Origin: Rhodobacteraceae bacterium HIMB11 | GTDB lineage: Bacteria; Pseudomonadota; Alphaproteobacteria; Rhodobacterales; Rhodobacteraceae | Assembly: GCA_000472185.1 (NCBI GenBank) | Contig: AVDB01000010.1 | Coordinates: forward strand, 1 to 64,000 | Length of the DNA stretch: 64,000 nt | Reading direction: 5' to 3' | The notes under the pieces: generated by a model | Told to the model about the DNA's origin: nothing | Seen by the model: the letters and a program-made list of their open reading frames with translations, nothing else | Database searches by the model: none | Shown: in pieces, positions 1 through 64,000 of the stretch | How positions within the stretch are numbered: the stretch's first letter is position 1 | Layout of the letters: each line of letters opens with the position of its first letter | Made by a program: the position numbers and the translations under genes

Positions 1-324
1 TTAAAGAGAAAAGCTTGTCCCGCAGCCACACGAACTGGATGCATTTGGGTTTTCAATCACGAACCTCGCTCCGATCAATTCGTCGCTAAAGTCGATCACA
101 GCGTTTTGTAAAAAGGGCAGGCTGGCCGCATCGACGAACACTTTTTGTCCTTTGCCTTCTAGCACCAAATCATCTGGGTTCTGACCGTCCAGGCGGATAT
201 CATATTGAAATCCACTGCATCCGCCGCCTTCGACAGCGATGCGCAGGCCCTGACCTGACCCCGCAGGATCAATTTCAACCAAACGTTCAAAGGCGCGTTC
301 GCTGACTTTTGGTGGCAACTGCAT
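1..324 (-). CDS. erpA: Iron-sulfur cluster carrier, ErpA/IscA family (HesB-like)
   Basis: A-type Fe-S carrier of 107 residues that receives clusters from the assembly machinery and passes them to apoproteins in the cytosol. The three ligand cysteines are visible: C36 in GGGCSGFQY, and C99 and C101 in SSCGCGTSF at the C-terminus. I chose the ATG at 322-324 because it gives the usual family length starting MQLPPKVSERAF; an upstream ATG at 346-348 would add eight residues (MYNPLETI). It is divergent from dgt with a gap of under 60 bases, so both promoters must lie in or near that gap. ErpA versus IscA/SufA cannot be settled from sequence alone. Confidence 0.85.
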   Translation of the reverse strand: MQLPPKVSERAFERLVEIDPAGSGQGLRIAVEGGGCSGFQYDIRLDGQNPDDLVLEGKGQKVFVDAASLPFLQNAVIDFSDELIGARFVIENPNASSSCGCGTSFSL

Positions 325-382
325 GATGGTCTCCAAAGGGTTATACATCGATTTCCTAGGTGATATATAAGCACAGAAAAGC

Positions 383-1546
383 ATGAGAACAAGAAAGGCA
401 GCGCAGATGCAGGCAATTTTTGCGGCTGATCCGGCAGGAACAAAGGGACGTTTGTTCCCAGAAGAGGAAAGCGCCCATCGCACGCCCTTTCATCGGGATC
501 GCGATCGGATCATCCATTCCTCGGCCTTTCGTCGTTTGAAACACAAAACCCAAGTGTTCGTGGAACACGAAGGAGATTATTTCCGCACACGTCTGACCCA
601 TTCGATTGAGGTCGCCCAAGTTGCGCGCACATTGGCCAATGCATTGGCATTGAACCAAGAATTGGCCGAGGCTGTGGCATTGGCCCATGATCTGGGCCAC
701 ACGCCTTTTGGGCACACGGGTGAAGACGCCATGGATGAATTGATGCAACCCTATGGCGGTTTTGATCATAACGCACAGGCGCTGAAAATTGTGACGTCAC
801 TAGAACGATCTTATGCGGAATTTGATGGTTTGAACCTGACGTGGGAAACGTTGGAAGGGATCGCAAAACACAATGGCCCTGTAGACGATCCGCTGCCCTA
901 TGCATTGGCCGAGTATAACGCAAAACATGACCTTGAACTGAACACTCACGCCTGTGCAGAGGCGCAGGTCGCTGCATTGGCAGATGATATTGCGTATAAC
1001 AATCACGATCTGCACGATGGGCTGCGTGCGGGGCTCTTTACAGATGATGAGGTGGCCGCGCTGCCCTTGGTCGGGCCCTGTTTTGCGGAGGTGGACGAAA
1101 AATACCCCAAACTGGACCTGCGCCGCCGCCGAAACGAGGCGTTGCGCCGTTTTTTTGGTGTCATGGTCGAGGATGTCTTGCGTGTGACGCGCGACAACCT
1201 ATCGGACCTTGATCCGCAATCGGCCCAGGATATACGCATGGCAGGGTGCCCAATGGCACAGTTTTCATCTGATCTTTGGGCTGATTTGAAACAGGTGCGC
1301 ACGTTCCTATTCACGCGCATGTACCGCGCCCCTAGTGTTGTCGCCATGCGCAAGGATGTCAGCGCCAAGGTGCGCGCCTTGTTCCCCTATTTCATGGAAA
1401 AACCCTATTTACTGCCAATGGAATGGCAGGTTGAATTTGCCCATTCCCCCGATGAACAAACCATCGCACGGGTCGTGTGTGATTATATTGCGGGTATGAC
1501 GGATCGCTTTGCCTTGCAGCAATATGAACAACTGTTAAACTCTTAA
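383..1546 (+). CDS. dgt: Deoxyguanosinetriphosphate triphosphohydrolase-like HD protein
   Basis: HD-domain dNTP triphosphohydrolase of 387 residues, expected to split dNTPs to deoxynucleoside and triphosphate. Metal-site residues are visible: H73 in THSIEV, the HD pair at 102-103 in AHDLGHTPFGH, and a later Asp in LADDIAYNNHD near residue 200. The N-terminal RDRDRIIHSSAFRRL block is typical of the bacterial dGTPase type 2 group. ATG 383 is the longest start; ATG 407 (MQAIFAADPAG) is equally plausible because a purine-rich stretch precedes it. It is followed by the remains of an antiporter and then argS, the usual Rhodobacterales order apart from the antiporter. Confidence 0.9.
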   Translation: MRTRKAAQMQAIFAADPAGTKGRLFPEEESAHRTPFHRDRDRIIHSSAFRRLKHKTQVFVEHEGDYFRTRLTHSIEVAQVARTLANALALNQELAEAVALAHDLGHTPFGHTGEDAMDELMQPYGGFDHNAQALKIVTSLERSYAEFDGLNLTWETLEGIAKHNGPVDDPLPYALAEYNAKHDLELNTHACAEAQVAALADDIAYNNHDLHDGLRAGLFTDDEVAALPLVGPCFAEVDEKYPKLDLRRRRNEALRRFFGVMVEDVLRVTRDNLSDLDPQSAQDIRMAGCPMAQFSSDLWADLKQVRTFLFTRMYRAPSVVAMRKDVSAKVRALFPYFMEKPYLLPMEWQVEFAHSPDEQTIARVVCDYIAGMTDRFALQQYEQLLNS

Positions 1547-1571
1547 TTAGGTAAGAGATAGGGATGCGATT

Positions 1572-3399
1572 ATGGCGGCAGGGAATTTGGCCGTTGATCC
1601 AGTAATGCAACTGGCAACGATTGGCGTGTTGGGTGTGGGCGCGTAGTCGGTCGCATGGCGTCTGCGTGTGCCTGCGATTGGTCTGATGCTGGGCATCGGA
1701 TTATTGGCGGGGCCACTGTTAGGTGTGCTTGACCCCACGGCCGCACTTGGCGATTTGGTGACGCCGATCATATCCATCGCGGTTGCCGTCATTTTGTTTG
1801 AGGGTGGCCTAACACTAAATTTTCATCAGCTGCGCGATGCATCACAGGGGGTTACGCTCCTTGTTCTGGTGGGGGCACCCCTTGGTTGGATCACATCGGC
1901 GCTTGCCCTGCATTATGTTGCGGGGGTCAGTTGGGGGGTTTAGGCTGTGTTCGGCGGGATCATGATTGTCACAGGTCCAACAGTGTTTGCGCCGCTGTTG
2001 CGACAGGCCAAATTATCTCATCGTCCCGCGGCCTTGCTTCAGTGGGAGGCGATTGTAAACGACCCCATCGGCGCACTGGCAGCGGTTCTGGCCTATGAGG
2101 TGATCATAGTCAGTGTTGCCGCATCCACAGTGGGCGAGGCGGCGGTTCAACTGATCATCGGTTTGATCGTCTCAAGCGCTGCGGGTGTTGTGGGCGGCTA
2201 TGGCATTGTCCAAGCATGGGTTCCTGAATACATTAAGGTCCCTGCATTATACTATGTTTTACATGATTTTTCGCAGTTTCAAATGCGTTACTGCATGAAG
2301 GCGGATTGTTGGCCGTGACCATCATAGGCGTTTGGATTGCGAACGCAAATCTGCCCTCTTCTGAGGAGTTGCGCCTTTTCGAGAATACGCCACGGTTTTG
2401 TTGGTATCAGGTGTTTTCGCCCTTTTGGCCGCCTCAATCGATTTGGCATCAATCATGGCGCTGGATCTGTGCGCACTCGCCTTTATCGCGGCAATCATCT
2501 TGTTGGCGCGTCCCATTACGGTTTACCTTTACCTATTGGGCACAAAAATTCCACGAACTGAGCGCACATTGGTAGCATTCACAGGTCCGCGTGGTGTTGT
2601 GTTGGTCGCTGTGGCGGGATTATTTGGCGAACGCTTGGTTGCCTTGGGGATTGCAGATGGCGCGATGATGGCACCGCTGGCCTTTGGATTGGTGGCGGTG
2701 ACGGTTGTACTACATGGATTTACATTGACGCCCTTGGCACGGGCCTTGGGCCTCTGGGTGGGGATGCACCCGGTGTTTTGATTGTTGGGGGACACGTTTG
2801 GGCACGCAACTTGGGGCACTTTTGCGTGATTTAGATGTGCCTGTTGTGATTTCCGATACAAACCACCGAAATTTGCGCAGTGCCCGTGATTTGGGCGTGT
2901 CTGTATTTTACGGTGATGTATTATCCGAAGCGGCAGAGCATATGCTGGAATTGCACAGGTATGATTACACAATCGCGCTGAGTGAGAATGAGGCCTATAA
3001 CACCCTTGTCACCTAGGATTTGGCCCCTGAATTTGGGCGAAATAATATTTTCCAACTGCGCCGTGATCGCGAACACAGCAGCCGCCATGAATTGCCCTCA
3101 ACCCTTGGGGGTCGGCCGTTTTTGGGGATGAAACCTATTCCAGCAGTTTGGACAAAATCCTGCTGGCTTGGCGGATGGGCGTCACACGGATCAGCACGGA
3201 ATATCCGCTAGAGCGTTTTCAACATGACAGGCCTGAGGCTATGATTGTCGCCACATTGGACGACAAAGCGCGGCTGAAACTTGCGCCCGACTTGGAAAAG
3301 CTGACCAGTGCCGATGGATTGCGCATTTTGCATTTCTCTCCACCCTTAACCGCCGATCCAGACAGGCAGGGCGCACCAAATGGCACAATCCTGCATTGA
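1572..3399 (+). pseudogene. Broken cation:proton antiporter (CPA1/NhaP-type with TrkA-N domain)
   Basis: The conceptual product would be a membrane Na+(K+)/H+ exchanger of about 600 residues with a C-terminal nucleotide-binding domain. Recognisable pieces are VPAIGLMLGIGLLAGPLLG, ILFEGGLTL, IVTGPTVFAPLLRQAKLS, the FTGPRGVVLVAVAGLF helix and the TrkA-N piece LLRDLDVPVVISDTN. Reading is stopped by in-frame TAG at 1644-1646, at 1941-1943 and, in the TrkA part, at about 3014-3016 (VT-stop-DLAPEFG). Frame changes occur near 2266-2271 (a T run), about 2382, two between 2765 and 2815, and about 3115-3125 (a T run). Too many lesions for sequencing error or programmed recoding. The flanking genes dgt and argS are intact. 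Confidence 0.9.
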
Positions 3400-3448
3400 C
3401 CTTGGGCCACGGCGTGATAAACCGCCCCCAAGACAAAGGATAGCTGTT

Positions 3449-5194
3449 ATGAACCTGTTTTCTGATATTCGTGCCTTGGTGATTGATTGCCTGAACGCCA
3501 TGGTTGCCGCAGGTGATCTGCCCGAAGGGCTGGATTTTAAAAATGTAACCGTGGAACCCCCGCGGGATGCATTGCATGGGGACATGGCCACAAATGCAGC
3601 AATGGTTTTGGCAAAACCTGCCAAGTTGAAACCACGTGATATCGCGGAAAAATTGTCAACACATTTAGCCAGCGACGCACGTGTTACTGTGGCCGAGGTT
3701 GCAGGACCCGGATTTTTGAACATGCGTTTGGGCACAGATATTTGGCAGGGTGTTGTTTCAACCGTTCTTGCCAACCCACACACCTATGGTCGTTCGGATA
3801 TGGGGCAGGGACAGCGCGTGAACGTGGAATATGTGTCGGCTAACCCAACAGGACCGCTGCACGTGGGTCATACCCGTGGTGCGGTTTTTGGCGATGCGTT
3901 GGCCAGCCTGCTGGATTACGCAGGCTATGACGTAACACGCGAATACTACATCAATGACGGCGGCGCGCAGGTCGATGTTTTGGCGCGCTCTGTCTATCTG
4001 CGCTATCTTGAAGCGCATGGTCAGGACGTCGCGTTTGAGGATGGCACATACCCAGGTGATTACCTGATCCCAGTTGGTCAGGCGCTTAAGGACAAAGTGG
4101 GCGATGCTTATGTCAATCAAAGCGAAGATGTCTGGTTGGGCGAAATTCGTGAATTTGCAACCGCTGCCATGATGGATTTGATCGGCGAAGATTTGGGCGT
4201 TTTGGGCGTGAAAATGGATCATTTCTTTAGTGAAAAATCCCTCTATGGCACGGGCCTGATCGAAAGCGCGATTGATAGCCTGCGCAGCAAGGGTTTGATT
4301 TACGAAGGGGTGCTGGAACCGCCCAAGGGGAAAAAGCCCGAGGATTGGGAACCACGCGAACAAACCCTGTTTAAATCAACGGAACATGGGGATGATGTGG
4401 ATCGGCCTGTGCAAAAATCGGACGGCAGTTGGACATATTTTGCGCCTGATATCGCCTATCACTTTGATAAAGTTGAGCGGGGTTTTGATTTGCTGATCGA
4501 TGTCTTTGGTGCGGATCATGGCGGATACGTGAAACGGATGAAGGCCGCTGTTTCGGCGCTCTCTGATGGGAAAACTCCACTTGATATCAAGCTGACGCAA
4601 TTGGTGAAACTGTTTAAAAATGGCGAACCCTTTAAAATGTCCAAACGGGCGGGTACCTTTGTCACCCTGCGCGACGTGGTGGATCAGGTGGGCTCTGATG
4701 TGACACGGTTTGTGATGTTGACGCGCAAAAACGATGCGCCGTTGGATTTTGATTTCGACAAGGTTCTGGAACAAAGCCGGGATAACCCCGTGTTTTACGT
4801 GCAATATGCCAACGCCCGCGTGCATTCCGTTCTGCGGAAAGCAACTGAGATGGGCATGGATGTGTCGGATGCGGCATTATCGACCGCGGATCGTTCAGGA
4901 TTGGCGCATGATGCGGAATTGGGCGTTGCACGCAAATTGGCGGAGTGGCCGCGTTTGGTGGAAATCGCCGCGCGTACTAATGAACCGCATCGGGTTGCGT
5001 TTTACCTTTATGAATTGGCAAGCGATCTGCACAGCCTTTGGAACCGTGGCAATGATGAGGTGGCCTTACGCTTTGTCCAAGAGGGCGATCAAACCACAAC
5101 ACAGGCGAAAATTTCGCTTGTCCGTGCCGTTTCTGTTGTTATTTCCGCAGGCCTTGGTATTCTGGGAGTGACTCCAGCAGAAGAAATGCGCTAA
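3449..5194 (+). CDS. argS: Arginine--tRNA ligase
   Basis: Class I aminoacyl-tRNA synthetase of 581 residues that charges tRNA-Arg with arginine in the cytosol. The HIGH-type motif is HVGH at 138-141 ([20 protein letters not shown]) and the KMSKS-type loop is KMSKRAGTF. The N-terminal Arg-tRNA-synthetase add-on and C-terminal DALR anticodon domain ([16 protein letters not shown]) are both present. The start is the ATG at 3449 ([11 protein letters not shown]); the reading frame is open 23 codons further up, but that part overlaps the antiporter remnant and lacks family similarity. Followed by a SPOR protein 48 bases on. Confidence 0.97.
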
Positions 5195-5242
5195 AATCTG
5201 CATCGCTGCCTGGGGTTATCAGGGCAACACCTTGAGGACGAG

Positions 5243-6136
5243 ATGGCAGAGCAGATTTATTCAAATGCGTCACAGGCTGGCGCGGATCAGCATTCTTTAT
5301 CAGTAGGCTCGATAATACATTGGTTGGGCACTGGGGTTAGTGTGGCCCTATTGGCAGGTGGTGTTTACTGGGCCTTTAGCATCGTATCGCGCGATGTCAC
5401 GCAAATCCCCGTTGTATCGGCACAGATCATGCCGATGCGCGAAGCGCCTGAAAATCCAGGCGGCAAAGCGACGGAAAATCAGGGTTTGAATGTGACACAG
5501 GTCGCAGCGATGGAAAATCCACCCGTGGCAGAAACCATTGTTCTGGCACCTGCGGCACAGCCCCTGTCTGACGAAGATTTGCCTGCGGCAGAGCGCCTGC
5601 AAATGGCAAAGTCTGCGCCCGCGACGGCGCAAGAGGGGGAAACCGAACTTGCCGTTGATGTAAACGCCTTGGCCGATGCGATCATCGCAGGCGAAAAACC
5701 CCTAAGTGACATTCAACCCATGCCCGTTCGGGTCGAGGGCGCCAACATTGAACAGGCGCTGCGCATGGCATTGGCTGTGGATGAAACGCCAAGTGGCCTA
5801 AGCCCCCCACGCACCACCATCCGCCCGAAACTACGCCCCACTGCAACACAGGCTGCTGTTCGCGTGCCTACAGCCCCCACAATCGCAGCAGGCAGCGCCT
5901 TGGTCCAGTTTGGGGCCTATGACAGCGAAGCCGTGGCGGAACAAGAATGGACACGGATTTCAACAAAATTGGCAAGCTTCCTTGGTAATCAAACCCGCGT
6001 CATTCAAAAAGCGGAAAGCGGTGGGCGCACATTCTATCGTCTTCGTGCGGCTGGCTTTAGTGACATTGCAGAGGCACGTCGGTTTTGCTCTGCCGTTTCT
6101 GAAAAGGCCGAATGTTACCCAGTCATCGCAAAATGA
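5243..6136 (+). CDS. SPOR-domain membrane protein
   Basis: A 297-residue protein with a short cytoplasmic N-terminus, one membrane segment at about 27-48 (GTGVSVALLAGGVYWAF), a long low-complexity Pro/Ala/Glu linker and a C-terminal SPOR domain at about 218-297 (LVQFGAYDSEAVAEQEW to AECYPVIAK). SPOR domains bind denuded septal peptidoglycan, so the likely role is at the division site. Its stop TGA overlaps the nagZ ATG by four bases (ATGA), suggesting translational coupling with a peptidoglycan-recycling enzyme. The argS-SPOR-nagZ-scpA-scpB order is a familiar Rhodobacterales block. Confidence 0.88.
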   Translation: MAEQIYSNASQAGADQHSLSVGSIIHWLGTGVSVALLAGGVYWAFSIVSRDVTQIPVVSAQIMPMREAPENPGGKATENQGLNVTQVAAMENPPVAETIVLAPAAQPLSDEDLPAAERLQMAKSAPATAQEGETELAVDVNALADAIIAGEKPLSDIQPMPVRVEGANIEQALRMALAVDETPSGLSPPRTTIRPKLRPTATQAAVRVPTAPTIAAGSALVQFGAYDSEAVAEQEWTRISTKLASFLGNQTRVIQKAESGGRTFYRLRAAGFSDIAEARRFCSAVSEKAECYPVIAK

Positions 6137-7137
6137 CATCCCAACCAGATAACTTGAACGGGGTGATTTTTGGTGTCGAAGGGCCGCGTTTAACATTTTG
6201 GGAAAAGGCATTTTTCGCAGATACGCAACCGTTTGGATTTATCCTATTCGCGCGGAACGTTGAAACGGCAGATCAATTGCGCGCCTTGTGTTCAGACTTG
6301 CGCACAGCTGTGGGATGGAACGCGCCTATCTTGATTGATCAAGAGGGCGGGCGTGTTCAACGTTTGGTTCCCCCAATGGCGACACAATTTTTGCCACCCC
6401 TTGATCACGCGGCTTCAGCAGGGGCAGAGGCGGTTGATGCATTTTTTGCACGCTACGCCATTATCGGTCATGAACTGCGCGGATACGGTATTGATGTAAA
6501 TTGTGCACCGAATTTGGATATCGCGCGCGATCATACCCATCCATTTTTGCAAAATCGCTGTTATGGGCGCACGCGTGCTGATGTCTCTGCCCTTGGGCAG
6601 GCGGCCTATGATGGATTGTTGGCCTCAGGCGTTATGCCCGTGATCAAACATATGCCCGGTCATGGGATGGCCGTTGCTGACAGTCACAAGGGACTGTCGC
6701 GCGTGACAGAAAGCTATAACTATCTGATCGAAAATGACTTTGCTGTTTTTGCGGATTTTTCCGTTGCCAAAATGGGGATGAGCGCACATATCCTGTTTGA
6801 CGCAATTGATCCGCTTTGGCCTGCGACGCTGTCACCGCGGATGATTGATATTATGCGTCGTGAATTGGCGTTTGACGGGCTGTTGATGACGGATGACCTG
6901 TCGATGGAGGCCCTGCCAGGCACCATTCCAACACGCGCCATGGCAGCGCAGCGTGCAGGGATTGATATTGTTTTGCACTGCAATGGAAACGCAAGTGAAA
7001 TGCAATCTTTAGCGGAAGTTTTGGAACAACCTACACCCAAAACGTGCCAACGCATGGAGGCCGCGATTGGGGCACGTGATGCACTGGTGCCACAATCGCT
7101 TGACATCGACGCATTGCACGCGCAGCTTGGTGTTTAA
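6133..7137 (+). CDS. nagZ: Beta-N-acetylhexosaminidase (peptidoglycan recycling)
   Basis: Glycoside hydrolase family 3 enzyme of 334 residues that removes GlcNAc from anhydro-muropeptides in the cytosol. The family signature IKHMPGHGMAVADSHKGL contains the catalytic His/Asp loop, and the nucleophile region is LLMTDDLSMEAL. The start is ATG 6133, overlapping the upstream SPOR stop as ATGA; a frame extension upstream (MLPSHRK) lies inside the previous gene. scpA follows 21 bases later. Confidence 0.94.
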   Translation: MTSQPDNLNGVIFGVEGPRLTFWEKAFFADTQPFGFILFARNVETADQLRALCSDLRTAVGWNAPILIDQEGGRVQRLVPPMATQFLPPLDHAASAGAEAVDAFFARYAIIGHELRGYGIDVNCAPNLDIARDHTHPFLQNRCYGRTRADVSALGQAAYDGLLASGVMPVIKHMPGHGMAVADSHKGLSRVTESYNYLIENDFAVFADFSVAKMGMSAHILFDAIDPLWPATLSPRMIDIMRRELAFDGLLMTDDLSMEALPGTIPTRAMAAQRAGIDIVLHCNGNASEMQSLAEVLEQPTPKTCQRMEAAIGARDALVPQSLDIDALHAQLGV

Positions 7138-7158
7138 CGCAAACCAGATCCAAGAAAC

Positions 7159-7965
7159 ATGAGCGAGCATCACGATCTATTTCCGTCCAACGATGACGCG
7201 CAATCCGTATCCGACAGATTGTCGGCTGAAGCGCTGATTGTGGACGTGCATGGGTTTGAAGGACCGCTTGATCTGTTACTGACTCTATCGCGCACGCAAA
7301 AGGTTGATTTGATGCGCATTTCCATTTTGGAACTGGCACAACAATATTTGGATTTCGTTGAACGAGCCAAGGCGTTGCGCATCGAATTGGCCGCGGATTA
7401 TTTGGTGATGGCGGCTTGGTTGGCCTTTTTGAAATCGCGGCTATTGTTGCCCCCTGATCCCGCGGATGAGGGGCCAAGCGGCGAAGAAATGGCCGCCCAT
7501 CTTGCGTTTCAGCTTGAACGGCTTCAGGCGATGCGGGATTGCGCCGCGCGCCTCATGGCACGGGATCAAAAGGGGCGCGATTTTTTCGTGCGTGGTATTC
7601 CCGAAAGCGTCGAAACCGTGCGTACGGTGAATTATACCGCCAATTTGTTGGACTTGATGCAGGCCTATTCCCGTATTCGCACGCGCGATGAATTTCGCCC
7701 CTTTGTCATGGATCGCAACGATATTTTTACGATGGAAGAGGCGTTGGAACGCATGCGTGGTTTGATCGGTTTTGCGGTCGATTGGGTCGATATCTCAAGC
7801 TATCTGCCCGATGAATGGGGTGCATCCCCCATGCGCCGCCGCGCCGCCACCGCATCGACATTTGCAGCCTCGCTTGAATTGGCCAAGGCTGGCAAAGTAG
7901 AATTGCGCCAAAGTGAAACATTTGCCCCGCTAGAATTGCGCAGAAAGGCACAAGAGAATGAGTGA
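7159..7965 (+). CDS. scpA: Segregation and condensation protein A
   Basis: Kleisin subunit of the SMC-ScpAB condensin, 268 residues. The N-terminal kleisin helix region reads VDVHGFEGPLDLLLTLSRTQ, followed by LRISILELAQQYLDFVERAK-like helices; the C-terminal winged helix is less conserved. The gene overlaps scpB by eight bases, typical of translational coupling of the two partner subunits. The partner SMC gene is not in the window. Confidence 0.93.
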   Translation: MSEHHDLFPSNDDAQSVSDRLSAEALIVDVHGFEGPLDLLLTLSRTQKVDLMRISILELAQQYLDFVERAKALRIELAADYLVMAAWLAFLKSRLLLPPDPADEGPSGEEMAAHLAFQLERLQAMRDCAARLMARDQKGRDFFVRGIPESVETVRTVNYTANLLDLMQAYSRIRTRDEFRPFVMDRNDIFTMEEALERMRGLIGFAVDWVDISSYLPDEWGASPMRRRAATASTFAASLELAKAGKVELRQSETFAPLELRRKAQENE

Positions 7966-8593
7966 GCCCGAGGGAAACGCAAACGATACCCTGTTTGAGG
8001 CGCCCCCCATGGGCGAACAAGAGCGTATGGTTGAGGCCATTTTGTTTGCCTCGGCAGATCCTGTCAGCGTGAAAGAGTTGAACGATCGTATGCCACACGG
8101 CTGTGACGCGGCAGAGGCCCTGGTGCACCTGCAAAAACGCTATGAGGGACGCGGCGTACATGTCACGCGCGTGGGCGAAGCATGGGCCATTCGCACAGCG
8201 AGCGATTTGGGTTTCTTGATGCAAAAAGAAACGGTTGAAACCCGCAAATTATCACGTGCGGCCATCGAAACATTGGCCATCATCGCCTACCACCAACCCG
8301 TAACACGTGCTGAAATTGAGGAAATTCGCGGCGTCACTGTATCGCGCGGCACCATTGATTTGCTGATCGAAATGGACTGGATCCGATTTGGCCGCCGCCG
8401 TATGACGCCTGGACGCCCGGTGACATTTGTGGTGACACAGAATTTCCTAGATCACTTCGGCCTAGAAAGCGCACGTGATCTACCAGGATTGAAAGAGCTG
8501 CGTTCCGCTGGCCTGTTAGAAAGCCGCCCACCCCCTGTTGAGCCGATCCCAACGGAAGAGGATGAAGATCAAGCGGAGTTGTTTGAGGATTAA
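7958..8593 (+). CDS. scpB: Segregation and condensation protein B
   Basis: Dimeric winged-helix partner of ScpA in condensin, 211 residues. Diagnostic stretches are ILFASADPVSVKELNDRMP and the signature LSRAAIETLAIIAYHQPVTR followed by EIEEIRGVTVSRGTIDLL. The C-terminus is acidic (EEDEDQAELFED). Its last bases overlap the tail of the convergent broken glycosyltransferase by four bases. In relatives tatABC usually follows scpB; here the order is interrupted. Confidence 0.94.
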   Translation: MSEPEGNANDTLFEAPPMGEQERMVEAILFASADPVSVKELNDRMPHGCDAAEALVHLQKRYEGRGVHVTRVGEAWAIRTASDLGFLMQKETVETRKLSRAAIETLAIIAYHQPVTRAEIEEIRGVTVSRGTIDLLIEMDWIRFGRRRMTPGRPVTFVVTQNFLDHFGLESARDLPGLKELRSAGLLESRPPPVEPIPTEEDEDQAELFED

Positions 8594-9447
8594 GCAGGAA
8601 TTTTCGTTTCATTCGTCAACAGCGGGTCCGCCTGATAGTTGGGAATAGGGGCGGTTTCAGTCGAAATATTGTGGCGATTACAGATTTTTTACATATATGA
8701 TCCTTGGGGCGGAATTCCTTGATAGGCGTCAAGCAGGTGTAGTTTTGTTGATCCAAACAGGTATATAAAGCGCACGGGGCTCGCCTTAAACTCAAAATCA
8801 AAGTCTGGGTTTAGGTATTAATGGTTCAAAACGGACTCAAAATGCCAATAGCGCGAAAAATGTTGTCCATTGTTGATTTCGCCCTTGGTGCGCAGGGCCC
8901 ATGTTAGCATATTTGGTCCAGTTGTTGTCAAAGGCAGTGAATTCAGCGTTGGCAAATCGCCCTGCGAAATCTGATCCAGAATAGGGTCAAGCCGCTGTTT
9001 GCGCCACCAGAAGGGAATTGGAACCCGCGCCTTATGGAAATTGCGCACAAGATGTAGTGCGACAGAGTAACGTGGTATTTTCAGGACACAGTTGTTTACA
9101 GTGCCCTTTTTATAATTGATCCCAAAATAAAACTCTTTTTCGTAGTCGATAGGGCGCAGGCAATGCACATCCAAATCAACCCACATGAATTCGGTTTTCT
9201 GAAGCAGATGGACGCGCCAAATATCGGAATAAATGCCGTTAGAATAGCACATATCGGCGCTTTGAATATCGGATTGCTGATATATTTCGCCCGCATCGTG
9301 GTGTTCGACATAATCAGGTATGTTGTCGACGGGGCCTTTGGTGAACAAGTGAAATTTATATCCGTTATCCACGAAAGATTTCATGCACAGATGTTCAAAA
9401 TACGATAGGTCAGAGCCTGACCAAAAACTGGCGACACCAAAATCCAT
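8590..9447 (-). pseudogene. Glycosyltransferase with DXD motif, interrupted by two in-frame stops
   Basis: The first 209 codons form an open frame ending at TAA (8818-8820). They show a GT32-like sugar-binding region: an N-terminal GVASFWSGSDLSYFEHL, then YSDIWRVHLLQKTEF and the DXD motif WVDLDVHCLRP. The same frame continues with protein-like sequence (FDFEFKASPVRFIYLFGSTK, LHLLDAYQGIPPQGSYM), meets a second TAA at 8689-8691, continues 32 codons (STETAPIPNYQADPLLTNE) and ends at TAA 8590-8592. Without the two stops it would be 285 residues, a normal length for the family. It was probably a surface-polysaccharide transferase. The truncated 209-residue product may still be made, but it would lack the C-terminal part. 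Confidence 0.75.
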
Positions 9448-9462
9448 TAAATATTAACCGAG

Positions 9463-9484
9463 TTGTATAAATAAAGTTATACAA
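9463..9484. promoter_or_regulatory. Perfect inverted repeat in AT-rich spacer
   Basis: TTGTATAA and its exact reverse complement TTATACAA are separated by six bases (ATAAAG). The repeat lies 16-37 bases upstream of the broken glycosyltransferase start and 30-50 bases after the dCTP deaminase stop (both reverse strand). It could be an operator for the transferase or a weak hairpin after the deaminase. Confidence 0.4.
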
Positions 9485-9513
9485 GCTAAGGTAATTTAAA
9501 TTTAGAATTTTGT

Positions 9514-10584
9514 CTACTTAAAGTGTTTAGACAACTTTAACCCTTGGCCCTGATAGTTTGATTTCAGCGCCGCGCCGTAAAGTTGTGTGGGCAGTTCCTG
9601 CATTTGTTCGTAAACCAAACGTCCCACAACTTGGCCGTGTTCCAAAACAAACGGTGCCTCGTGACAGCGCACCTCTAGCACACCGCGTGATCCTGTGCCG
9701 CCCGCGGCGTCATGGCCAAAGCCCGGATCAAAAAAGCCCGCATAATGCACGCGAAATTCGCCGACCATTGCCAAAAATGGTGCCATTTCTGCCGCATACA
9801 TGGGGGGAATGTGAACCGCCTCTTGGCTGACAAGGATATAAAAGGCGCCGGGGTCCAATATAATCTGACCATCGCTGCTGCGAATGTCTTCCCAAAATTC
9901 GCGCGGATCGTAGTGGCCGATTTTATCTAAATCAATCACGCCTGTATGCGGTTTTGCGCGATAGCCGACCAAATCACCTGTTGATGGTTTCAGATCAACA
10001 GAAAATCCCAACCCATCGTCAATCACGGCCTCACCTGACACCAATTTTTGTGTTTCATGCAGGGTGATCAGTTCCGCATCCGACAAAATGGCATGTCCCA
10101 CGCGGAATCGAATTTGATTAAGGCGCATGCCAGGTCGCACCAAAACCGAAAAGGAACGCGGGCAGATTTCTGCATAAAGCGGTCCAGTGTATCCCGCAGG
10201 AATGCGATCAAACTCTGTCCCGTCATCGGTGATGACACGGGTCAAAAGATCAAGCCGACCTGTTGAGCTTTTGGCGTTTGCGACCGCTGTAATGTTCTGG
10301 GGCAGGGCAAGCCCCTCCATCAAGGGCACAACATAAACGCACCCCTTTTCCAAAACCGCCCCTTGGGACAGGTCGATCTGATGCATTTCAAAATCTTGCA
10401 ACCGATCCGCAACACGACGACCATTCCCCGCAAGGAAGGAGGCGCGCACGCGCCATGCCTTTGTTCCCAAACGTAAATCCAGACTGGCGGGTTGAATTTG
10501 TCCGTCGGCTAAAGGGGCATCAATCGTGATCTGTCCGCTGTCGATCAGTGCGGCGATGGTTTGATTTGGTAAAACACCAGTCAC
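9514..10584 (-). CDS. dcd: dCTP deaminase (long alphaproteobacterial form)
   Basis: A 356-residue dUTPase-fold protein that should deaminate dCTP to dUTP to supply dTMP synthesis. The length fits the long two-domain DCD form of Alphaproteobacteria rather than the 190-residue enterobacterial one. Recognisable blocks are QIQPASLDLRLG, VANAKSSTGRLDLLTRVI, GPLYAEICPRSF and RPGMRLNQIRFR. The start is GTG (10582-10584), supported by a strong GGAGG seven bases upstream; no better ATG is available. It lies downstream of tRNA-Pro and its terminator on the same strand. Confidence 0.9.
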   Translation of the reverse strand: MTGVLPNQTIAALIDSGQITIDAPLADGQIQPASLDLRLGTKAWRVRASFLAGNGRRVADRLQDFEMHQIDLSQGAVLEKGCVYVVPLMEGLALPQNITAVANAKSSTGRLDLLTRVITDDGTEFDRIPAGYTGPLYAEICPRSFSVLVRPGMRLNQIRFRVGHAILSDAELITLHETQKLVSGEAVIDDGLGFSVDLKPSTGDLVGYRAKPHTGVIDLDKIGHYDPREFWEDIRSSDGQIILDPGAFYILVSQEAVHIPPMYAAEMAPFLAMVGEFRVHYAGFFDPGFGHDAAGGTGSRGVLEVRCHEAPFVLEHGQVVGRLVYEQMQELPTQLYGAALKSNYQGQGLKLSKHFK

Positions 10585-10605
10585 GTTGTGGCCTCCTTTA
10601 TAAAC

Positions 10606-10637
10606 AAAACGCCCAAGGCATAGCCTAGGGCGTTTTT
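10606..10637 (-). terminator. Rho-independent terminator after tRNA-Pro
   Basis: Inverted repeat AAAACGCCC...GGGCGTTTT with a 13-base loop, followed on the reverse strand by TTTTG and an AT-rich run. It begins just after the encoded CCA of the tRNA, so it most likely ends the tRNA transcript. It is nearly symmetrical and may also act on the other strand. Confidence 0.75.
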
Positions 10638-10639
10638 GT

Positions 10640-10716
10640 TGGTCGGGCTAGCAGGATTCGAACCTACGACCTCCCGTCCCCCAGACGGACGCGCTACCAG
10701 ACTGCGCTATAGCCCG
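10640..10716 (-). tRNA. tRNA-Pro (anticodon GGG)
   Basis: All arms fold: acceptor CGGGCTA with TAGCCCG, D-arm GCGC AGTCTGGTA GCGC, anticodon arm TCCGT-CTGGGGG-ACGGG giving anticodon GGG, a five-base variable loop, and T-arm GTAGG-TTCGAAT-CCTGC. The discriminator is A and CCA is encoded. It reads Pro codons CCC/CCU. No integrase or duplicated 3' end is seen near it. Confidence 0.95.
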
Positions 10717-10786
10717 ATGCTATATCGCTGTGATAGCGGTTTTTATCCGAAGGACAAGGACAAATTTACGTTTGCGGTCGAAAACC

Positions 10787-11464
10787 TTATGCGCGGCGGG
10801 CGATTGCGCCCTGAACCCGCGTTAATAGGGTTTCGATCGCCGCGGGGGAAAGCGTGCCACGCTGGGCCGCGTGCACCAATTGGCCCGCGCGGGTATCGGG
10901 AAGGGGGGCTGGATCAGGATGCGCCTCTGGCTCTACCGCGGCATCTGTCCCTGTTTGTTCATCTTCGGTCCAGAAATTTTTACTTGGGCCGTCGGCGAAA
11001 AGATCAAATTGATCCTCATCCTCCGTTGCTACCAAACGCAAATTCGGGCGCGTGGTTGGTTTTTGCACGTCGTCGGCCTGTTTCGTTTCTTGCGCTGCGT
11101 CGGTGTCGATGTCTGCGGTCATGTCAACCATTTCCACGGGGGCTTCTGTGGTTGTTTCGGTTGGACCAATCTCTGCCGCTAGCCCTGCTTCCAGCGGAGG
11201 AGAGAGATCAATCACATGCTGAATACCGTTTTCTTTCAACAGTTTTTGCGCACCACGGATGGTCATGCCATCATCATGTAGCAGCTTTTTCAAACCGCCG
11301 ATCAATTGCATATCACGGGGGCGATAATACCGACGCCCGCCTGCACGTTTGACTGGTTTGATTTGCGAAAATTTACTTTCCCAGAACCGCAATACATGGG
11401 TCGGCAGGTCCAGCCATTCGGCAACCTCGCTTATGGTGCGGAATGCATCTGCAGATTTTGACAT
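10787..11464 (-). CDS. MerR-family transcriptional regulator
   Basis: A 225-residue protein with an N-terminal MerR winged helix at about 9-75 ([39 protein letters not shown]) and a long acidic C-terminal half without a recognisable effector domain. Metal-binding cysteines of metal-responsive MerR proteins are absent. It lies 21 bases downstream of ihfA and is probably the last gene of the plsX-fabH-ihfA transcript, a standard position for this conserved alphaproteobacterial regulator. Its target is unknown. Confidence 0.85.
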
Positions 11465-11485
11465 CTTCGGTGGCAGCCTTTCGCG

Positions 11486-11788
11486 TTAGGATTTGTTACC
11501 TTCGGCGACACGCTCTTTCATCAGATGCGAGGGGCGGAACGTTAAAACACGTCTGGGCGGAATAGGGGCCTCTTGGCCCGTTTTTGGGTTGCGACCAACA
11601 CGCGCATTTTTATCGCGTACGCTGAACGTCCCAAACGACGATAGTTTCACTTGTTCCCCACGAACCAACGCGTCACTCACATGATTTAAAACGCTCTCAA
11701 CCAAATCCGCAGATTCGTTACGTGACAGACCAACTTCACGAAAAACAGCTTCGCTTAGGTCCATTCTTGTCAAAGTTTTTTCGGACAT
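11486..11788 (-). CDS. ihfA: Integration host factor subunit alpha
   Basis: A 100-residue HU/IHF-family DNA-bending protein. The beta-arm signature [20 protein letters not shown] carries the intercalating proline, and the N-terminus [19 protein letters not shown] matches IHF alpha rather than HU. It forms a heterodimer with IhfB (not in this window). It sits between fabH and the MerR regulator on the reverse strand; a good Shine-Dalgarno (GGAGG) precedes the ATG. Confidence 0.93.
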
Positions 11789-11893
11789 AGCACCCTCCGG
11801 TTTCGCTGTATGTTAGCCACTGGCGTTTTTCCAAGTCAAACGATTTGACCCAGTTCGGTCAATAAAGTGCTAATTTCTAAGGAAAAATGTGTT

Positions 11894-12865
11894 TTACCAG
11901 CGTAAAACAACCGCACCCCAAGCCAGACCGCCGCCAATTGCCTCGGTGACAACCACCTGTCCAGGTTGAATTTTGCGTTCACTGACCGCGACCGAGAGGG
12001 CAAGTGGAATCGATGCCGCGGATGTATTTCCATGATTCTGTACCGTTTTAACGACCCGCTCATCTGGCACGCCCATCTTTTTGGCGGTGCCTTGGATGAT
12101 GCGAATATTTGCCTGATGGGGGACAACCCAATCCACCTCATCCGAGGTGATTTTGGCACGATCCATTGCGGTTTGTGCGGTGGCCGCTAATTTTTCGACG
12201 GCGTGGCGAAACACCTCTTTGCCCTGCATGCGCAGGTAGCCTGTGGTCTGCGTCGACACACCACCGTCCACGTATAAAATATCGCGGTGACGCCCGTCAG
12301 AATTTAGATCAACAGACAGGATGCCACGATCGGATTTATCGCCCGTGCCATCTTGGCCCTCTAGGATCAAAGCGCCAGCACCATCGCCAAATAGGACACA
12401 GGTTGTGCGATCCTCCCAATCCATGATGCGCGAAAATGTTTCCGCACCAATCACCATGACGCGCTTTGCCTGACCCGATACGATTTGTGCATTCGCAGTG
12501 GAAAGCGCGAAGACGAATCCTGCGCACACCGCCTGTACGTCATAGGCAAAACCACGCGTCATCCCCAGGCCATTTTGCACCATGGTTGCAGCCGATGGAA
12601 ATGTCAGATCGGCTGTGGATGTGGCCACGATAATGGCATCCAAATCATTGGCCTCCATGCCCGCCACGGCCAACGCGCGATTGGCGGCGTGAATGGCCAA
12701 ATCTGATGTCGTTTCGTTTTCGGCTGCGAAATGACGTTGATGGATACCTGAACGTGATACGATCCATTCATGGCTTGTATCCAAGGTGTCTTCAAATTCG
12801 GAATTGGGCACGACGCGCTCAGGTAGGTAATGTCCAATGCCACGTACAACGGCCCGTATCGTCAT
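11894..12865 (-). CDS. fabH: Beta-ketoacyl-ACP synthase III
   Basis: Initiates type II fatty acid synthesis by condensing acetyl-CoA with malonyl-ACP; 323 residues. The thiolase-fold triad is visible: Cys in VQAVCAGFVFAL, His in PHQANIRI and Asn in NHGNTSAAS. The ATG overlaps the plsX stop (ATGA), indicating coupling. The next gene downstream is ihfA after about 105 bases. Confidence 0.96.
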   Translation of the reverse strand: MTIRAVVRGIGHYLPERVVPNSEFEDTLDTSHEWIVSRSGIHQRHFAAENETTSDLAIHAANRALAVAGMEANDLDAIIVATSTADLTFPSAATMVQNGLGMTRGFAYDVQAVCAGFVFALSTANAQIVSGQAKRVMVIGAETFSRIMDWEDRTTCVLFGDGAGALILEGQDGTGDKSDRGILSVDLNSDGRHRDILYVDGGVSTQTTGYLRMQGKEVFRHAVEKLAATAQTAMDRAKITSDEVDWVVPHQANIRIIQGTAKKMGVPDERVVKTVQNHGNTSAASIPLALSVAVSERKIQPGQVVVTEAIGGGLAWGAVVLRW

Positions 12866-13953
12866 TCTTGTCCGCCTGTTTTTTCGCTTGGTTTTGTTTC
12901 ATCCTGCGCCAATGTGGGGGTGGATGCAACCCGTGCGGCGACTTTCTTGGAAAAATCAGATTGGGCCAGTTGGAATGCCAGCTTGACCGCCGCTGAAACG
13001 CCTGTTGCATCCGCAGATCCGTGGGATTTTACAACAGTGCCATTTAGGCCCAAAAACACACCCCCGTTGACTCGTCGTGGATCAATCCGTTTTTTCAAAC
13101 GCCGCATTGAGGTCAGCGCCAAAAGTGAGGCAAGCCGCGATAGGGGGGTATAGGCAAAGGCTTCGCGCAAAAGCGTGCCAATCAAATTTGCGGTGCCTTC
13201 ACCCGTTTTCAACGCGATATTGCCCGTGAAACCATCGGTGACGATAACATCGCATTTTGTGCCTGGGATATCGCCCCCTTCGACAAAACCGACGAATTCA
13301 AAATTTGCATCGTCCGCAAGCGACGCGATCAGCGCATGCGCCTCTTTTAACTCTGCGCGGCCTTTGTGTTCCTCGGTGCCGACATTCAAAACCCCAACAC
13401 GTGGGTATTTGATGTCCAATCCGTTGCGGGCATAGGACACGCCCATCAATGCATATTGGCACAGATCACGCGCATCTGCACGCACGTCTGCGCCCACGTC
13501 CAACATGATATTAAAGCCTGCGGGATTTTGCGATGGCCACAACACCGCGATTGCGGGGCGATTGACACCCTCAAGTTTGCGCAGGCGGATCATGCTCATC
13601 GCCATCAGCGCGCCTGTGTTTCCGCAGGACACGCAAACCTCGGCTTCGCCTGCACGCACAGCCTCAAGCGCGGACCACATGGATGTGTTACGCCCTGTGC
13701 GCAGCACCTGACTGGGTTTGTCATCCATCGTGACCACATCCGTTGCATCGCGGATTTCAACGCGCTCCGCCAATCCTCGACGTCGATTGACTAGACGGCT
13801 CAGCTCGGCCTCGGGTCCATGTAGGATGAAATGTAGGTCAGGATTTATTTTGGCGGAACGAGAAATACCGGCGACAACCGCCGCCGGCCCCAGATCGCCA
13901 CCCATTGCATCAATGCTTAGTACGGTTCTATTTTCTGAACGTTCCAAGGACAT
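12862..13953 (-). CDS. plsX: Phosphate acyltransferase
   Basis: Makes acyl-phosphate from acyl-ACP for phospholipid synthesis (PlsX/PlsY pathway); 363 residues. The family start LSIDAMGGDLGPAAVVAG and the blocks CVSCGNTGALMAMSM, VLNVGTEEHKG and VTDGFTGNIALKTGEG are clear. I chose ATG 13951-13953 (MSLERSENRTVL), because the longer open frame upstream runs across rpmF on the same strand. It is coupled to fabH by a four-base overlap. Confidence 0.95.
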   Translation of the reverse strand: MSLERSENRTVLSIDAMGGDLGPAAVVAGISRSAKINPDLHFILHGPEAELSRLVNRRRGLAERVEIRDATDVVTMDDKPSQVLRTGRNTSMWSALEAVRAGEAEVCVSCGNTGALMAMSMIRLRKLEGVNRPAIAVLWPSQNPAGFNIMLDVGADVRADARDLCQYALMGVSYARNGLDIKYPRVGVLNVGTEEHKGRAELKEAHALIASLADDANFEFVGFVEGGDIPGTKCDVIVTDGFTGNIALKTGEGTANLIGTLLREAFAYTPLSRLASLLALTSMRRLKKRIDPRRVNGGVFLGLNGTVVKSHGSADATGVSAAVKLAFQLAQSDFSKKVAARVASTPTLAQDETKPSEKTGGQE

Positions 13954-13988
13954 TGCTTGTACGTGGGTTAAACATGAACACGCGCAGC

Positions 13989-14195
13989 TTAGGCTGCGTC
14001 GTCGTCCAGATCGATTTCTTCTGTCAGCGCGACAACTTCGCGATCTGCGTAATGTCCGCATGATGCACAAACGTGGTGTGGGCGCTTTAGTTCGCCGCAG
14101 TTTGGACATTCGTTTGGATTGCCTGCAACCAATGAGTCGTGTGCACGACGGTTGTTGCGGCGTGAGCGTGATACTTTGTTCTGTTGGACAGCCAT
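13989..14195 (-). CDS. rpmF: 50S ribosomal protein bL32
   Basis: A 68-residue ribosomal protein starting [20 protein letters not shown]. The zinc-ribbon cysteines are present: CPNCG and CASCG. It has the acidic C-terminal extension ([12 protein letters not shown]) typical of Alphaproteobacteria. Located between DUF177 and plsX in the usual order. Confidence 0.97.
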
Positions 14196-14356
14196 GTCTC
14201 AACCCCAATATTGAACGAGGATCAAAGTCCCCGACGTTTCGTTCCATTCTTGTATTCGTGGCGAATACATCTAATTCACCTACAAATACAACCTAAATTC
14301 GCAAGAGTGCGCGAAAATATCGTGCTTTTTTAAATGCGCAAGGGGGTGGGGCGAAA

Positions 14357-14917
14357 TTAATCGCCTTTTTCCATCTTTTCTTTCAGGGTTGCAAGGCCCG
14401 CAAAGGGTTTCGCATCCGTATCCCGCATCGGTTTAACACCCTCTTCGGAAAATACACGCTCGCCCAGTTCAACACCCTCTGCACGCGGGTAATCGGGTAG
14501 GGCCAAAACCAGTGTTTCACGAAACACATCAACCAAATCAATTTCCGCGGGCAAAATGTCCAATGCGTCGTCGCCACTGGCCTCGGCGATTTCTTCGTCC
14601 TCGGCCACCTGTTCAAATATGGCCTCGGGGACATAGCGACGGGTGATTTTTTCATCAATGCGTGTGGTGACAGGCACGAAACTGATCACACAGTTCTGTT
14701 GAACGGTTGCCCCCAAATCCGCGGTTAATTCCCACTGATCCCGTCCCTTCACTGTCAGTTCGCCCTTAAGGCGGAGCTTTTTCAGAGAAATTAGGTCCAA
14801 TTCCTCGGCAAATTGGCGAATTTGTGCCGCATCGAACGTCAATTCGAACCGTGTGGGTCGACGTTCGTTTAAATCGGCGATACGCAAAACAGGCGTGGAT
14901 GTATCTGTACGGGCCAT
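14357..14917 (-). CDS. DUF177 (YceD) family protein
   Basis: A 186-residue YceD-family protein. The conserved core is a DUF177 beta-domain with an NCVISFVPV stretch (often CxRC-like in the family; only one Cys here) and a C-terminal DALDILPAEIDLVDVFRETL region. In plants and bacteria the family is linked to 23S rRNA accumulation, which fits its constant position before rpmF. The start is ATG 14915-14917 (MARTDTSTPVLR); the longer frame upstream lacks similarity and would run into the bamE leader. Divergent from bamE. Confidence 0.85.
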   Translation of the reverse strand: MARTDTSTPVLRIADLNERRPTRFELTFDAAQIRQFAEELDLISLKKLRLKGELTVKGRDQWELTADLGATVQQNCVISFVPVTTRIDEKITRRYVPEAIFEQVAEDEEIAEASGDDALDILPAEIDLVDVFRETLVLALPDYPRAEGVELGERVFSEEGVKPMRDTDAKPFAGLATLKEKMEKGD

Positions 14918-15005
14918 CGGACAAGCGATCCTTTCTTGCATGCGCGCTGCGCTTTCTGTAATCGGATATAGGGGAGCGCGTGATGAAACAAAAGGGGCAA
15001 ACCAC

Positions 15006-15449
15006 ATGAAACCATTCCGCCAAATTATGATGGGCGTTGTGATTTTGATTATTGCGGGATGCACCACGCAGTTTCGGAACCAAGGATATATCCCGACTGA
15101 GGAAGAGATCAGCGCATTGGTCGTCGGTGTCGATACCCGCGATAGCGTGTTTGAAGCATTGGGAACCCCGACAACTTATGGCGTGTTGCAAGAGGATCAG
15201 GCGTATTACGTGCGTTCTCGTTTTGAACGCATCGGCGCGCGCGCACCCAAAGAGGTTGAACGTCAAGTTCTTGCCGTTGCCTTTGATCAGGATGGCGTTT
15301 TGACAGCCTTGGGACAATATTCTTTGACGGATGGTCAGGTTGTCGTGCTTAATACAGATGTAACCGAAAGCGGGATCGAAAGCCTGGGCATCTTTAGACG
15401 TATTGTTGCATCCATCGGTCGTCCAACAGCAGGCCAGCTGATCCGCTAG
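15006..15449 (+). CDS. bamE: Outer membrane assembly lipoprotein BamE (SmpA/OmlA family)
   Basis: A 147-residue lipoprotein with a signal peptide ending in the lipobox LIIAGC (Cys about residue 19), followed by a SmpA/OmlA fold: YIPTEEEISALVVGVDTRDS and ALGTPTTYGV. BamE supports the BamA beta-barrel insertion complex on the periplasmic side of the outer membrane. The start is ATG 15006 (MKPFRQIMMG). Divergent from DUF177 and upstream of olsB. Confidence 0.9.
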   Translation: MKPFRQIMMGVVILIIAGCTTQFRNQGYIPTEEEISALVVGVDTRDSVFEALGTPTTYGVLQEDQAYYVRSRFERIGARAPKEVERQVLAVAFDQDGVLTALGQYSLTDGQVVVLNTDVTESGIESLGIFRRIVASIGRPTAGQLIR

Positions 15450-15519
15450 TGTCGCAGCCTTGTTACATCGGGCACATATGCCAATGTATAACAGTCCGAT
15501 TATATGAGTGGGGGCAGGA

Positions 15520-16254
15520 ATGCTTGTGTTAGAAAAGGGACGATATCGCGCCCGCATCGCTGAAACACCAGATGACGTTGCCGCGGCCCAAACCCTGCGC
15601 CACGATTGTTTTGGTTTGAACCATTCACATGGATTGGACCAAGACGCCTTTGATGATCTTTGCGAACATATGCTGGTTGAGGACGTCGGAACATCTGACC
15701 TGATCTGTTGTTATCGCATAATGCATTTAAACAGCGGCGATGACATCACCCGATCTTATTCCGCGCAGTATTATAATTTGTCAGCGCTGCAATCTTATCA
15801 GGGTAAATTGGTGGAAATGGGTCGATTTTGCATTGATCCTGCATGCAATGATCCTGATGTGCTGCGCATCGCGTGGGGGGCTATGACGCAATATGTGGAT
15901 AATAATGATGTCTCGCTCTTGTTTGGCTGTGCCTCGTTTCATGGCACAGACCAAGACGCCTATCGCGACAGCTTTGCAATGCTGCGTGACAAACATCTGG
16001 CCCCAAAACGTTGGTTGCCGCGGGTGAAAGCCCCCAATGTGTTTTGCTTTTCGCAACGTCTGACAGGGGCGCCCGATATGAAACAGGCGATGCGGCGCAT
16101 GCCGCCCTTGTTGAAAACCTATTTGATGATGGGTGGTTGGGTCAGTGATCATGCGGTGGTGGATGCCCAGATGAACACGCTGCATGTGTTCACAGGTGTT
16201 GAAATCGGATCAATCCCACCTGCGCGAAAACGGCTTTTGCGTGCATTGACTTGA
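15520..16254 (+). CDS. olsB: Ornithine N-acyltransferase (GNAT, ornithine-lipid synthesis)
   Basis: A 244-residue acyl-ACP-dependent acyltransferase of the OlsB/hemolysin-like group, making lyso-ornithine lipid. Typical blocks are RHDCFGLNHSHGLDQDAFDD, VEMGRFCIDPAC and the C-terminal LKTYLMMGGWVSDHAVVD. I used ATG 15520, preceded by GGGGGCAGGA; an in-frame GTG at 15508 would add four residues. The partner olsA is not adjacent here. Ornithine lipids are phosphorus-free membrane lipids common in marine Rhodobacterales. Confidence 0.85.
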   Translation: MLVLEKGRYRARIAETPDDVAAAQTLRHDCFGLNHSHGLDQDAFDDLCEHMLVEDVGTSDLICCYRIMHLNSGDDITRSYSAQYYNLSALQSYQGKLVEMGRFCIDPACNDPDVLRIAWGAMTQYVDNNDVSLLFGCASFHGTDQDAYRDSFAMLRDKHLAPKRWLPRVKAPNVFCFSQRLTGAPDMKQAMRRMPPLLKTYLMMGGWVSDHAVVDAQMNTLHVFTGVEIGSIPPARKRLLRALT

Positions 16255-16285
16255 CCTTTCCATAGATGCGGACTAGCCCAAGGCT

Positions 16286-18106
16286 ATGGCACGTTCTCCT
16301 TTACTTCAGCTTAATCAAATCTCACTGACCTTTGGCGGTGATCCTGTGTTTCACGATCTGGATTTGGTCGTGCATTCGGGCGATCGCGTCGCACTTGTTG
16401 GGCGCAATGGCACAGGCAAATCCACCCTGATGAAGGTCATGGCAGGATTGGTTGAGGCCGATCAAGGCCTGCGCGTTGTCCCACCCGGCAGCGGCGTTGG
16501 ATACATGGAGCAGGACCCAACGATGGAGGGGTTTGCAACCCTTGGCGATTATGCGGCAAGCGCGCTTGAACCGGGGGAACTTTACCGCGTGGAACGCGCA
16601 GGTGAGGGGTTAAAGTTTGATCCAGATCGCGCGGTGTCCACCGCATCGGGTGGCGAACGGCGACGAGCGGCCTTGGCCAAATTGATGGCCGAAGCACCCG
16701 AATTGATGTTGCTGGACGAACCGACCAACCATTTGGATATTCAGGCGATTTCTTGGTTGGAAAACGAATTGAAATCAACCCGCGCAGCCTATGTCCTTAT
16801 TTCGCACGACCGTGCGTTTTTGAATGTGCTGACGCGGGCGACCCTCTGGATCGATCGCGGACAGGTCCGCCGCAACGAAGAGGGGTTTTCCAAATTTGAA
16901 GCATGGCGGGACAAGGTGTGGGATGAAGAGGACATCCAACGCCATAAAATGGACCGCAAGATCAAATCAGAGGGGCGTTGGGCCGTCGAAGGGATCAGCG
17001 CGCGGCGCAAACGCAATCAGGGCCGCCTGCGGGCGCTAAAAGATTTGCGCGCCGAACGGGCGTCGATGATCAAACGTCAGGGCACAGCCGCGATGGAATT
17101 GGCCGCGGCCCCCAAATCGGGCCGCAAGGTGATAGAGGCCACAGGTATTTCCAAAAGCTTTGGGGGCAAAACCATCCTCAAACCGTTTTCGATAAAAATT
17201 CAACGGGGGGACCGCATCGCATTTGTTGGGCCAAACGGGGTGGGGAAAACCACCGTGTTGAACATGCTGATGGGGAAAGAGGCACCTGATACGGGCACAG
17301 TGCAACACGGCACGAACCTATTGCCCGCCCTTTTTGATCAGACGCGTGCACAACTGGATCCTGATATGACCCTATGGGAAAGTTTGGCGGGCGATCCCGA
17401 AATGCGCGTGTCGGGCAAGGCCGATCAGGTTTTGGTGCGTGGGCAACCCAAGCATGTGGTTGGGTACCTAAAAGAATTTTTGTTTGATGAGGCACAGGCG
17501 CGCGCCCCCATCCGCAGCCTAAGCGGTGGGGAAAAGGCGCGGGTTTTATTGGCGAAAATCATGGCACGCGAAAGCAATCTGTTGGTCTTGGACGAACCGA
17601 CCAATGATTTGGATGTTGAAACGCTGGACCTGTTGCAAGAACTGCTTGATGACTATGACGGCACCGTCATTATGGTCAGCCACGACCGTGATTTCCTAGA
17701 TCGTGTGGCAACGGCGACGGTGGCGATGGAAGGGGGCGGCCGCGCCACGGTCTATGCAGGTGGGTGGAGCGATTATCAATTGCAAAAGCCCAAAGAGGAT
17801 AGTGCAAAACCAGAGGCCAAGCGCGCCCCATCAGGTGAAAAATCTGCGCCCAAACCCCAGCCGAAAAAGAAAGAGGCGGGGTTAAGTTACACCGAAAAGC
17901 ACCGTTTGGAAAAACTGCCCGCGATTATAGAACGCCTAGAGGCCGAGATTGCAAAGTTAGAAGAATACATGTCCGACCCTGATTTGTTTTCCAAAGAGCC
18001 CGTGAAGTGGCAAAAGGCGACTGAGGCCTTGGTTGAACGACAATCCGCATTGGCCGAGGCCGAAGAGGAATGGTTGGTGTTGGAAGAAAAGGCCAGTGCC
18101 GAATGA
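16286..18106 (+). CDS. ABC-F family ATPase (Uup-like)
   Basis: A 606-residue soluble protein with two ABC ATPase domains and no membrane segments, as in ribosome-associated ABC-F proteins. Walker A motifs are GRNGTGKST and GPNGVGKTT; signature motifs are ASGGERRRAALAKL and LSGGEKARVLLAKI; Walker B motifs are LLLDEPTNHLDI and LVLDEPTNDLDV. A lysine-rich linker and a C-terminal coiled coil (about 535-600) resemble Uup's DNA-binding tail. Its exact role (translation or branched-DNA processing) is not decided by sequence. Confidence 0.92.
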   Translation: MARSPLLQLNQISLTFGGDPVFHDLDLVVHSGDRVALVGRNGTGKSTLMKVMAGLVEADQGLRVVPPGSGVGYMEQDPTMEGFATLGDYAASALEPGELYRVERAGEGLKFDPDRAVSTASGGERRRAALAKLMAEAPELMLLDEPTNHLDIQAISWLENELKSTRAAYVLISHDRAFLNVLTRATLWIDRGQVRRNEEGFSKFEAWRDKVWDEEDIQRHKMDRKIKSEGRWAVEGISARRKRNQGRLRALKDLRAERASMIKRQGTAAMELAAAPKSGRKVIEATGISKSFGGKTILKPFSIKIQRGDRIAFVGPNGVGKTTVLNMLMGKEAPDTGTVQHGTNLLPALFDQTRAQLDPDMTLWESLAGDPEMRVSGKADQVLVRGQPKHVVGYLKEFLFDEAQARAPIRSLSGGEKARVLLAKIMARESNLLVLDEPTNDLDVETLDLLQELLDDYDGTVIMVSHDRDFLDRVATATVAMEGGGRATVYAGGWSDYQLQKPKEDSAKPEAKRAPSGEKSAPKPQPKKKEAGLSYTEKHRLEKLPAIIERLEAEIAKLEEYMSDPDLFSKEPVKWQKATEALVERQSALAEAEEEWLVLEEKASAE

Positions 18107-18156
18107 ATAGGCTGATCGCGCAAAGTATTTTGGACCTAGATTGATTTTCTTAGCCT

Positions 18157-18296
18157 AGATCATGCGGAGCGAAGACTTATCGTGTATGATCCATCCCACG
18201 CCCGTGCGGTCAAACCGTAGGTTTGCCTTCGGCAAAACAGGGCGGAGGCTTCAGTTCATTCAGCCCTTTTAATCGCCCACGGGCGTGTGCTTAAGT
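18157..18296. repeat. Dispersed intergenic repeat family B, copy 1
   Basis: This segment matches 56472-56594 in the same orientation: AGATCATGCG, GCGAAGACTNATCG, ATCA, CCCACGCCCGT, a G-rich GGCTTC, CAGCCCT and a closing GGGC..TGC. Copy 1 adds an inner hairpin around GTCAAACCG...TTCGGC. Outer arms CACGCCCGTG and CACGGGCGTG are perfect 10-base complements, so the whole element can fold into a long stem. It lies about 50 bases after the ABC-F stop. Confidence 0.7.
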
Positions 18297-18309
18297 GTTA
18301 AGACATAGA

Positions 18310-18490
18310 AAAGAACTTTGCATAATGCGAAGGCCCAACACTTATGTGGCACCCGGCGGCACCGCCGGGTAGCGCATGCCTGTCCCTCGGCAGGCGCTTT
18401 CACCCTATCAACACCATGAAACCTTGGCTTTTTGTTTTGAGCATTCGCATTTTGCAACGTCACCCTTATGCGCCTACCCAGTCAGGCGCG
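18310..18490 (+). repeat. Dispersed intergenic repeat family A, copy 1
   Basis: About 180 bases that reappear, inverted, at 26843-27035. Shared landmarks in order: GCATAATGCGAA, CACCCGGCGGCACCGCC (hairpin), GCCTG...GGCAGGCGCTT (hairpin), CACCCTATCAAC, ATGAAACCTTGGCT and CTGGGTAG.CGCA (read on the opposite strand). No protein-like frame is conserved between the copies. The remaining spacer, 18491-18654, shows nothing recognisable. Confidence 0.7.
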
Positions 18491-18654
18491 ACCCTGATCG
18501 AGCAGTGGATCCATCATTATGCAGAGGTCTTTAGAAATAGATACGAAAAGTTGTGGCAGAGTTAAACTTATATTCCTTAAAGAAGGCGACATAGAATTCT
18601 GACAAATAGCATAACTCAACTTATGAAAACGCCAGCGCGGAATGGAACCTGAAT

Positions 18655-19731
18655 TTATTCCGTTTTTGGATCTTTCCGAAAATTCTTGGCCAGCGCCGAA
18701 ATCATGAACACCGTTAGGGATATGCGCACCAGATGGTGCAATGTCACGACCGCTGGGTTGGCCGATAGGCTGAGCGCGATTAGGGACATTTCGGTAACGC
18801 CGCCTGGTGCAAATGATATCATGGATACCAGAAAGCTCATGTCCGTGACGCGGATCAGGATTAGACTGATCACAAAACTTAGCAGGATCATAAACCCAAC
18901 GCTGAGTATCGAGAGGCCAATCGCGCGTCTGATGGCCGAAAGCTGCATGCCCCCAAACCGACTGCCGAGTGCTGTTCCGATGACGACCTGCGCTATGATC
19001 ACAACCCATTGGGGCAGGGCAAGGGTTGCCAAACCACTTAATCCAATGGCGGCGGATGCAATCAACGGACCCATCAAATGCCCTGCAGGCAGGAATTTAC
19101 CGATCCACAATCCAACAGCCCCAACGGCGGCAGCGATCAACAAATCCTCCCAAAGGGGCAGGCCGCTGTCTTTGCCAGTTAGGACCAAACCCGCGGATGA
19201 TCCCACGGGTTCCCCCACCCAAAATGATACCAAAATGGGCACGGAACTTAGCGTTAGGATGATCCGCGTGAATTGCTGCATCGTCAGTAGGCGCACATCG
19301 CATCCTGCCTCTTCGCCCAAGGCGATGCTTTCCATCAAGCCACCGGGGGCAGAACAATAAAAGGCCGTTGCCCGATCATATCCGCCAAGGCGTTGAAACA
19401 CAGTCATATTAAATGCCTGTGCCGCTAGAATGAACAGAACAATGGCAATCAAACTGGGCCAATAGCTGGGCAAATTGCCAACGATGTCCCATGTGACTTG
19501 TGTCCCGATCATCAAACCAATGATGGCGATAAAAATCAGGCGAAAGCGTTTGGGAAACTGATATCCCGACGGAATGGTCGTGGGGCCTACCATCACAAAA
19601 ACCGCCGTCACCAACAGAGGTCCCAACATCCATGGCAGGGGCAGGGGCGTAAAACTGGCCGCACCCCAACCCGCGAACAGGCCAAGGATTAGGATCGCAG
19701 TGGTAAATATGACAGATGTAGGTAATTTCAT
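18655..19731 (-). CDS. AbrB-family membrane protein (AbrB duplication; 'ammonia monooxygenase' type)
   Basis: A 358-residue polytopic inner-membrane protein with about ten hydrophobic segments. Two related halves each start with a Pro-rich helix (LPWMLGPLLVTAVF and GHLMGPLIASAAIGL), the mark of the AbrB (PF05145) duplication. Conserved glycines GGLMESIALGEEAGCDVR and GGVTEMSLIALSL are visible. Start ATG 19729-19731 (MKLPTSVIFTTA); a longer frame reaches 19785. The function of the family is not known with certainty; the old label 'ammonia monooxygenase' is misleading. Confidence 0.85.
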   Translation of the reverse strand: MKLPTSVIFTTAILILGLFAGWGAASFTPLPLPWMLGPLLVTAVFVMVGPTTIPSGYQFPKRFRLIFIAIIGLMIGTQVTWDIVGNLPSYWPSLIAIVLFILAAQAFNMTVFQRLGGYDRATAFYCSAPGGLMESIALGEEAGCDVRLLTMQQFTRIILTLSSVPILVSFWVGEPVGSSAGLVLTGKDSGLPLWEDLLIAAAVGAVGLWIGKFLPAGHLMGPLIASAAIGLSGLATLALPQWVVIIAQVVIGTALGSRFGGMQLSAIRRAIGLSILSVGFMILLSFVISLILIRVTDMSFLVSMISFAPGGVTEMSLIALSLSANPAVVTLHHLVRISLTVFMISALAKNFRKDPKTE

Positions 19732-19802
19732 CCCCACCCTGATGCGCCTATTTTCAGGCGGTGTCAATTCGAAGGGGGGAATCACGCCTTATGCTGAGGC
19801 CG

Positions 19803-20015
19803 CTATTCTTCGCGCCCATGTTTGACCAAAAATGCATGAATTTCGGAACGTGAAGGATGATCGCATTCCAGCGCGAAGACATAGGCATGTGTTGCGTAAA
19901 AACAGGCGGCATCAATATCATCACTTGCCAATGCTGCCTGATGATACAGGACGCAAAGGCGGGCGGTGTCGCCCGCTGCATGCGCGTTTATTAGATCCTG
20001 ATCTGCGGGTATCAT
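19803..20015 (-). CDS. Small alpha-helical protein coupled to Rieske oxygenase
   Basis: A 70-residue protein (MIPADQDLINAHAAGDTARL at the start, FLVKHGREE at the end) rich in Ala/His/Asp and resembling one and a half TPR/SEL1-like helices. Its ATG overlaps the stop of the Rieske oxygenase (ATGA), which argues that it is a real, co-translated gene. No catalytic motif is seen; it may be an accessory or stability factor for the oxygenase, but that is inference. Confidence 0.65.
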   Translation of the reverse strand: MIPADQDLINAHAAGDTARLCVLYHQAALASDDIDAACFYATHAYVFALECDHPSRSEIHAFLVKHGREE

Positions 20016-21169
20016 TCCGCGGCGTTGGCCATTGCGCGGCGTTCGTTCACCTTACCCGCGACCCAATCGTGGAAACAATGCGTTGGGCCATCCATTGCAG
20101 GAGAGAACCGCCCACCGTCAAAGTTTACGCCATGGCGACCGCGCTGCATGCCCTCGACCACAAAAATATCCTCTTCAAAGACAACTTTCCACTGTTCGGT
20201 ATTTTTGGCCCGCAGATCTGCATCTGTTTCAGGGGTGGCGTAATAAAGGTGAATGTTTTCTTCGGTTTCCTCTGGCCCTTTGGGAACCAATACGATGGCA
20301 AAGGCATGATCGCGGTGCATCCCTAACAACACATTTGGATAGACTGAAATATATTCTGCCGCCGTATCCCATTTTGCGTGCAAATCTTCAAAATCCGCGA
20401 ACTTCGCGCCATTGGCGCCTTCGAGTTGGCGATAAACCAATGTGCCCTGACCCGAATAGGCGCCGTATTCTTCGATGTTGTAATGGTCTTCAAGACGCGA
20501 ATAGCTGTTCAAACCCGGGTGAACCCATGGCAGGTGATAGCTTTCGCAATAATTTTCAACGGCCAGTTTCCAGTTGGATTTCACGGACAAAACAAATTTG
20601 CTGTCGACGCCGCCGTGAAACAGGGGACGTTCAAATTCGGCCCAACGTTCCATCACGCGTTTCATGGCCACCTCAAATTCCGGGGCCTGTCCATCCACAT
20701 TCACCCACACAACATCGCGCCAAATGTGGCTGCGAATTTCGGTAAGGCCCAGTGTCGAACGATCCACATCCGGATGTGTGTTTTGACCTGGTCCACCAAC
20801 ATGGGGGGTGGAGACAAGTTTGCCTTCGGTTGAATAGCACCAGCTGTGATAGGGGCAGCGGATGGCACCCTCGATCTTGCGGGGTTCTTCCACCAAAATC
20901 ATCCCACGGTGGCGGCAAGTGTTTTGGAACACGCGCACCTGATCATTGCGATCACGCAGCAATAACAACGGCATGCCCATGAATGTAATTGGCTTGGCGT
21001 CCCCTGCCTCTGGTACATCAGCGGCAACAGCCAATCCCGCCCATTGACCAAATAGCAATGCATCACGTTCTTCTGCAAAAACAGCAGGGTCAATGTAATG
21101 CGCGTTTGGCAACCCATTTGCGGTGCTAAGGGGTTCTTTTACGCGGGATAGGTCCGTTAGATGTGCCAT
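20012..21169 (-). CDS. Rieske-type ring-hydroxylating/demethylating oxygenase, alpha subunit
   Basis: A 385-residue oxygenase component. The Rieske 2Fe-2S ligands are CRHRG (Cys-X-His) and CPYHSW (Cys-X2-His); the mononuclear iron site lies in ENYCESYHLPWVHPGL (two His) with a carboxylate in the C-terminal half. The overall form resembles GbcA/CntA-like enzymes that demethylate quaternary amines (glycine betaine, carnitine, stachydrine) as well as aromatic-ring dioxygenases; the substrate is not decided. No reductase gene is adjacent. Flanked by a HTH regulator upstream and a small coupled protein downstream, all on the same strand. Confidence 0.88.
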   Translation of the reverse strand: MAHLTDLSRVKEPLSTANGLPNAHYIDPAVFAEERDALLFGQWAGLAVAADVPEAGDAKPITFMGMPLLLLRDRNDQVRVFQNTCRHRGMILVEEPRKIEGAIRCPYHSWCYSTEGKLVSTPHVGGPGQNTHPDVDRSTLGLTEIRSHIWRDVVWVNVDGQAPEFEVAMKRVMERWAEFERPLFHGGVDSKFVLSVKSNWKLAVENYCESYHLPWVHPGLNSYSRLEDHYNIEEYGAYSGQGTLVYRQLEGANGAKFADFEDLHAKWDTAAEYISVYPNVLLGMHRDHAFAIVLVPKGPEETEENIHLYYATPETDADLRAKNTEQWKVVFEEDIFVVEGMQRGRHGVNFDGGRFSPAMDGPTHCFHDWVAGKVNERRAMANAAE

Positions 21170-21226
21170 GGAATCCTCTGATAGTCTTGGGATTATGGAT
21201 ATAATAGCACATTTTGGCGCACAGGC

Positions 21227-22102
21227 TTATCCGCGACTGTACTTTTCTAATTCCGACATCAAAGAGGATTTATTTAAAGGGACGGTCCAGCAACAGCAAC
21301 GCCTTGTGATAACTGGGCAATTCATCCACGCTGCCAGTCCGGATTTGCGCGCTGTTGCAAGCACCTGATCCGAAAACTGACCCAGATATTGATAGACCAT
21401 GCGCGAGGCACGTGATGTGGTGGTGAATTCCCGCGATGTGCGCACCGCATCGCCTTTCCAATAGTTGTTTTCAAAGGAGAGTACGGGGGCCACGAAATTA
21501 ATGGATCCTGTCATAAACCGCCTGCGCGACACCAACATGCCAAGCCCCGTATCCATCGCCAAAACCATGCCCCGAAATTCGCGGGCGTACTTGTCAATCG
21601 GCAGCGATTGTTTGTGCATTTCTGATATCGGTTCGCGCCCTGTGATATATGTCATTCCATCTTTGCGATAAACATGCACGATGCCTTGGATGAACGTGTC
21701 GGGATAGATAAAGCTGTGGCGCGAAAGCACATAGAATCTAGAGGGAAACAAATGTTCAGGCACATTGCCTGGGCGCATGTTTAGAAATTCATGTAATCCG
21801 TAAAATGCCTGTGCATTGGATGGGTCATTTATTAATTCAGATAACGGTTGTAATAAAATCCGCGCATCCAGTCCGAAATGTATGCATATTTTTTGCAAAA
21901 TATCTGGCCGCGGAAAGCTTTCGTCCTCAATGTAGCGGTTAAATTGGGTGCGGTTCAAAGAAAGTTCGCGGCACAGTGCCGACACATTCGGCGGCGCCCC
22001 CATCAGTTCCTTTAGGTTCTGAGAGAAAACCGCGCTAATATCCGCAGGATAGCGGTCTTGACCTGCATCGTTGGGCATTGTCGTAGTCGTTCCATCGTTC
22101 AT
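21227..22102 (-). CDS. XRE-like transcriptional regulator, probably frameshifted near its end
   Basis: A 291-codon open frame with an N-terminal Cro/CI-type helix-turn-helix at about 38-75 (VSALCRELSLNRTQFNRYI, FPRPDILQKICIHFGLDAR) and a long C-terminal sensor region. After LATARKSGLAA the frame gives a Cys/Arg-rich tail (ITRRCCCWTVPLNK) that does not look like protein. The +1 frame gives DELPSYHKALLLLDRPFK and a stop at 21270-21272, which does. A one-base deletion near 21325-21335 therefore probably replaced the last 20 residues. It lies just upstream of the Rieske gene, so it is the candidate regulator for it. Confidence 0.75.
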   Translation of the reverse strand: MNDGTTTTMPNDAGQDRYPADISAVFSQNLKELMGAPPNVSALCRELSLNRTQFNRYIEDESFPRPDILQKICIHFGLDARILLQPLSELINDPSNAQAFYGLHEFLNMRPGNVPEHLFPSRFYVLSRHSFIYPDTFIQGIVHVYRKDGMTYITGREPISEMHKQSLPIDKYAREFRGMVLAMDTGLGMLVSRRRFMTGSINFVAPVLSFENNYWKGDAVRTSREFTTTSRASRMVYQYLGQFSDQVLATARKSGLAAWMNCPVITRRCCCWTVPLNKSSLMSELEKYSRG

Positions 22103-22317
22103 ATGTTGTCATGCCGTGCGCCCAGTACCAAAACACGAAAAACAAGAAAAATGGGGCCGCAGCCATAAGCTGTAGCCTAAGAAAGTGCCGAACTTTCAAT
22201 GCCCGTACAAGCGTATTGACGGGTTTTGATTTGTTTTGCAGCAGTGTTGCTACAAAGGCAGACCAATTAACAATCTTGGGTTGTTATGGGTTTGTTTTGT
22301 GATGAAAATATGTGCAA

Positions 22318-22896
22318 TCAGTCGGGCTGCGCCGTTTCCATGCCGCGCGAAAGTGCGGCCACACCCGTGCGTGCCATTTCGGTCAAACCAAGAGGGCGCA
22401 TCAAATCGGCGAATGCGTCGATTTTGTCAGGTGTGCCCGTGATTTGGAAAACAAAACTATCTAACGTGCTATCAACCACTTGGGCGCGGAAGATATCTGC
22501 CAATCGCAAGGCTTCGACACGTTTGTCACCTGATCCTGCAACCTTGATCAGCGCCAGTTCACGTTCAACTGCCGCCCCTTCGACGGTCAGGTCGTGGACC
22601 TCATGCACAGGAACAATACGGCCCAACTGCGCCTTGATCTGTTCAATCACGGCGGGTGTGCCAGTGGTGACAATGGTGATGCGGCTTAGGTGGCCTTGAT
22701 GGTCCACTTCGGCAACTGTCAGGCTTTCGATGTTATAACCACGGCCTGAAAATAAACCAATGACGCGGGCCAATACGCCCGCTTCGTTATCGACGATAAC
22801 CGCCAGCGTATGTGTTTCGATTTCGTCGCCAAAATTCGCACGCAGGTTATAGGCCGAATGCTTGGTCGACCCTTTTTTGATTTTCAATGCTGACAT
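22318..22896 (-). CDS. ilvH: Acetolactate synthase small (regulatory) subunit
   Basis: A 192-residue regulatory subunit that confers valine feedback control on IlvB. The N-terminal ACT domain reads THTLAVIVDNEAGVLARVIG and FSGRGYNIESLTVAEVD; the C-terminal ALS_ss domain includes RELALIKVAG and PDKIDAFADLMRPLG. It follows ilvB by 11 bases in one operon under the attenuator described separately. The next 215 bases downstream (22103-22317) hold nothing I can name. Confidence 0.95.
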   Translation of the reverse strand: MSALKIKKGSTKHSAYNLRANFGDEIETHTLAVIVDNEAGVLARVIGLFSGRGYNIESLTVAEVDHQGHLSRITIVTTGTPAVIEQIKAQLGRIVPVHEVHDLTVEGAAVERELALIKVAGSGDKRVEALRLADIFRAQVVDSTLDSFVFQITGTPDKIDAFADLMRPLGLTEMARTGVAALSRGMETAQPD

Positions 22897-22907
22897 GCCC
22901 TTATTCC

Positions 22908-24665
22908 TTATACCAATACCGCGCCTGATGTGCCGATTGCATCCTTCGTGCTGGCTTCGCCCAACAACATTTTGTTGTGGGGTTCGCCTGATGGGATCAT
23001 CGGGAAGCAGTTTTCATGCTTTTCAACCAAACAATCAAAGATCACAGGGCCATCATAGTTCAGCATTTCCATGATCGCATCGTCCAGATCGGCAGGATCA
23101 CTGCACAAAATCCCTTTGGCACCAAAGGCTTCCGCCAATTTCACGAAATCAGGCAGCGCATCGGACCAGGAATGCGAGTAGCGTTCGCCGTGCAACAATT
23201 CCTGCCACTGACGCACCATTCCCAGACGTTCGTTGTTCAAAATGAATTGTTTCACGGGCAATCGATATTGGATTGCGGTGCCCATTTCCTGCATGTTCAT
23301 GAGCCAAGATGCTTCGCCCGCAACATTGACGACCAAGGCATCAGGATGCGCAATTTGCACACCAATTGAAGCAGGGAACCCATATCCCATTGTGCCCAAT
23401 CCGCCTGATGTCATCCATTGGTTTGGATTTTCGAAGCCCAGATATTGTGCGGCCCACATTTGGTGTTGGCCCACTTCTGTACAGATAAAGCGATCTTTGC
23501 GGTGTTTGGTCAGTTTCTCCAAACGTGCCAGCGCATGCTGTGGTTTGATTGTGCTGCCTTTTTGTTCGAACTTTAGGCATTTTACTTTTTGCCAATCTTC
23601 AATCTCGGCCCACCATTTTTGCAGACCGCTCGCGTTCACTTTGCGCCCGCGCGATTTCCAAATCTTCAGTATATCTTCCAGAACATGGGCAACATCACCG
23701 ATGATCGGAATATCAACTTGGATCACCTTGTTGATTGACGAGGGGTCAATGTCTATATGTGCCTTTTTCGATTTCGGGCTAAACGCATCAATGCGGCCTG
23801 TGATACGGTCATCAAAGCGCGCGCCAATGTTGATCATCAGATCGCAATCATGCATGGCCAAGTTCGCCTCATATAGGCCGTGCATGCCCAACATGCCCAA
23901 CCAATTTTTCCCAGAGGCAGGATAAGAGCCAAGGCCCATCAAAGTGGATGTGATTGGGAAACCCGTTGCATCTACCAATTCGCGCAATAACTGGCTGGCG
24001 GCAGGGCCAGAGTTGATGACGCCGCCACCTGTGTAAAACACGGGGCGCTCAGCCTTTTCCATGGCCTCGACCAATTTGGTGATCTGTTCAATATCACCTT
24101 TGACCTTGGGGGCGTAATGCGCCGTCTTGGCTTTTTGTTTTTCTTGATATGCGGCGGATGCGAATTGAACATCTTTGGGGATGTCCACCAACACAGGACC
24201 CGGGCGACCCGATGTGGCCACGTGGAAGGCCTCATGAATGGTTGAGGATAGGTTTGCGGTGTCTTTCACCAACCAGTTGTGTTTTGTACACGGACGCGTG
24301 ATGCCGATTGTGTCGGCCTCTTGGAACGCGTCTGAGCCGATCATAAATGTCGGCACCTGACCGGTCAAAACAACCAATGGAATGCTGTCGAGGAGGGCAT
24401 CGGTCAGGCCTGTAACCGCGTTTGTTGCGCCGGGGCCAGATGTCACCAAAACAACGCCTGGTTTGCCCGTTGAACGTGCATATCCTTCGGCCGCGTGAAC
24501 GGCACCCTGTTCGTGACGCACCAGAATATGGCGAATGTCATTTTGTTGGAAAATCTCGTCATAGATCGGTAGCACCGCCCCACCAGGATACCCAAATACG
24601 GTATCGACACCCTGATCCTTCAAGGCTTGGACGATCATTTTTGCTCCGGTCATTTGGCGTGTCAT
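22908..24665 (-). CDS. ilvB: Acetolactate synthase large (catalytic) subunit
   Basis: A 585-residue thiamine-diphosphate enzyme making acetolactate or acetohydroxybutyrate for Val, Leu and Ile. Visible: the catalytic Glu region [36 protein letters not shown], and the ThDP motif region [20 protein letters not shown] (usual GDGSF is replaced by AGEAS). I chose ATG 24663-24665 ([12 protein letters not shown]), preceded by ACGGAG; an in-frame GTG at 24686 is less well placed. Expression is probably controlled by attenuation in the upstream leader. Confidence 0.95.
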
Positions 24666-24707
24666 TGTTATTCGCTCCGTTTTCACCAGCAGGTTCTGTT
24701 TCGCATT

Positions 24708-24776
24708 AAAAAAGCCCCCGATTTTGGCGGGGGCGCATGGGGTCTCCGTAATGGTGACGTTACCGACCCATGCGCC
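24708..24776 (-). promoter_or_regulatory. ilv attenuator: competing hairpins and terminator
   Basis: On the reverse strand a GC stem CCCCCG/CGGGGG followed by CTTTTTT (24708-24735) forms an intrinsic terminator about 40 bases before ilvB. Just upstream, the arms at 24765-24776 (GGCGCATGGGTC on the reverse strand) and 24732-24744 (GACCCCATGCGCC) pair strongly, and the second arm overlaps the terminator stem, so the two structures exclude each other. A short inner palindrome GTAACGTCACCATTAC sits in the loop. With the leader peptide this is the architecture of ribosome-mediated attenuation. Confidence 0.85.
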
Positions 24777-24807
24777 TTATAACCACGACGTTCAGCACAT
24801 CAAACAT
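24760..24807 (-). CDS. ilvL: ilv operon leader peptide
   Basis: A 15-residue open frame, [15 protein letters not shown], with AAGGAG seven bases before its ATG. Six of the 15 residues are Val, Leu or Ile (V4, L5, V7, V8, V9, I10), clustered in the middle as expected for a ribosome-stalling control peptide. Its stop falls inside the first arm of the hairpin that competes with the terminator. Stalling at the Val/Ile codons would leave that arm free or covered and change terminator formation. Confidence 0.85.
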
Positions 24808-25127
24808 CAAAGGACTCCTTATCTCTTATCGCGCACATTATGGGGGTGGATAGGGGAGGTCAACCGCGAAAATGACAGAAAATGAAAAGAAAATTGCAAA
24901 AATCTTTTCATTTATTGCGTGTGCAACTGCGAAATTGAAATTTTATCCGTGAGTGCGTGGTTTTGGCTCCAAAATATTGGGAAAGCTGCCAAGCACCGTG
25001 ACGATCACGCACCGATTACGATTGTGATGCTACGAAAATGCCTGGATCACCTTTTACACGACTTTTAAGATCAGGACATACAAAAACCATACCTATACCA
25101 GAGCAACTGGATTTTGATCCGTCAGTT

Positions 25128-25260
25128 CTTGGAACCCAGCCAATCGTCAGATTGGCAAGGCGCTGCCCGCTCCGTCAAACCGAAAGTTTTCCTACGGCGA
25201 AACAGGCGGTGCCTTCGTTGCCACCTCGGACAGCTTGGGTTCTGCTCCAACCCGTTACAT
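25128..25260. repeat. Dispersed intergenic repeat, family B-like copy 3 (divergent)
   Basis: Contains GCCCGCTCCGTCAAACCGAAAG and CGGCGAAACAGGCGGTGCCTTCGTTGCC-like blocks that match the inner hairpin of copy 1 (GTCAAACCG...TTCGGCAAAACAGG) and the GGCTTCGTTGCC of copy 2. Flanking GAACCCA and TGGGTTC are perfect complements. The rest of the 24.8-25.4 kb spacer shows no gene. Confidence 0.5.
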
Positions 25261-25360
25261 ATGGGATCAAAATCTAGGCTGATCGGAATACCCATCTGAT
25301 AGAAGCAATGAAATGTTGTTAGAAGTACAGGTTTTAGATTGGCTGCATCTCATCACCGCC

Positions 25361-25401
25361 AAAAAAGAAACCCGCCAAATCCGTGGGATCGGGCGGGTTC
25401 C
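25361..25401 (-). terminator. Terminator after rplI
   Basis: On the reverse strand GAACCCGCCC...GGCGGGTTTC with a 14-base loop is followed by TTTTTTGG. It starts about 27 bases past the rplI stop and most likely ends the rpsF-rpsR-rplI transcript. Confidence 0.8.
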
Positions 25402-25427
25402 AAATTTTCTGTGCTAGAAGAGGACGC

Positions 25428-26036
25428 TTAGGCGTTGTCCTCTGGTGTTGCAACAGGACCTTCGTCGACGTCATCAGAGGCCGCGCCGCCGATATCGTCG
25501 AACAATTCTGCAATCTCGAATTCTGCCGCTGCTTCTTCTTCAGCTGCCAATTCTTGGATTGATTTGCCTGATGCTTGTAGTTCTGCTTCTTCCATTGAGC
25601 GTGCAACGTTCATGACGATTGTTGCAGACACTTCTGGGTGAAGTTTCACAGACATTTCGTGTAGGCCAAGCTCTTTGATCGGGTTGATCAAAGACACTTG
25701 TTTACGATCAACGCTGAAACCTGCTTCTGTTGCTGTTTCGGCGGCGTCACGTGGTGTGACAGAACCGTAAAGCGCGCCTGAGTCAGAGGCAGAGCGAATC
25801 ACGATGAACTGTTGGCCGTCCAACTTCGCCGCGAGATCGTCTGCTTCTTTCTTGGTTTCAAGGTTGCGTGCCTCAAGCTGCGCTTTTTGTGCTTCAAATG
25901 CTTTTACGTTTGCATCTGATGCTGTTTGCGCTTTGCCCTGTGGCAAAAGAAAGTTGCGTGCATAGCCTGGTTTTACATCAACGATGTCGCCCATTTGGCC
26001 CAATTTCGCAACGCGTTCTAGAAGGATAACTTGCAT
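25428..26036 (-). CDS. rplI: 50S ribosomal protein bL9
   Basis: A 202-residue bL9 starting [20 protein letters not shown] with [16 protein letters not shown], the N-terminal rRNA-binding domain, then the central helix and the C-terminal domain. The long acidic alanine-rich C-terminal tail (about residues 165-202) is typical of Rhodobacterales. It is the third gene of the rpsF-rpsR-rplI operon, 10 bases after rpsR. Confidence 0.97.
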
Positions 26037-26046
26037 GTCTCTCTCC

Positions 26047-26274
26047 TTAGTTCACGGAATAGGGCAATAGCGCCAAGAAGCGTGCACGTTTGATTGCGCG
26101 CGCCAATTCACGTTGTTTCTTGGCAGAAACAGCAGTGATGCGTGATGGAACAATTTTGCCGCGCTCTGAGATATAGCGCTGAAGCAATTTTGTATCTTTG
26201 TAATCGATCTTTGGTGCATTCTCACCGGAGAATGGGCAGACCTTACGACGGCGGAAAAATGGTTTATTTGCCAT
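26047..26274 (-). CDS. rpsR: 30S ribosomal protein bS18
   Basis: A 75-residue bS18 (start [20 protein letters not shown], middle [20 protein letters not shown]). It forms a heterodimer with bS6 on the 30S platform, consistent with its place directly after rpsF with a 17-base gap. Confidence 0.97.
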
Positions 26275-26291
26275 TGGTTAGCATCCTTTCC

Positions 26292-26648
26292 TTACGCGCG
26301 GCGCTCACGGCGTTCGCCGCGGTCATCACGTTTTTGCATTTGAACGGATGGGCCCTCTTGGTGGGCGTCAACCCTGATGGTCATAACGCGCATAACGTCT
26401 TCGTGCAGACGCATCAGGCGTTCCATTTCCTGAACCGCAGCTGCAGGGCTGTCTGTGCGCATCATTGCATAGTGACCCTTGCGGTTTTTGTTGATTTTGT
26501 AGGCCATCGTTTTCACACCCCAGTATTCAGATTCAAGGACGTCGCCGCCGTTGTCTTTCAATACTGTTGAGAAGTGTTCAACCAGGCCTTCGGCTTGCGC
26601 GTTGGACAAGTCCTGACGCGAAATAAAGACATGCTCATAAAGGGGCAT
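26292..26648 (-). CDS. rpsF: 30S ribosomal protein bS6
   Basis: A 118-residue bS6 starting MPLYEHVFISRQDLSNAQAE, with an Arg/Glu-rich tail (RDDRGERRERRA). I used ATG 26646-26648, which has GGAG six bases upstream; an ATG 15 bases earlier (MIGAN) overlaps that Shine-Dalgarno and is less likely. First gene of the operon; its promoter region contains no clear S6:S18 regulatory structure that I can identify. Confidence 0.96.
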   Translation of the reverse strand: MPLYEHVFISRQDLSNAQAEGLVEHFSTVLKDNGGDVLESEYWGVKTMAYKINKNRKGHYAMMRTDSPAAAVQEMERLMRLHEDVMRVMTIRVDAHQEGPSVQMQKRDDRGERRERRA

Positions 26649-26842
26649 GTTGGCTCCAATCATGTTAGGCGGGTTTCACAAGGTGGCGTTTCTCTTCTGC
26701 GACCACCCACGAGGGACACCGCAAGACAAATTCTTTGCAGAAGATGCGTCCTTTTACAGGATTTCAGGCAGAGTTCAAGTTCTCAAAACAGTGGCATGCA
26801 ATGATGACATCTAAATAATACCCGATCCTCTGCAAGACAAGT

Positions 26843-27035
26843 GGAGCACTGCCTGGGTAGACGCAAAAAGATGGCGGTGCAAAGTGTATAGGTTCCGATC
26901 AAAGAGCCAAAGTTTCAAAGCGTTGAAAGGGTGTAAGCGCCTGCCAGGGGGGCAGGCAGGCGCTCCTCGGCGGTGCCGTCGGGTGGAACATGATGCTCAG
27001 GTTTTCGCATTATGCGCGAGTCTATGAAAACAATT
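26843..27035 (-). repeat. Dispersed intergenic repeat family A, copy 2 (inverted)
   Basis: Reverse complement of the repeat at 18310-18490. Landmarks on the plus strand: CTGGGTAGACGCA, AGCCAAAGTTTCAAAGCGTTG, AGGGTGTAAGCGCCTGCC, a perfect short hairpin of GCCTGCC type, CGGCGGTGCCGTCGGGTGG and TTCGCATTATGCG. Spaced about 200 bases upstream of rpsF. The two copies differ at many positions yet keep both hairpins, including paired changes in the stems. Confidence 0.7.
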
Positions 27036-27112
27036 CCTAATCTTTTTTTAGATTGGTCAGATTTGCGCCGCAATCCGTTTCAAAACCTGATCACAGGTAA
27101 GGGAGCAGCGAG

Positions 27113-27339
27113 ATGACATTGATCGACAGGACAGAACGTCAAACCTACGAGGATGTGGTAGTTCAAGGCGGAGGTTGGATCATCAAGGGCCTTTTCGGGT
27201 GGCGCTTGTGTTATCCGCTGTGGGTGTTTGGGGGCCGTTTGCCCCTGCACCTGACACTTTCACGTTGGTGATCCAACTCGCCGCTTCCACCCTTTTGCTA
27301 ATTGCGGGATCAGGTGTGCTGTTTGCGCGCAAGGATTGA
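27113..27339 (+). pseudogene. Possible degraded small membrane-protein gene
   Basis: An ATG frame with AAGGGAG upstream encodes 52 codons (MTLIDRTERQTYEDVVVQGG...) and stops at 27269-27271. From about 27200 a different frame reads as a good hydrophobic protein, ALVLSAVGVWGPFAPAPDTF and then LVIQLAASTLLLIAGSGVLF, ending at TGA 27337-27339. The simplest reading is one small two-helix membrane protein split by a frameshift near 27180-27200. No family is recognised. The remaining sequence 27340-27448 is the bactofilin promoter region. Confidence 0.4.
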
Positions 27340-27448
27340 TGCACTTAATTGCGCTGATTTGCGCCAAAGATGTAATTTGCCTTGCAGTTTTCATTAAATT
27401 TCAGTTCACTCAGCCCCAACGCAAAATAAGCTGAGGGAGCGTGCCGAG

Positions 27449-27754
27449 ATGGCAAAGACATATTTAAGTTCTGATTTGAAATTGGAAGGGAATATTAAAT
27501 CCCAAGGCGACATCGAAATTGATGGCGCGGTAAAGGGCCAAGTGGCCGCTAAATCTGTGAATGTTTTAGGTTCAGGCTCGGTCGATGGATCGGTGTCCTC
27601 TGACTCCCTTGCTGTTGAGGGGATGGTTGACGGCAGCGTGAACACCAATGATCTGTCCATTGCAGCAACGGGTCAGATTAAGGCAGATGTGGTTTATCAA
27701 TCCATCGCAACTGCCAAAGGTGCCAAAGTGGAAGGCACTCTAAAAACGAAATAA
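27449..27754 (+). CDS. Bactofilin-family polymer-forming protein
   Basis: A 101-residue, almost all-beta protein with the periodic Gly/Val pattern of a DUF583 right-handed beta-helix (SSDLKLEGNIKSQGDIEIDG, AVKGQVAAKSVNVLGSGSVD). Bactofilins polymerise without nucleotide into cytoskeletal filaments at the membrane. The protein is short with minimal tails and no membrane anchor. Divergent in context: it is followed directly by a terminator shared with the convergent corrinoid activator gene. Confidence 0.85.
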   Translation: MAKTYLSSDLKLEGNIKSQGDIEIDGAVKGQVAAKSVNVLGSGSVDGSVSSDSLAVEGMVDGSVNTNDLSIAATGQIKADVVYQSIATAKGAKVEGTLKTK

Positions 27755-27777
27755 GTCGACATAGATTGTCAAAAAAA

Positions 27778-27806
27778 GAAAGGGCCGCGGTTTTGCGGCC
27801 CTTTGT
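27778..27806. terminator. Bidirectional terminator between bactofilin and corrinoid activator
   Basis: AAAGGGCCGC-GGTTTT-GCGGCCCTTT is a perfect stem with an A-run on one side and T-rich sequence on the other, placed exactly between two convergent stops. Confidence 0.85.
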
Positions 27807-27810
27807 TCGT

Positions 27811-29859
27811 TTAGGATGCGCGGCGGCGTCTGCGGCGTCCCCCACCGTCTGCGTCACCACCCCCTGCATTGAAGTTTGGATTGGGCAGGGTCACGATGCT
27901 GCGCAATTCGGGGAAGGGATCGGTTTTATGCGGAATGGCGTTGGCCGCGACAAAGTGATCTTGGAACTTTGGTTCAATCGCGGTTTCCACTTTGGTGATT
28001 TCACCGACCACCCGTTCAATTTCGCGCCGTGATCCCACATTGCACAGGGCTATCCGTGCACCTGTTCCCGCGGCGTTGCCTGCGGAAAACACCTTATCCA
28101 ACGGGACATCTGGGATCATGCCCAAAACCATGGCGTGTTTGCTGGAAATATGCGCACCAAAGGCGCCTGCCAATACCACACGATCAACGCGATCCACATT
28201 CATATCATCCATCAATAGGCGCGCACCGGCATAAAGCGCAGATTTCGCCAGCTGAATTGCGCGAATATCACCTTGGGTCACGGTGATGCGCGGTCCGCCA
28301 TCGGCGGTGCCGTCATAGACCAAATAGGAATGCGTGCGCCCCTCTGGGATGCTGCGCGCGGTGCCTGTGGCTTCGGCCGAGCCGATCAGGCCGTTTTCAT
28401 CCATCAATCCCGCGATGCGCAACTCTGCGACCGCCTCAATAATGCCTGACCCACAAATCCCTGTGATGCCCGATGCGGTGGTTGCCTCGGCGAACCCTTC
28501 TTCGTCGGACCAAATATCACTGCCAATAACGCGGAAACGCGGTTCCTTTGTCACAGGGTCAATTTCGATCCGTTCAATGGCACCGGGGGCTGCGCGTTGG
28601 CCCGAACTGATTTGTGCCCCTTCAAATGCGGGACCTGTGGGCGAAGAACAGGCCAAAACGCGCGATGTATTCCCCAACAGGATTTCGGCGTTTGTTCCCA
28701 CATCCACGATCAATACCAAATCATCGGATTTTCCTGGTTCTTCGGACAATGCAACCGCTGCGGCATCCGCGCCAACGTGCCCTGCTATACAAGGAAGGAC
28801 ATAGATCTGCGCAGATTTTGCAATATTGGTCAGGTCCAGATCATAGGCCTGTAATGTCACGGAGTCTGATGTGGCCAATGCAAAAGGTGCCTGACCCAAT
28901 TCTACAGGATCAATGCCCAACAGCAAATGGTGCATGACGGGGTTGCAGACAAAGACAACCTCAAAAATCAGGCTGGGATCAATCTCTGCGTCTTTTGCGA
29001 TATCTTCGGCCAATGTATTGATCGCATCGCGCACGGCCCGCGTCATTTCGCGGTCTCCACCTGGGTTCATCATGGAATAGCTCACGCGGCTCATCAAATC
29101 TTCGCCAAATCGGATTTGTGGGTTCATCACACCCGCGCTTGCAACCACTTCGCCCGTGGTTAAATCGGTCAGGTGTGCGGCAACCGTGGTTGAGCCCAAA
29201 TCGATGGCCAAACCATAGAGCCCACCTTCGTGTAGTCCTGACCAGATATCCAAAATACGGGCTTGATCCGTTTTGTGATCGCGGTAGACGGCCACAGATG
29301 CCTGCCAATTTCCTTTGCGCAAAAGGGGTTGCAATTTGGTCAGCACACCCAAATCACAGGTCACATTGTCAATGTCCCACTGATCCTTCAGGGCATGGGC
29401 CAGCCGTTCCAAATCGCCAGTGGGTTTATGCATGTCAGGTTCTTCAACCTCAACAAAATACAGCTTTGTTGCAGGATCCATTTCAATGGCGCGCGCGCTG
29501 GCAGCTTTGCGGACAACCTGTTTGTGCACTTGGCTTTCGGGGGGGACATCAATCACAATGTCACCTTGGACAGTTGCCTGACATCCCAATCGGCGCCCCG
29601 CCTTTAGGCCCCGTTTTTGGTCATAGCGTTCTTCAACGGCATTCCACTCTGATAGGGCATCATCCCCAACACTGACACCGTGTTTTGAAAATTCGCCATA
29701 AGACGGGGTGAATTGGCATTTGCTGCAAATCCCACGTCCACCACAGACGGAATCCAAATCCACACCCAATTGACGGGCGGCAGTTAAAACGGGGGTTCCA
29801 ACAGGAAAATGTCCGCGCTTGCCAGACGGGGTAAAAACAACCAAGGGATCGTTTTGCAT
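27811..29859 (-). CDS. Corrinoid activation protein, RACo-type (2Fe-2S ferredoxin + ASKHA, DUF4445)
   Basis: A 682-residue protein. The N-terminal ferredoxin-like domain (1-100) has Cys ligands in VCGGRGICSKCQ and LGCQA; the C-terminal ASKHA-type domain includes YGLAIDLGSTTVAAHLTDL, VDVGTNAEILLGN and GICGSGIIEAVAEL. Such proteins use ATP to drive reduction of inactive Co(II)-corrinoid proteins in methyl transfer. It ends in an odd poly-Arg tail (GGGRRRRRRAS). Start ATG 29857-29859 (MQNDPLVVF); the longer frame above it is not conserved-looking. It should serve MttB-type methyltransferases such as the one at 49.4 kb. Confidence 0.88.
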   Translation of the reverse strand: MQNDPLVVFTPSGKRGHFPVGTPVLTAARQLGVDLDSVCGGRGICSKCQFTPSYGEFSKHGVSVGDDALSEWNAVEERYDQKRGLKAGRRLGCQATVQGDIVIDVPPESQVHKQVVRKAASARAIEMDPATKLYFVEVEEPDMHKPTGDLERLAHALKDQWDIDNVTCDLGVLTKLQPLLRKGNWQASVAVYRDHKTDQARILDIWSGLHEGGLYGLAIDLGSTTVAAHLTDLTTGEVVASAGVMNPQIRFGEDLMSRVSYSMMNPGGDREMTRAVRDAINTLAEDIAKDAEIDPSLIFEVVFVCNPVMHHLLLGIDPVELGQAPFALATSDSVTLQAYDLDLTNIAKSAQIYVLPCIAGHVGADAAAVALSEEPGKSDDLVLIVDVGTNAEILLGNTSRVLACSSPTGPAFEGAQISSGQRAAPGAIERIEIDPVTKEPRFRVIGSDIWSDEEGFAEATTASGITGICGSGIIEAVAELRIAGLMDENGLIGSAEATGTARSIPEGRTHSYLVYDGTADGGPRITVTQGDIRAIQLAKSALYAGARLLMDDMNVDRVDRVVLAGAFGAHISSKHAMVLGMIPDVPLDKVFSAGNAAGTGARIALCNVGSRREIERVVGEITKVETAIEPKFQDHFVAANAIPHKTDPFPELRSIVTLPNPNFNAGGGDADGGGRRRRRRAS

Positions 29860-29943
29860 GTAATGTCCTATCGCTACGAATTTGTGCAAAACATAATGCA
29901 ATTTGAAACGACAGAAAGCCTTCAATCGTCATAAAATGGTACA

Positions 29944-29967
29944 AGGGCGGCATTATCTGCCGCCCGT
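29944..29967. terminator. Possible hairpin terminator
   Basis: GGGCGGCATTATCTGCCGCCC is a strong stem-loop; a T-run (ATTTTTTATT) follows on the plus strand, only a weak T stretch on the reverse strand. It lies just after the reverse-strand 94-codon membrane gene, so it probably ends the agmatinase transcript. Confidence 0.45.
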
Positions 29968-29975
29968 GACATTTT

Positions 29976-30260
29976 TTATTGCGTTTCCTGTAATTTAATC
30001 CGCAAACCAAGGGTGATCATCAGGATAATCGAGATGGTCCAGGGTTGCGCTCCAACAGAGGCTGCTGCGATCAGTGTCAGGCCCGAACTTGGCAGGACAA
30101 CGCCACGCCGCCCAAACCCGCCAAAATGATCCCGTATTGCCCATAGACCCAAAACATAAATTGCTACCGCAGCCCCGACATAGGCATTGGCCGAGGCCAG
30201 ATCAATTTTTGAATGATCGGTCAAAACATCCATATGCGCACCCAAACCCGCAGCAATCAA
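29976..30260 (-). CDS. Small hypothetical membrane protein, start region possibly damaged
   Basis: About 94 residues with three hydrophobic segments (VGAAVAIYVLGLW, GLTLIAAASVG, SIILMITLGLRI) and no recognised family. No good ATG fits: the frame opens with TTG at 30258-30260, and the first ATG is at codon 10 (MDVLTDHSKIDL). Just upstream in frame is ATG-GAC-TGA-ATC-ATT-TTG, i.e. M-D-stop-I-I-L. If that TGA were TGG (Trp) the protein would start MDWIILIAAGLGAHM, a natural membrane-helix start five bases after the agmatinase stop. It may therefore be a recent nonsense mutant. Confidence 0.5.
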   Translation of the reverse strand: MIAAGLGAHMDVLTDHSKIDLASANAYVGAAVAIYVLGLWAIRDHFGGFGRRGVVLPSSGLTLIAAASVGAQPWTISIILMITLGLRIKLQETQ

Positions 30261-30279
30261 AATGATTCAGTCCATAGTT

Positions 30280-31233
30280 CTACTTTTTTTCGTGGAAGAT
30301 AAATCCGAGTGTATTAAGCAGGATTTGCGCCGCAAGGATCGACGTAGACCCCGTTGGGTCGTAGTCGGGCGCAACCTCAACCAAATCGATGCCGACAACC
30401 TCGTGGCGCTGGGCCACGGCCTGCATCATTTCCAATACATCATAATAGAGAAACCCACCGTGACTGGGCGTTCCTGTTCCGGGCGCGATTGATGGGCAGA
30501 ATGCATCAATATCGATGGTGATGTAGACACGCGCACCTTGGGGGATGCGATCAATAACGCCTTTTGGTCCCAATGCACGCGCTTGACGCACACTTAGGAT
30601 GTCGGACCCGCGGCTGCGCGCATCCTCATATCCTTCTTTTGCGGTCGAACTTACGTTTCGAATGCCCACTTGGGTCAGGCCCTTGACATAGGATTTTTCT
30701 GCTGCACGCCGCATGGGGTTCCCGTGCCCATATCGTACGCCATGCCGTTCATCCACGAAATCCAGGTGGGCGTCGATTTGCAGGATATGAATGTCCCCCT
30801 GATCGTCAAATGCATTGATGCAGGGGATATTGATTGAATGATCGCCGCCAATCGTGACGGGCAGCGCACCACCTGCCAATGCGGCGCGCACGCCTGCCTC
30901 GATATTGGCGTGGCTTTTCATTGTGTCCGTGTGAACGATATCGGCGTCCCCCATATCAATCATGCGCACAGAGCCTGGCAGATAGATCGCATCATCCTCG
31001 TGATCATAGGCACCTGCATGGCCAAAGCTAAATAGGGTAGAGGCCTCGCGTACAGAACGTGGACCAAACCGCGCACCCGAACGCCACTGTGTGCCCGCAT
31101 CGAAGGGCGCGCCCAAAATGGCGACATCTGCATCGATGGTTGACCAGTCCTCGACATAGGGGCGTTTGCCAAAGGTTGAAATGCCAACAAACGGTAAATT
31201 CAATCGACCCGATTCATATCCATGACCACTCAT
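30280..31233 (-). CDS. speB: Agmatinase-type ureohydrolase
   Basis: Arginase-family manganese enzyme, 317 residues, hydrolysing agmatine (or a guanidino acid such as guanidinobutyrate) to urea and an amine. Metal ligands are in TIGGDHSINIP, QIDAHLDFVDE and ITIDIDAFCPSIAPGTGTP. I chose ATG 31231-31233 (MSGHGYESGRLNL), preceded by GAGAGAGAG; the longer frame upstream crosses into the guaB leader. Agmatine versus guanidinobutyrate specificity is not decided. Divergent from guaB. Confidence 0.88.
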   Translation of the reverse strand: MSGHGYESGRLNLPFVGISTFGKRPYVEDWSTIDADVAILGAPFDAGTQWRSGARFGPRSVREASTLFSFGHAGAYDHEDDAIYLPGSVRMIDMGDADIVHTDTMKSHANIEAGVRAALAGGALPVTIGGDHSINIPCINAFDDQGDIHILQIDAHLDFVDERHGVRYGHGNPMRRAAEKSYVKGLTQVGIRNVSSTAKEGYEDARSRGSDILSVRQARALGPKGVIDRIPQGARVYITIDIDAFCPSIAPGTGTPSHGGFLYYDVLEMMQAVAQRHEVVGIDLVEVAPDYDPTGSTSILAAQILLNTLGFIFHEKK

Positions 31234-31252
31234 GCGCTCTCTCTCCCACTGA

Positions 31253-32829
<1,577 letters not shown>

Positions 32830-32830
<1 letters not shown>

Positions 32831-33990
32831 TGACCCCTGCCGCGCGTGTTTCTGCCGCCATTGAAATTCTGGATGCGGTGCTGGACGGGGTGCGCGCGGA
32901 AACGGCGCTAACGCGCTGGGGACGGGCCAATCGCTATGCGGGATCAAAAGATCGCGCGGCAATCCGTGATCACGTTTTTGTTGCACTGCGCCAGCGCGAC
33001 AGCGCGCTGGGCCATGCAGGGGGCGCACGGACGGGACGATCCCTGATGCGGGGTATCCTTCATAGTCAGGGTGTTGATTTGGACACAATCTTTAGTGATG
33101 TGCGATTTGCGCCTGTTCCACTAGGTTCCGATGAGCGTTGTTTTGAAACACCAACATCTGATTGGGTAAATTGTGATATTCCCGAATGGGTGTGGCCGCA
33201 TTGGTGTGAAAGCCTTGGGGATCAGGCCACTGCGATTGCCCAAGTGTTACGGCAGCGTGCACCTGTATTTTTGCGGGTCAATTTGTTGAAAGCGACGGTT
33301 GATCAGGCATGCGCCTCCCTATCAGACGCAGGATACGATGTATCAGCACATCCTGATGTGCCTACAGCCCTGTGCGTTACGGGGCGCACGGCGGGGTTGC
33401 AAACGACCGAAGCCTATGTGGAGGGTTTGATCGAATTGCAGGACGCGCATTCACAGGCCTCTGTCACGCTGCTTGATCCCAAACAAAATGGTCCGATCCT
33501 TGATTATTGTGCTGGGGGTGGTGGAAAATCACTTGCGCTTGCAGCCTGGCTGGGGGGAGCTGTTCACGCACATGATGTAAATCCCCGCCGTATGGTGGAT
33601 TTACCTGCCCGCGCAAAACGGGCAAATGCACAAATTTCCACACGGACGAAAGATCAGTTTGAACCAGACTATGGTGTTGTATTCTGCGATGCGCCCTGTT
33701 GCGGGTCAGGCAGTTGGCGGCGCGACCCAGAAGGAAAGTGGGCCCTGACCCAAGATCAATTGGACGCACTGATTTCAACGCAGCGTGAGATCTTATCCGA
33801 TGCCGAAAAGTTGGTTGCGCCAGATGGCCGGTTGGTTTACGCAACTTGCAGCGTGTTGTCCTGTGAAAATCAGGACCAAATTGATTGGTTCACGTCCCAA
33901 AACCCCACATGGCGGGTTGAAACACAAAAACAATGGTTTCCATCCGCTTCGGGTGACGGATTTTTTGCATCAGTCTTGACACAACTATAA
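32830..33990 (+). CDS. RsmB/NOP-family RNA m5C methyltransferase
   Basis: A 386-residue SAM-dependent RNA methyltransferase. The SAM site is ILDYCAGGGGKSLALAAWLG; the two catalytic cysteines are in FCDAPCCGSGSWRRDPE and YATCSVLSCEN. The N-terminal NusB-like part found in RsmB is shorter here, so the substrate could be 16S rRNA or another RNA. Translationally coupled to guaB (TAATG), a common arrangement in Rhodobacterales. Confidence 0.88.
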
Positions 33991-33993
33991 ATT

Positions 33994-34482
33994 GTGCTCA
34001 TTCTGTACTCAGTCGCATTTTGGACCGAATTTAATCTAATCCTGCCCATTTTTGATGGACAATGCGCGGAAATTGCGCCCGTGTTTGAAGAACCCAAAAT
34101 TCAACCGCGCACCTATGGGGATGGTGTCATATTGCTGGTCGAAGATGAGGCCCCTGTGCGGACATTTGCATCGCGTGCCCCACAGTTGCGCGGATATAAA
34201 GTGATCGAGGCGGCCTCGGCAGAAGAGGCATTAGATCAATTAAGCGATCCAAATTTGAAAATTGATGTCTTTGTCACCGATATCGTAATGCCCGGTCGGG
34301 ACGGCCCCAGTTGGGTGAAAGAGGCCCTTGAACAACGTCCCAAAACCCGCGTTGTTTTTGTGTCGGGATACGCGGAAGATGTTCCTGAAACCCAACAAGC
34401 GGCCATTCCGAATTCCGTCTTTTTGCCCAAACCGTTGTCACTCGATGATCTCACGGAAACTGTGCAGCAACAATTTCATTAA
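33994..34482 (+). pseudogene. cckA: 3' fragment of cckA: end of kinase domain plus receiver domain
   Basis: The 162-codon frame opens with GTG and reads WTEFNLILPIFDG, matching the final strand of a histidine-kinase ATPase domain, then EEPKIQPRTYGDGVILLVED and a complete receiver domain with phospho-acceptor Asp in VFVTDIVMPGRDG, VVFVSGYAED and the Lys in FLPKPLSL. This is what the C-terminus of the hybrid kinase CckA looks like. PAS and kinase domains are absent upstream, where the intact rsmB-like gene ends four bases before. Either an old truncated duplicate or a surviving stand-alone receiver. Whether a full cckA exists elsewhere cannot be seen. Confidence 0.7.
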
Positions 34483-35058
34483 CGGTGTGCCGACCGCCAC
34501 AGCGTAAATTGATCCGCAGCGTATGATTGGAACGCGTCATAGTTTACGTCAGAGACGGGTATATCAACTTTGGGTAATGCATTTTTATGGGGCAGCTGAA
34601 TCTGCTGTCCCAGACGATTTTCCAAAAAAGGTAACAGCCTGATCCAACTGTTCATATTGGAATAAATGATCAAGCGGCTGATCATCTGGGCGTGGTTTGA
34701 AACAACGGGCCTGATTCCCAACACGCGCAAAATGTGGACGATCCTCTCACATATAGGCCATTAAAAACGCATCAAACGATATTCCGTGCGTTGAATTTTG
34801 GTGTCCTTTTAATTGGTAACGTTGACGATAACGATACCAACTGCCCATCCAATCCAGCGGGTGGCGAACGATTCCAAGGGTTTCAAATGGTCCATCCGAC
34901 AAATTCTCTAACATTTTGCGAATTTGCCGCTGATATTTTCCCAAATTAATGTGTTTCACCCCGTGCGGATCACGAAATATGATGGATGCATGGGGTTCCA
35001 ACGCGGCCTGCAAACTCGTTGTTCCGGTCTTGGGTGCAGATAGGATAAAAATTTTTCC
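34479..35058 (-). pseudogene. Broken sulfotransferase-family gene
   Basis: From the 5' end: GKIFILSAPKTGTTSLQAAL carries the 5'-PAPS phosphosulfate-binding loop (PKTGTTS), then LGIVRHPLDWMGSWYRYRQR is the 3'-phosphate (PB) motif. The frame stops at TGA 34747-34749, continues as EDRPHFARVGNQAR and PLDHLFQYEQLDQAV, and shifts in a T6 run to LENRLGQQIQLPHKN...FTLWRSAHR with stop at 34479. There is no usable start codon: TAA directly precedes GKIFIL. So three lesions. In relatives such enzymes sulfate surface polymers. Confidence 0.8.
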
Positions 35059-35187
35059 TTAATATAAACAATTATATAATTCCCTTTCCGCAGCTGAATG
35101 CAAACTTAAACAAAGTTTTAACGAAATCAACTGAAACTCATTTTATTAGAATTTTCTTGAAATGTTCTCTTTTTGCGTCCATAAAGA

Positions 35188-35202
35188 GAACAAGACCAGA
35201 AC
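35188..35202. promoter_or_regulatory. LexA (SOS) operator upstream of recA
   Basis: GAAC-AAGACCA-GAAC is the alphaproteobacterial SOS box (GTTC-N7-GTTC read on the other strand), 58 bases before the recA ATG. A second GTTC at 35164-35167 lies nearby but is not in correct spacing. Confidence 0.85.
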
Positions 35203-35259
35203 AAAATGCGCGATTGCCCTGTGCACATTGCTATGAAATAAGAAAGGCAAAGCAACATT

Positions 35260-36324
35260 ATGGCAGATCTTCTTTCGATGACAGACAAGAAAAACGCAGA
35301 CAAACAAAAGGCGCTGGAAAGCGCGCTTTCGCAAATTGAACGCCAGTTCGGCAAAGGTTCCATCATGAAGTTGGGATCGGAAAACGCGATCCAAGAGATT
35401 GAAGCAACCTCAACAGGGTCGCTTGGTTTGGATATCGCGCTTGGGATCGGTGGATTGCCAAAAGGGCGGATTGTAGAAATCTATGGCCCTGAAAGTTCAG
35501 GTAAAACCACATTGACCCTGCATTGCATTGCGGAAGAGCAGAAAAAAGGCGGGGTGTGCGCCTTTGTGGATGCGGAACACGCATTGGATCCGCAGTACGC
35601 CAAAAAACTGGGCGTAAATCTGGATGAATTGTTGATTTCGCAGCCTGATACAGGCGAACAAGCCTTGGAAATCACCGATACATTGGTGCGCTCTGGTGCG
35701 GTGAATATGGTTGTGGTCGACTCGGTTGCGGCGCTGACCCCGAAATCCGAACTTGAGGGTGATATGGGCGATAGCAACGTTGGCGTTCAGGCCCGTTTGA
35801 TGAGCCAAGCGATGCGCAAACTAACGGGATCCATCAGTCGGTCAAATTGCATGGTGATTTTCATCAACCAAATCCGGATGAAAATTGGCGTTATGTTTGG
35901 TAGCCCAGAAACCACAACAGGGGGGAACGCGCTTAAATTCTACTCCTCGGTCCGTTTGGATATTCGTCGCATCGGTGCCATCAAGGATCGCGATGAAGTT
36001 GTCGGCAATGCAACTCGTGTGAAAGTGGTGAAAAACAAAGTTGCACCACCCTTTAAGCAGGTTGAATTTGACATCATGTATGGCGAAGGCATTTCCAAAA
36101 CGGGTGAATTGCTTGATCTTGGTGTGAAAGCGGGTGTCGTTGATAAATCGGGTGCATGGTACAGTTATGGCGATGAACGTATTGGGCAGGGCCGTGAAAA
36201 CGCAAAAACCTTCCTCAAGGAAAACCCAAGCATCGCCCATGATATCGAGGATAAAATTCGCGCCTCGCATGGTTTGGATTTCGACGCCGAAATGGGCGGG
36301 GTTGAGGATATCCTAGAAGCATAA
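35260..36324 (+). CDS. recA: Recombinase A
   Basis: A 354-residue recombinase for homologous recombination and SOS induction. Walker A is [18 protein letters not shown] is the Walker B region; the DNA-binding loop 2 ([20 protein letters not shown]) is intact. ATG 35260 ([16 protein letters not shown]) and ATG 35278 are both possible starts. Preceded by a LexA operator and followed by a terminator, so it is a single-gene SOS unit. Confidence 0.98.
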
Positions 36325-36345
36325 AGACCCTGAAATTTAGGCAAG

Positions 36346-36374
36346 AACGCGGTCATTTTGGCCGCGTTTTTTTG
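36346..36374 (+). terminator. Terminator after recA
   Basis: ACGCGG-TCATTTTGG-CCGCGT stem followed by TTTTTTT, 22 bases after the recA stop. Confidence 0.9.
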
Positions 36375-36452
36375 TTGCGACACGCTGCGTTATGGACATC
36401 GCTCAACGGACAGGTTAGACCCCTTTCAACCAGTTGATGAAGCGAGAAAGCA

Positions 36453-39113
36453 ATGCCAACGTTAAACGAAATTCGGTCAACCTTTTTAAATTATTTTGCC
36501 AAACAAGGGCATGAAATTGTCCCATCAAGCCCCTTGGTGCCGCGCAACGATCCAACATTGATGTTTGCCAATTCGGGCATGGTTCAATTTAAGAACCTAT
36601 TCACGGGCGTTGAAGCGCGCGATTACAAACGCGCGACCACTGCGCAAAAATGTGTGCGTGCGGGTGGTAAACATAACGATTTGGACAACGTTGGTTATAC
36701 GGCACGCCACCATACATTTTTCGAAATGCTGGGGAATTTCAGCTTTGGTGATTATTTCAAATCCGAGGCGATCCCATTTGCATGGGAATTGGTGACCAAG
36801 GAACTGGATATACCCAATGATAAACTGTTGGTTACGGTCTATCATACCGATGATGAGGCCGCGGATATGTGGAAAAAGGTTGCGGGCCTCTCTGATGATC
36901 GCATCATCCGTATCGCAACGAATGACAATTTCTGGATGATGGGTCCAACGGGGCCCTGTGGCCCATGTACCGAAATCTTTTATGATCACGGCGAAAGCTT
37001 CTGGGGTGGCCCTCCCGGTTCCCCCGACGAGGACGGTGATCGCTTTATCGAGATTTGGAACCTTGTTTTCATGCAGTATGAGCAATTTGAAGACGGGTCA
37101 AAAACGGATTTGCCAAACCAATCCATTGATACAGGGATGGGGATCGAACGTGTTGCGGCACTGCTGCAAGGTACCAATGACAATTATTCAACCGATTTGA
37201 TCCGATCCCTGATCGAGGCGTCTGCCCACGCAACCAGCTCTGATCCCGATGGGCCGGGCAAAACACATCACCGTGTGATTGCGGACCACCTGCGCTCAAC
37301 CTCATTTTTGATTGCGGATGGGGTTATGCCGTCAAATGATGGACGTGGCTATGTATTGCGCCGCATCATGCGCCGCGCGATGCGCCATGCGCATTTGTTG
37401 GGATCCCAAGATCCCGTAATGCACCGTTTGGTGCCTGCACTGGTGCAACAAATGGGTGCGGCCTATCCTGAATTGTCACAGGCGCAGGCCCTGATCGAAG
37501 AAACCTTGTTGCAAGAAGAAACACGTTTTAAACAAACGCTGGATCGTGGTTTGAAACTGCTGGATGACGAAGTTGCGGGGCTGGGCGAAGGCGCTGCACT
37601 ACCTGGCGCGGCGGCGTTCAAACTTTATGACACCTATGGCTTCCCACTTGATTTGACGCAGGATGCCTTGCGTGAAAAGGGGCTGAGTGTTGACACTGAC
37701 GGCTTTGATGCGGCGATGGCCGAACAAAAGGCCAAAGCGCGCGCCGCATGGTCAGGTTCGGGGGAGGCGGCGGATGCCTCAATCTGGTTTGACATTGCCG
37801 ATCAACACGGCACGACCGATTTCCTTGGGTATGACACTGAAACGGCCGAAGGTCAGATCATGACCATGCTTAAGGGCAGCGACACTTTGGACAAGGCCGA
37901 AACAGGCGCAGAAATCCAAGTGGTTCTAAACCAATCCCCGTTTTATGCAGAAAGCGGTGGTCAGGTTGGCGACACGGGTGAAATTCGCACTGAAACGGGC
38001 GCGGCCACCGTCACAGATACGAAAAAAGTTGCAGGTGTGTTCATCCATATCGCAACCGTGAACGAAGGCAACATCGAAACGGGTCAGGGCGCACAATTGA
38101 ATGTCGATCACACCCGTCGCAGCGCCATTCGTGCAAACCACTCGGCAACGCACCTGTTGCACGAAGCCTTGCGTCGTGCCTTGGGGGATCATGTGGCACA
38201 ACGCGGATCGCTGAATGCGGCGGATCGTTTACGCTTTGACTTTAGCCATTCCAAAGCGATGAGCGCGGATGAACTGCGTCAGGTTGAGGCAGAGGTGAAC
38301 GAATTTATCCGCCAAAACACACGCGTTGAAACACGTATCATGACCCCAGATGATGCACGTGCATTGGGTGCGCAGGCCCTGTTTGGCGAAAAATATGGCG
38401 ATGAGGTTCGCGTGGTGTCCATGGGCGAATTGTCCGGATCGGGCAAGGGCAATGATGGCAACACCTATTCATTGGAACTCTGTGGGGGTACCCATGTGCG
38501 CCAAACAGGCGATATTGGTGCTTTTGTCGCCCTTGGCGACAGCGCAAGCTCCTCAGGTGTGCGCCGGTTTGAGGCCCTGACAGGGCAGGCCGCATTGGAT
38601 CATATGACCCAGCAGTCCGAACAGTTGGTCGCCATTGCATCTGAAATGAAGGCCCCCGTTGCCGAAGTTGGATCACGTGTCAAAGCTTTGTTGGATGAAC
38701 GCAAATCACTGGCGAATGAGGTTGCACAGCTGCGCCGTGAATTGGCCATGTCAGGCGGCGCATCTCAGGGGCAGGGCCCAGCGGCCAAGGATATCAACGG
38801 TGTGTCCTTTATCGCGCAGGTTCTGGCCGGTGTGTCGGGCAAGGATTTGCCCGCCCTGATCGATGAACACAAAAACCGTGTCGAAAGCGGCGCGATCTTG
38901 TTGATTGCGGATACAGGTAGCAAGGTAGCCGTGGCCGCCGGGGTCACAAATGACCTGACCGATCGCGTCAGTGCGGTTGATTTGGTCAAGGCCGCTGTTG
39001 TTGAATTGGGCGGTAAAGGGGGCGGCGGACGTCCCGATATGGCCCAAGGTGGCGGCAGCGATGCATCCAAAGCAGATGCCGCAATCGCCGCGGCAGAGGC
39101 GCAAATCACCTAA
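36453..39113 (+). CDS. alaS: Alanine--tRNA ligase
   Basis: An 886-residue class II synthetase. The catalytic domain starts [18 protein letters not shown]; the editing domain carries the zinc-type ligands [11 protein letters not shown] and [10 protein letters not shown]; the C-terminal Gly-rich DHHA1 region ([16 protein letters not shown]) is complete. Located after recA with the common recA-alaS order. Its last bases overlap the convergent TfoX-domain gene. Confidence 0.98.
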
Positions 39114-39442
39114 GATTTTGGTGGCAGGCTCTGCGCATGGAGCAGGGCCATCCCCATACAAAGTGCACGGCGATTATCATCGACAAAGGCTTCATCCGTC
39201 ACATCGATCAGGCCGCCCATTTTGCGGCCTGTAAACATCATGTCACCCGCGCCCTCAATGGCTTTGGCCTCGGCCTCTTGGTCTTTGCCGACGCGAAACA
39301 TTGCGCCATCTTTGTGAATGCCACACACCATGTGACCTGCATACATAAAGGCAAGTCCGCCAAACAATTTCTTTACCGAAATCCCAATTACATCACATAG
39401 ATCATCGCGCATGATTTGTGCCAAACCTTTGTCATAGGCCAT
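39110..39442 (-). CDS. TfoX N-terminal-domain protein
   Basis: A 110-residue protein of the TfoX/Sxy N-terminal family ([50 protein letters not shown]). Full-length TfoX controls competence in gamma-proteobacteria, but stand-alone N-terminal domains in Alphaproteobacteria have no proven role. It lies 11 bases after the TetR gene on the same strand and converges on alaS with a four-base overlap. Confidence 0.85.
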
Positions 39443-39453
39443 TTGGGCGCTCC

Positions 39454-40071
39454 CTACCCATCCGGCGGCAAAACACCCAATCCGCGCAGGTACACACCAA
39501 TCCCTGTTTCCAATAAATCTTCAGGAGCAAACGGGCTTTGCGCGCCTGCGGAATTGCGTGCAAATAGTTCAACAACACCGTGCGACATGGCCCAAATATG
39601 GGCGCTGAACATGGATGCGGGGGGGCGGCGATCCTCTGGCATGTTGTGGCACAACTCATGGGCTGCGCGGTCCATAACGCTGCGCGCGCGTTGTGATGCT
39701 TGGGACAATTCCGTTGTGCGATTAACGGAAATACCGCTTTCGAACATGGCAATGTAATGCCCGGGATGCACCCGTGCAAAGGCCAAATAGGCCCGTCCAG
39801 TCGCCTCAAACGCGGCCAATGCAGAGGGCTGACCGTCGCGGTAGGCATGTTCCATCAGATCGGCGAACATATGATACCCCTGTAACGCGGCTTCGGCGAT
39901 CAAATCTTCGCGTCCATCGAAATGGCGATAAACGGCGGCAGGGGTGACGCCCGCGCGTTTTGCAGCCTCGGACAGGGTAAAGCCCGTTGGACCTTTTTCA
40001 CGGATCAACACAAGGGCCGCTTCTATCAGCGCCTCTTTCAAGTTTCCATGATGATACCCGCGTTTAGGCAT
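39454..40071 (-). CDS. TetR-family transcriptional regulator
   Basis: A 205-residue regulator. The N-terminal helix-turn-helix is at about 10-55 (ALVLIREKGPTGFTLSEAAK, RAGVTPAAVYRHFDGREDLI), with a TetR C-terminal ligand domain of the WHG type (FARVHPGHYIAMFESG). I chose ATG 40069-40071 (MPKRGYHHGNLKEAL), because it overlaps the end of the upstream ppk2 remnant; a GTG at 40092 is further inside it. The regulated genes are unknown. Confidence 0.88.
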   Translation of the reverse strand: MPKRGYHHGNLKEALIEAALVLIREKGPTGFTLSEAAKRAGVTPAAVYRHFDGREDLIAEAALQGYHMFADLMEHAYRDGQPSALAAFEATGRAYLAFARVHPGHYIAMFESGISVNRTTELSQASQRARSVMDRAAHELCHNMPEDRRPPASMFSAHIWAMSHGVVELFARNSAGAQSPFAPEDLLETGIGVYLRGLGVLPPDG

Positions 40072-40934
40072 TCCACAAATCCACCGTGCCACATATCAAT
40101 TCGTCAATCATACCAATCGAAGTATCATTTCGTCCCGAATAGTCAAACTGTGATAATATGGTTTGCATCACGGCCAATCGGGCGCGGCGTTTGTCGTCCG
40201 AGCGCACAACATGCCATGGGCTGTGATCAAAATTTGTTTTGCTCAATGTTTCATCAATTGCTCCGGAATAGGCATCCCAGCGATTTAAACCCTCAACATC
40301 AATCCATGAAAGTTTCCAATATTTTAGCGGATTGCGTTCACGTTCCATAAACCGTGACAATTGTTCGGCGCGTCCAACATTTAGCCAGAACTTGATCAGG
40401 TGCACGCCCTCTTGTTCCAGCATGTTTTCAAAGGGCCCCACTTGATCAAAAAATTTGTGACGTTGTGCGTCTGTGCAACAATCAAACACCTTTTCAACAA
40501 CACCGCGATTGTACCAACTGCGATCAAACAGCGTCATGGTCCCCGCGGTTGGCAAATGGTTGATATAACGTTGGATATACCATTGACCTTATTCTTCTTC
40601 ACTCGGTTTGGATAGGGCAACCACCTTGGCCACACGGGGGTTCAGATTTTCGCGTCGGCGTTTGATTGCGCCCCCTTTTCCTGCGGCGTCACGGCCTTCA
40701 AAAATGATTGCCACACGTTGGTTGGTCTCTTTCACCCAGCTTTGGAATTTTGACAATTCGATTTGCAGGGCATCATAATGGGTTTGGTAAGGTTTCTTTT
40801 TTCAACCGATTTCGGTGCGGAAATGCGGGGTCCAGCATGACACCTGTGGGTGCGCCTTTGATGGCCTTTCACACATGTTCTGGCGCATTGGTTTTAAAAT
40901 ACGCGCTAATTTCACTGTCAAATGGAGATTTCAT
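40064..40934 (-). pseudogene. Broken polyphosphate kinase 2 (PPK2)
   Basis: Starts MKSPFDSEISAYFKTNAPEH, then TGA at 40869-40871 where Arg is expected (EHV-stop-KAIKGAPTG). A frameshift sits in the A6 run near 40796-40802, after which [20 protein letters not shown] (Walker A) and [20 protein letters not shown] read well. A TAA at 40589-40591 replaces Gln in SEEE-stop-GQWYIQRY. The last 160 codons (LFDRSWYNRGVVEKVFDCC to VDLWNA) are intact. Three lesions, so inactive. The intact enzyme would use polyphosphate to phosphorylate nucleotides. Confidence 0.88.
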
Positions 40935-40964
40935 GACCGTTCCTCTTTTGGTGAATATCGCGAT

Positions 40965-41924
40965 TTAGTTTTTCTGTTTCAATGTGATGCGTGATTGAAG
41001 CCGCTGAACTGCGTCTAAAATGTCAGCCTGTTTGAAATGATGGGGCATGTGGCCTTGCTCCGGCCAAATGGTGACATTCACATCCGTCAGGCGATTTTTA
41101 AGCCCTTCGGCATGGATTTTGGGGGATACCGTGGTGTCCAATGCCCCGTGCAGAATTTCGATGGGCACGGTGACGCGATCATATTGTGCCTCAAGCGCGC
41201 GGATTTGTTCATGAATTTGATTGCGCTGTCGGGCATTGGTTTGGATTGTTTTGGGGCGCAGCACCAAATCAACGCCCATCCCCTCCCGATAACTCGCAGG
41301 TGGGGGATCGGGAGTGAATACGTCATCCAGTCCGTTTTGAATGGCACCTTCGTAATGAAAGGCCCCGATGAAATGATTTACAAATGGCCCAATGATCGGG
41401 TGTTTGTTCATTTTGTAATAGGTGCTGGTCGGCGTATCGAAGGGCATGACAACAGGCGATATTAATGCCAATGCGGATAGATCATCAGACGCCTGAGTGG
41501 CCCAGGCCATTGAAATAATTCCACCCAATGAATGCCCCAAAACAATGGGTTTGTCTGCACCCAATTGTTTTGCCGCATCCCGCAGGATCATCGCCTGATC
41601 AATGAATTTGTCCCCATCCGCGGACAGTCTATCACTATATCCCAATCCAGGGCGATCAAAGATAATCAAACGGAAATGCGGGGCAAGCGTATCCTCAAGC
41701 GCAAGGATCAAATCACGCATATTCCCGCTTGATCCATGGATCATCACCAAATCGGGCCCTGATCCTGTCACATAGGCCTGAACGTTTTTTCCATTGACCG
41801 TAACCGCTTGGCCAATTGGGGGATAGCGTGCCTCGATCCGCGCCTCGCGTATCTTGGCAATCACATAGGTGCCCAACAAACTAAGGGCGAGGATAAGGAT
41901 AAAGAGTTTAAGCGCCAATTTCAT
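40965..41924 (-). CDS. Alpha/beta hydrolase, membrane-anchored
   Basis: A 319-residue protein with an N-terminal membrane anchor at about 4-23 ([20 protein letters not shown]), then an alpha/beta-hydrolase fold: oxyanion region VMIHGSSGN, nucleophile elbow LGHSLGG, acid in HGALDTT and catalytic His in EQGHMPHH. Substrate not known; it could be a lipase, esterase or haloperoxidase-like enzyme. The start overlaps metA's 3' end by 17 bases. Confidence 0.85.
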
Positions 41925-42831
41925 TCAAATCATAGGGTGTGGTTTGGTAAATCTGATTGACCCAGTTTCCATAAAGCAAATGCGCATGCGAACGCCATCT
42001 GTTCAATGGAGCTTGGCTGGGGTCATCATCGGGGTAATAATTTTGCGGCACATTGATCGGTGTTCCGTCTGAAACATCCCGATCATATTCCTGTTTCAAT
42101 GTGTCGCTGTCGTATTCAAAGTGATTAAAGATATAGAGCGCGCGGTGTTTCGCATCCTCGATCAAACAGGGACCCACCTCGGCACTGCCCAGCAGGGTGT
42201 TTAGATCTGCGTTTGCATCAACGTCACTTTGTTCGATTTCGGTCCAGCGGCTAACGGGGATGACAAAATTGTCCGAAAACCCGCGCAAGTAGGGCGAAGC
42301 AGGCACCAAATTGTCATGACGAAAACATCCGAACGCCTTGGCATCCAGCATACGTTTATTGATGCCATGCAGATGATAGATCATCGCCATACCGCCCCAG
42401 CATACGCCAAAGGTGGAATGCACGTGGGTTTGTGTCCAATCCATGATTTGGCGCAATTCGTCCCAATAGGTCACCTCCTCAAACGGCAGGTGTTCGATGG
42501 GGGCACCCGTAATGATCAAACCGTCAAATTTGTCACCACTTTCCGCAACCTCGTTAAAGGGGCGGTAAAAGCTTGTCATATGCTCGGCAGCGGTGGTTTT
42601 AGATTGGTGATCGCTCATCCGGATAAGCGTCAATTCAATTTGCAACGGCGTCGCCCCAATCAGGCGGGAAAATTGGATCTCCGTCTGAATTTTGCGCGGC
42701 ATTAGGTTCAGCAACGCAATGCGCAGCGGGCGAATATCCTGACGCGATGCCTGATTTTCCGACATAACCATCACGCCCTCATGCGTCAGCACGTCATAGG
42801 CAGGCAGGTTTTCTGGAATCTTAATGGGCAT
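41908..42831 (-). CDS. metA: Homoserine O-acyltransferase, probably acetyl-CoA-specific
   Basis: A 307-residue enzyme acylating homoserine, the first step of methionine synthesis. The catalytic Cys is in [12 protein letters not shown] and His in HFEYD; the start [15 protein letters not shown] is standard. At the position that decides donor choice in this family (Gly111 in E. coli, succinyl-CoA; Glu in acetyl-CoA users), this protein has Glu ([12 protein letters not shown]113 after a two-residue offset), so O-acetylhomoserine is the likely product. No SAM riboswitch is visible in the short upstream gap. Confidence 0.92.
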
Positions 42832-42868
42832 CGATATTTTTCCTAAGTTTCAATTAGAGGTAGAGCGG

Positions 42869-43729
42869 TTATGTGTTACGCTCAAGGGCATTTGCGATCA
42901 TCACATCAAATTGATCTGGCGTTTTCACAGCGGCAACCTCATCGGCGGTGACCTTAACACCCCAGTTTGCCATGCCACTGTAGAGCGGTTGGCGGTGTGC
43001 CATGGCCTGTGCGTATGTCCAGCGCACGAAATTATCGGGGTCAACATCATCCGCGGCGACCCCGTTTTGCGCAAGGTAAGCCGCCCATTTGGCATCAAGG
43101 AAGGATGCCTGATAGCACATCGGTTTTGGCGCCCGATCAAAGCGTTTGATCAATTCATCTGTATGCGCATCCGACCCTTCGATCCAAACCATCAGTGCAG
43201 ATTGTGACAGGCACGACAGAACGGGATCATTGGGATCTGCAGGGTCCACAACCTCGCAAATTGATCCACCGCTGTCACAGACGAAATGATCATAGCCATA
43301 GATGTGACGTGCCCGTTCGATGAAATAGGGGGTATCTAGAAGGGCTTCGACCTCGGCGCGGTGATGTTGTGCCTGACGTCTGCGATATTCTTCGATGGAT
43401 AGGCCCCCTTTATCCGCGCGACCGGGTTTTCCCAGATAGGTGGACAGCGGTGCTAGGTTATCAAAGGTGATGTTTGATTTGATTTTGATGCTATCGCTCA
43501 TCAATAGGTCGCGCAGAAACGGGTTGCCCATCGCCTCGCGTTTGAAACTATCTTCGATGAATTCGCCCATATAGCGGGTGCCAATGCGGTAATCGATGGA
43601 ATAGTGAAACCAATCCCCCGAGGCACGCAGCATATTTGAAACATGGGTTTTCCCCAATCCTGACATGCCAAACAAAACGACACGCTTTTGCACGGCGTTT
43701 TGCCAATCCAGTGCGCTGTTGTAAATCAT
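42869..43729 (-). CDS. P-loop ATPase/kinase-like protein
   Basis: A 286-residue protein with an N-terminal Walker A, VVLFGMSGLGKTHVS, and FHYSIDYRIGTRYMGEFIED after it. No other domain is recognised, and no kinase lid or helicase motif is evident. Its start overlaps the stop of the EamA transporter by four bases, so the two are probably co-translated. Function unknown; it may be a small-molecule kinase, by fold only. Confidence 0.75.
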   Translation of the reverse strand: MIYNSALDWQNAVQKRVVLFGMSGLGKTHVSNMLRASGDWFHYSIDYRIGTRYMGEFIEDSFKREAMGNPFLRDLLMSDSIKIKSNITFDNLAPLSTYLGKPGRADKGGLSIEEYRRRQAQHHRAEVEALLDTPYFIERARHIYGYDHFVCDSGGSICEVVDPADPNDPVLSCLSQSALMVWIEGSDAHTDELIKRFDRAPKPMCYQASFLDAKWAAYLAQNGVAADDVDPDNFVRWTYAQAMAHRQPLYSGMANWGVKVTADEVAAVKTPDQFDVMIANALERNT

Positions 43730-44595
43730 GACTGACCTCGGGTTTCATGAAGGATGTTGCTATAATTGCCGACAAAGATCAAAACCGCACCGGCCAAAAC
43801 CATAATGTCGAGCGCCTCACCATAAGCCAACATTCCAATGACTGCAATCACCGGCAGGCGGGCAAAATCCACAGGGATGACAACCGTGGCAGGCGCTAAG
43901 GCAAGGGCAGAGGTGATGCAAAAATGCGCAAGCAATCCGCATAGAGCAATCACCATAACATAGGGCAGGGCGGTTATTGATGGAACGGCAATATCGCCAT
44001 CATACCCCGCACAAATCACCCCGAACACCGCCTGCATCACGGTTAGGTAAAATAATACGCATGTCACGGTTTCTGTGCGGGTTAGTTTTTTGGTCATCAA
44101 TGTGGTCCATGCAAATGCCACGGCCGATAAGGCGGCCGTTGTTACACCAAAGCTGATCCCAAATTCCCATGGGCGGGTGATGATCAAAATTCCCGCAAAC
44201 CCCATTACCGCGGCCAGAACGCGCATGCGCGTCAATCGTTCGCCCAAAACCATCGGCGACAGCAGTAACACCCACAGCGGGTTCGTAAACTCCAATGCAA
44301 AAAGCTGCGTCAGGGGGATCACCGTTACAGCATAAAACCACAGGTTCTGACCCGTAAAATGTGCCAAATTACGCGTGAAATGGGTGCCCATGTGCCGCCG
44401 TGTGATTTGCCCCAATGTTCCAAAATACCACCCCAGCGCCAAAACAACCGCGATCCCAACAAAACTGCGGTACATCATGATTTCAAATGTATCGAGTTCA
44501 AAGCTGACTTCACGCCCTGCAACGGCCATCGCAGAAAAAGAGCCAATTGCGCCCGTCATATAGGCCACGGCCTTGGGTATATTTTGTGTGCTCAT
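43726..44595 (-). CDS. EamA/DMT-superfamily transporter
   Basis: A 289-residue inner-membrane protein with ten hydrophobic segments arranged as two EamA repeats (GSFSAMAVAGREVSFE; VTTAALSAVAFAWTTLMTKK). DMT carriers export amino acids or metabolites; the substrate is not predictable here. Coupled to the P-loop protein downstream by a four-base overlap, which may mean a joint role. Confidence 0.85.
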   Translation of the reverse strand: MSTQNIPKAVAYMTGAIGSFSAMAVAGREVSFELDTFEIMMYRSFVGIAVVLALGWYFGTLGQITRRHMGTHFTRNLAHFTGQNLWFYAVTVIPLTQLFALEFTNPLWVLLLSPMVLGERLTRMRVLAAVMGFAGILIITRPWEFGISFGVTTAALSAVAFAWTTLMTKKLTRTETVTCVLFYLTVMQAVFGVICAGYDGDIAVPSITALPYVMVIALCGLLAHFCITSALALAPATVVIPVDFARLPVIAVIGMLAYGEALDIMVLAGAVLIFVGNYSNILHETRGQS

Positions 44596-44643
44596 GAAAT
44601 CTCCTGCCTGTAGGATCAGAAAGGAAGTTTCCGCGCAAGAAAG

Positions 44644-45264
44644 TCAAGTGAATTCAATCAAGACGTTCCGTGATCGGTGTGTATCCACAGAGAGAGATTT
44701 CATGTTGTCAATCCAGCGGGTAATCGCGGGATATTTCTGCAATTCAAATCCACCCTGATCCGCAACGTGAGTATAGGCGAACAAGGCGATGTCCGCGATG
44801 CTGGGATCATTTCCGCCGAAAAATCCGTGTTTTGCCAGGTTGTGTTCCATCACGTTCAGCGCATGCGCCCCATGAACATGGCATTCTTTATATTCCGCAA
44901 AGCGTTCGGCGGACATTTTTTGATAATACTGAATGAACCGCGACACCGCGATAAAGGGTTCGTGACTGTATTGTTTGAAAAACAACCATTCATATGTTTT
45001 GGCGCGTTTGATCCCCGATGGAGGAACCCAAGGGGTGCCTTCGGCCAAAAAGCCCAAAATCGCATTTGATTCAGCCAATGTATTGCCATCGTGCAGGGTT
45101 ACGAATGGAATTTTTCCATTGGGGTTCAATTTTCTGAAAAAGGCTTTGTGCGTATCTCCTGCCAAAACATCAATATCCATCCAATCGTGGTCGATTTTCA
45201 AAATAGAGCAGAATAACTCAATCTTATAACAATTTCCCGATGAACGATCTCCAAAGACCTGCAT
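44644..45264 (-). CDS. Glutathione S-transferase-like protein
   Basis: A 206-residue GST-fold protein. The N-terminal thioredoxin-like domain reads FGDRSSGNCYKIELF, with the cis-Pro region NGKIPFVTL and the glutathione-binding TLAESNAILGFLAEG; the C-terminal all-helical domain follows (NDPSIADIALFAYTHVAD). Start ATG 45262-45264 (MQVFGDRSSGN). The Ser in RSSGN could be the catalytic residue. Substrate unknown. Confidence 0.85.
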   Translation of the reverse strand: MQVFGDRSSGNCYKIELFCSILKIDHDWMDIDVLAGDTHKAFFRKLNPNGKIPFVTLHDGNTLAESNAILGFLAEGTPWVPPSGIKRAKTYEWLFFKQYSHEPFIAVSRFIQYYQKMSAERFAEYKECHVHGAHALNVMEHNLAKHGFFGGNDPSIADIALFAYTHVADQGGFELQKYPAITRWIDNMKSLSVDTHRSRNVLIEFT

Positions 45265-45378
45265 ACCAATTCCCTTAACCAAAATTATCCGACCAATTTG
45301 AACCTTTAAAATCAATCCAAATTATGTGTTTACTGTGGCGGGGCATGGCCCGCAGATACAGAGTAAAGGACATGGTTC

Positions 45379-45771
45379 GTGGAAATTTTATTTGAGCAAG
45401 CCACCCCAATTCCCCATCACGCGCTGGCGGCTTTTGCCGCGGTAATCCTTGGGGCCGTACAATTATGGATGCGAAAAGGGGGGCGTGTTCACCGAACTAT
45501 AGGGTATATTTGGGTTGCCCTGATGGCCATTGTTGCGCTAAGTTCGTTTCTCATCCACGAACTGCGCCTGGTTGGCGCGTTCAGCCCCATTCATTTGCTG
45601 AGCATTTTCACGCTTTGGTCCCTCTATATGGCGATCCGCGCGGCGAAAGATCGGCGCATAAATGCGCACCGTCGGTGGATGCAAAATCTTTATGTGATGT
45701 CCTTGTTGATCACAGGAGCATTCACGTTCCTGCCGGGGCGCACAATGCACATGGTTCTGTTCGGCGGATGA
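45379..45771 (+). CDS. DUF2306-family membrane protein
   Basis: A 130-residue protein with four hydrophobic segments (HALAAFAAVILGAVQLWM, TIGYIWVALMAIVALSSF). The conserved His cluster HRTIGY and INAHRRWMQNLYVMSLL is typical of DUF2306 membrane proteins. The start is GTG 45379 (GTGGAAATT), preceded by AAAGGA. Its stop abuts the cytochrome b561 gene on the other strand. Role unknown, perhaps a haem-linked membrane protein. Confidence 0.8.
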   Translation: MEILFEQATPIPHHALAAFAAVILGAVQLWMRKGGRVHRTIGYIWVALMAIVALSSFLIHELRLVGAFSPIHLLSIFTLWSLYMAIRAAKDRRINAHRRWMQNLYVMSLLITGAFTFLPGRTMHMVLFGG

Positions 45772-46281
45772 TTATTCACGCCAAATGGGGACCATCGCGC
45801 TCCACACTCCATCGTGCAGAAATCGATGATAAAGGGCGGCGGCAATATGCAAGCCGATCAACCAATAACTGGCCGTAACAGATGTTTCGTGAATAAAGAC
45901 TGCAAGACTGATCAACACCCCCTCTGGCCCAAAGAGGGTATAGAGCGCGCCGATGATTAAGCCAGAGGCCGCAATCAACCCCATCGACACATACATCCCG
46001 TAATGCACAACCTTGGCCCCAAGCTTTTGCAAGGCATGTGTGTTTTCAGACAGGGCCGAGGATTGCGTGCGCGTCATATAGAAAAACCGCGCCCCAAGCA
46101 GGATCAGAAAGAGTGCCGCAAAAATCACCTCAAACCGCAAAAGGGCGCCATCGGCCAATTGACTGATGTTATCCACCTGTTTGTAAATCCCATAGGCAAA
46201 GATCACCACAAAACCCCAATGAAAGAGTTTTCCCAAAACGCTATAACGCGCCACTGGCGCAGGTGTTCCTGATTGCTGCAT
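45772..46281 (-). CDS. Cytochrome b561
   Basis: A 169-residue cytochrome b561-type membrane protein with four helices. Haem-ligand histidines are visible in KLFHWGFV, VVHYGMYV, IHETSVTA and GLHIAAALYHRFL. Such proteins move electrons between quinones and periplasmic partners or oxidise superoxide. The gene converges on DUF2306 with adjoining stops. Confidence 0.88.
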   Translation of the reverse strand: MQQSGTPAPVARYSVLGKLFHWGFVVIFAYGIYKQVDNISQLADGALLRFEVIFAALFLILLGARFFYMTRTQSSALSENTHALQKLGAKVVHYGMYVSMGLIAASGLIIGALYTLFGPEGVLISLAVFIHETSVTASYWLIGLHIAAALYHRFLHDGVWSAMVPIWRE

Positions 46282-46409
46282 GCTATACCCCCTAGATTTG
46301 CCGACACATCACAACGCTAATCTAAGAAATGATGCGTCAGAATATAACCCCAGGCATTGACATGGGCCGCGGCTCTGCGCCTTTGGTGCAACAAATTCAG
46401 GAAGTGCAT

Positions 46410-47099
46410 GTGAAAAAGATTGGCATTTTGGGCGGGATGTCCGCCGCCTCAACGCAGATATATTACCAAACACTCTGTTCGCTCACACAGTCGGAATTGG
46501 GCGGCTTGCATTCCCCCAATCTTTTGATCCGTTCTGTGGATTTTGCGCCGCTTGCCCTGCATATGAATGACGGAAACTGGTCGGCCATAGGCGATACGTT
46601 GCATGCCGAGGCGAAATTGCTGGCCGCAGGTGGAGCCGAGCTAATCGTTTTGGCAACAAACGCGATGCACAAACTTAAGGATCAAATCATGCAGGGCATT
46701 GATTTGCCCTTCATCCATATCGCCGAAGCTACAGCCACCGCGGTTTTGGCTGGTGGCTCAAAGCGCCCCGCCTTTTACGCAACAAAATTCACGATGCAAG
46801 AGGCGATTTATCTGGATATTTTGCGCGACAATGGCCTTGATCCAATTGTGCCGAATACAACGGAACAGGATGTGATTAACGACATTATTTTTGACGAGTT
46901 GTGCAAAAATATCGCTACCCCCGAAAGTGAAGCAGTTTATTTGGGCATTTTGAATCGCTTAAAGGCCCAGGGTGCCGATAGCGTGATTTTGGGCTGCACC
47001 GAGATCTGCCTTCTGCTTAACGCCCAAAACACGGGGGTTCCCGTATATGACACAACCCAAATCCACTGTCAGGCCGCACTCAGGGCCGCATTGGATTAG
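46410..47099 (+). CDS. Aspartate/glutamate racemase-family protein (YgeA-type)
   Basis: A 229-residue PLP-independent racemase. The two catalytic positions are Thr in LATNAMHK (Cys in classical racemases, Thr in YgeA) and Cys in ILGCTEICLL. The pattern fits broad-specificity amino acid racemases. I chose GTG 46410 (reading MKKIGILGGMSAASTQIYY), with AGGAAG seven bases upstream; an ATG at 46362 would add 16 residues without similarity. Immediately followed by the duplicated guaA tail. Confidence 0.85.
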   Translation: MKKIGILGGMSAASTQIYYQTLCSLTQSELGGLHSPNLLIRSVDFAPLALHMNDGNWSAIGDTLHAEAKLLAAGGAELIVLATNAMHKLKDQIMQGIDLPFIHIAEATATAVLAGGSKRPAFYATKFTMQEAIYLDILRDNGLDPIVPNTTEQDVINDIIFDELCKNIATPESEAVYLGILNRLKAQGADSVILGCTEICLLLNAQNTGVPVYDTTQIHCQAALRAALD

Positions 47100-47107
47100 C
47101 GCTCAAT

Positions 47108-47125
47108 TTACTCCCACTCAATAGT
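47108..47125 (-). repeat. Duplicated guaA 3' end (att-like repeat, distal copy)
   Basis: On the reverse strand this reads ACT-ATT-GAG-TGG-GAG-TAA, i.e. T-I-E-W-E-stop, the same residues that end GuaA at 47646 (T-I-E-W-E-stop). The 11-base core TCCCACTCAAT is identical at 47112-47122 and 47650-47660. There is no coding frame upstream of it here. It looks like the displaced original end of guaA. Confidence 0.75.
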
Positions 47126-47660
47126 TCTAATCTGTTAAGCAATTGATAATAATTATTTTATTTTTCTATTTGTAAGTACTTTGTAAGTATTACGAACATG
47201 GGATATTCAAAATGTGACACTGAATTCAACATGTGATTAGGCATTCAAGTATCCAATTAGCAATGAGATGAAAGCACCAACATGTACAACCATTATTGCT
47301 CTATCTTTCCACATAAAACCAACGGCAAACCATAAAAATATCCCAACGAAAAACATGTAAATATTATAAGGGATTAAATTCAATCCAGTCATACCATATC
47401 CAATAAGTTGGATTACTGTTGCTAACCATTTAACAACATCAACGAACTTGAATTTAGCCATCATTTTATATGTGCCCTTTACTCTTCAACTCAGCGTTAA
47501 ACTATGAAACGCAATAGTTCCACCACTTTGTATGAAAGTTTGTAAGTCAGTATTTTTTCTCTATAAAAAACAATGACTTAATTTTTGGCGACAATCCACT
47601 TAAGAAAATATTATGTAATAATATCAATTATTTAACGCAATATTCTCATTCCCACTCAAT
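47112..47660. mobile_element. AT-rich mini-element inserted at the 3' end of guaA
   Basis: A 538-base segment between two identical copies of TCCCACTCAAT, with base composition far below the neighbourhood (mostly A/T). It holds one 75-codon frame and no integrase. Three direct copies of TTTGTAAGT (47169-47177, 47180-47188, 47540-47548) lie close to the two ends, resembling arm-type sites of a tyrosine recombinase. The guaA 3' end is a known integration site of genomic islands. The best reading is the remnant or a minimal passenger form of an island. Confidence 0.65.
47237..47464 (-). CDS. Small membrane protein (DUF6552-like)
   Basis: A 75-residue protein, start MMAKFKFVDVVKWLATVIQL, with two to three hydrophobic helices (GMTGLNLIPYNIYMFF, GIFLWFAVGFMW, VVHVGAFISLLIGYL). 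The VVKW..TVIQL and WFAVGFMWKDRA pattern matches small membrane proteins seen in marine Alphaproteobacteria, which I recall as DUF6552. Function unknown. Codon use is AT-rich, unlike flanking genes, and it lies inside the guaA-bounded insert, so it was probably acquired. Confidence 0.65.
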   Translation of the reverse strand: MMAKFKFVDVVKWLATVIQLIGYGMTGLNLIPYNIYMFFVGIFLWFAVGFMWKDRAIMVVHVGAFISLLIGYLNA

Positions 47661-49205
47661 CGTGCCAGGAGGTTTTGATGTGATGTCATAGGTGACGCGG
47701 TTGATGCCTTTGACCTCGTTAATAATACGGGTCGCGGTTTCGCCAAGAAATTCGTGGCTAAACGGATAATAATCCGCGGTCATTCCGTCCACGGATGTCA
47801 CAGCGCGTAGGGCGCAGGCATAATCATAGGTGCGCCCATCGCCCATCACGCCCACGGTGCGTACGGGCAGGATTGCAACAAAGGCCTGCCAAATCTCATC
47901 ATAAAGGCCGTGTTTGCGGATTTGATCGATGTAAACCGCATCCGCCTGACGCAGGATGTCCAATTTCGCGCGGGTGATTTCCCCGGGGCAGCGAATGGCC
48001 AGACCCGGACCCGGGAAGGGGTGGCGCCCGATAAAGCTGTCGGGGAGGCCCAATTCACGGCCCAATGCGCGAACCTCATCCTTGAACAATTCGCGCAAGG
48101 GTTCGACCAATTTCAAACCCATTTTTTTGGGCAACCCGCCCACGTTGTGGTGGGATTTGATGGTGACAGATGGCCCGCCGCTAAACGAAACGGATTCAAT
48201 CACATCGGGATACAGCGTTCCTTGGGCCAAAAATTCAGCCCCCTCAATATCATTTGCATGTTTTTGGAACACATCAATGAACAGGCGACCAATGGTTTTA
48301 CGCTTGGTTTCAGGATCTGACATGCCTTCAAGCTCGGACAGGAACAATTCCTGTTCGTCTGCATGGATCAGCGCCATGTTGTAATTGTCACGGAACATGG
48401 TGACGACTTCTTCGGCCTCGCCCTGACGCAACAGGCCGTGATCAACAAACACACAGGTCAATTGATCGCCAATCGCCTCGTGGATCAGAACGGCGGCGAC
48501 CGAACTGTCGACCCCCCCTGACAGACCACAGATCACGCGTTTGTCGCCCACCTGTTCACGAATGGCGGCAATCGCTTGTTCGCGGTAGGCGCCCATGGTC
48601 CAATCCCCGCTAAAGCCCGCCAATTTGAGAAAGTTTTCAAATAAACGCGCTCCATTTGGGGTGTGATGCACCTCTGGATGGAACTGCACGGCAAAGAAGT
48701 TTCGCGATGGATCGGCGGTAATGGCGTAGGGCGCATTAGGCGATGTTCCATAAACCGCAAACCCAGGTGCGATTTCACTGACGTGATCGCCATGGCTCAT
48801 CCAGACTTGTTCATCGCCTTCGGTAAACCAGCCGTCCAAAATATTCAATGATCCCTTGGGGGTGACATAGGCACGTCCGAATTCCGCGGTGCCATGCCCG
48901 CTTTCGACGCGACCACCCAATTGGTGCATCATGACCTGCTGACCATAACAAATGCCCAAGATCGGAACACCCATGTTAAACGCGGCCTCTGGTGCGCGGG
49001 GGCTTCCCTCACGTGTGACACTGTCGGGACCACCGGAAAAGATGATCGCCTTGGGCGCAAAGCCTGCTAAAAACGCATCAGTAACGTTTTGATAGGGGTG
49101 GATTTCGCAATAAACGTTCAGCTCGCGCAGACGTCGCGCAATCAGCTGCGTTACCTGACTTCCAAAGTCGATGATGAGGAGGCGGTCATGAGATGTATTT
49201 TCCAT
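47646..49205 (-). CDS. guaA: GMP synthase (glutamine-hydrolysing)
   Basis: A 519-residue two-domain enzyme converting XMP to GMP. The class I glutaminase has Cys in [15 protein letters not shown] and His/Glu in FHPEVHHT; the ATP-pyrophosphatase P-loop is [12 protein letters not shown]; the dimerisation domain ends TIEWE. Start ATG 49203-49205 ([17 protein letters not shown]); the longer frame upstream is not conserved. The final codons serve as the att core of an insert but remain functional because the insert restored the same residues. Confidence 0.98.
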
Positions 49206-49269
49206 GCTCACCGTGTAAATTGAGTGTTGTTGTTTCGCAAGCCTATTCCCCACAGCCAAATGCCGCAGC

Positions 49270-49297
49270 GCGACAATTATTTTTATATCAATGTCGC
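49270..49297. promoter_or_regulatory. Inverted repeat upstream of mttB
   Basis: GCGACA and TGTCGC form a perfect inverted repeat separated by a 16-base AT-rich spacer, 100-127 bases before the mttB start and just before a possible promoter. It could be a dimer-binding operator for the methyltransferase gene. No cognate regulator is identified. Confidence 0.4.
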
Positions 49298-49396
49298 TTT
49301 CCCCCCTATAGGGACGGAAAACACCCCTGTTGATTTTTCTAGCCGCGCTAAATGATGCGCAACGAATTGTATTCACCTTTGAAGAAGGGATTTAAA

Positions 49397-50941
49397 ATGA
49401 GCGGGGCAAGAACAGCGCGTCGGGGTCGTGGTGGCGGTGGTGCCGCACGTCGGGCGGAGCGGACATCGGTGAAAATCGAAACGGCGAAGTATATCGAACG
49501 AAATATCCCGAACTTTGAAATCCTGAATGAAGAGGCGTTGGAAATCATTGAAACCAATGCCGAAACCATTTTGGAAGAGGTTGGCGTCAATTTTGTGAAC
49601 AATCCTGCCGCATTGGAACGCTGGAAAGAGGCGGGCGCAACCGTTGTGGGTGAACGCGTTCATATCCCGCGCGGCCTTGCGCGGAAACTCTGCTCAACTG
49701 CGCCAAAGACGTTTACGCAACATGCCCGCAATCCAGAGCGGTCCGTTGAAATTGGCGGCCGCAACTTGGTTTTGGCGCCTGTTTATGGTCCGCCATTTGT
49801 GCGAGATCTGGAAGGCGGTCGCCGTTACGCGACCATGGATGATTTCCAGAAATTCGTAAAATTGGGCTATATGTCCAAATGGTTGCACCATTCAGGTGGG
49901 ACCGTGTGCGAACCCACAGATGTGCCTGTGAACAAGCGTCACTTGGATATGTTGTTGGCGCATATGGAATTGTCTGACAAACCCTTCATGGGATCGGTGA
50001 CTGAACCCAGCCGCGCAAAAGACAGTGTTGAGATGTGCGAAATCCTGTTTGGCAAGGACTTTGTGGAAAATAACACGGTCATGACATCCTTGATCAACAT
50101 CAACTCTCCGATGACGTTTGATGATGTGATGATGGGTGCGATGGAGGTGTTTGCCGCGAAAAATCAGGCCTGCATCGTATCCCCCTTTATCGTGGGTGGT
50201 GCCATGGCGCCTGTGTCGGTTGCGGGAACATTGACCCAAGTTGTGGCCGAAGTTTTGGCAGGCGTGTCCTATAACCAGTTGATCCGCCCAGGCGCGCCTG
50301 TAATCTTTGGGACCTTTGTGACATCAATTGACATGAACTCTGGCGCGCCGACATTTGGCACACCAGAGGCAAGCCATATCCTATATGGTGCGGGTCAATT
50401 GGCGCGTCGCTTGGGGTTGCCATACCGTTCAGGTGGTGGGCTTTGTGGTTCAAAACTGCCTGATGCGCAGGCGGCCTATGAAACATCAAACACACTGAAT
50501 GCGGCCTTGATGGGCGGCGTGAACTTTATGTTACATGCCTGTGGTTGGTTGGAAGGGGGGCTTGTGTCCTCATTCGAAAAATTCGTAATGGATGCGGATC
50601 AGTTGGGGATTTTGCACCACTTGGCCAAAGGTGTCTCTGTGGATGAAAACGCCCAAGCGATGGACGCCATTCGCGAAGTTGGTCCAGGTGGCCATTATCT
50701 GGGATGTGCGCATACCCAAGCCAACTTTAAAGAGGCGTTTTGGCGCACCAGTGTGCTGGATTACAAACCCTTTGAAACATGGGATGAAGAGGGTGCGCGC
50801 GACACCTATACCTTGGCCGCAGCACGCGTGAAAACCATGTTGGAGACCTATCAAAAACCCGCCATGGATCCTGCGGTGAATGAGGCCTTGCACGCCTATG
50901 TGGCGCAGAAAAAGGCCTCTATGCCAGATAGCTTTACCTAA
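49397..50941 (+). CDS. Trimethylamine methyltransferase-family protein, non-pyrrolysine (MtgB-like)
   Basis: A 514-residue member of the MttB superfamily, which transfers a methyl group from a quaternary or tertiary amine to a corrinoid protein. Recognised by NFEILNEEALEIIETNAETI, HIPRGLARKLCSTAPKTF, LAPVYGPPFVRDLEGG and SGGGLCGSKLPDAQAAYE. No in-frame TAG occurs, so it is of the glycine-betaine/other-amine (MtgB-like) type. A corrinoid protein gene is not adjacent, but the reductive activator is at 27.8 kb. The start is ATG 49397, with an Arg/Gly-rich N-terminus typical of the Rhodobacterales members. Confidence 0.9.
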   Translation: MSGARTARRGRGGGGAARRAERTSVKIETAKYIERNIPNFEILNEEALEIIETNAETILEEVGVNFVNNPAALERWKEAGATVVGERVHIPRGLARKLCSTAPKTFTQHARNPERSVEIGGRNLVLAPVYGPPFVRDLEGGRRYATMDDFQKFVKLGYMSKWLHHSGGTVCEPTDVPVNKRHLDMLLAHMELSDKPFMGSVTEPSRAKDSVEMCEILFGKDFVENNTVMTSLININSPMTFDDVMMGAMEVFAAKNQACIVSPFIVGGAMAPVSVAGTLTQVVAEVLAGVSYNQLIRPGAPVIFGTFVTSIDMNSGAPTFGTPEASHILYGAGQLARRLGLPYRSGGGLCGSKLPDAQAAYETSNTLNAALMGGVNFMLHACGWLEGGLVSSFEKFVMDADQLGILHHLAKGVSVDENAQAMDAIREVGPGGHYLGCAHTQANFKEAFWRTSVLDYKPFETWDEEGARDTYTLAAARVKTMLETYQKPAMDPAVNEALHAYVAQKKASMPDSFT

Positions 50942-51240
50942 GCTGCCATTTGATGCAGCCGCGCGGTTGCTTGGGTCGCTCCGGCAATCAGCGCGGTTAA
51001 AATGGCGATATGATCTTGGATTTGATATGCGGCGTCGTTCAGGCGCCGCATTTTGTTTAACTCGGCCTCTTTTTCAAACAAAGTATCCAATAATGCCGAC
51101 AGGCTTTTGGGTTTTTGCCAACCGAACAGATGCAGCAAATGGGGTTTGCGTTCATAGGTCGTGACCCCATGGCGCGCGGCCTGAACCAGAATTTTGGGGC
51201 GATTAAGCCGTTGAAGGCGATTGATAGCAGAAAGTGTCAT
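50938..51240 (-). CDS. DUF6477-family protein
   Basis: A 100-residue protein (start MTLSAINRLQRLNRPKILVQ, then AARHGVTTYERKPHL). The middle is mostly helical with LLDTLFEKEAELNKMRRL. It matches the DUF6477 family of Rhodobacterales, which is normally beside a DUF6456 gene, as here. Function unknown. It converges on mttB with a four-base overlap. Confidence 0.75.
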   Translation of the reverse strand: MTLSAINRLQRLNRPKILVQAARHGVTTYERKPHLLHLFGWQKPKSLSALLDTLFEKEAELNKMRRLNDAAYQIQDHIAILTALIAGATQATARLHQMAA

Positions 51241-51438
51241 GTTGTGTCCTCATGTCTTAGGATCACAAGGCTGTGGTGATCTTGTTACCAAAGCTTCGGT
51301 GCAACGTGCCAGCGGGTAAGAGATTGTTCACAAATTAGAAACATTCTGTCCCCGATCATTAATTTTTTAACCAAACTGTAAACAATCCACAGTCTGGTGA
51401 TCGGTATCAAGGCCGCCGAAAGGCGTAATTTGGGGACA

Positions 51439-52362
51439 ATGACAATGACGAAAGCACGACCAAATGTGCAATTGGCCGCGGATCAGGGGCTTCAAGAAGC
51501 CGCCGCGCAATATGTATGGAACAAGGTACACGGCAAACCGATGCGCGAAATCGCGAGGGCCACGGGGGTACATGCCGCAACCGTGATGCGACATGTGCGC
51601 AAAATTGAAAACAACGCTGAGGATCCAAAAATTCAGGCGTTTATCCGCGCCGCAGAGGCCGCGTCAATGGATATGGGAGATTCCTTTGGAGCAGAAATCG
51701 CGCGGGCGAAAAAAGCACTACGTACCACGGGCGCGGTATTGGTGGTATCCAAGGGAAGGAAACGGGCCGTGGTTCTGCATCCAATAGGAGAGGGCGATTT
51801 CAAACAGTCCACTGTTATTTCCGACGCTGCAGTTCATATGATGGTCTTGCAATCCACTGTGCGGCCCATCGCCCACGGACGCATCATAAAATATGTGCTG
51901 AGCGAAGCGGTCGATGGATCACTACCGATCGAGGCAGCCGCGCCTGTGCGTCTGCTCGATTCACCCATGGAGAATTTGGCCCGCCGCAAAGATCATGAGG
52001 GGCGCCCATTTTTAGAGAGCGATTTGATCAAGGTAGGGCTACGCCTACATGAGTAATTTAGGTTAACAGGATGCGAAGAACAGATCGAAACCTACCTAGA
52101 TGATCTGCTGTGTCAGCGGCGCGATTATGACCTGCCCGCAACACCCGCGGAACAACGTGCATTAGAACAGTTTCGCGTAACGCTAGAGGATTTGGGTCCA
52201 GGATTGGCCGAAGTTGCGGTGCGCTGTTGCTGTTTCGAGCAGGGCTTGGAAAAAACCGAACAAATTATGGGGTGGTCGGCACGTTCGGGCAAAATCGTGC
52301 TGCAACGATTTAAGCTTTATTATGATAAATTGCATGGTGCAGGCGGCGGCACGATCGGCTAG
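51439..52362 (+). pseudogene. DUF6456-domain HTH protein with an in-frame stop
   Basis: Codons 1-205 (MTMTKARPNVQLAADQGLQE...) contain a helix-turn-helix at about 30-55 (PMREIARATGVHAATVMRHV) and a middle domain. TAA at 52054-52056 interrupts between RLHE and FRLTG; the same frame then continues to LEDLGPGLAEVAVRCCCFEQ, MGWSARSGKIVLQRF and a stop at 52360-52362. That tail is the most conserved part of DUF6456 and includes the RCCCF and GWSARSGK signatures. A functional protein would need the tail, so the gene is probably dead. The 205-residue product starting at 51439 may still be made. Confidence 0.75.
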
Positions 52363-52400
52363 GGGGTTGTAACGGCCCTCAAGGGTGATAATTTAGGGTT

Positions 52401-53321
52401 ATGAATATCACCCTGAAACAAGTTGAATATTTTATTGCCCTTGTAGGCGAGCGCAATTTTGGGCGCGCCGCGGCAATGATGAATATTTCCCAGCCTGCCT
52501 TATCCGTTCAGATCAAGGAATTAGAGGATCGGCTGGGCGCACAATTGGTGGAACGACAAAGCCGTGATGTCGTTCCAACCCCTTTTGGTCGCATGATCCT
52601 TGATCATTGCTATGCCATTCAAAACGACGTGCGCGCCTTGGAAGAGGCCGCGCGTTGGCGCGGTGGGGTTACGGGACAATTGGCCTTGGGGTTAATCCCG
52701 ACCATCGCACCCTATGTCGTGACAGATGTGATTGCTGCACTGCGTGCCTCTGATCTGAACTTAGAGTTACAAATTCATGAAGGGAAAACCGAAACCCTAA
52801 TCGCACAGCTGCGCAGCGGGGTGATTGATGCGGCTGTTGTCGCCTTGCCCATTCCCTTGGCTGGGTTTCATTTTGATCCCCTTTTTGACGATCATTTTTT
52901 GCTGGCTGGATCGCAGCGCCGTCTGATGGATGTCCCCGAACAGGTTTTGCCCGATCAATTGGGGGATGCACAAATGATCCTGTTAGAGGATGGGCATTGT
53001 TTAACCGATCAGGCGCTTGAGGTTTGTGGTCGCGACAAAAACCATGCGCAAATCAATCTGGGGGCCGCGTCAATGGCGACCTTAACCCAATTGGTGGGGG
53101 CGGGTTTTGGCCTGACCTTAATGCCCGAAATCGCGGCCCCGTTTGAGGTGTCTGGGCGCGATGCGGTTCACTTGCGCCGTTTCACAGGTGTTGAACCCAA
53201 ACGTCACATTGGCCTATTGCGGCGCGAAACATCGTTGGATGGGGATTGGGGCTCGGATTTGAGCCGCGTTCTCTCTGATGCGGGGCAGGCGGCCGTTGCC
53301 CGCGCACGCGCCAGCTTTTAA
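52401..53321 (+). CDS. oxyR: LysR-type peroxide sensor OxyR
   Basis: A 306-residue LysR-type activator. The winged helix reads LKQVEYFIALVGERNFGRAA and QPALSVQIKELEDRLG. In the sensor domain both redox cysteines of OxyR are present in GHCLTDQALEVCG (equivalents of Cys199 and Cys208 in E. coli). It should respond to hydrogen peroxide and activate catalase or peroxidase genes, but none lies next to it. Upstream is the broken DUF6456 gene and downstream lipA. Confidence 0.88.
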   Translation: MNITLKQVEYFIALVGERNFGRAAAMMNISQPALSVQIKELEDRLGAQLVERQSRDVVPTPFGRMILDHCYAIQNDVRALEEAARWRGGVTGQLALGLIPTIAPYVVTDVIAALRASDLNLELQIHEGKTETLIAQLRSGVIDAAVVALPIPLAGFHFDPLFDDHFLLAGSQRRLMDVPEQVLPDQLGDAQMILLEDGHCLTDQALEVCGRDKNHAQINLGAASMATLTQLVGAGFGLTLMPEIAAPFEVSGRDAVHLRRFTGVEPKRHIGLLRRETSLDGDWGSDLSRVLSDAGQAAVARARASF

Positions 53322-53407
53322 GATTTTGCATAGCGGGTATTTCATCAGATGCCTTACAGATCCAAAAATTTGTGTTACATAGGCCGAAATAGGTTAGGAT
53401 AAACATT

Positions 53408-54358
53408 GTGCGTGATCTAAAAATCCCAGCAGAGCGTCATCCCGAAAAAGCGCATCGCCCCGATAATGAACAGCCCAAAAAACCCAGCTGGATCCGCGTA
53501 AAAGCGCCCGTAAGCGAGGGTTATAAACAAACGCGTGATATCATGCGGGCCAATAATCTGGTCACCGTCTGTGAAGAGGCAGGATGCCCAAACGTTGGCG
53601 AATGTTGGTCACACGGGCACGCAACCATGATGATCATGGGGGAAATTTGTACCCGCGGTTGCACGTTTTGCAATATCGCCACGGGGCGGCCCGATGAATT
53701 GGATGCGTTTGAACCTGGTCGGGTTGCGGATGCGGTTCAAAAACTGAGGCTTAACCACGTGGTGATCACATCCGTGGATCGCGATGATCTGACCGATGGT
53801 GGCGCCGAACATTTTGCGCAAACAATCCGCGCCGTGCGCCATCGCAGTCCGAACACAACCATCGAAATTCTAACACCTGATTTCCTGAAATGTGAGGATA
53901 GCGTATTGGAAACCGTGGTTGCCGCACGTCCTGATGTGTTCAACCATAACCTTGAAACTGTCCCAGGGCTTTATCCCCAGGTGCGCCCAGGGGCGCGGTA
54001 TTTCCATTCCCTGCGCCTGTTGCAGCGGGTCAAGGAAATGGATCCATCCATGTTCACGAAATCGGGTATCATGGTGGGGCTGGGCGAAGATCGTCAATCG
54101 GTTTTGCAGGTCATGGATGACATGCGATCTGCGGATATTGATTTCCTAACGATTGGTCAGTACCTGCAACCAACTCCAAAACATCACCATGTTGATCGGT
54201 TTGTCACACCAGAGGAATTCAAATCCTATGAAACCGCAGCCTTTGGCAAAGGGTTCTTGATGGTCTCGGCAACCCCACTGACACGCTCATCCTATCATGC
54301 AGGGGATGATTTCGCCCAATTACGTGCGGCACGTCAGAAAAAGTTGGGATTGGCATAG
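53408..54358 (+). CDS. lipA: Lipoyl synthase
   Basis: A 316-residue radical SAM enzyme inserting sulfur into octanoyl-lipoyl domains. The radical SAM cluster motif is [13 protein letters not shown] and the auxiliary cluster cysteines are [13 protein letters not shown]. The C-terminal [10 protein letters not shown] is also conserved. The start is GTG at 53408, preceded by AGGATAAACATT. Stands alone, with its own promoter gap after oxyR. Confidence 0.97.
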
Positions 54359-54388
54359 CATTCAGGCCTCGGGCTCATTTACCGGGGA

Positions 54389-54583
54389 CTAATTCATCGG
54401 CGCCATCTGAACCTTGTTCGGGTGGCGACTCAAATTCCAGCTTTCTGGCCACATGTTATATTTCTCAAGCCTGGCGAGCAGCAGGCTAAACCCAAGGATA
54501 ACACCCCACATCATCAGTTGCTTTTTGCTAGGTGGACGTCTGATCCACATGGCCATACGCCATAGCAATTTGTCATTCTGCAT
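54389..54583 (-). CDS. Small hypothetical membrane protein
   Basis: A 64-residue protein with a basic N-terminus (MWIRRPPSKKQL), one hydrophobic segment (MMWGVILGFSLLLARLE) and a Trp/Pro-containing C-terminal tail. It converges on lipA and is divergent from the dgoK-like gene. The RRPPS-then-helix pattern recalls a conserved small Rhodobacterales protein, but I cannot name the family. Confidence 0.6.
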   Translation of the reverse strand: MQNDKLLWRMAMWIRRPPSKKQLMMWGVILGFSLLLARLEKYNMWPESWNLSRHPNKVQMAPMN

Positions 54584-54666
54584 GAAATCATCCTCATATT
54601 ACCCGATATCGGATTGCGTCCTATGATCCTAGCAGGGTAATTTTAGGGCAGGAAAGGACCAATTTT

Positions 54667-55449
54667 ATGACACAGGATACATGGGCCTATGTGACATGCA
54701 ACGCAGGGCGCGTTGAGTATTCCATTTTTGATGTGCGTGACACGCCCGTGGCACATGGGGCGGTGGCCCTGTCTGAATTTGGCCCGCGTGAACCAAAGGA
54801 CGTGTTAACATCATTGGATGTTTCCTTTGTGGTGTTGGATGGCCCGTTCGCAGGACAAGGTGTGACATGTCCCGCATCGCTTGCCGCGCCCATCGAAATT
54901 GGGGGGCAATTCGCCTGCATGGCGCGGTTCGTTGATAAATCTGCGCCAGAACAGTGTTTTGCGCATTCTGCCGCCCTTGGGGCCTTTGTCGCGGATCACA
55001 CGCAATGGGATGGGATCGTTATTTTCGCAGGCCCAGTCACAACATGGGCTCATGTCAGCGCGGGTGAGTTGATTTCATTTCGCAGCAGCCTTGCCCTGAA
55101 AATGGCCTGTGATGTGATCAGGGATCGTGGTTTGGATACCCCTGATCATTTGGGTGATGCGTTTAATGATGCGGTTGGCAGTGGATTATCGAACCCTGAA
55201 TCCGTGTTTAGCAAACTTAGTGCGTCAGTGGGGGCCGAAACCCATTTGGGCCATGTGTTGGGGGCGGATTTGGCGGCCTTTCGTTCCTATTGGTTGGGAC
55301 AGGATATCGTCATTTTAGGCGAGGGATACGCGGCGCATTGGATCGAAGCCGCCCTAAAATTGCAATTCGCGATGGTACGGCGCGATCCACAGGATTATTT
55401 GGGCCGTGGCGCCTGTGCCGTGCGCGCGCATGTGATGGGAGAGACATAA
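54667..55449 (+). CDS. DgoK-like ASKHA protein with altered nucleotide-binding motifs
   Basis: A 260-residue protein related to 2-dehydro-3-deoxygalactonokinase: TWAHVSAGELISFRSSLALK corresponds to the TKW-motif region and GSGLSNPESVFSKLSASVGA plus LGHVLGADLAAF to the C-terminal half. The phosphate-1 motif (usually DWGTT near the N-terminus) reads CNAGRVEYSIFD, and the PGTHSKW loop reads AGPVTTWAH. The protein is also about 30-40 residues short. It is followed two bases later by galM. It may be a degenerated kinase or a paralogue with another role; kinase activity is doubtful. Confidence 0.65.
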   Translation: MTQDTWAYVTCNAGRVEYSIFDVRDTPVAHGAVALSEFGPREPKDVLTSLDVSFVVLDGPFAGQGVTCPASLAAPIEIGGQFACMARFVDKSAPEQCFAHSAALGAFVADHTQWDGIVIFAGPVTTWAHVSAGELISFRSSLALKMACDVIRDRGLDTPDHLGDAFNDAVGSGLSNPESVFSKLSASVGAETHLGHVLGADLAAFRSYWLGQDIVILGEGYAAHWIEAALKLQFAMVRRDPQDYLGRGACAVRAHVMGET

Positions 55450-55450
55450 G

Positions 55451-56440
55451 ATGAAACGCCTAGAAACCGAATGGCAGGGGCAACCGCTGTTTCAAATCAC
55501 ATTGTCCAGCGATCAGATGCAGGTTGATGTCCTAAACTTTGGCGCGGTGTTACAAAGGATTTCTTGGGCGGGACAGGATCATAACCTGTGTTTGGGCTAT
55601 CCAACTGTTGATCCATACCTCACCAACCCAGGGAAATTGGGGGCAATCGTTGGGCGATATGCCAATCGCATCAATCAAGCAAAGGCGATGATTGATGGCG
55701 TTTCATTTAACTTCGATGCCAATAATGGCGCTCATTGTTTGCACGGGGGGCGTGAAACATTGGGGCTACGGGCCTTTGATGTTTTGGAACATTCACGATC
55801 GCATGTTGTGTTGTTTCAAGGCATGCCTGACGGTCACATGGGATTTCCGGGGGCGTTGGATGTTTGGGTCACCTATCGCCTTCAGGGGGCGAGGTTAGGG
55901 ATTGATATTCGCGCAAAAACCGATGCAACCACGCTGTGCAATATCACGGGCCATGCCTATTTCAACTTCACAGGTGCACCAACAATCGCCGATCATCAAT
56001 TACAGGTGGCCGCATCTGAGGTTTTGCAGGTGGACGAAACGGGTATCCCCAGTGAGGCAATAATGAATGTCGCGGGAACGCAATTTGATTTTAAAACGCC
56101 TGCCGCGCTGAGGCATGGGGATCACCCCGTGATGATTGATCACAATTATTGTGTGTCTGAGGGTCGTACGGAATTGCGACCAATTGCATGGCTGTCAGGG
56201 GGTGATACGCAGATGGAATTGGCAAGCACTGAACCGGGGCTACAAGTTTACACAGGCGCAGGGTTGGGGGCCGATTTGCCATCTGCCCCAACAGGACGGG
56301 CATTTCACCCCTATGCAGGGATCGCGCTCGAGCCGCAAATCTGGCCAGATAGCCCCAATCATCCTGAATTTGCACAGGCAATTTTGCGTCCAAGTGACGA
56401 CTATCATCATCAAATCGAATACCGTTTTACGCGATGTTAA
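55451..56440 (+). CDS. galM: Aldose 1-epimerase (galactose mutarotase)
   Basis: A 329-residue mutarotase interconverting alpha and beta aldoses. The substrate/catalytic residues are visible: RYANRINQAK, HCLHGGRETLG, GHAYFNFTG (catalytic His) and the catalytic Glu in IALEPQIWPDSPNHPEF. It is two bases after the dgoK-like gene, so both were probably one sugar-catabolic unit. No transporter or dehydrogenase is nearby. Confidence 0.93.
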   Translation: MKRLETEWQGQPLFQITLSSDQMQVDVLNFGAVLQRISWAGQDHNLCLGYPTVDPYLTNPGKLGAIVGRYANRINQAKAMIDGVSFNFDANNGAHCLHGGRETLGLRAFDVLEHSRSHVVLFQGMPDGHMGFPGALDVWVTYRLQGARLGIDIRAKTDATTLCNITGHAYFNFTGAPTIADHQLQVAASEVLQVDETGIPSEAIMNVAGTQFDFKTPAALRHGDHPVMIDHNYCVSEGRTELRPIAWLSGGDTQMELASTEPGLQVYTGAGLGADLPSAPTGRAFHPYAGIALEPQIWPDSPNHPEFAQAILRPSDDYHHQIEYRFTRC

Positions 56441-56471
56441 AGGCGGTTATATCCCATTATTTTACAAGACC

Positions 56472-56594
56472 AGATCATGCGCGGTCTGAGTGAAAGCGAA
56501 GACTAATCGCGTGTGATCAAGCCCACGCCCGTCCCCAAGGGCGGGGGCTTCGTTGCCTCAGCCCTGCTAACCGCTCATGGGCTTATGCGTAACT
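56472..56594. repeat. Dispersed intergenic repeat family B, copy 2
   Basis: Same order of blocks as 18157-18296 but without the inner hairpin: AGATCATGCG, GCGAAGACTAATCG, GTGATCA, CCCACGCCCGT, GGGCGGGGGCTTC, CAGCCCT, GGGCTTATGCGTAA. The short palindrome CGCCCGTCCCCAAGGGCGGG can form its own stem. It lies about 30 bases after the galM stop. Confidence 0.7.
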
Positions 56595-56670
56595 TCCGCA
56601 CTATCAATATTTGTAAATTGAAGGATTGTTCGCATCCACAAGCGCAAATTTTTCATACTGCGAGCGAAAT

Positions 56671-57204
56671 CTATAAATCCCGCACGCCCAGCGATTTCTC
56701 AAGCATTGGGATGAACAGGGTGGCATCCTCGCTAAATGGATGAATTTCCTTTAATAACTTAAAGCTATTTAACGCTTTTTCAGGTTCGTTCAGATGCATG
56801 TTGATCAATCCCAAACCTGATATCGCGCCGAAATGGCGTGGTTCGCGGATCAGGACCTCGTAAATATCGGCCTCGGATCCGACAAAATCACCCTGTAGGA
56901 ACCGAACAGTCGCGCGTTTGTTCCACGCTTCGGTGAAATTGGGATTTGATTTCAGGATGCTTGTGAAAATCGCCTCAGCTTGTTTCAAGCGTTTTTTCTC
57001 CATCGCGCCAATGCCCTTGTCCATCAGCTGTCTTTCGCGATCACTTTCATAGGCGCCCAACCATTCAATCCAAATGCTGCGCACAATGTTGTCGGCATCT
57101 GATTTGGTTTTTGCAAGTGACAGCTTATCCAGCAGCGCGTCAGCAGGGCCCGCCCAAAGTGGCGCGGCAAAGAGGCAGAAGATCAGGATCAAAATTTTGC
57201 GCAT
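56671..57204 (-). CDS. Secreted TPR protein
   Basis: A 177-residue protein with a signal peptide (MRKILILIFCLFAAPLWA, cleavage after Ala18) and a small TPR region (KRLKQAEAIFTSILKSNPNF, TEAWNKRATVRFLQGDFVGS). Probably a periplasmic adaptor. Start ATG 57202-57204 chosen for spacing from AAAGGAAAG; an ATG two codons earlier is possible. Confidence 0.82.
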   Translation of the reverse strand: MRKILILIFCLFAAPLWAGPADALLDKLSLAKTKSDADNIVRSIWIEWLGAYESDRERQLMDKGIGAMEKKRLKQAEAIFTSILKSNPNFTEAWNKRATVRFLQGDFVGSEADIYEVLIREPRHFGAISGLGLINMHLNEPEKALNSFKLLKEIHPFSEDATLFIPMLEKSLGVRDL

Positions 57205-57262
57205 GGTCATCACTTTCCTTTGATCTTATAAAGGGTAGCACGTGCACAAAGAAGGTCAAAAA

Positions 57263-57397
57263 ATGATCCGTAAATACATCTGGCCCTACATCGCCCCGAT
57301 TTTCCAAAGCAAATCAGCCGAGCCTGTTTTGCGGGTGCTTGGCATGTTTTTGGTGGTCTTTGGGTTGGTTTACACCTTGGCGGGGCTCTTTCTTTAG
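57263..57397 (+). CDS. Small single-helix membrane protein
   Basis: A 44-residue frame, [20 protein letters not shown] then [20 protein letters not shown] with a hydrophobic helix and stop at 57395-57397, preceded by AAGGTC. It sits between the TPR gene and mnmA, opposite strand to both, and overlaps mnmA's stop by three bases. It has an amphipathic start and a clear transmembrane segment, which argues for a real small gene. No family is recognised. Confidence 0.5.
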
Positions 57398-58533
57398 GCG
57401 CGTTTTGTGATCCATCCACCCCCATAGATGCGCGATCCATGCGTGTCATAAAATACGCAGGCCTGACCGGGGGATACGCCTTCTTCTGGGTTTAGCAATT
57501 CAACCTCGGCACGTTTGTCATTGATAGGGCGCAAAATCGCCTCGCGTGGGGGGCGGGTTGAGCGGACCTTGACGCTTAGATGCCATTCATCGCGCGATGT
57601 CAGAGGTTCATCACCCAGCCAGTTGACCTCGGCCACGGGAACAATGCGTGTTTTCAACAATTCTTTCGGGCCGACGATGACGTGTTTTTTATCAACATCC
57701 AGTTCAACAACATAAAGCGGATCGGCCAACCCCCCGATGCCCAGACCGCGCCGTTGACCGATGGTGTAATGAATAACACCGTTGTGCTGGCCCAAAACCG
57801 TGCCATCTGTGTCAACGATATCACCTGGTTCCACAACGCCCGGACGCAGTTTTTCAATCACACCTGCGTAATTGCCATCGGGCACGAAACAGATGTCTTG
57901 GCTATCGGGTTTATCCGCAACGATCAGGCCATGTTCAGCAGCCAAGGCGCGTGTTGCATCCTTGGACGGCAGGTGGCCAAGGGGAAAGCGGAGATAGTCC
58001 AATTGTTCCTGTGTGGTAGAAAACAGGAAATAGCTTTGATCGCGGTTGGCATCGGCGGCTGAATGTAACTCGGCACCATTGGGGCCCATCTTGCGTTGAA
58101 TATAATGGCCCGTGGCCATGCAATCCGCATCCAAATCTTTGGCGGTTTCCAACAAATCCTTAAATTTCACACGTTCATTGCAACGAATACAGGGCACGGG
58201 TGTCGCGCCTGACAGGTAGCTGTCGGCAAACTCTTCGATCACGGCATCACGGAAAATGTTTTCATAATCCAACACGTAATGGGGAAATCCCATGTCACTG
58301 GCCACACGGCGCGCATCATGAATATCAACGCCCGCGCAACAGGCCCCCTTTTTCGCAAGTGCTGCGCCATGATCATAAAGCTGCAGTGTGACACCGATCA
58401 CATCATAGCCTTCGGATTTCAACTGTGCCGCCACAGCGGATGAATCCACGCCACCCGACATCGCCACGACAACGCGTGTGTCTGCAGGGGGTTTTGCAAA
58501 ACCCAATGAATTCAATGTCGCTGTTTCGGCCAT
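57394..58533 (-). CDS. mnmA: tRNA-specific 2-thiouridylase
   Basis: A 379-residue enzyme that thiolates U34 of tRNA-Lys, -Glu and -Gln. The ATP-pyrophosphatase P-loop is [11 protein letters not shown]; the active-site cysteines are in [11 protein letters not shown] (catalytic Cys) and [11 protein letters not shown]-terminal blocks [14 protein letters not shown] and GQACVFYD are intact. Start ATG 58531-58533 ([15 protein letters not shown]). Confidence 0.96.
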
Positions 58534-58652
58534 ATGGGCAGTATCCTGTTTCCTAACATCTAGCGAAAATTTGAGCCATTCAAATCCAACCTATTAGGGG
58601 TTTGGTAGGTCATGTTCGCCAAGGTTATCCTAAAGCGTAGTCGGTGACCTGT

Positions 58653-58919
58653 ATGTATGTAAGAAAATCAACAAAGCCAAGAGTGGTTAAAATGCAAAGT
58701 GGCGAAATCCTAACAATCGCGGATTTACCAAAGGCGAGATTGTCGCGGTGGACCGCAGCGCGCAAATCAACTGTGAACCGCGCCGTCATGTTTGGGTTGA
58801 TCAGCACGGATGAGGCGATCGGTAGATACGAACTGACCCATGATGAATTTCAGGAATGGTTACGATCATATGCGGATTATGGGTGCAACGGCCTAAAGGT
58901 GACACATAAAAAACCATAG
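58653..58919 (+). CDS. sciP: CtrA inhibitor SciP (DUF1153)
   Basis: An 88-residue DUF1153 protein (MYVRKSTKPRVV at the start; RWTAARKSTVNRAVMFGLIS is the conserved helix-turn-helix-like core; EAIGRYELTHDEF follows). In Caulobacter SciP binds CtrA and blocks its transcription activation, and its gene is next to ctrA in many Alphaproteobacteria, as here (100 bases upstream). Start ATG 58653; a GTG nine bases earlier is in frame. Confidence 0.85.
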   Translation: MYVRKSTKPRVVKMQSGEILTIADLPKARLSRWTAARKSTVNRAVMFGLISTDEAIGRYELTHDEFQEWLRSYADYGCNGLKVTHKKP

Positions 58920-58965
58920 ACAACCATGGGTTGCTTTGCATAACTTTACTTCAAGTAACCTTGAG

Positions 58966-58973
58966 TTAACCAT
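58966..58973 (+). promoter_or_regulatory. Candidate CtrA half-site before ctrA
   Basis: TTAACCAT is the CtrA half-site consensus, 45-52 bases before the ctrA ATG. A related GTAACC lies 11 bases upstream (GTAACCTTGAGTTAACC), forming an imperfect direct repeat. Suggests autoregulation, as in other Alphaproteobacteria; the second TTAA of a full site is not perfect. Confidence 0.55.
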
Positions 58974-59018
58974 TTTGTCTTTTTCTAGTGGAGGTTTCAA
59001 AACGTAACGGAGGCAGAT

Positions 59019-59726
59019 ATGCGTGTGCTCTTGGTCGAGGACGACCCAAATACAGCGAAAAGCATCGAGATGATGCTGATCCATGCAAACCTGAATGTGT
59101 ATTGCACAGATATGGGAGAAGAGAGGATCGATCTTGCAAAGCTTTATGACTACGATCTGATCCTACTTGATTTAAACTTACCTGACATGACGGGTCACGA
59201 GGTTCTGCGCCAATTGCGTTTGGCGCGGATTACAACACCGATCCTAATACTGTCGGAAACAGATGACACAGAAAGCAAAATCCGCGGATTTGGATTTGGC
59301 GCAGATGATTATTTGACCAAACCGTTCCACCACGAAGAATTAATTGCGCGTATTCACGCCATCATTCGACGAAGCAAAGGGCATTCACAATCCATTATTC
59401 GAACGGGCAAGATTGCCGTGAATTTGGATGTCAAAACCGTCGAGGTGGATGGCGAAACCGTCCATCTAACGGGCAAAGAATACCAAATGTTGGAATTGCT
59501 GTCCCTGCGCAAGGGAACGACCCTGACCATAGAGATGTTTTTGAACCATCTTTATGGTGGGATGGATGAACCCGAATTGAAAATTATCGATGTATTTGTG
59601 TGTAAATTGCGCAAAAAATTGGTCGAGGCGACGGGCGAAGACAGTTGCATTCAAATGGTTTGGGGACGCGGTTACGTGCTAAAAGACCCGCTGCCCGACA
59701 TGGCAACACAAAAAATCGCCGTCTAA
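59019..59726 (+). CDS. ctrA: Cell-cycle/global regulator CtrA (OmpR-type response regulator)
   Basis: A 235-residue response regulator. The receiver domain has the acidic pair LLVEDD, the phospho-acceptor Asp in [11 protein letters not shown] and Lys in [12 protein letters not shown]; the OmpR winged helix includes [19 protein letters not shown] and [20 protein letters not shown]. The length and nearly invariant LSLRKGTT and [14 protein letters not shown] identify CtrA. In Rhodobacterales CtrA drives motility and gene-transfer-agent functions more than viability. GGAGG precedes the ATG at 59019. Confidence 0.95.

Positions 59727-64000
<4,274 letters not shown>

Follow-up and report, generated by a model that had tools for sequence, protein, structure and literature searches.

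A one-gene insert without an integrase at the 3' end of guaA in Rhodobacteraceae bacterium HIMB11, probably a cassette mobilised in trans

The 3' end of guaA in Rhodobacteraceae bacterium HIMB11 is occupied by a mini-element that is probably a non-autonomous, one-gene integrative cassette, mobilised in trans by a guaA-specific tyrosine integrase. It lies in the window, the stretch of 64,000 nucleotides that was analysed (contig AVDB01000010.1, positions 1 to 64,000, assembly GCA_000472185.1). Comparison with congeners confirms that the mini-element is a genuine insertion, not a chance match or a local duplication. Similar very small cassettes, without a mobility gene but with the landing sites of guaA-specific islands retained, are widespread in aquatic and mainly marine bacteria, and the mini-element belongs to this group. 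The features of the site are listed in Table 1.

Table 1. Features of the occupied guaA site (window positions; offsets are counted from the core)
Feature	Position	Strand	Remarks
guaA (GMP synthase, 519 aa), target gene	47646..49205	-	Pfam GMP_synt_C and GATase; last bases supplied by the element
guaA-proximal core (attR) TCCCACTCAAT	47650..47660	+	direct repeat D10
Distal core (attL) TCCCACTCAAT, second T-I-E-W-E-stop copy	47112..47122	+	direct repeat; single at the junction of empty-site congeners
Inserted mini-element, 538 bp core to core, GC 0.30	47123..47649	.	absent from G001 and G003; 997-bp insert instead in G002
Asp/Glu racemase-family gene, left flank outside the element	46329..47099	+	Pfam PF01177; adjoins guaA directly in the G003 empty site
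IHF consensus site, left (P) arm, TATCAATTGCTTA on the minus strand	47136..47148	-	perfect WATCAANNNNTTR
Two tandem 11-bp arm sites TTTGTAAGTAC TTTGTAAGTAT, +57/+68	47169..47190	+	same build in 37 genome contigs
Cargo: DUF6552 small membrane-type protein, 75 aa, on guaA's strand	47237..47464	-	PF20189, E 6.3e-30
Right (P') arm sites TTTGTATGA and TTTGTAAGT, -123/-111	47527..47547	+	offsets as in integrase-bearing islands
Second IHF-like site, -82	47568..47580	+	one mismatch; islands: -82 to -84
IHF consensus site, right arm, TATCAATTATTTA, -28	47622..47634	+	perfect consensus

The guaA gene closes with T-I-E-W-E-stop, and this end is repeated, in the same orientation, 538 bases further downstream. 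The initial annotation had described this duplication with a shared 11-base core and AT-rich DNA between the copies, and each of these points was confirmed: the core TCCCACTCAAT is present in both copies, and the GC content between them is 0.30 against about 0.5 on either side. The guaA-proximal core contains, in reverse complement, GAGTGGGA, the core of the GIsul2 guaA site (PMC9376610). The insertion at the guaA 3' end at this core, with the gene restored, is that of the class of islands that target guaA. Three congeners were available for comparison. G003 (L034) has one core copy, at which the racemase-side flank meets guaA, and in G001 (L032) the site is likewise empty, with a single core. 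The third, G002 (L033), carries a different insert at the same base and with the same ends, 997 bp long with one GNAT acetyltransferase gene. A search of relatives for empty sites and for insert-free strains with a second T-I-E-W-E-stop had been suggested; the two empty-site congeners hold one core only. The insertion follows from the flanks of G003 and G001 meeting at a single core. That the second copy is a chance match or local duplication in ordinary AT-rich intergenic DNA has next to no probability. Such an explanation could cite the short length of the shared repeat, only 14 nt (93% match between the guaA end and the distal copy), but it is already refuted by the empty sites, and it is further opposed by arms that match those of islands and by recurrence in many genera.

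The exact ends could be read from the same comparison. The attB site is TTAC-core-CGTGCC (G001), and the occupied site has TTAC-core-AGTTC as attL and TCAT-core-CGTGCC as attR, from which attP was deduced as TCAT-core-AGTTC. The stop context of guaA is GGGAATGA in HIMB11 and in G002, both with inserts, and GGGAGTAA or GGGAATAA in the empty-site congeners G001 and G003. This switch is as expected if the element supplies the end of guaA, and it agrees with the earlier statement that the insert restores the gene at a known island target. Among 397 family genomes the 16-base attL pattern was found only in HIMB11 and G036, so this exact end is rare. On the left flank, G001 (L032, about 1485) is without window positions 45977-47071 and G002 (L033, about 7286) is without 44753-47053; in both genomes the gap ends just beside the distal core and the racemase gene is gone. 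The missing stretches differ, and represent either deletions beside the att site or assembly effects.

The initial annotation had reported three direct copies of TTTGTAAGT placed like arm sites. They were found at 47169, 47180 and 47539, at fixed offsets that match those of integrase-bearing guaA islands; the right-arm pair (47527 and 47539) and the IHF-like sites beside both cores are additions to that account. Islands in G318, G264, G581, G763 and Marinomonas transparens have arm sites at -123 to -125 and -111 to -113 (-123/-111 in G318, about -124/-112 in G264 and G581, -125/-113 in Marinomonas) together with IHF-like sites at about -83 and -28, and an IHF consensus at -28 is present in all of the islands of G318, G264, G300, G581, G763 and Marinomonas. 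The mini-element shares the -123/-111 arm sites and the -82/-28 IHF-like sites, but it is without the arm sites at -62 and/or -51 that most full islands also have. Perfect IHF consensus sites occur in 9 of 22 independent left (P) arms, compared to 0.16 expected from mononucleotide shuffles. The arm motif is alike in both arms of one element and differs between elements, being TTTGTAAG in the mini-element, TGTGTAAC in G318 and TTTCTAAC in Marinomonas; an autonomous island carrying exactly the TTTGTAAG variant was not found. Several other cassettes have a clear left arm only. Under the cassette reading, the attP of the mini-element is likely to be almost complete: its left arm has an IHF site and two tandem arm sites, its right arm IHF-like sites and one pair of arm sites.

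No integrase was found inside the mini-element, whose sole open reading frame of at least 60 aa is the DUF6552 gene, and no tyrosine integrase lies next to guaA, in agreement with the earlier remark that none is left. A search of the HIMB11 assembly (G000, 99.85% complete), using an alignment of guaA-adjacent integrases as query, detected no guaA-class integrase; the best match, on another contig, had an E-value of 6.8e-27 versus 1e-90 or better for the class. Integrases of this class were detected in 3 of 397 sampled genomes of the family (E about 1e-120) and in 5 of 385 genomes of the class (E below 1e-60). All five of the latter lie directly beside guaA, as does one copy per genome in the three members of the family, that of G300 being broken. 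None was detected at E below 1e-40 in the 19 mini-element genomes including HIMB11, an absence that is not certain because many carrier genomes are MAGs or single cells. Elsewhere in HIMB11, two adjacent tyrosine recombinase genes of 219 and 417 aa lie on opposite strands (G000:C8:49576-51327, L161); their layout resembles that of the pair in the Marinomonas guaA island, and they are located away from guaA and are only distantly related to the guaA class.

The precedent for a helper comes from GIsul2: in recA-deficient E. coli, the CR2-sul2 unit, which has no integrase of its own, is moved from one guaA-type att site to another by the GIsul2 integrase (PMC9376610); by analogy, the mini-element would be mobilised in the same way. 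A tblastn search of plasmids with the Marinomonas guaA integrase returned no GIsul2-like record, so that, on this indirect evidence, the integrases look like different lineages, and the GIsul2 enzyme appears to belong to another lineage than the guaA class described here. The same query gave one weak match to a Rhizobium plasmid and no match in phages, and no relatives of the guaA class were confirmed in viral contigs.

The single small membrane-protein frame noted in the initial annotation is a member of Pfam DUF6552 (E 6e-30). Its protein is 96% identical in amino acids to the copy in the IMCC1909 element, and the closest other homologues sampled are 68-70% identical. The same 75-codon gene at this place in all species would have spoken for a resident gene; DUF6552 scores above the curated cut-off in 35 of 199 sampled family genomes, and a guaA-end duplication was seen at none of ten further DUF6552 loci. 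No relatives of the protein were confirmed in viral contigs. In G004 (L182, G004:C22), one of these ten loci, a homologue with 69% identity lies about 6.5 kb downstream of guaA, with no second core.

The DUF6552 element is common to other hosts in the same compact form. Two other alphaproteobacteria, IMCC1909 and MAG 277c_11, carry it at 538 bp with 86.5% identity (guaA of the hosts 73.7%) and at 498 bp with 79.5% identity (guaA 65.2%), respectively, less diverged in both cases than guaA. In 277c_11 the start of the cargo gene is lost and the arm sites, IHF sites and ends are intact. A 690-bp cassette with a ferric-reductase-like gene is 96.4% identical between the Rhodobiaceae MAG MED801 (Alphaproteobacteria) and SAR86 AG-447-A08 (Gammaproteobacteria), a pair that depends on one MAG, MED801, with Ns inside its cassette; guaA is 56.8% identical between the two and the cassette match stops at the cores. 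Sequence identities of this kind indicate that cassettes have moved between distant hosts. The initial annotation had offered a decayed island or an integrase-less passenger, and of these the passenger fits better, with mobilisation by a helper as the part that we infer. The same element is found with intact ends in other hosts, a different one-gene insert with the same ends sits at the same base in G002, and many genera have cassettes of the same build, either singly or arranged in tandem. An origin of the mini-element as a CIME-like relic, left dead and immobile after a full guaA island contracted in situ in this lineage, is unlikely. Both island arms are kept, as an internal deletion would leave them, and integrase decay is seen in the island of Puniceispirillum AH-135 (L102), where the integrase is reduced to a 103-aa N-terminal piece and a broken second piece. 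However, a relic does not account for the element and its cargo in IMCC1909 and 277c_11 at less divergence than their hosts, it is at odds with the absence of the mini-element from two congeners, and the loss of the cargo start in 277c_11, with arm and IHF sites kept, is the reverse of the decay of mobile ends.

Spread could also have occurred by transformation, phage or gene transfer agents followed by homologous recombination through the guaA flanks, with an integrase no longer needed. In its favour are the small size of the elements, the lack of a guaA-class integrase in most carriers, and the gene transfer agents of Rhodobacterales, which package a few kb. This route is nevertheless quite improbable, as the homology between the alpha- and gammaproteobacterial copies ends at the cores and does not run into guaA, guaA at 57% identity cannot serve as homology, and the route gives no reason for conserved arm and IHF sites to persist.

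A scan of GTDB contigs for the core with tandem arm sites yielded 37 loci, mostly in aquatic Proteobacteria, including SAR86, SAR92, SAR116, Porticoccaceae, Rhodobacteraceae, Polynucleobacter and Marinomonas, among others. At 24 of the 37, guaA is on the same contig within about 11 kb and a second core stands at the guaA end in direct orientation. Many of the guaA inserts are single-gene units of 0.5-1.4 kb, or tandem arrays of such cassettes split by cores. Single mini-elements measure 498, 538, 668, 688, 973, 997, 1248, 1287 and 1398 bp; arrays include 536/697/991 bp in a Pseudomonadales MAG and 1548/1066/801 in a Porticoccaceae MAG, and SAR86 genomes have arrays of several cassette units. 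Islands that bear an integrase are 7.6 kb in Marinomonas, 10.8 kb in Polynucleobacter and 22.3 kb in G318, and in SAR86 AG-333 a 5.5 kb island with an integrase is followed by three cassettes. The cargo consists mostly of single enzymes or membrane proteins, with ferric-reductase-like membrane protein, cytochrome b561, glyoxalase, SDR, HAD hydrolase, beta-lactamase-family protein, GNAT, and HNH, GIY-YIG and AspBHI-type nucleases among the types seen. Cargo reading frames are on guaA's strand in 38 of 42 cases (binomial p 3e-8, the frames being partly non-independent). The cargo gene of many guaA-proximal cassettes begins no more than 50 bp from guaA, which makes read-through from guaA plausible. 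No description of guaA cassette arrays was found in the open-licence literature.

In the mechanism proposed here for the cassettes, a guaA-specific tyrosine integrase from a full-size guaA island would recognise the arms of the cassette and recombine its core with the end of guaA; the gene would stay intact, with new last bases and a new stop codon. Later excision of the cassette could be catalysed by the same integrase. Each newcomer would be inserted on the guaA side of the existing cassettes, which would thereby be displaced outward. The result would be tandem arrays whose cargo genes mostly share the orientation of guaA and may be expressed by read-through from it. We likewise infer the order of entry, the role of IHF, expression by read-through and the route between cells. 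More broadly, guaA may be the landing pad of a cassette system in aquatic Proteobacteria that resembles an integron but relies on a conventional tyrosine integrase. Its one-gene, integrase-less cassettes would have their own arm and IHF sites, be captured beside guaA, form co-directional arrays and pass across genera and even classes with transient helpers; this proposal is tentative and is held with slightly less than even confidence. Streamlined ocean bacteria gain and lose genes rapidly, yet many have few recognisable mobile elements, and guaA cassettes are small enough to look like ordinary intergenic genes. They are a concrete, site-bounded transfer unit whose number in any genome can be read from the sequence downstream of guaA, and they point to a helper enzyme that can be tested. 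Should mobilisation in trans be real, an integron-like cassette pool across bacterial classes would be supported by a conventional integrase.

Several known systems resemble these cassettes in part. GIsul2/CR2-sul2 (PMC9376610) has the same target, the guaA 3' end with core GAGTGGGA, and an integrase-less unit bounded by the core and moved by a guaA integrase, as would be the case here; CR2-sul2, however, is part of an island and carries ISCR2 and sul2, whereas the cassettes are mostly 0.5-1.4 kb, usually have one gene and no resident guaA-class integrase, and form arrays. The mini-element is flanked by attL and attR and has neither integrase nor conjugation genes, as in CIMEs and the site-specific accretion of ICEs, where tandem copies at one site are also possible. 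Unlike CIMEs, which are taken as deletion relics of ICEs, the cassettes cross genera, and one pair crosses classes, with conserved arms. Integron cassettes and CALINs are likewise one-gene, tandem and mostly co-directional, with the integrase encoded elsewhere, but here the end of guaA serves as the core, the accompanying arm and IHF sites are of the type used by conventional integrases, and attC and IntI are not implied. Inserts of 330 bp to 42 kb have been reported in the additive flexible genomic island fGI-2 of Methylophilaceae at tRNA-Lys (PMC10872708), where repeated gene-end copies also bound variable inserts; the guaA inserts, in contrast, target a protein-coding gene and can be linked to arm sites, to an integrase class and to cassette copies in other hosts. 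Integrative elements with variable cargo are also known from marine bacteria as tycheposons and PICMI-type satellites, but these bring their own integration genes, and tycheposons insert at tRNA sites; neither holds for the mini-element. The only tRNA of the window is at 10640, and the insert has a single DUF6552 gene, with no integrase, regulation or packaging functions of the kind found in phage satellites (PICI/PICMI).

The exact predicted attP was not found in viral contigs. One match to the right-arm pattern (TTTGTAAGT with the core) fell in a phage tail gene and was rejected as chance. With the left-arm pattern, two IMG/VR contigs show a distal guaA core with arms that looks genuine: L058 (657-2987), where a gene of unknown family comes next, together with a DNA methyltransferase, and L057 (13936-14120). 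Both contigs otherwise carry T4-like phage genes and appear chimeric, and they were left out as key evidence. The 6.4-kb guaA insert of Puniceispirillum AH-135 includes several large genes, possibly a defence system; the first residues of two of them resemble those of methyltransferases. Longer copies of the guaA end were also seen: G037 (L035, G037:C51 24000-40000) has a second copy of the last 58-59 codons of guaA 3.3 kb downstream, 81% identical to that of the window, and G047 (L036, G047:C21) has one on another contig with 71% identity. These extra ends possibly belong to islands that carry a longer guaA end.
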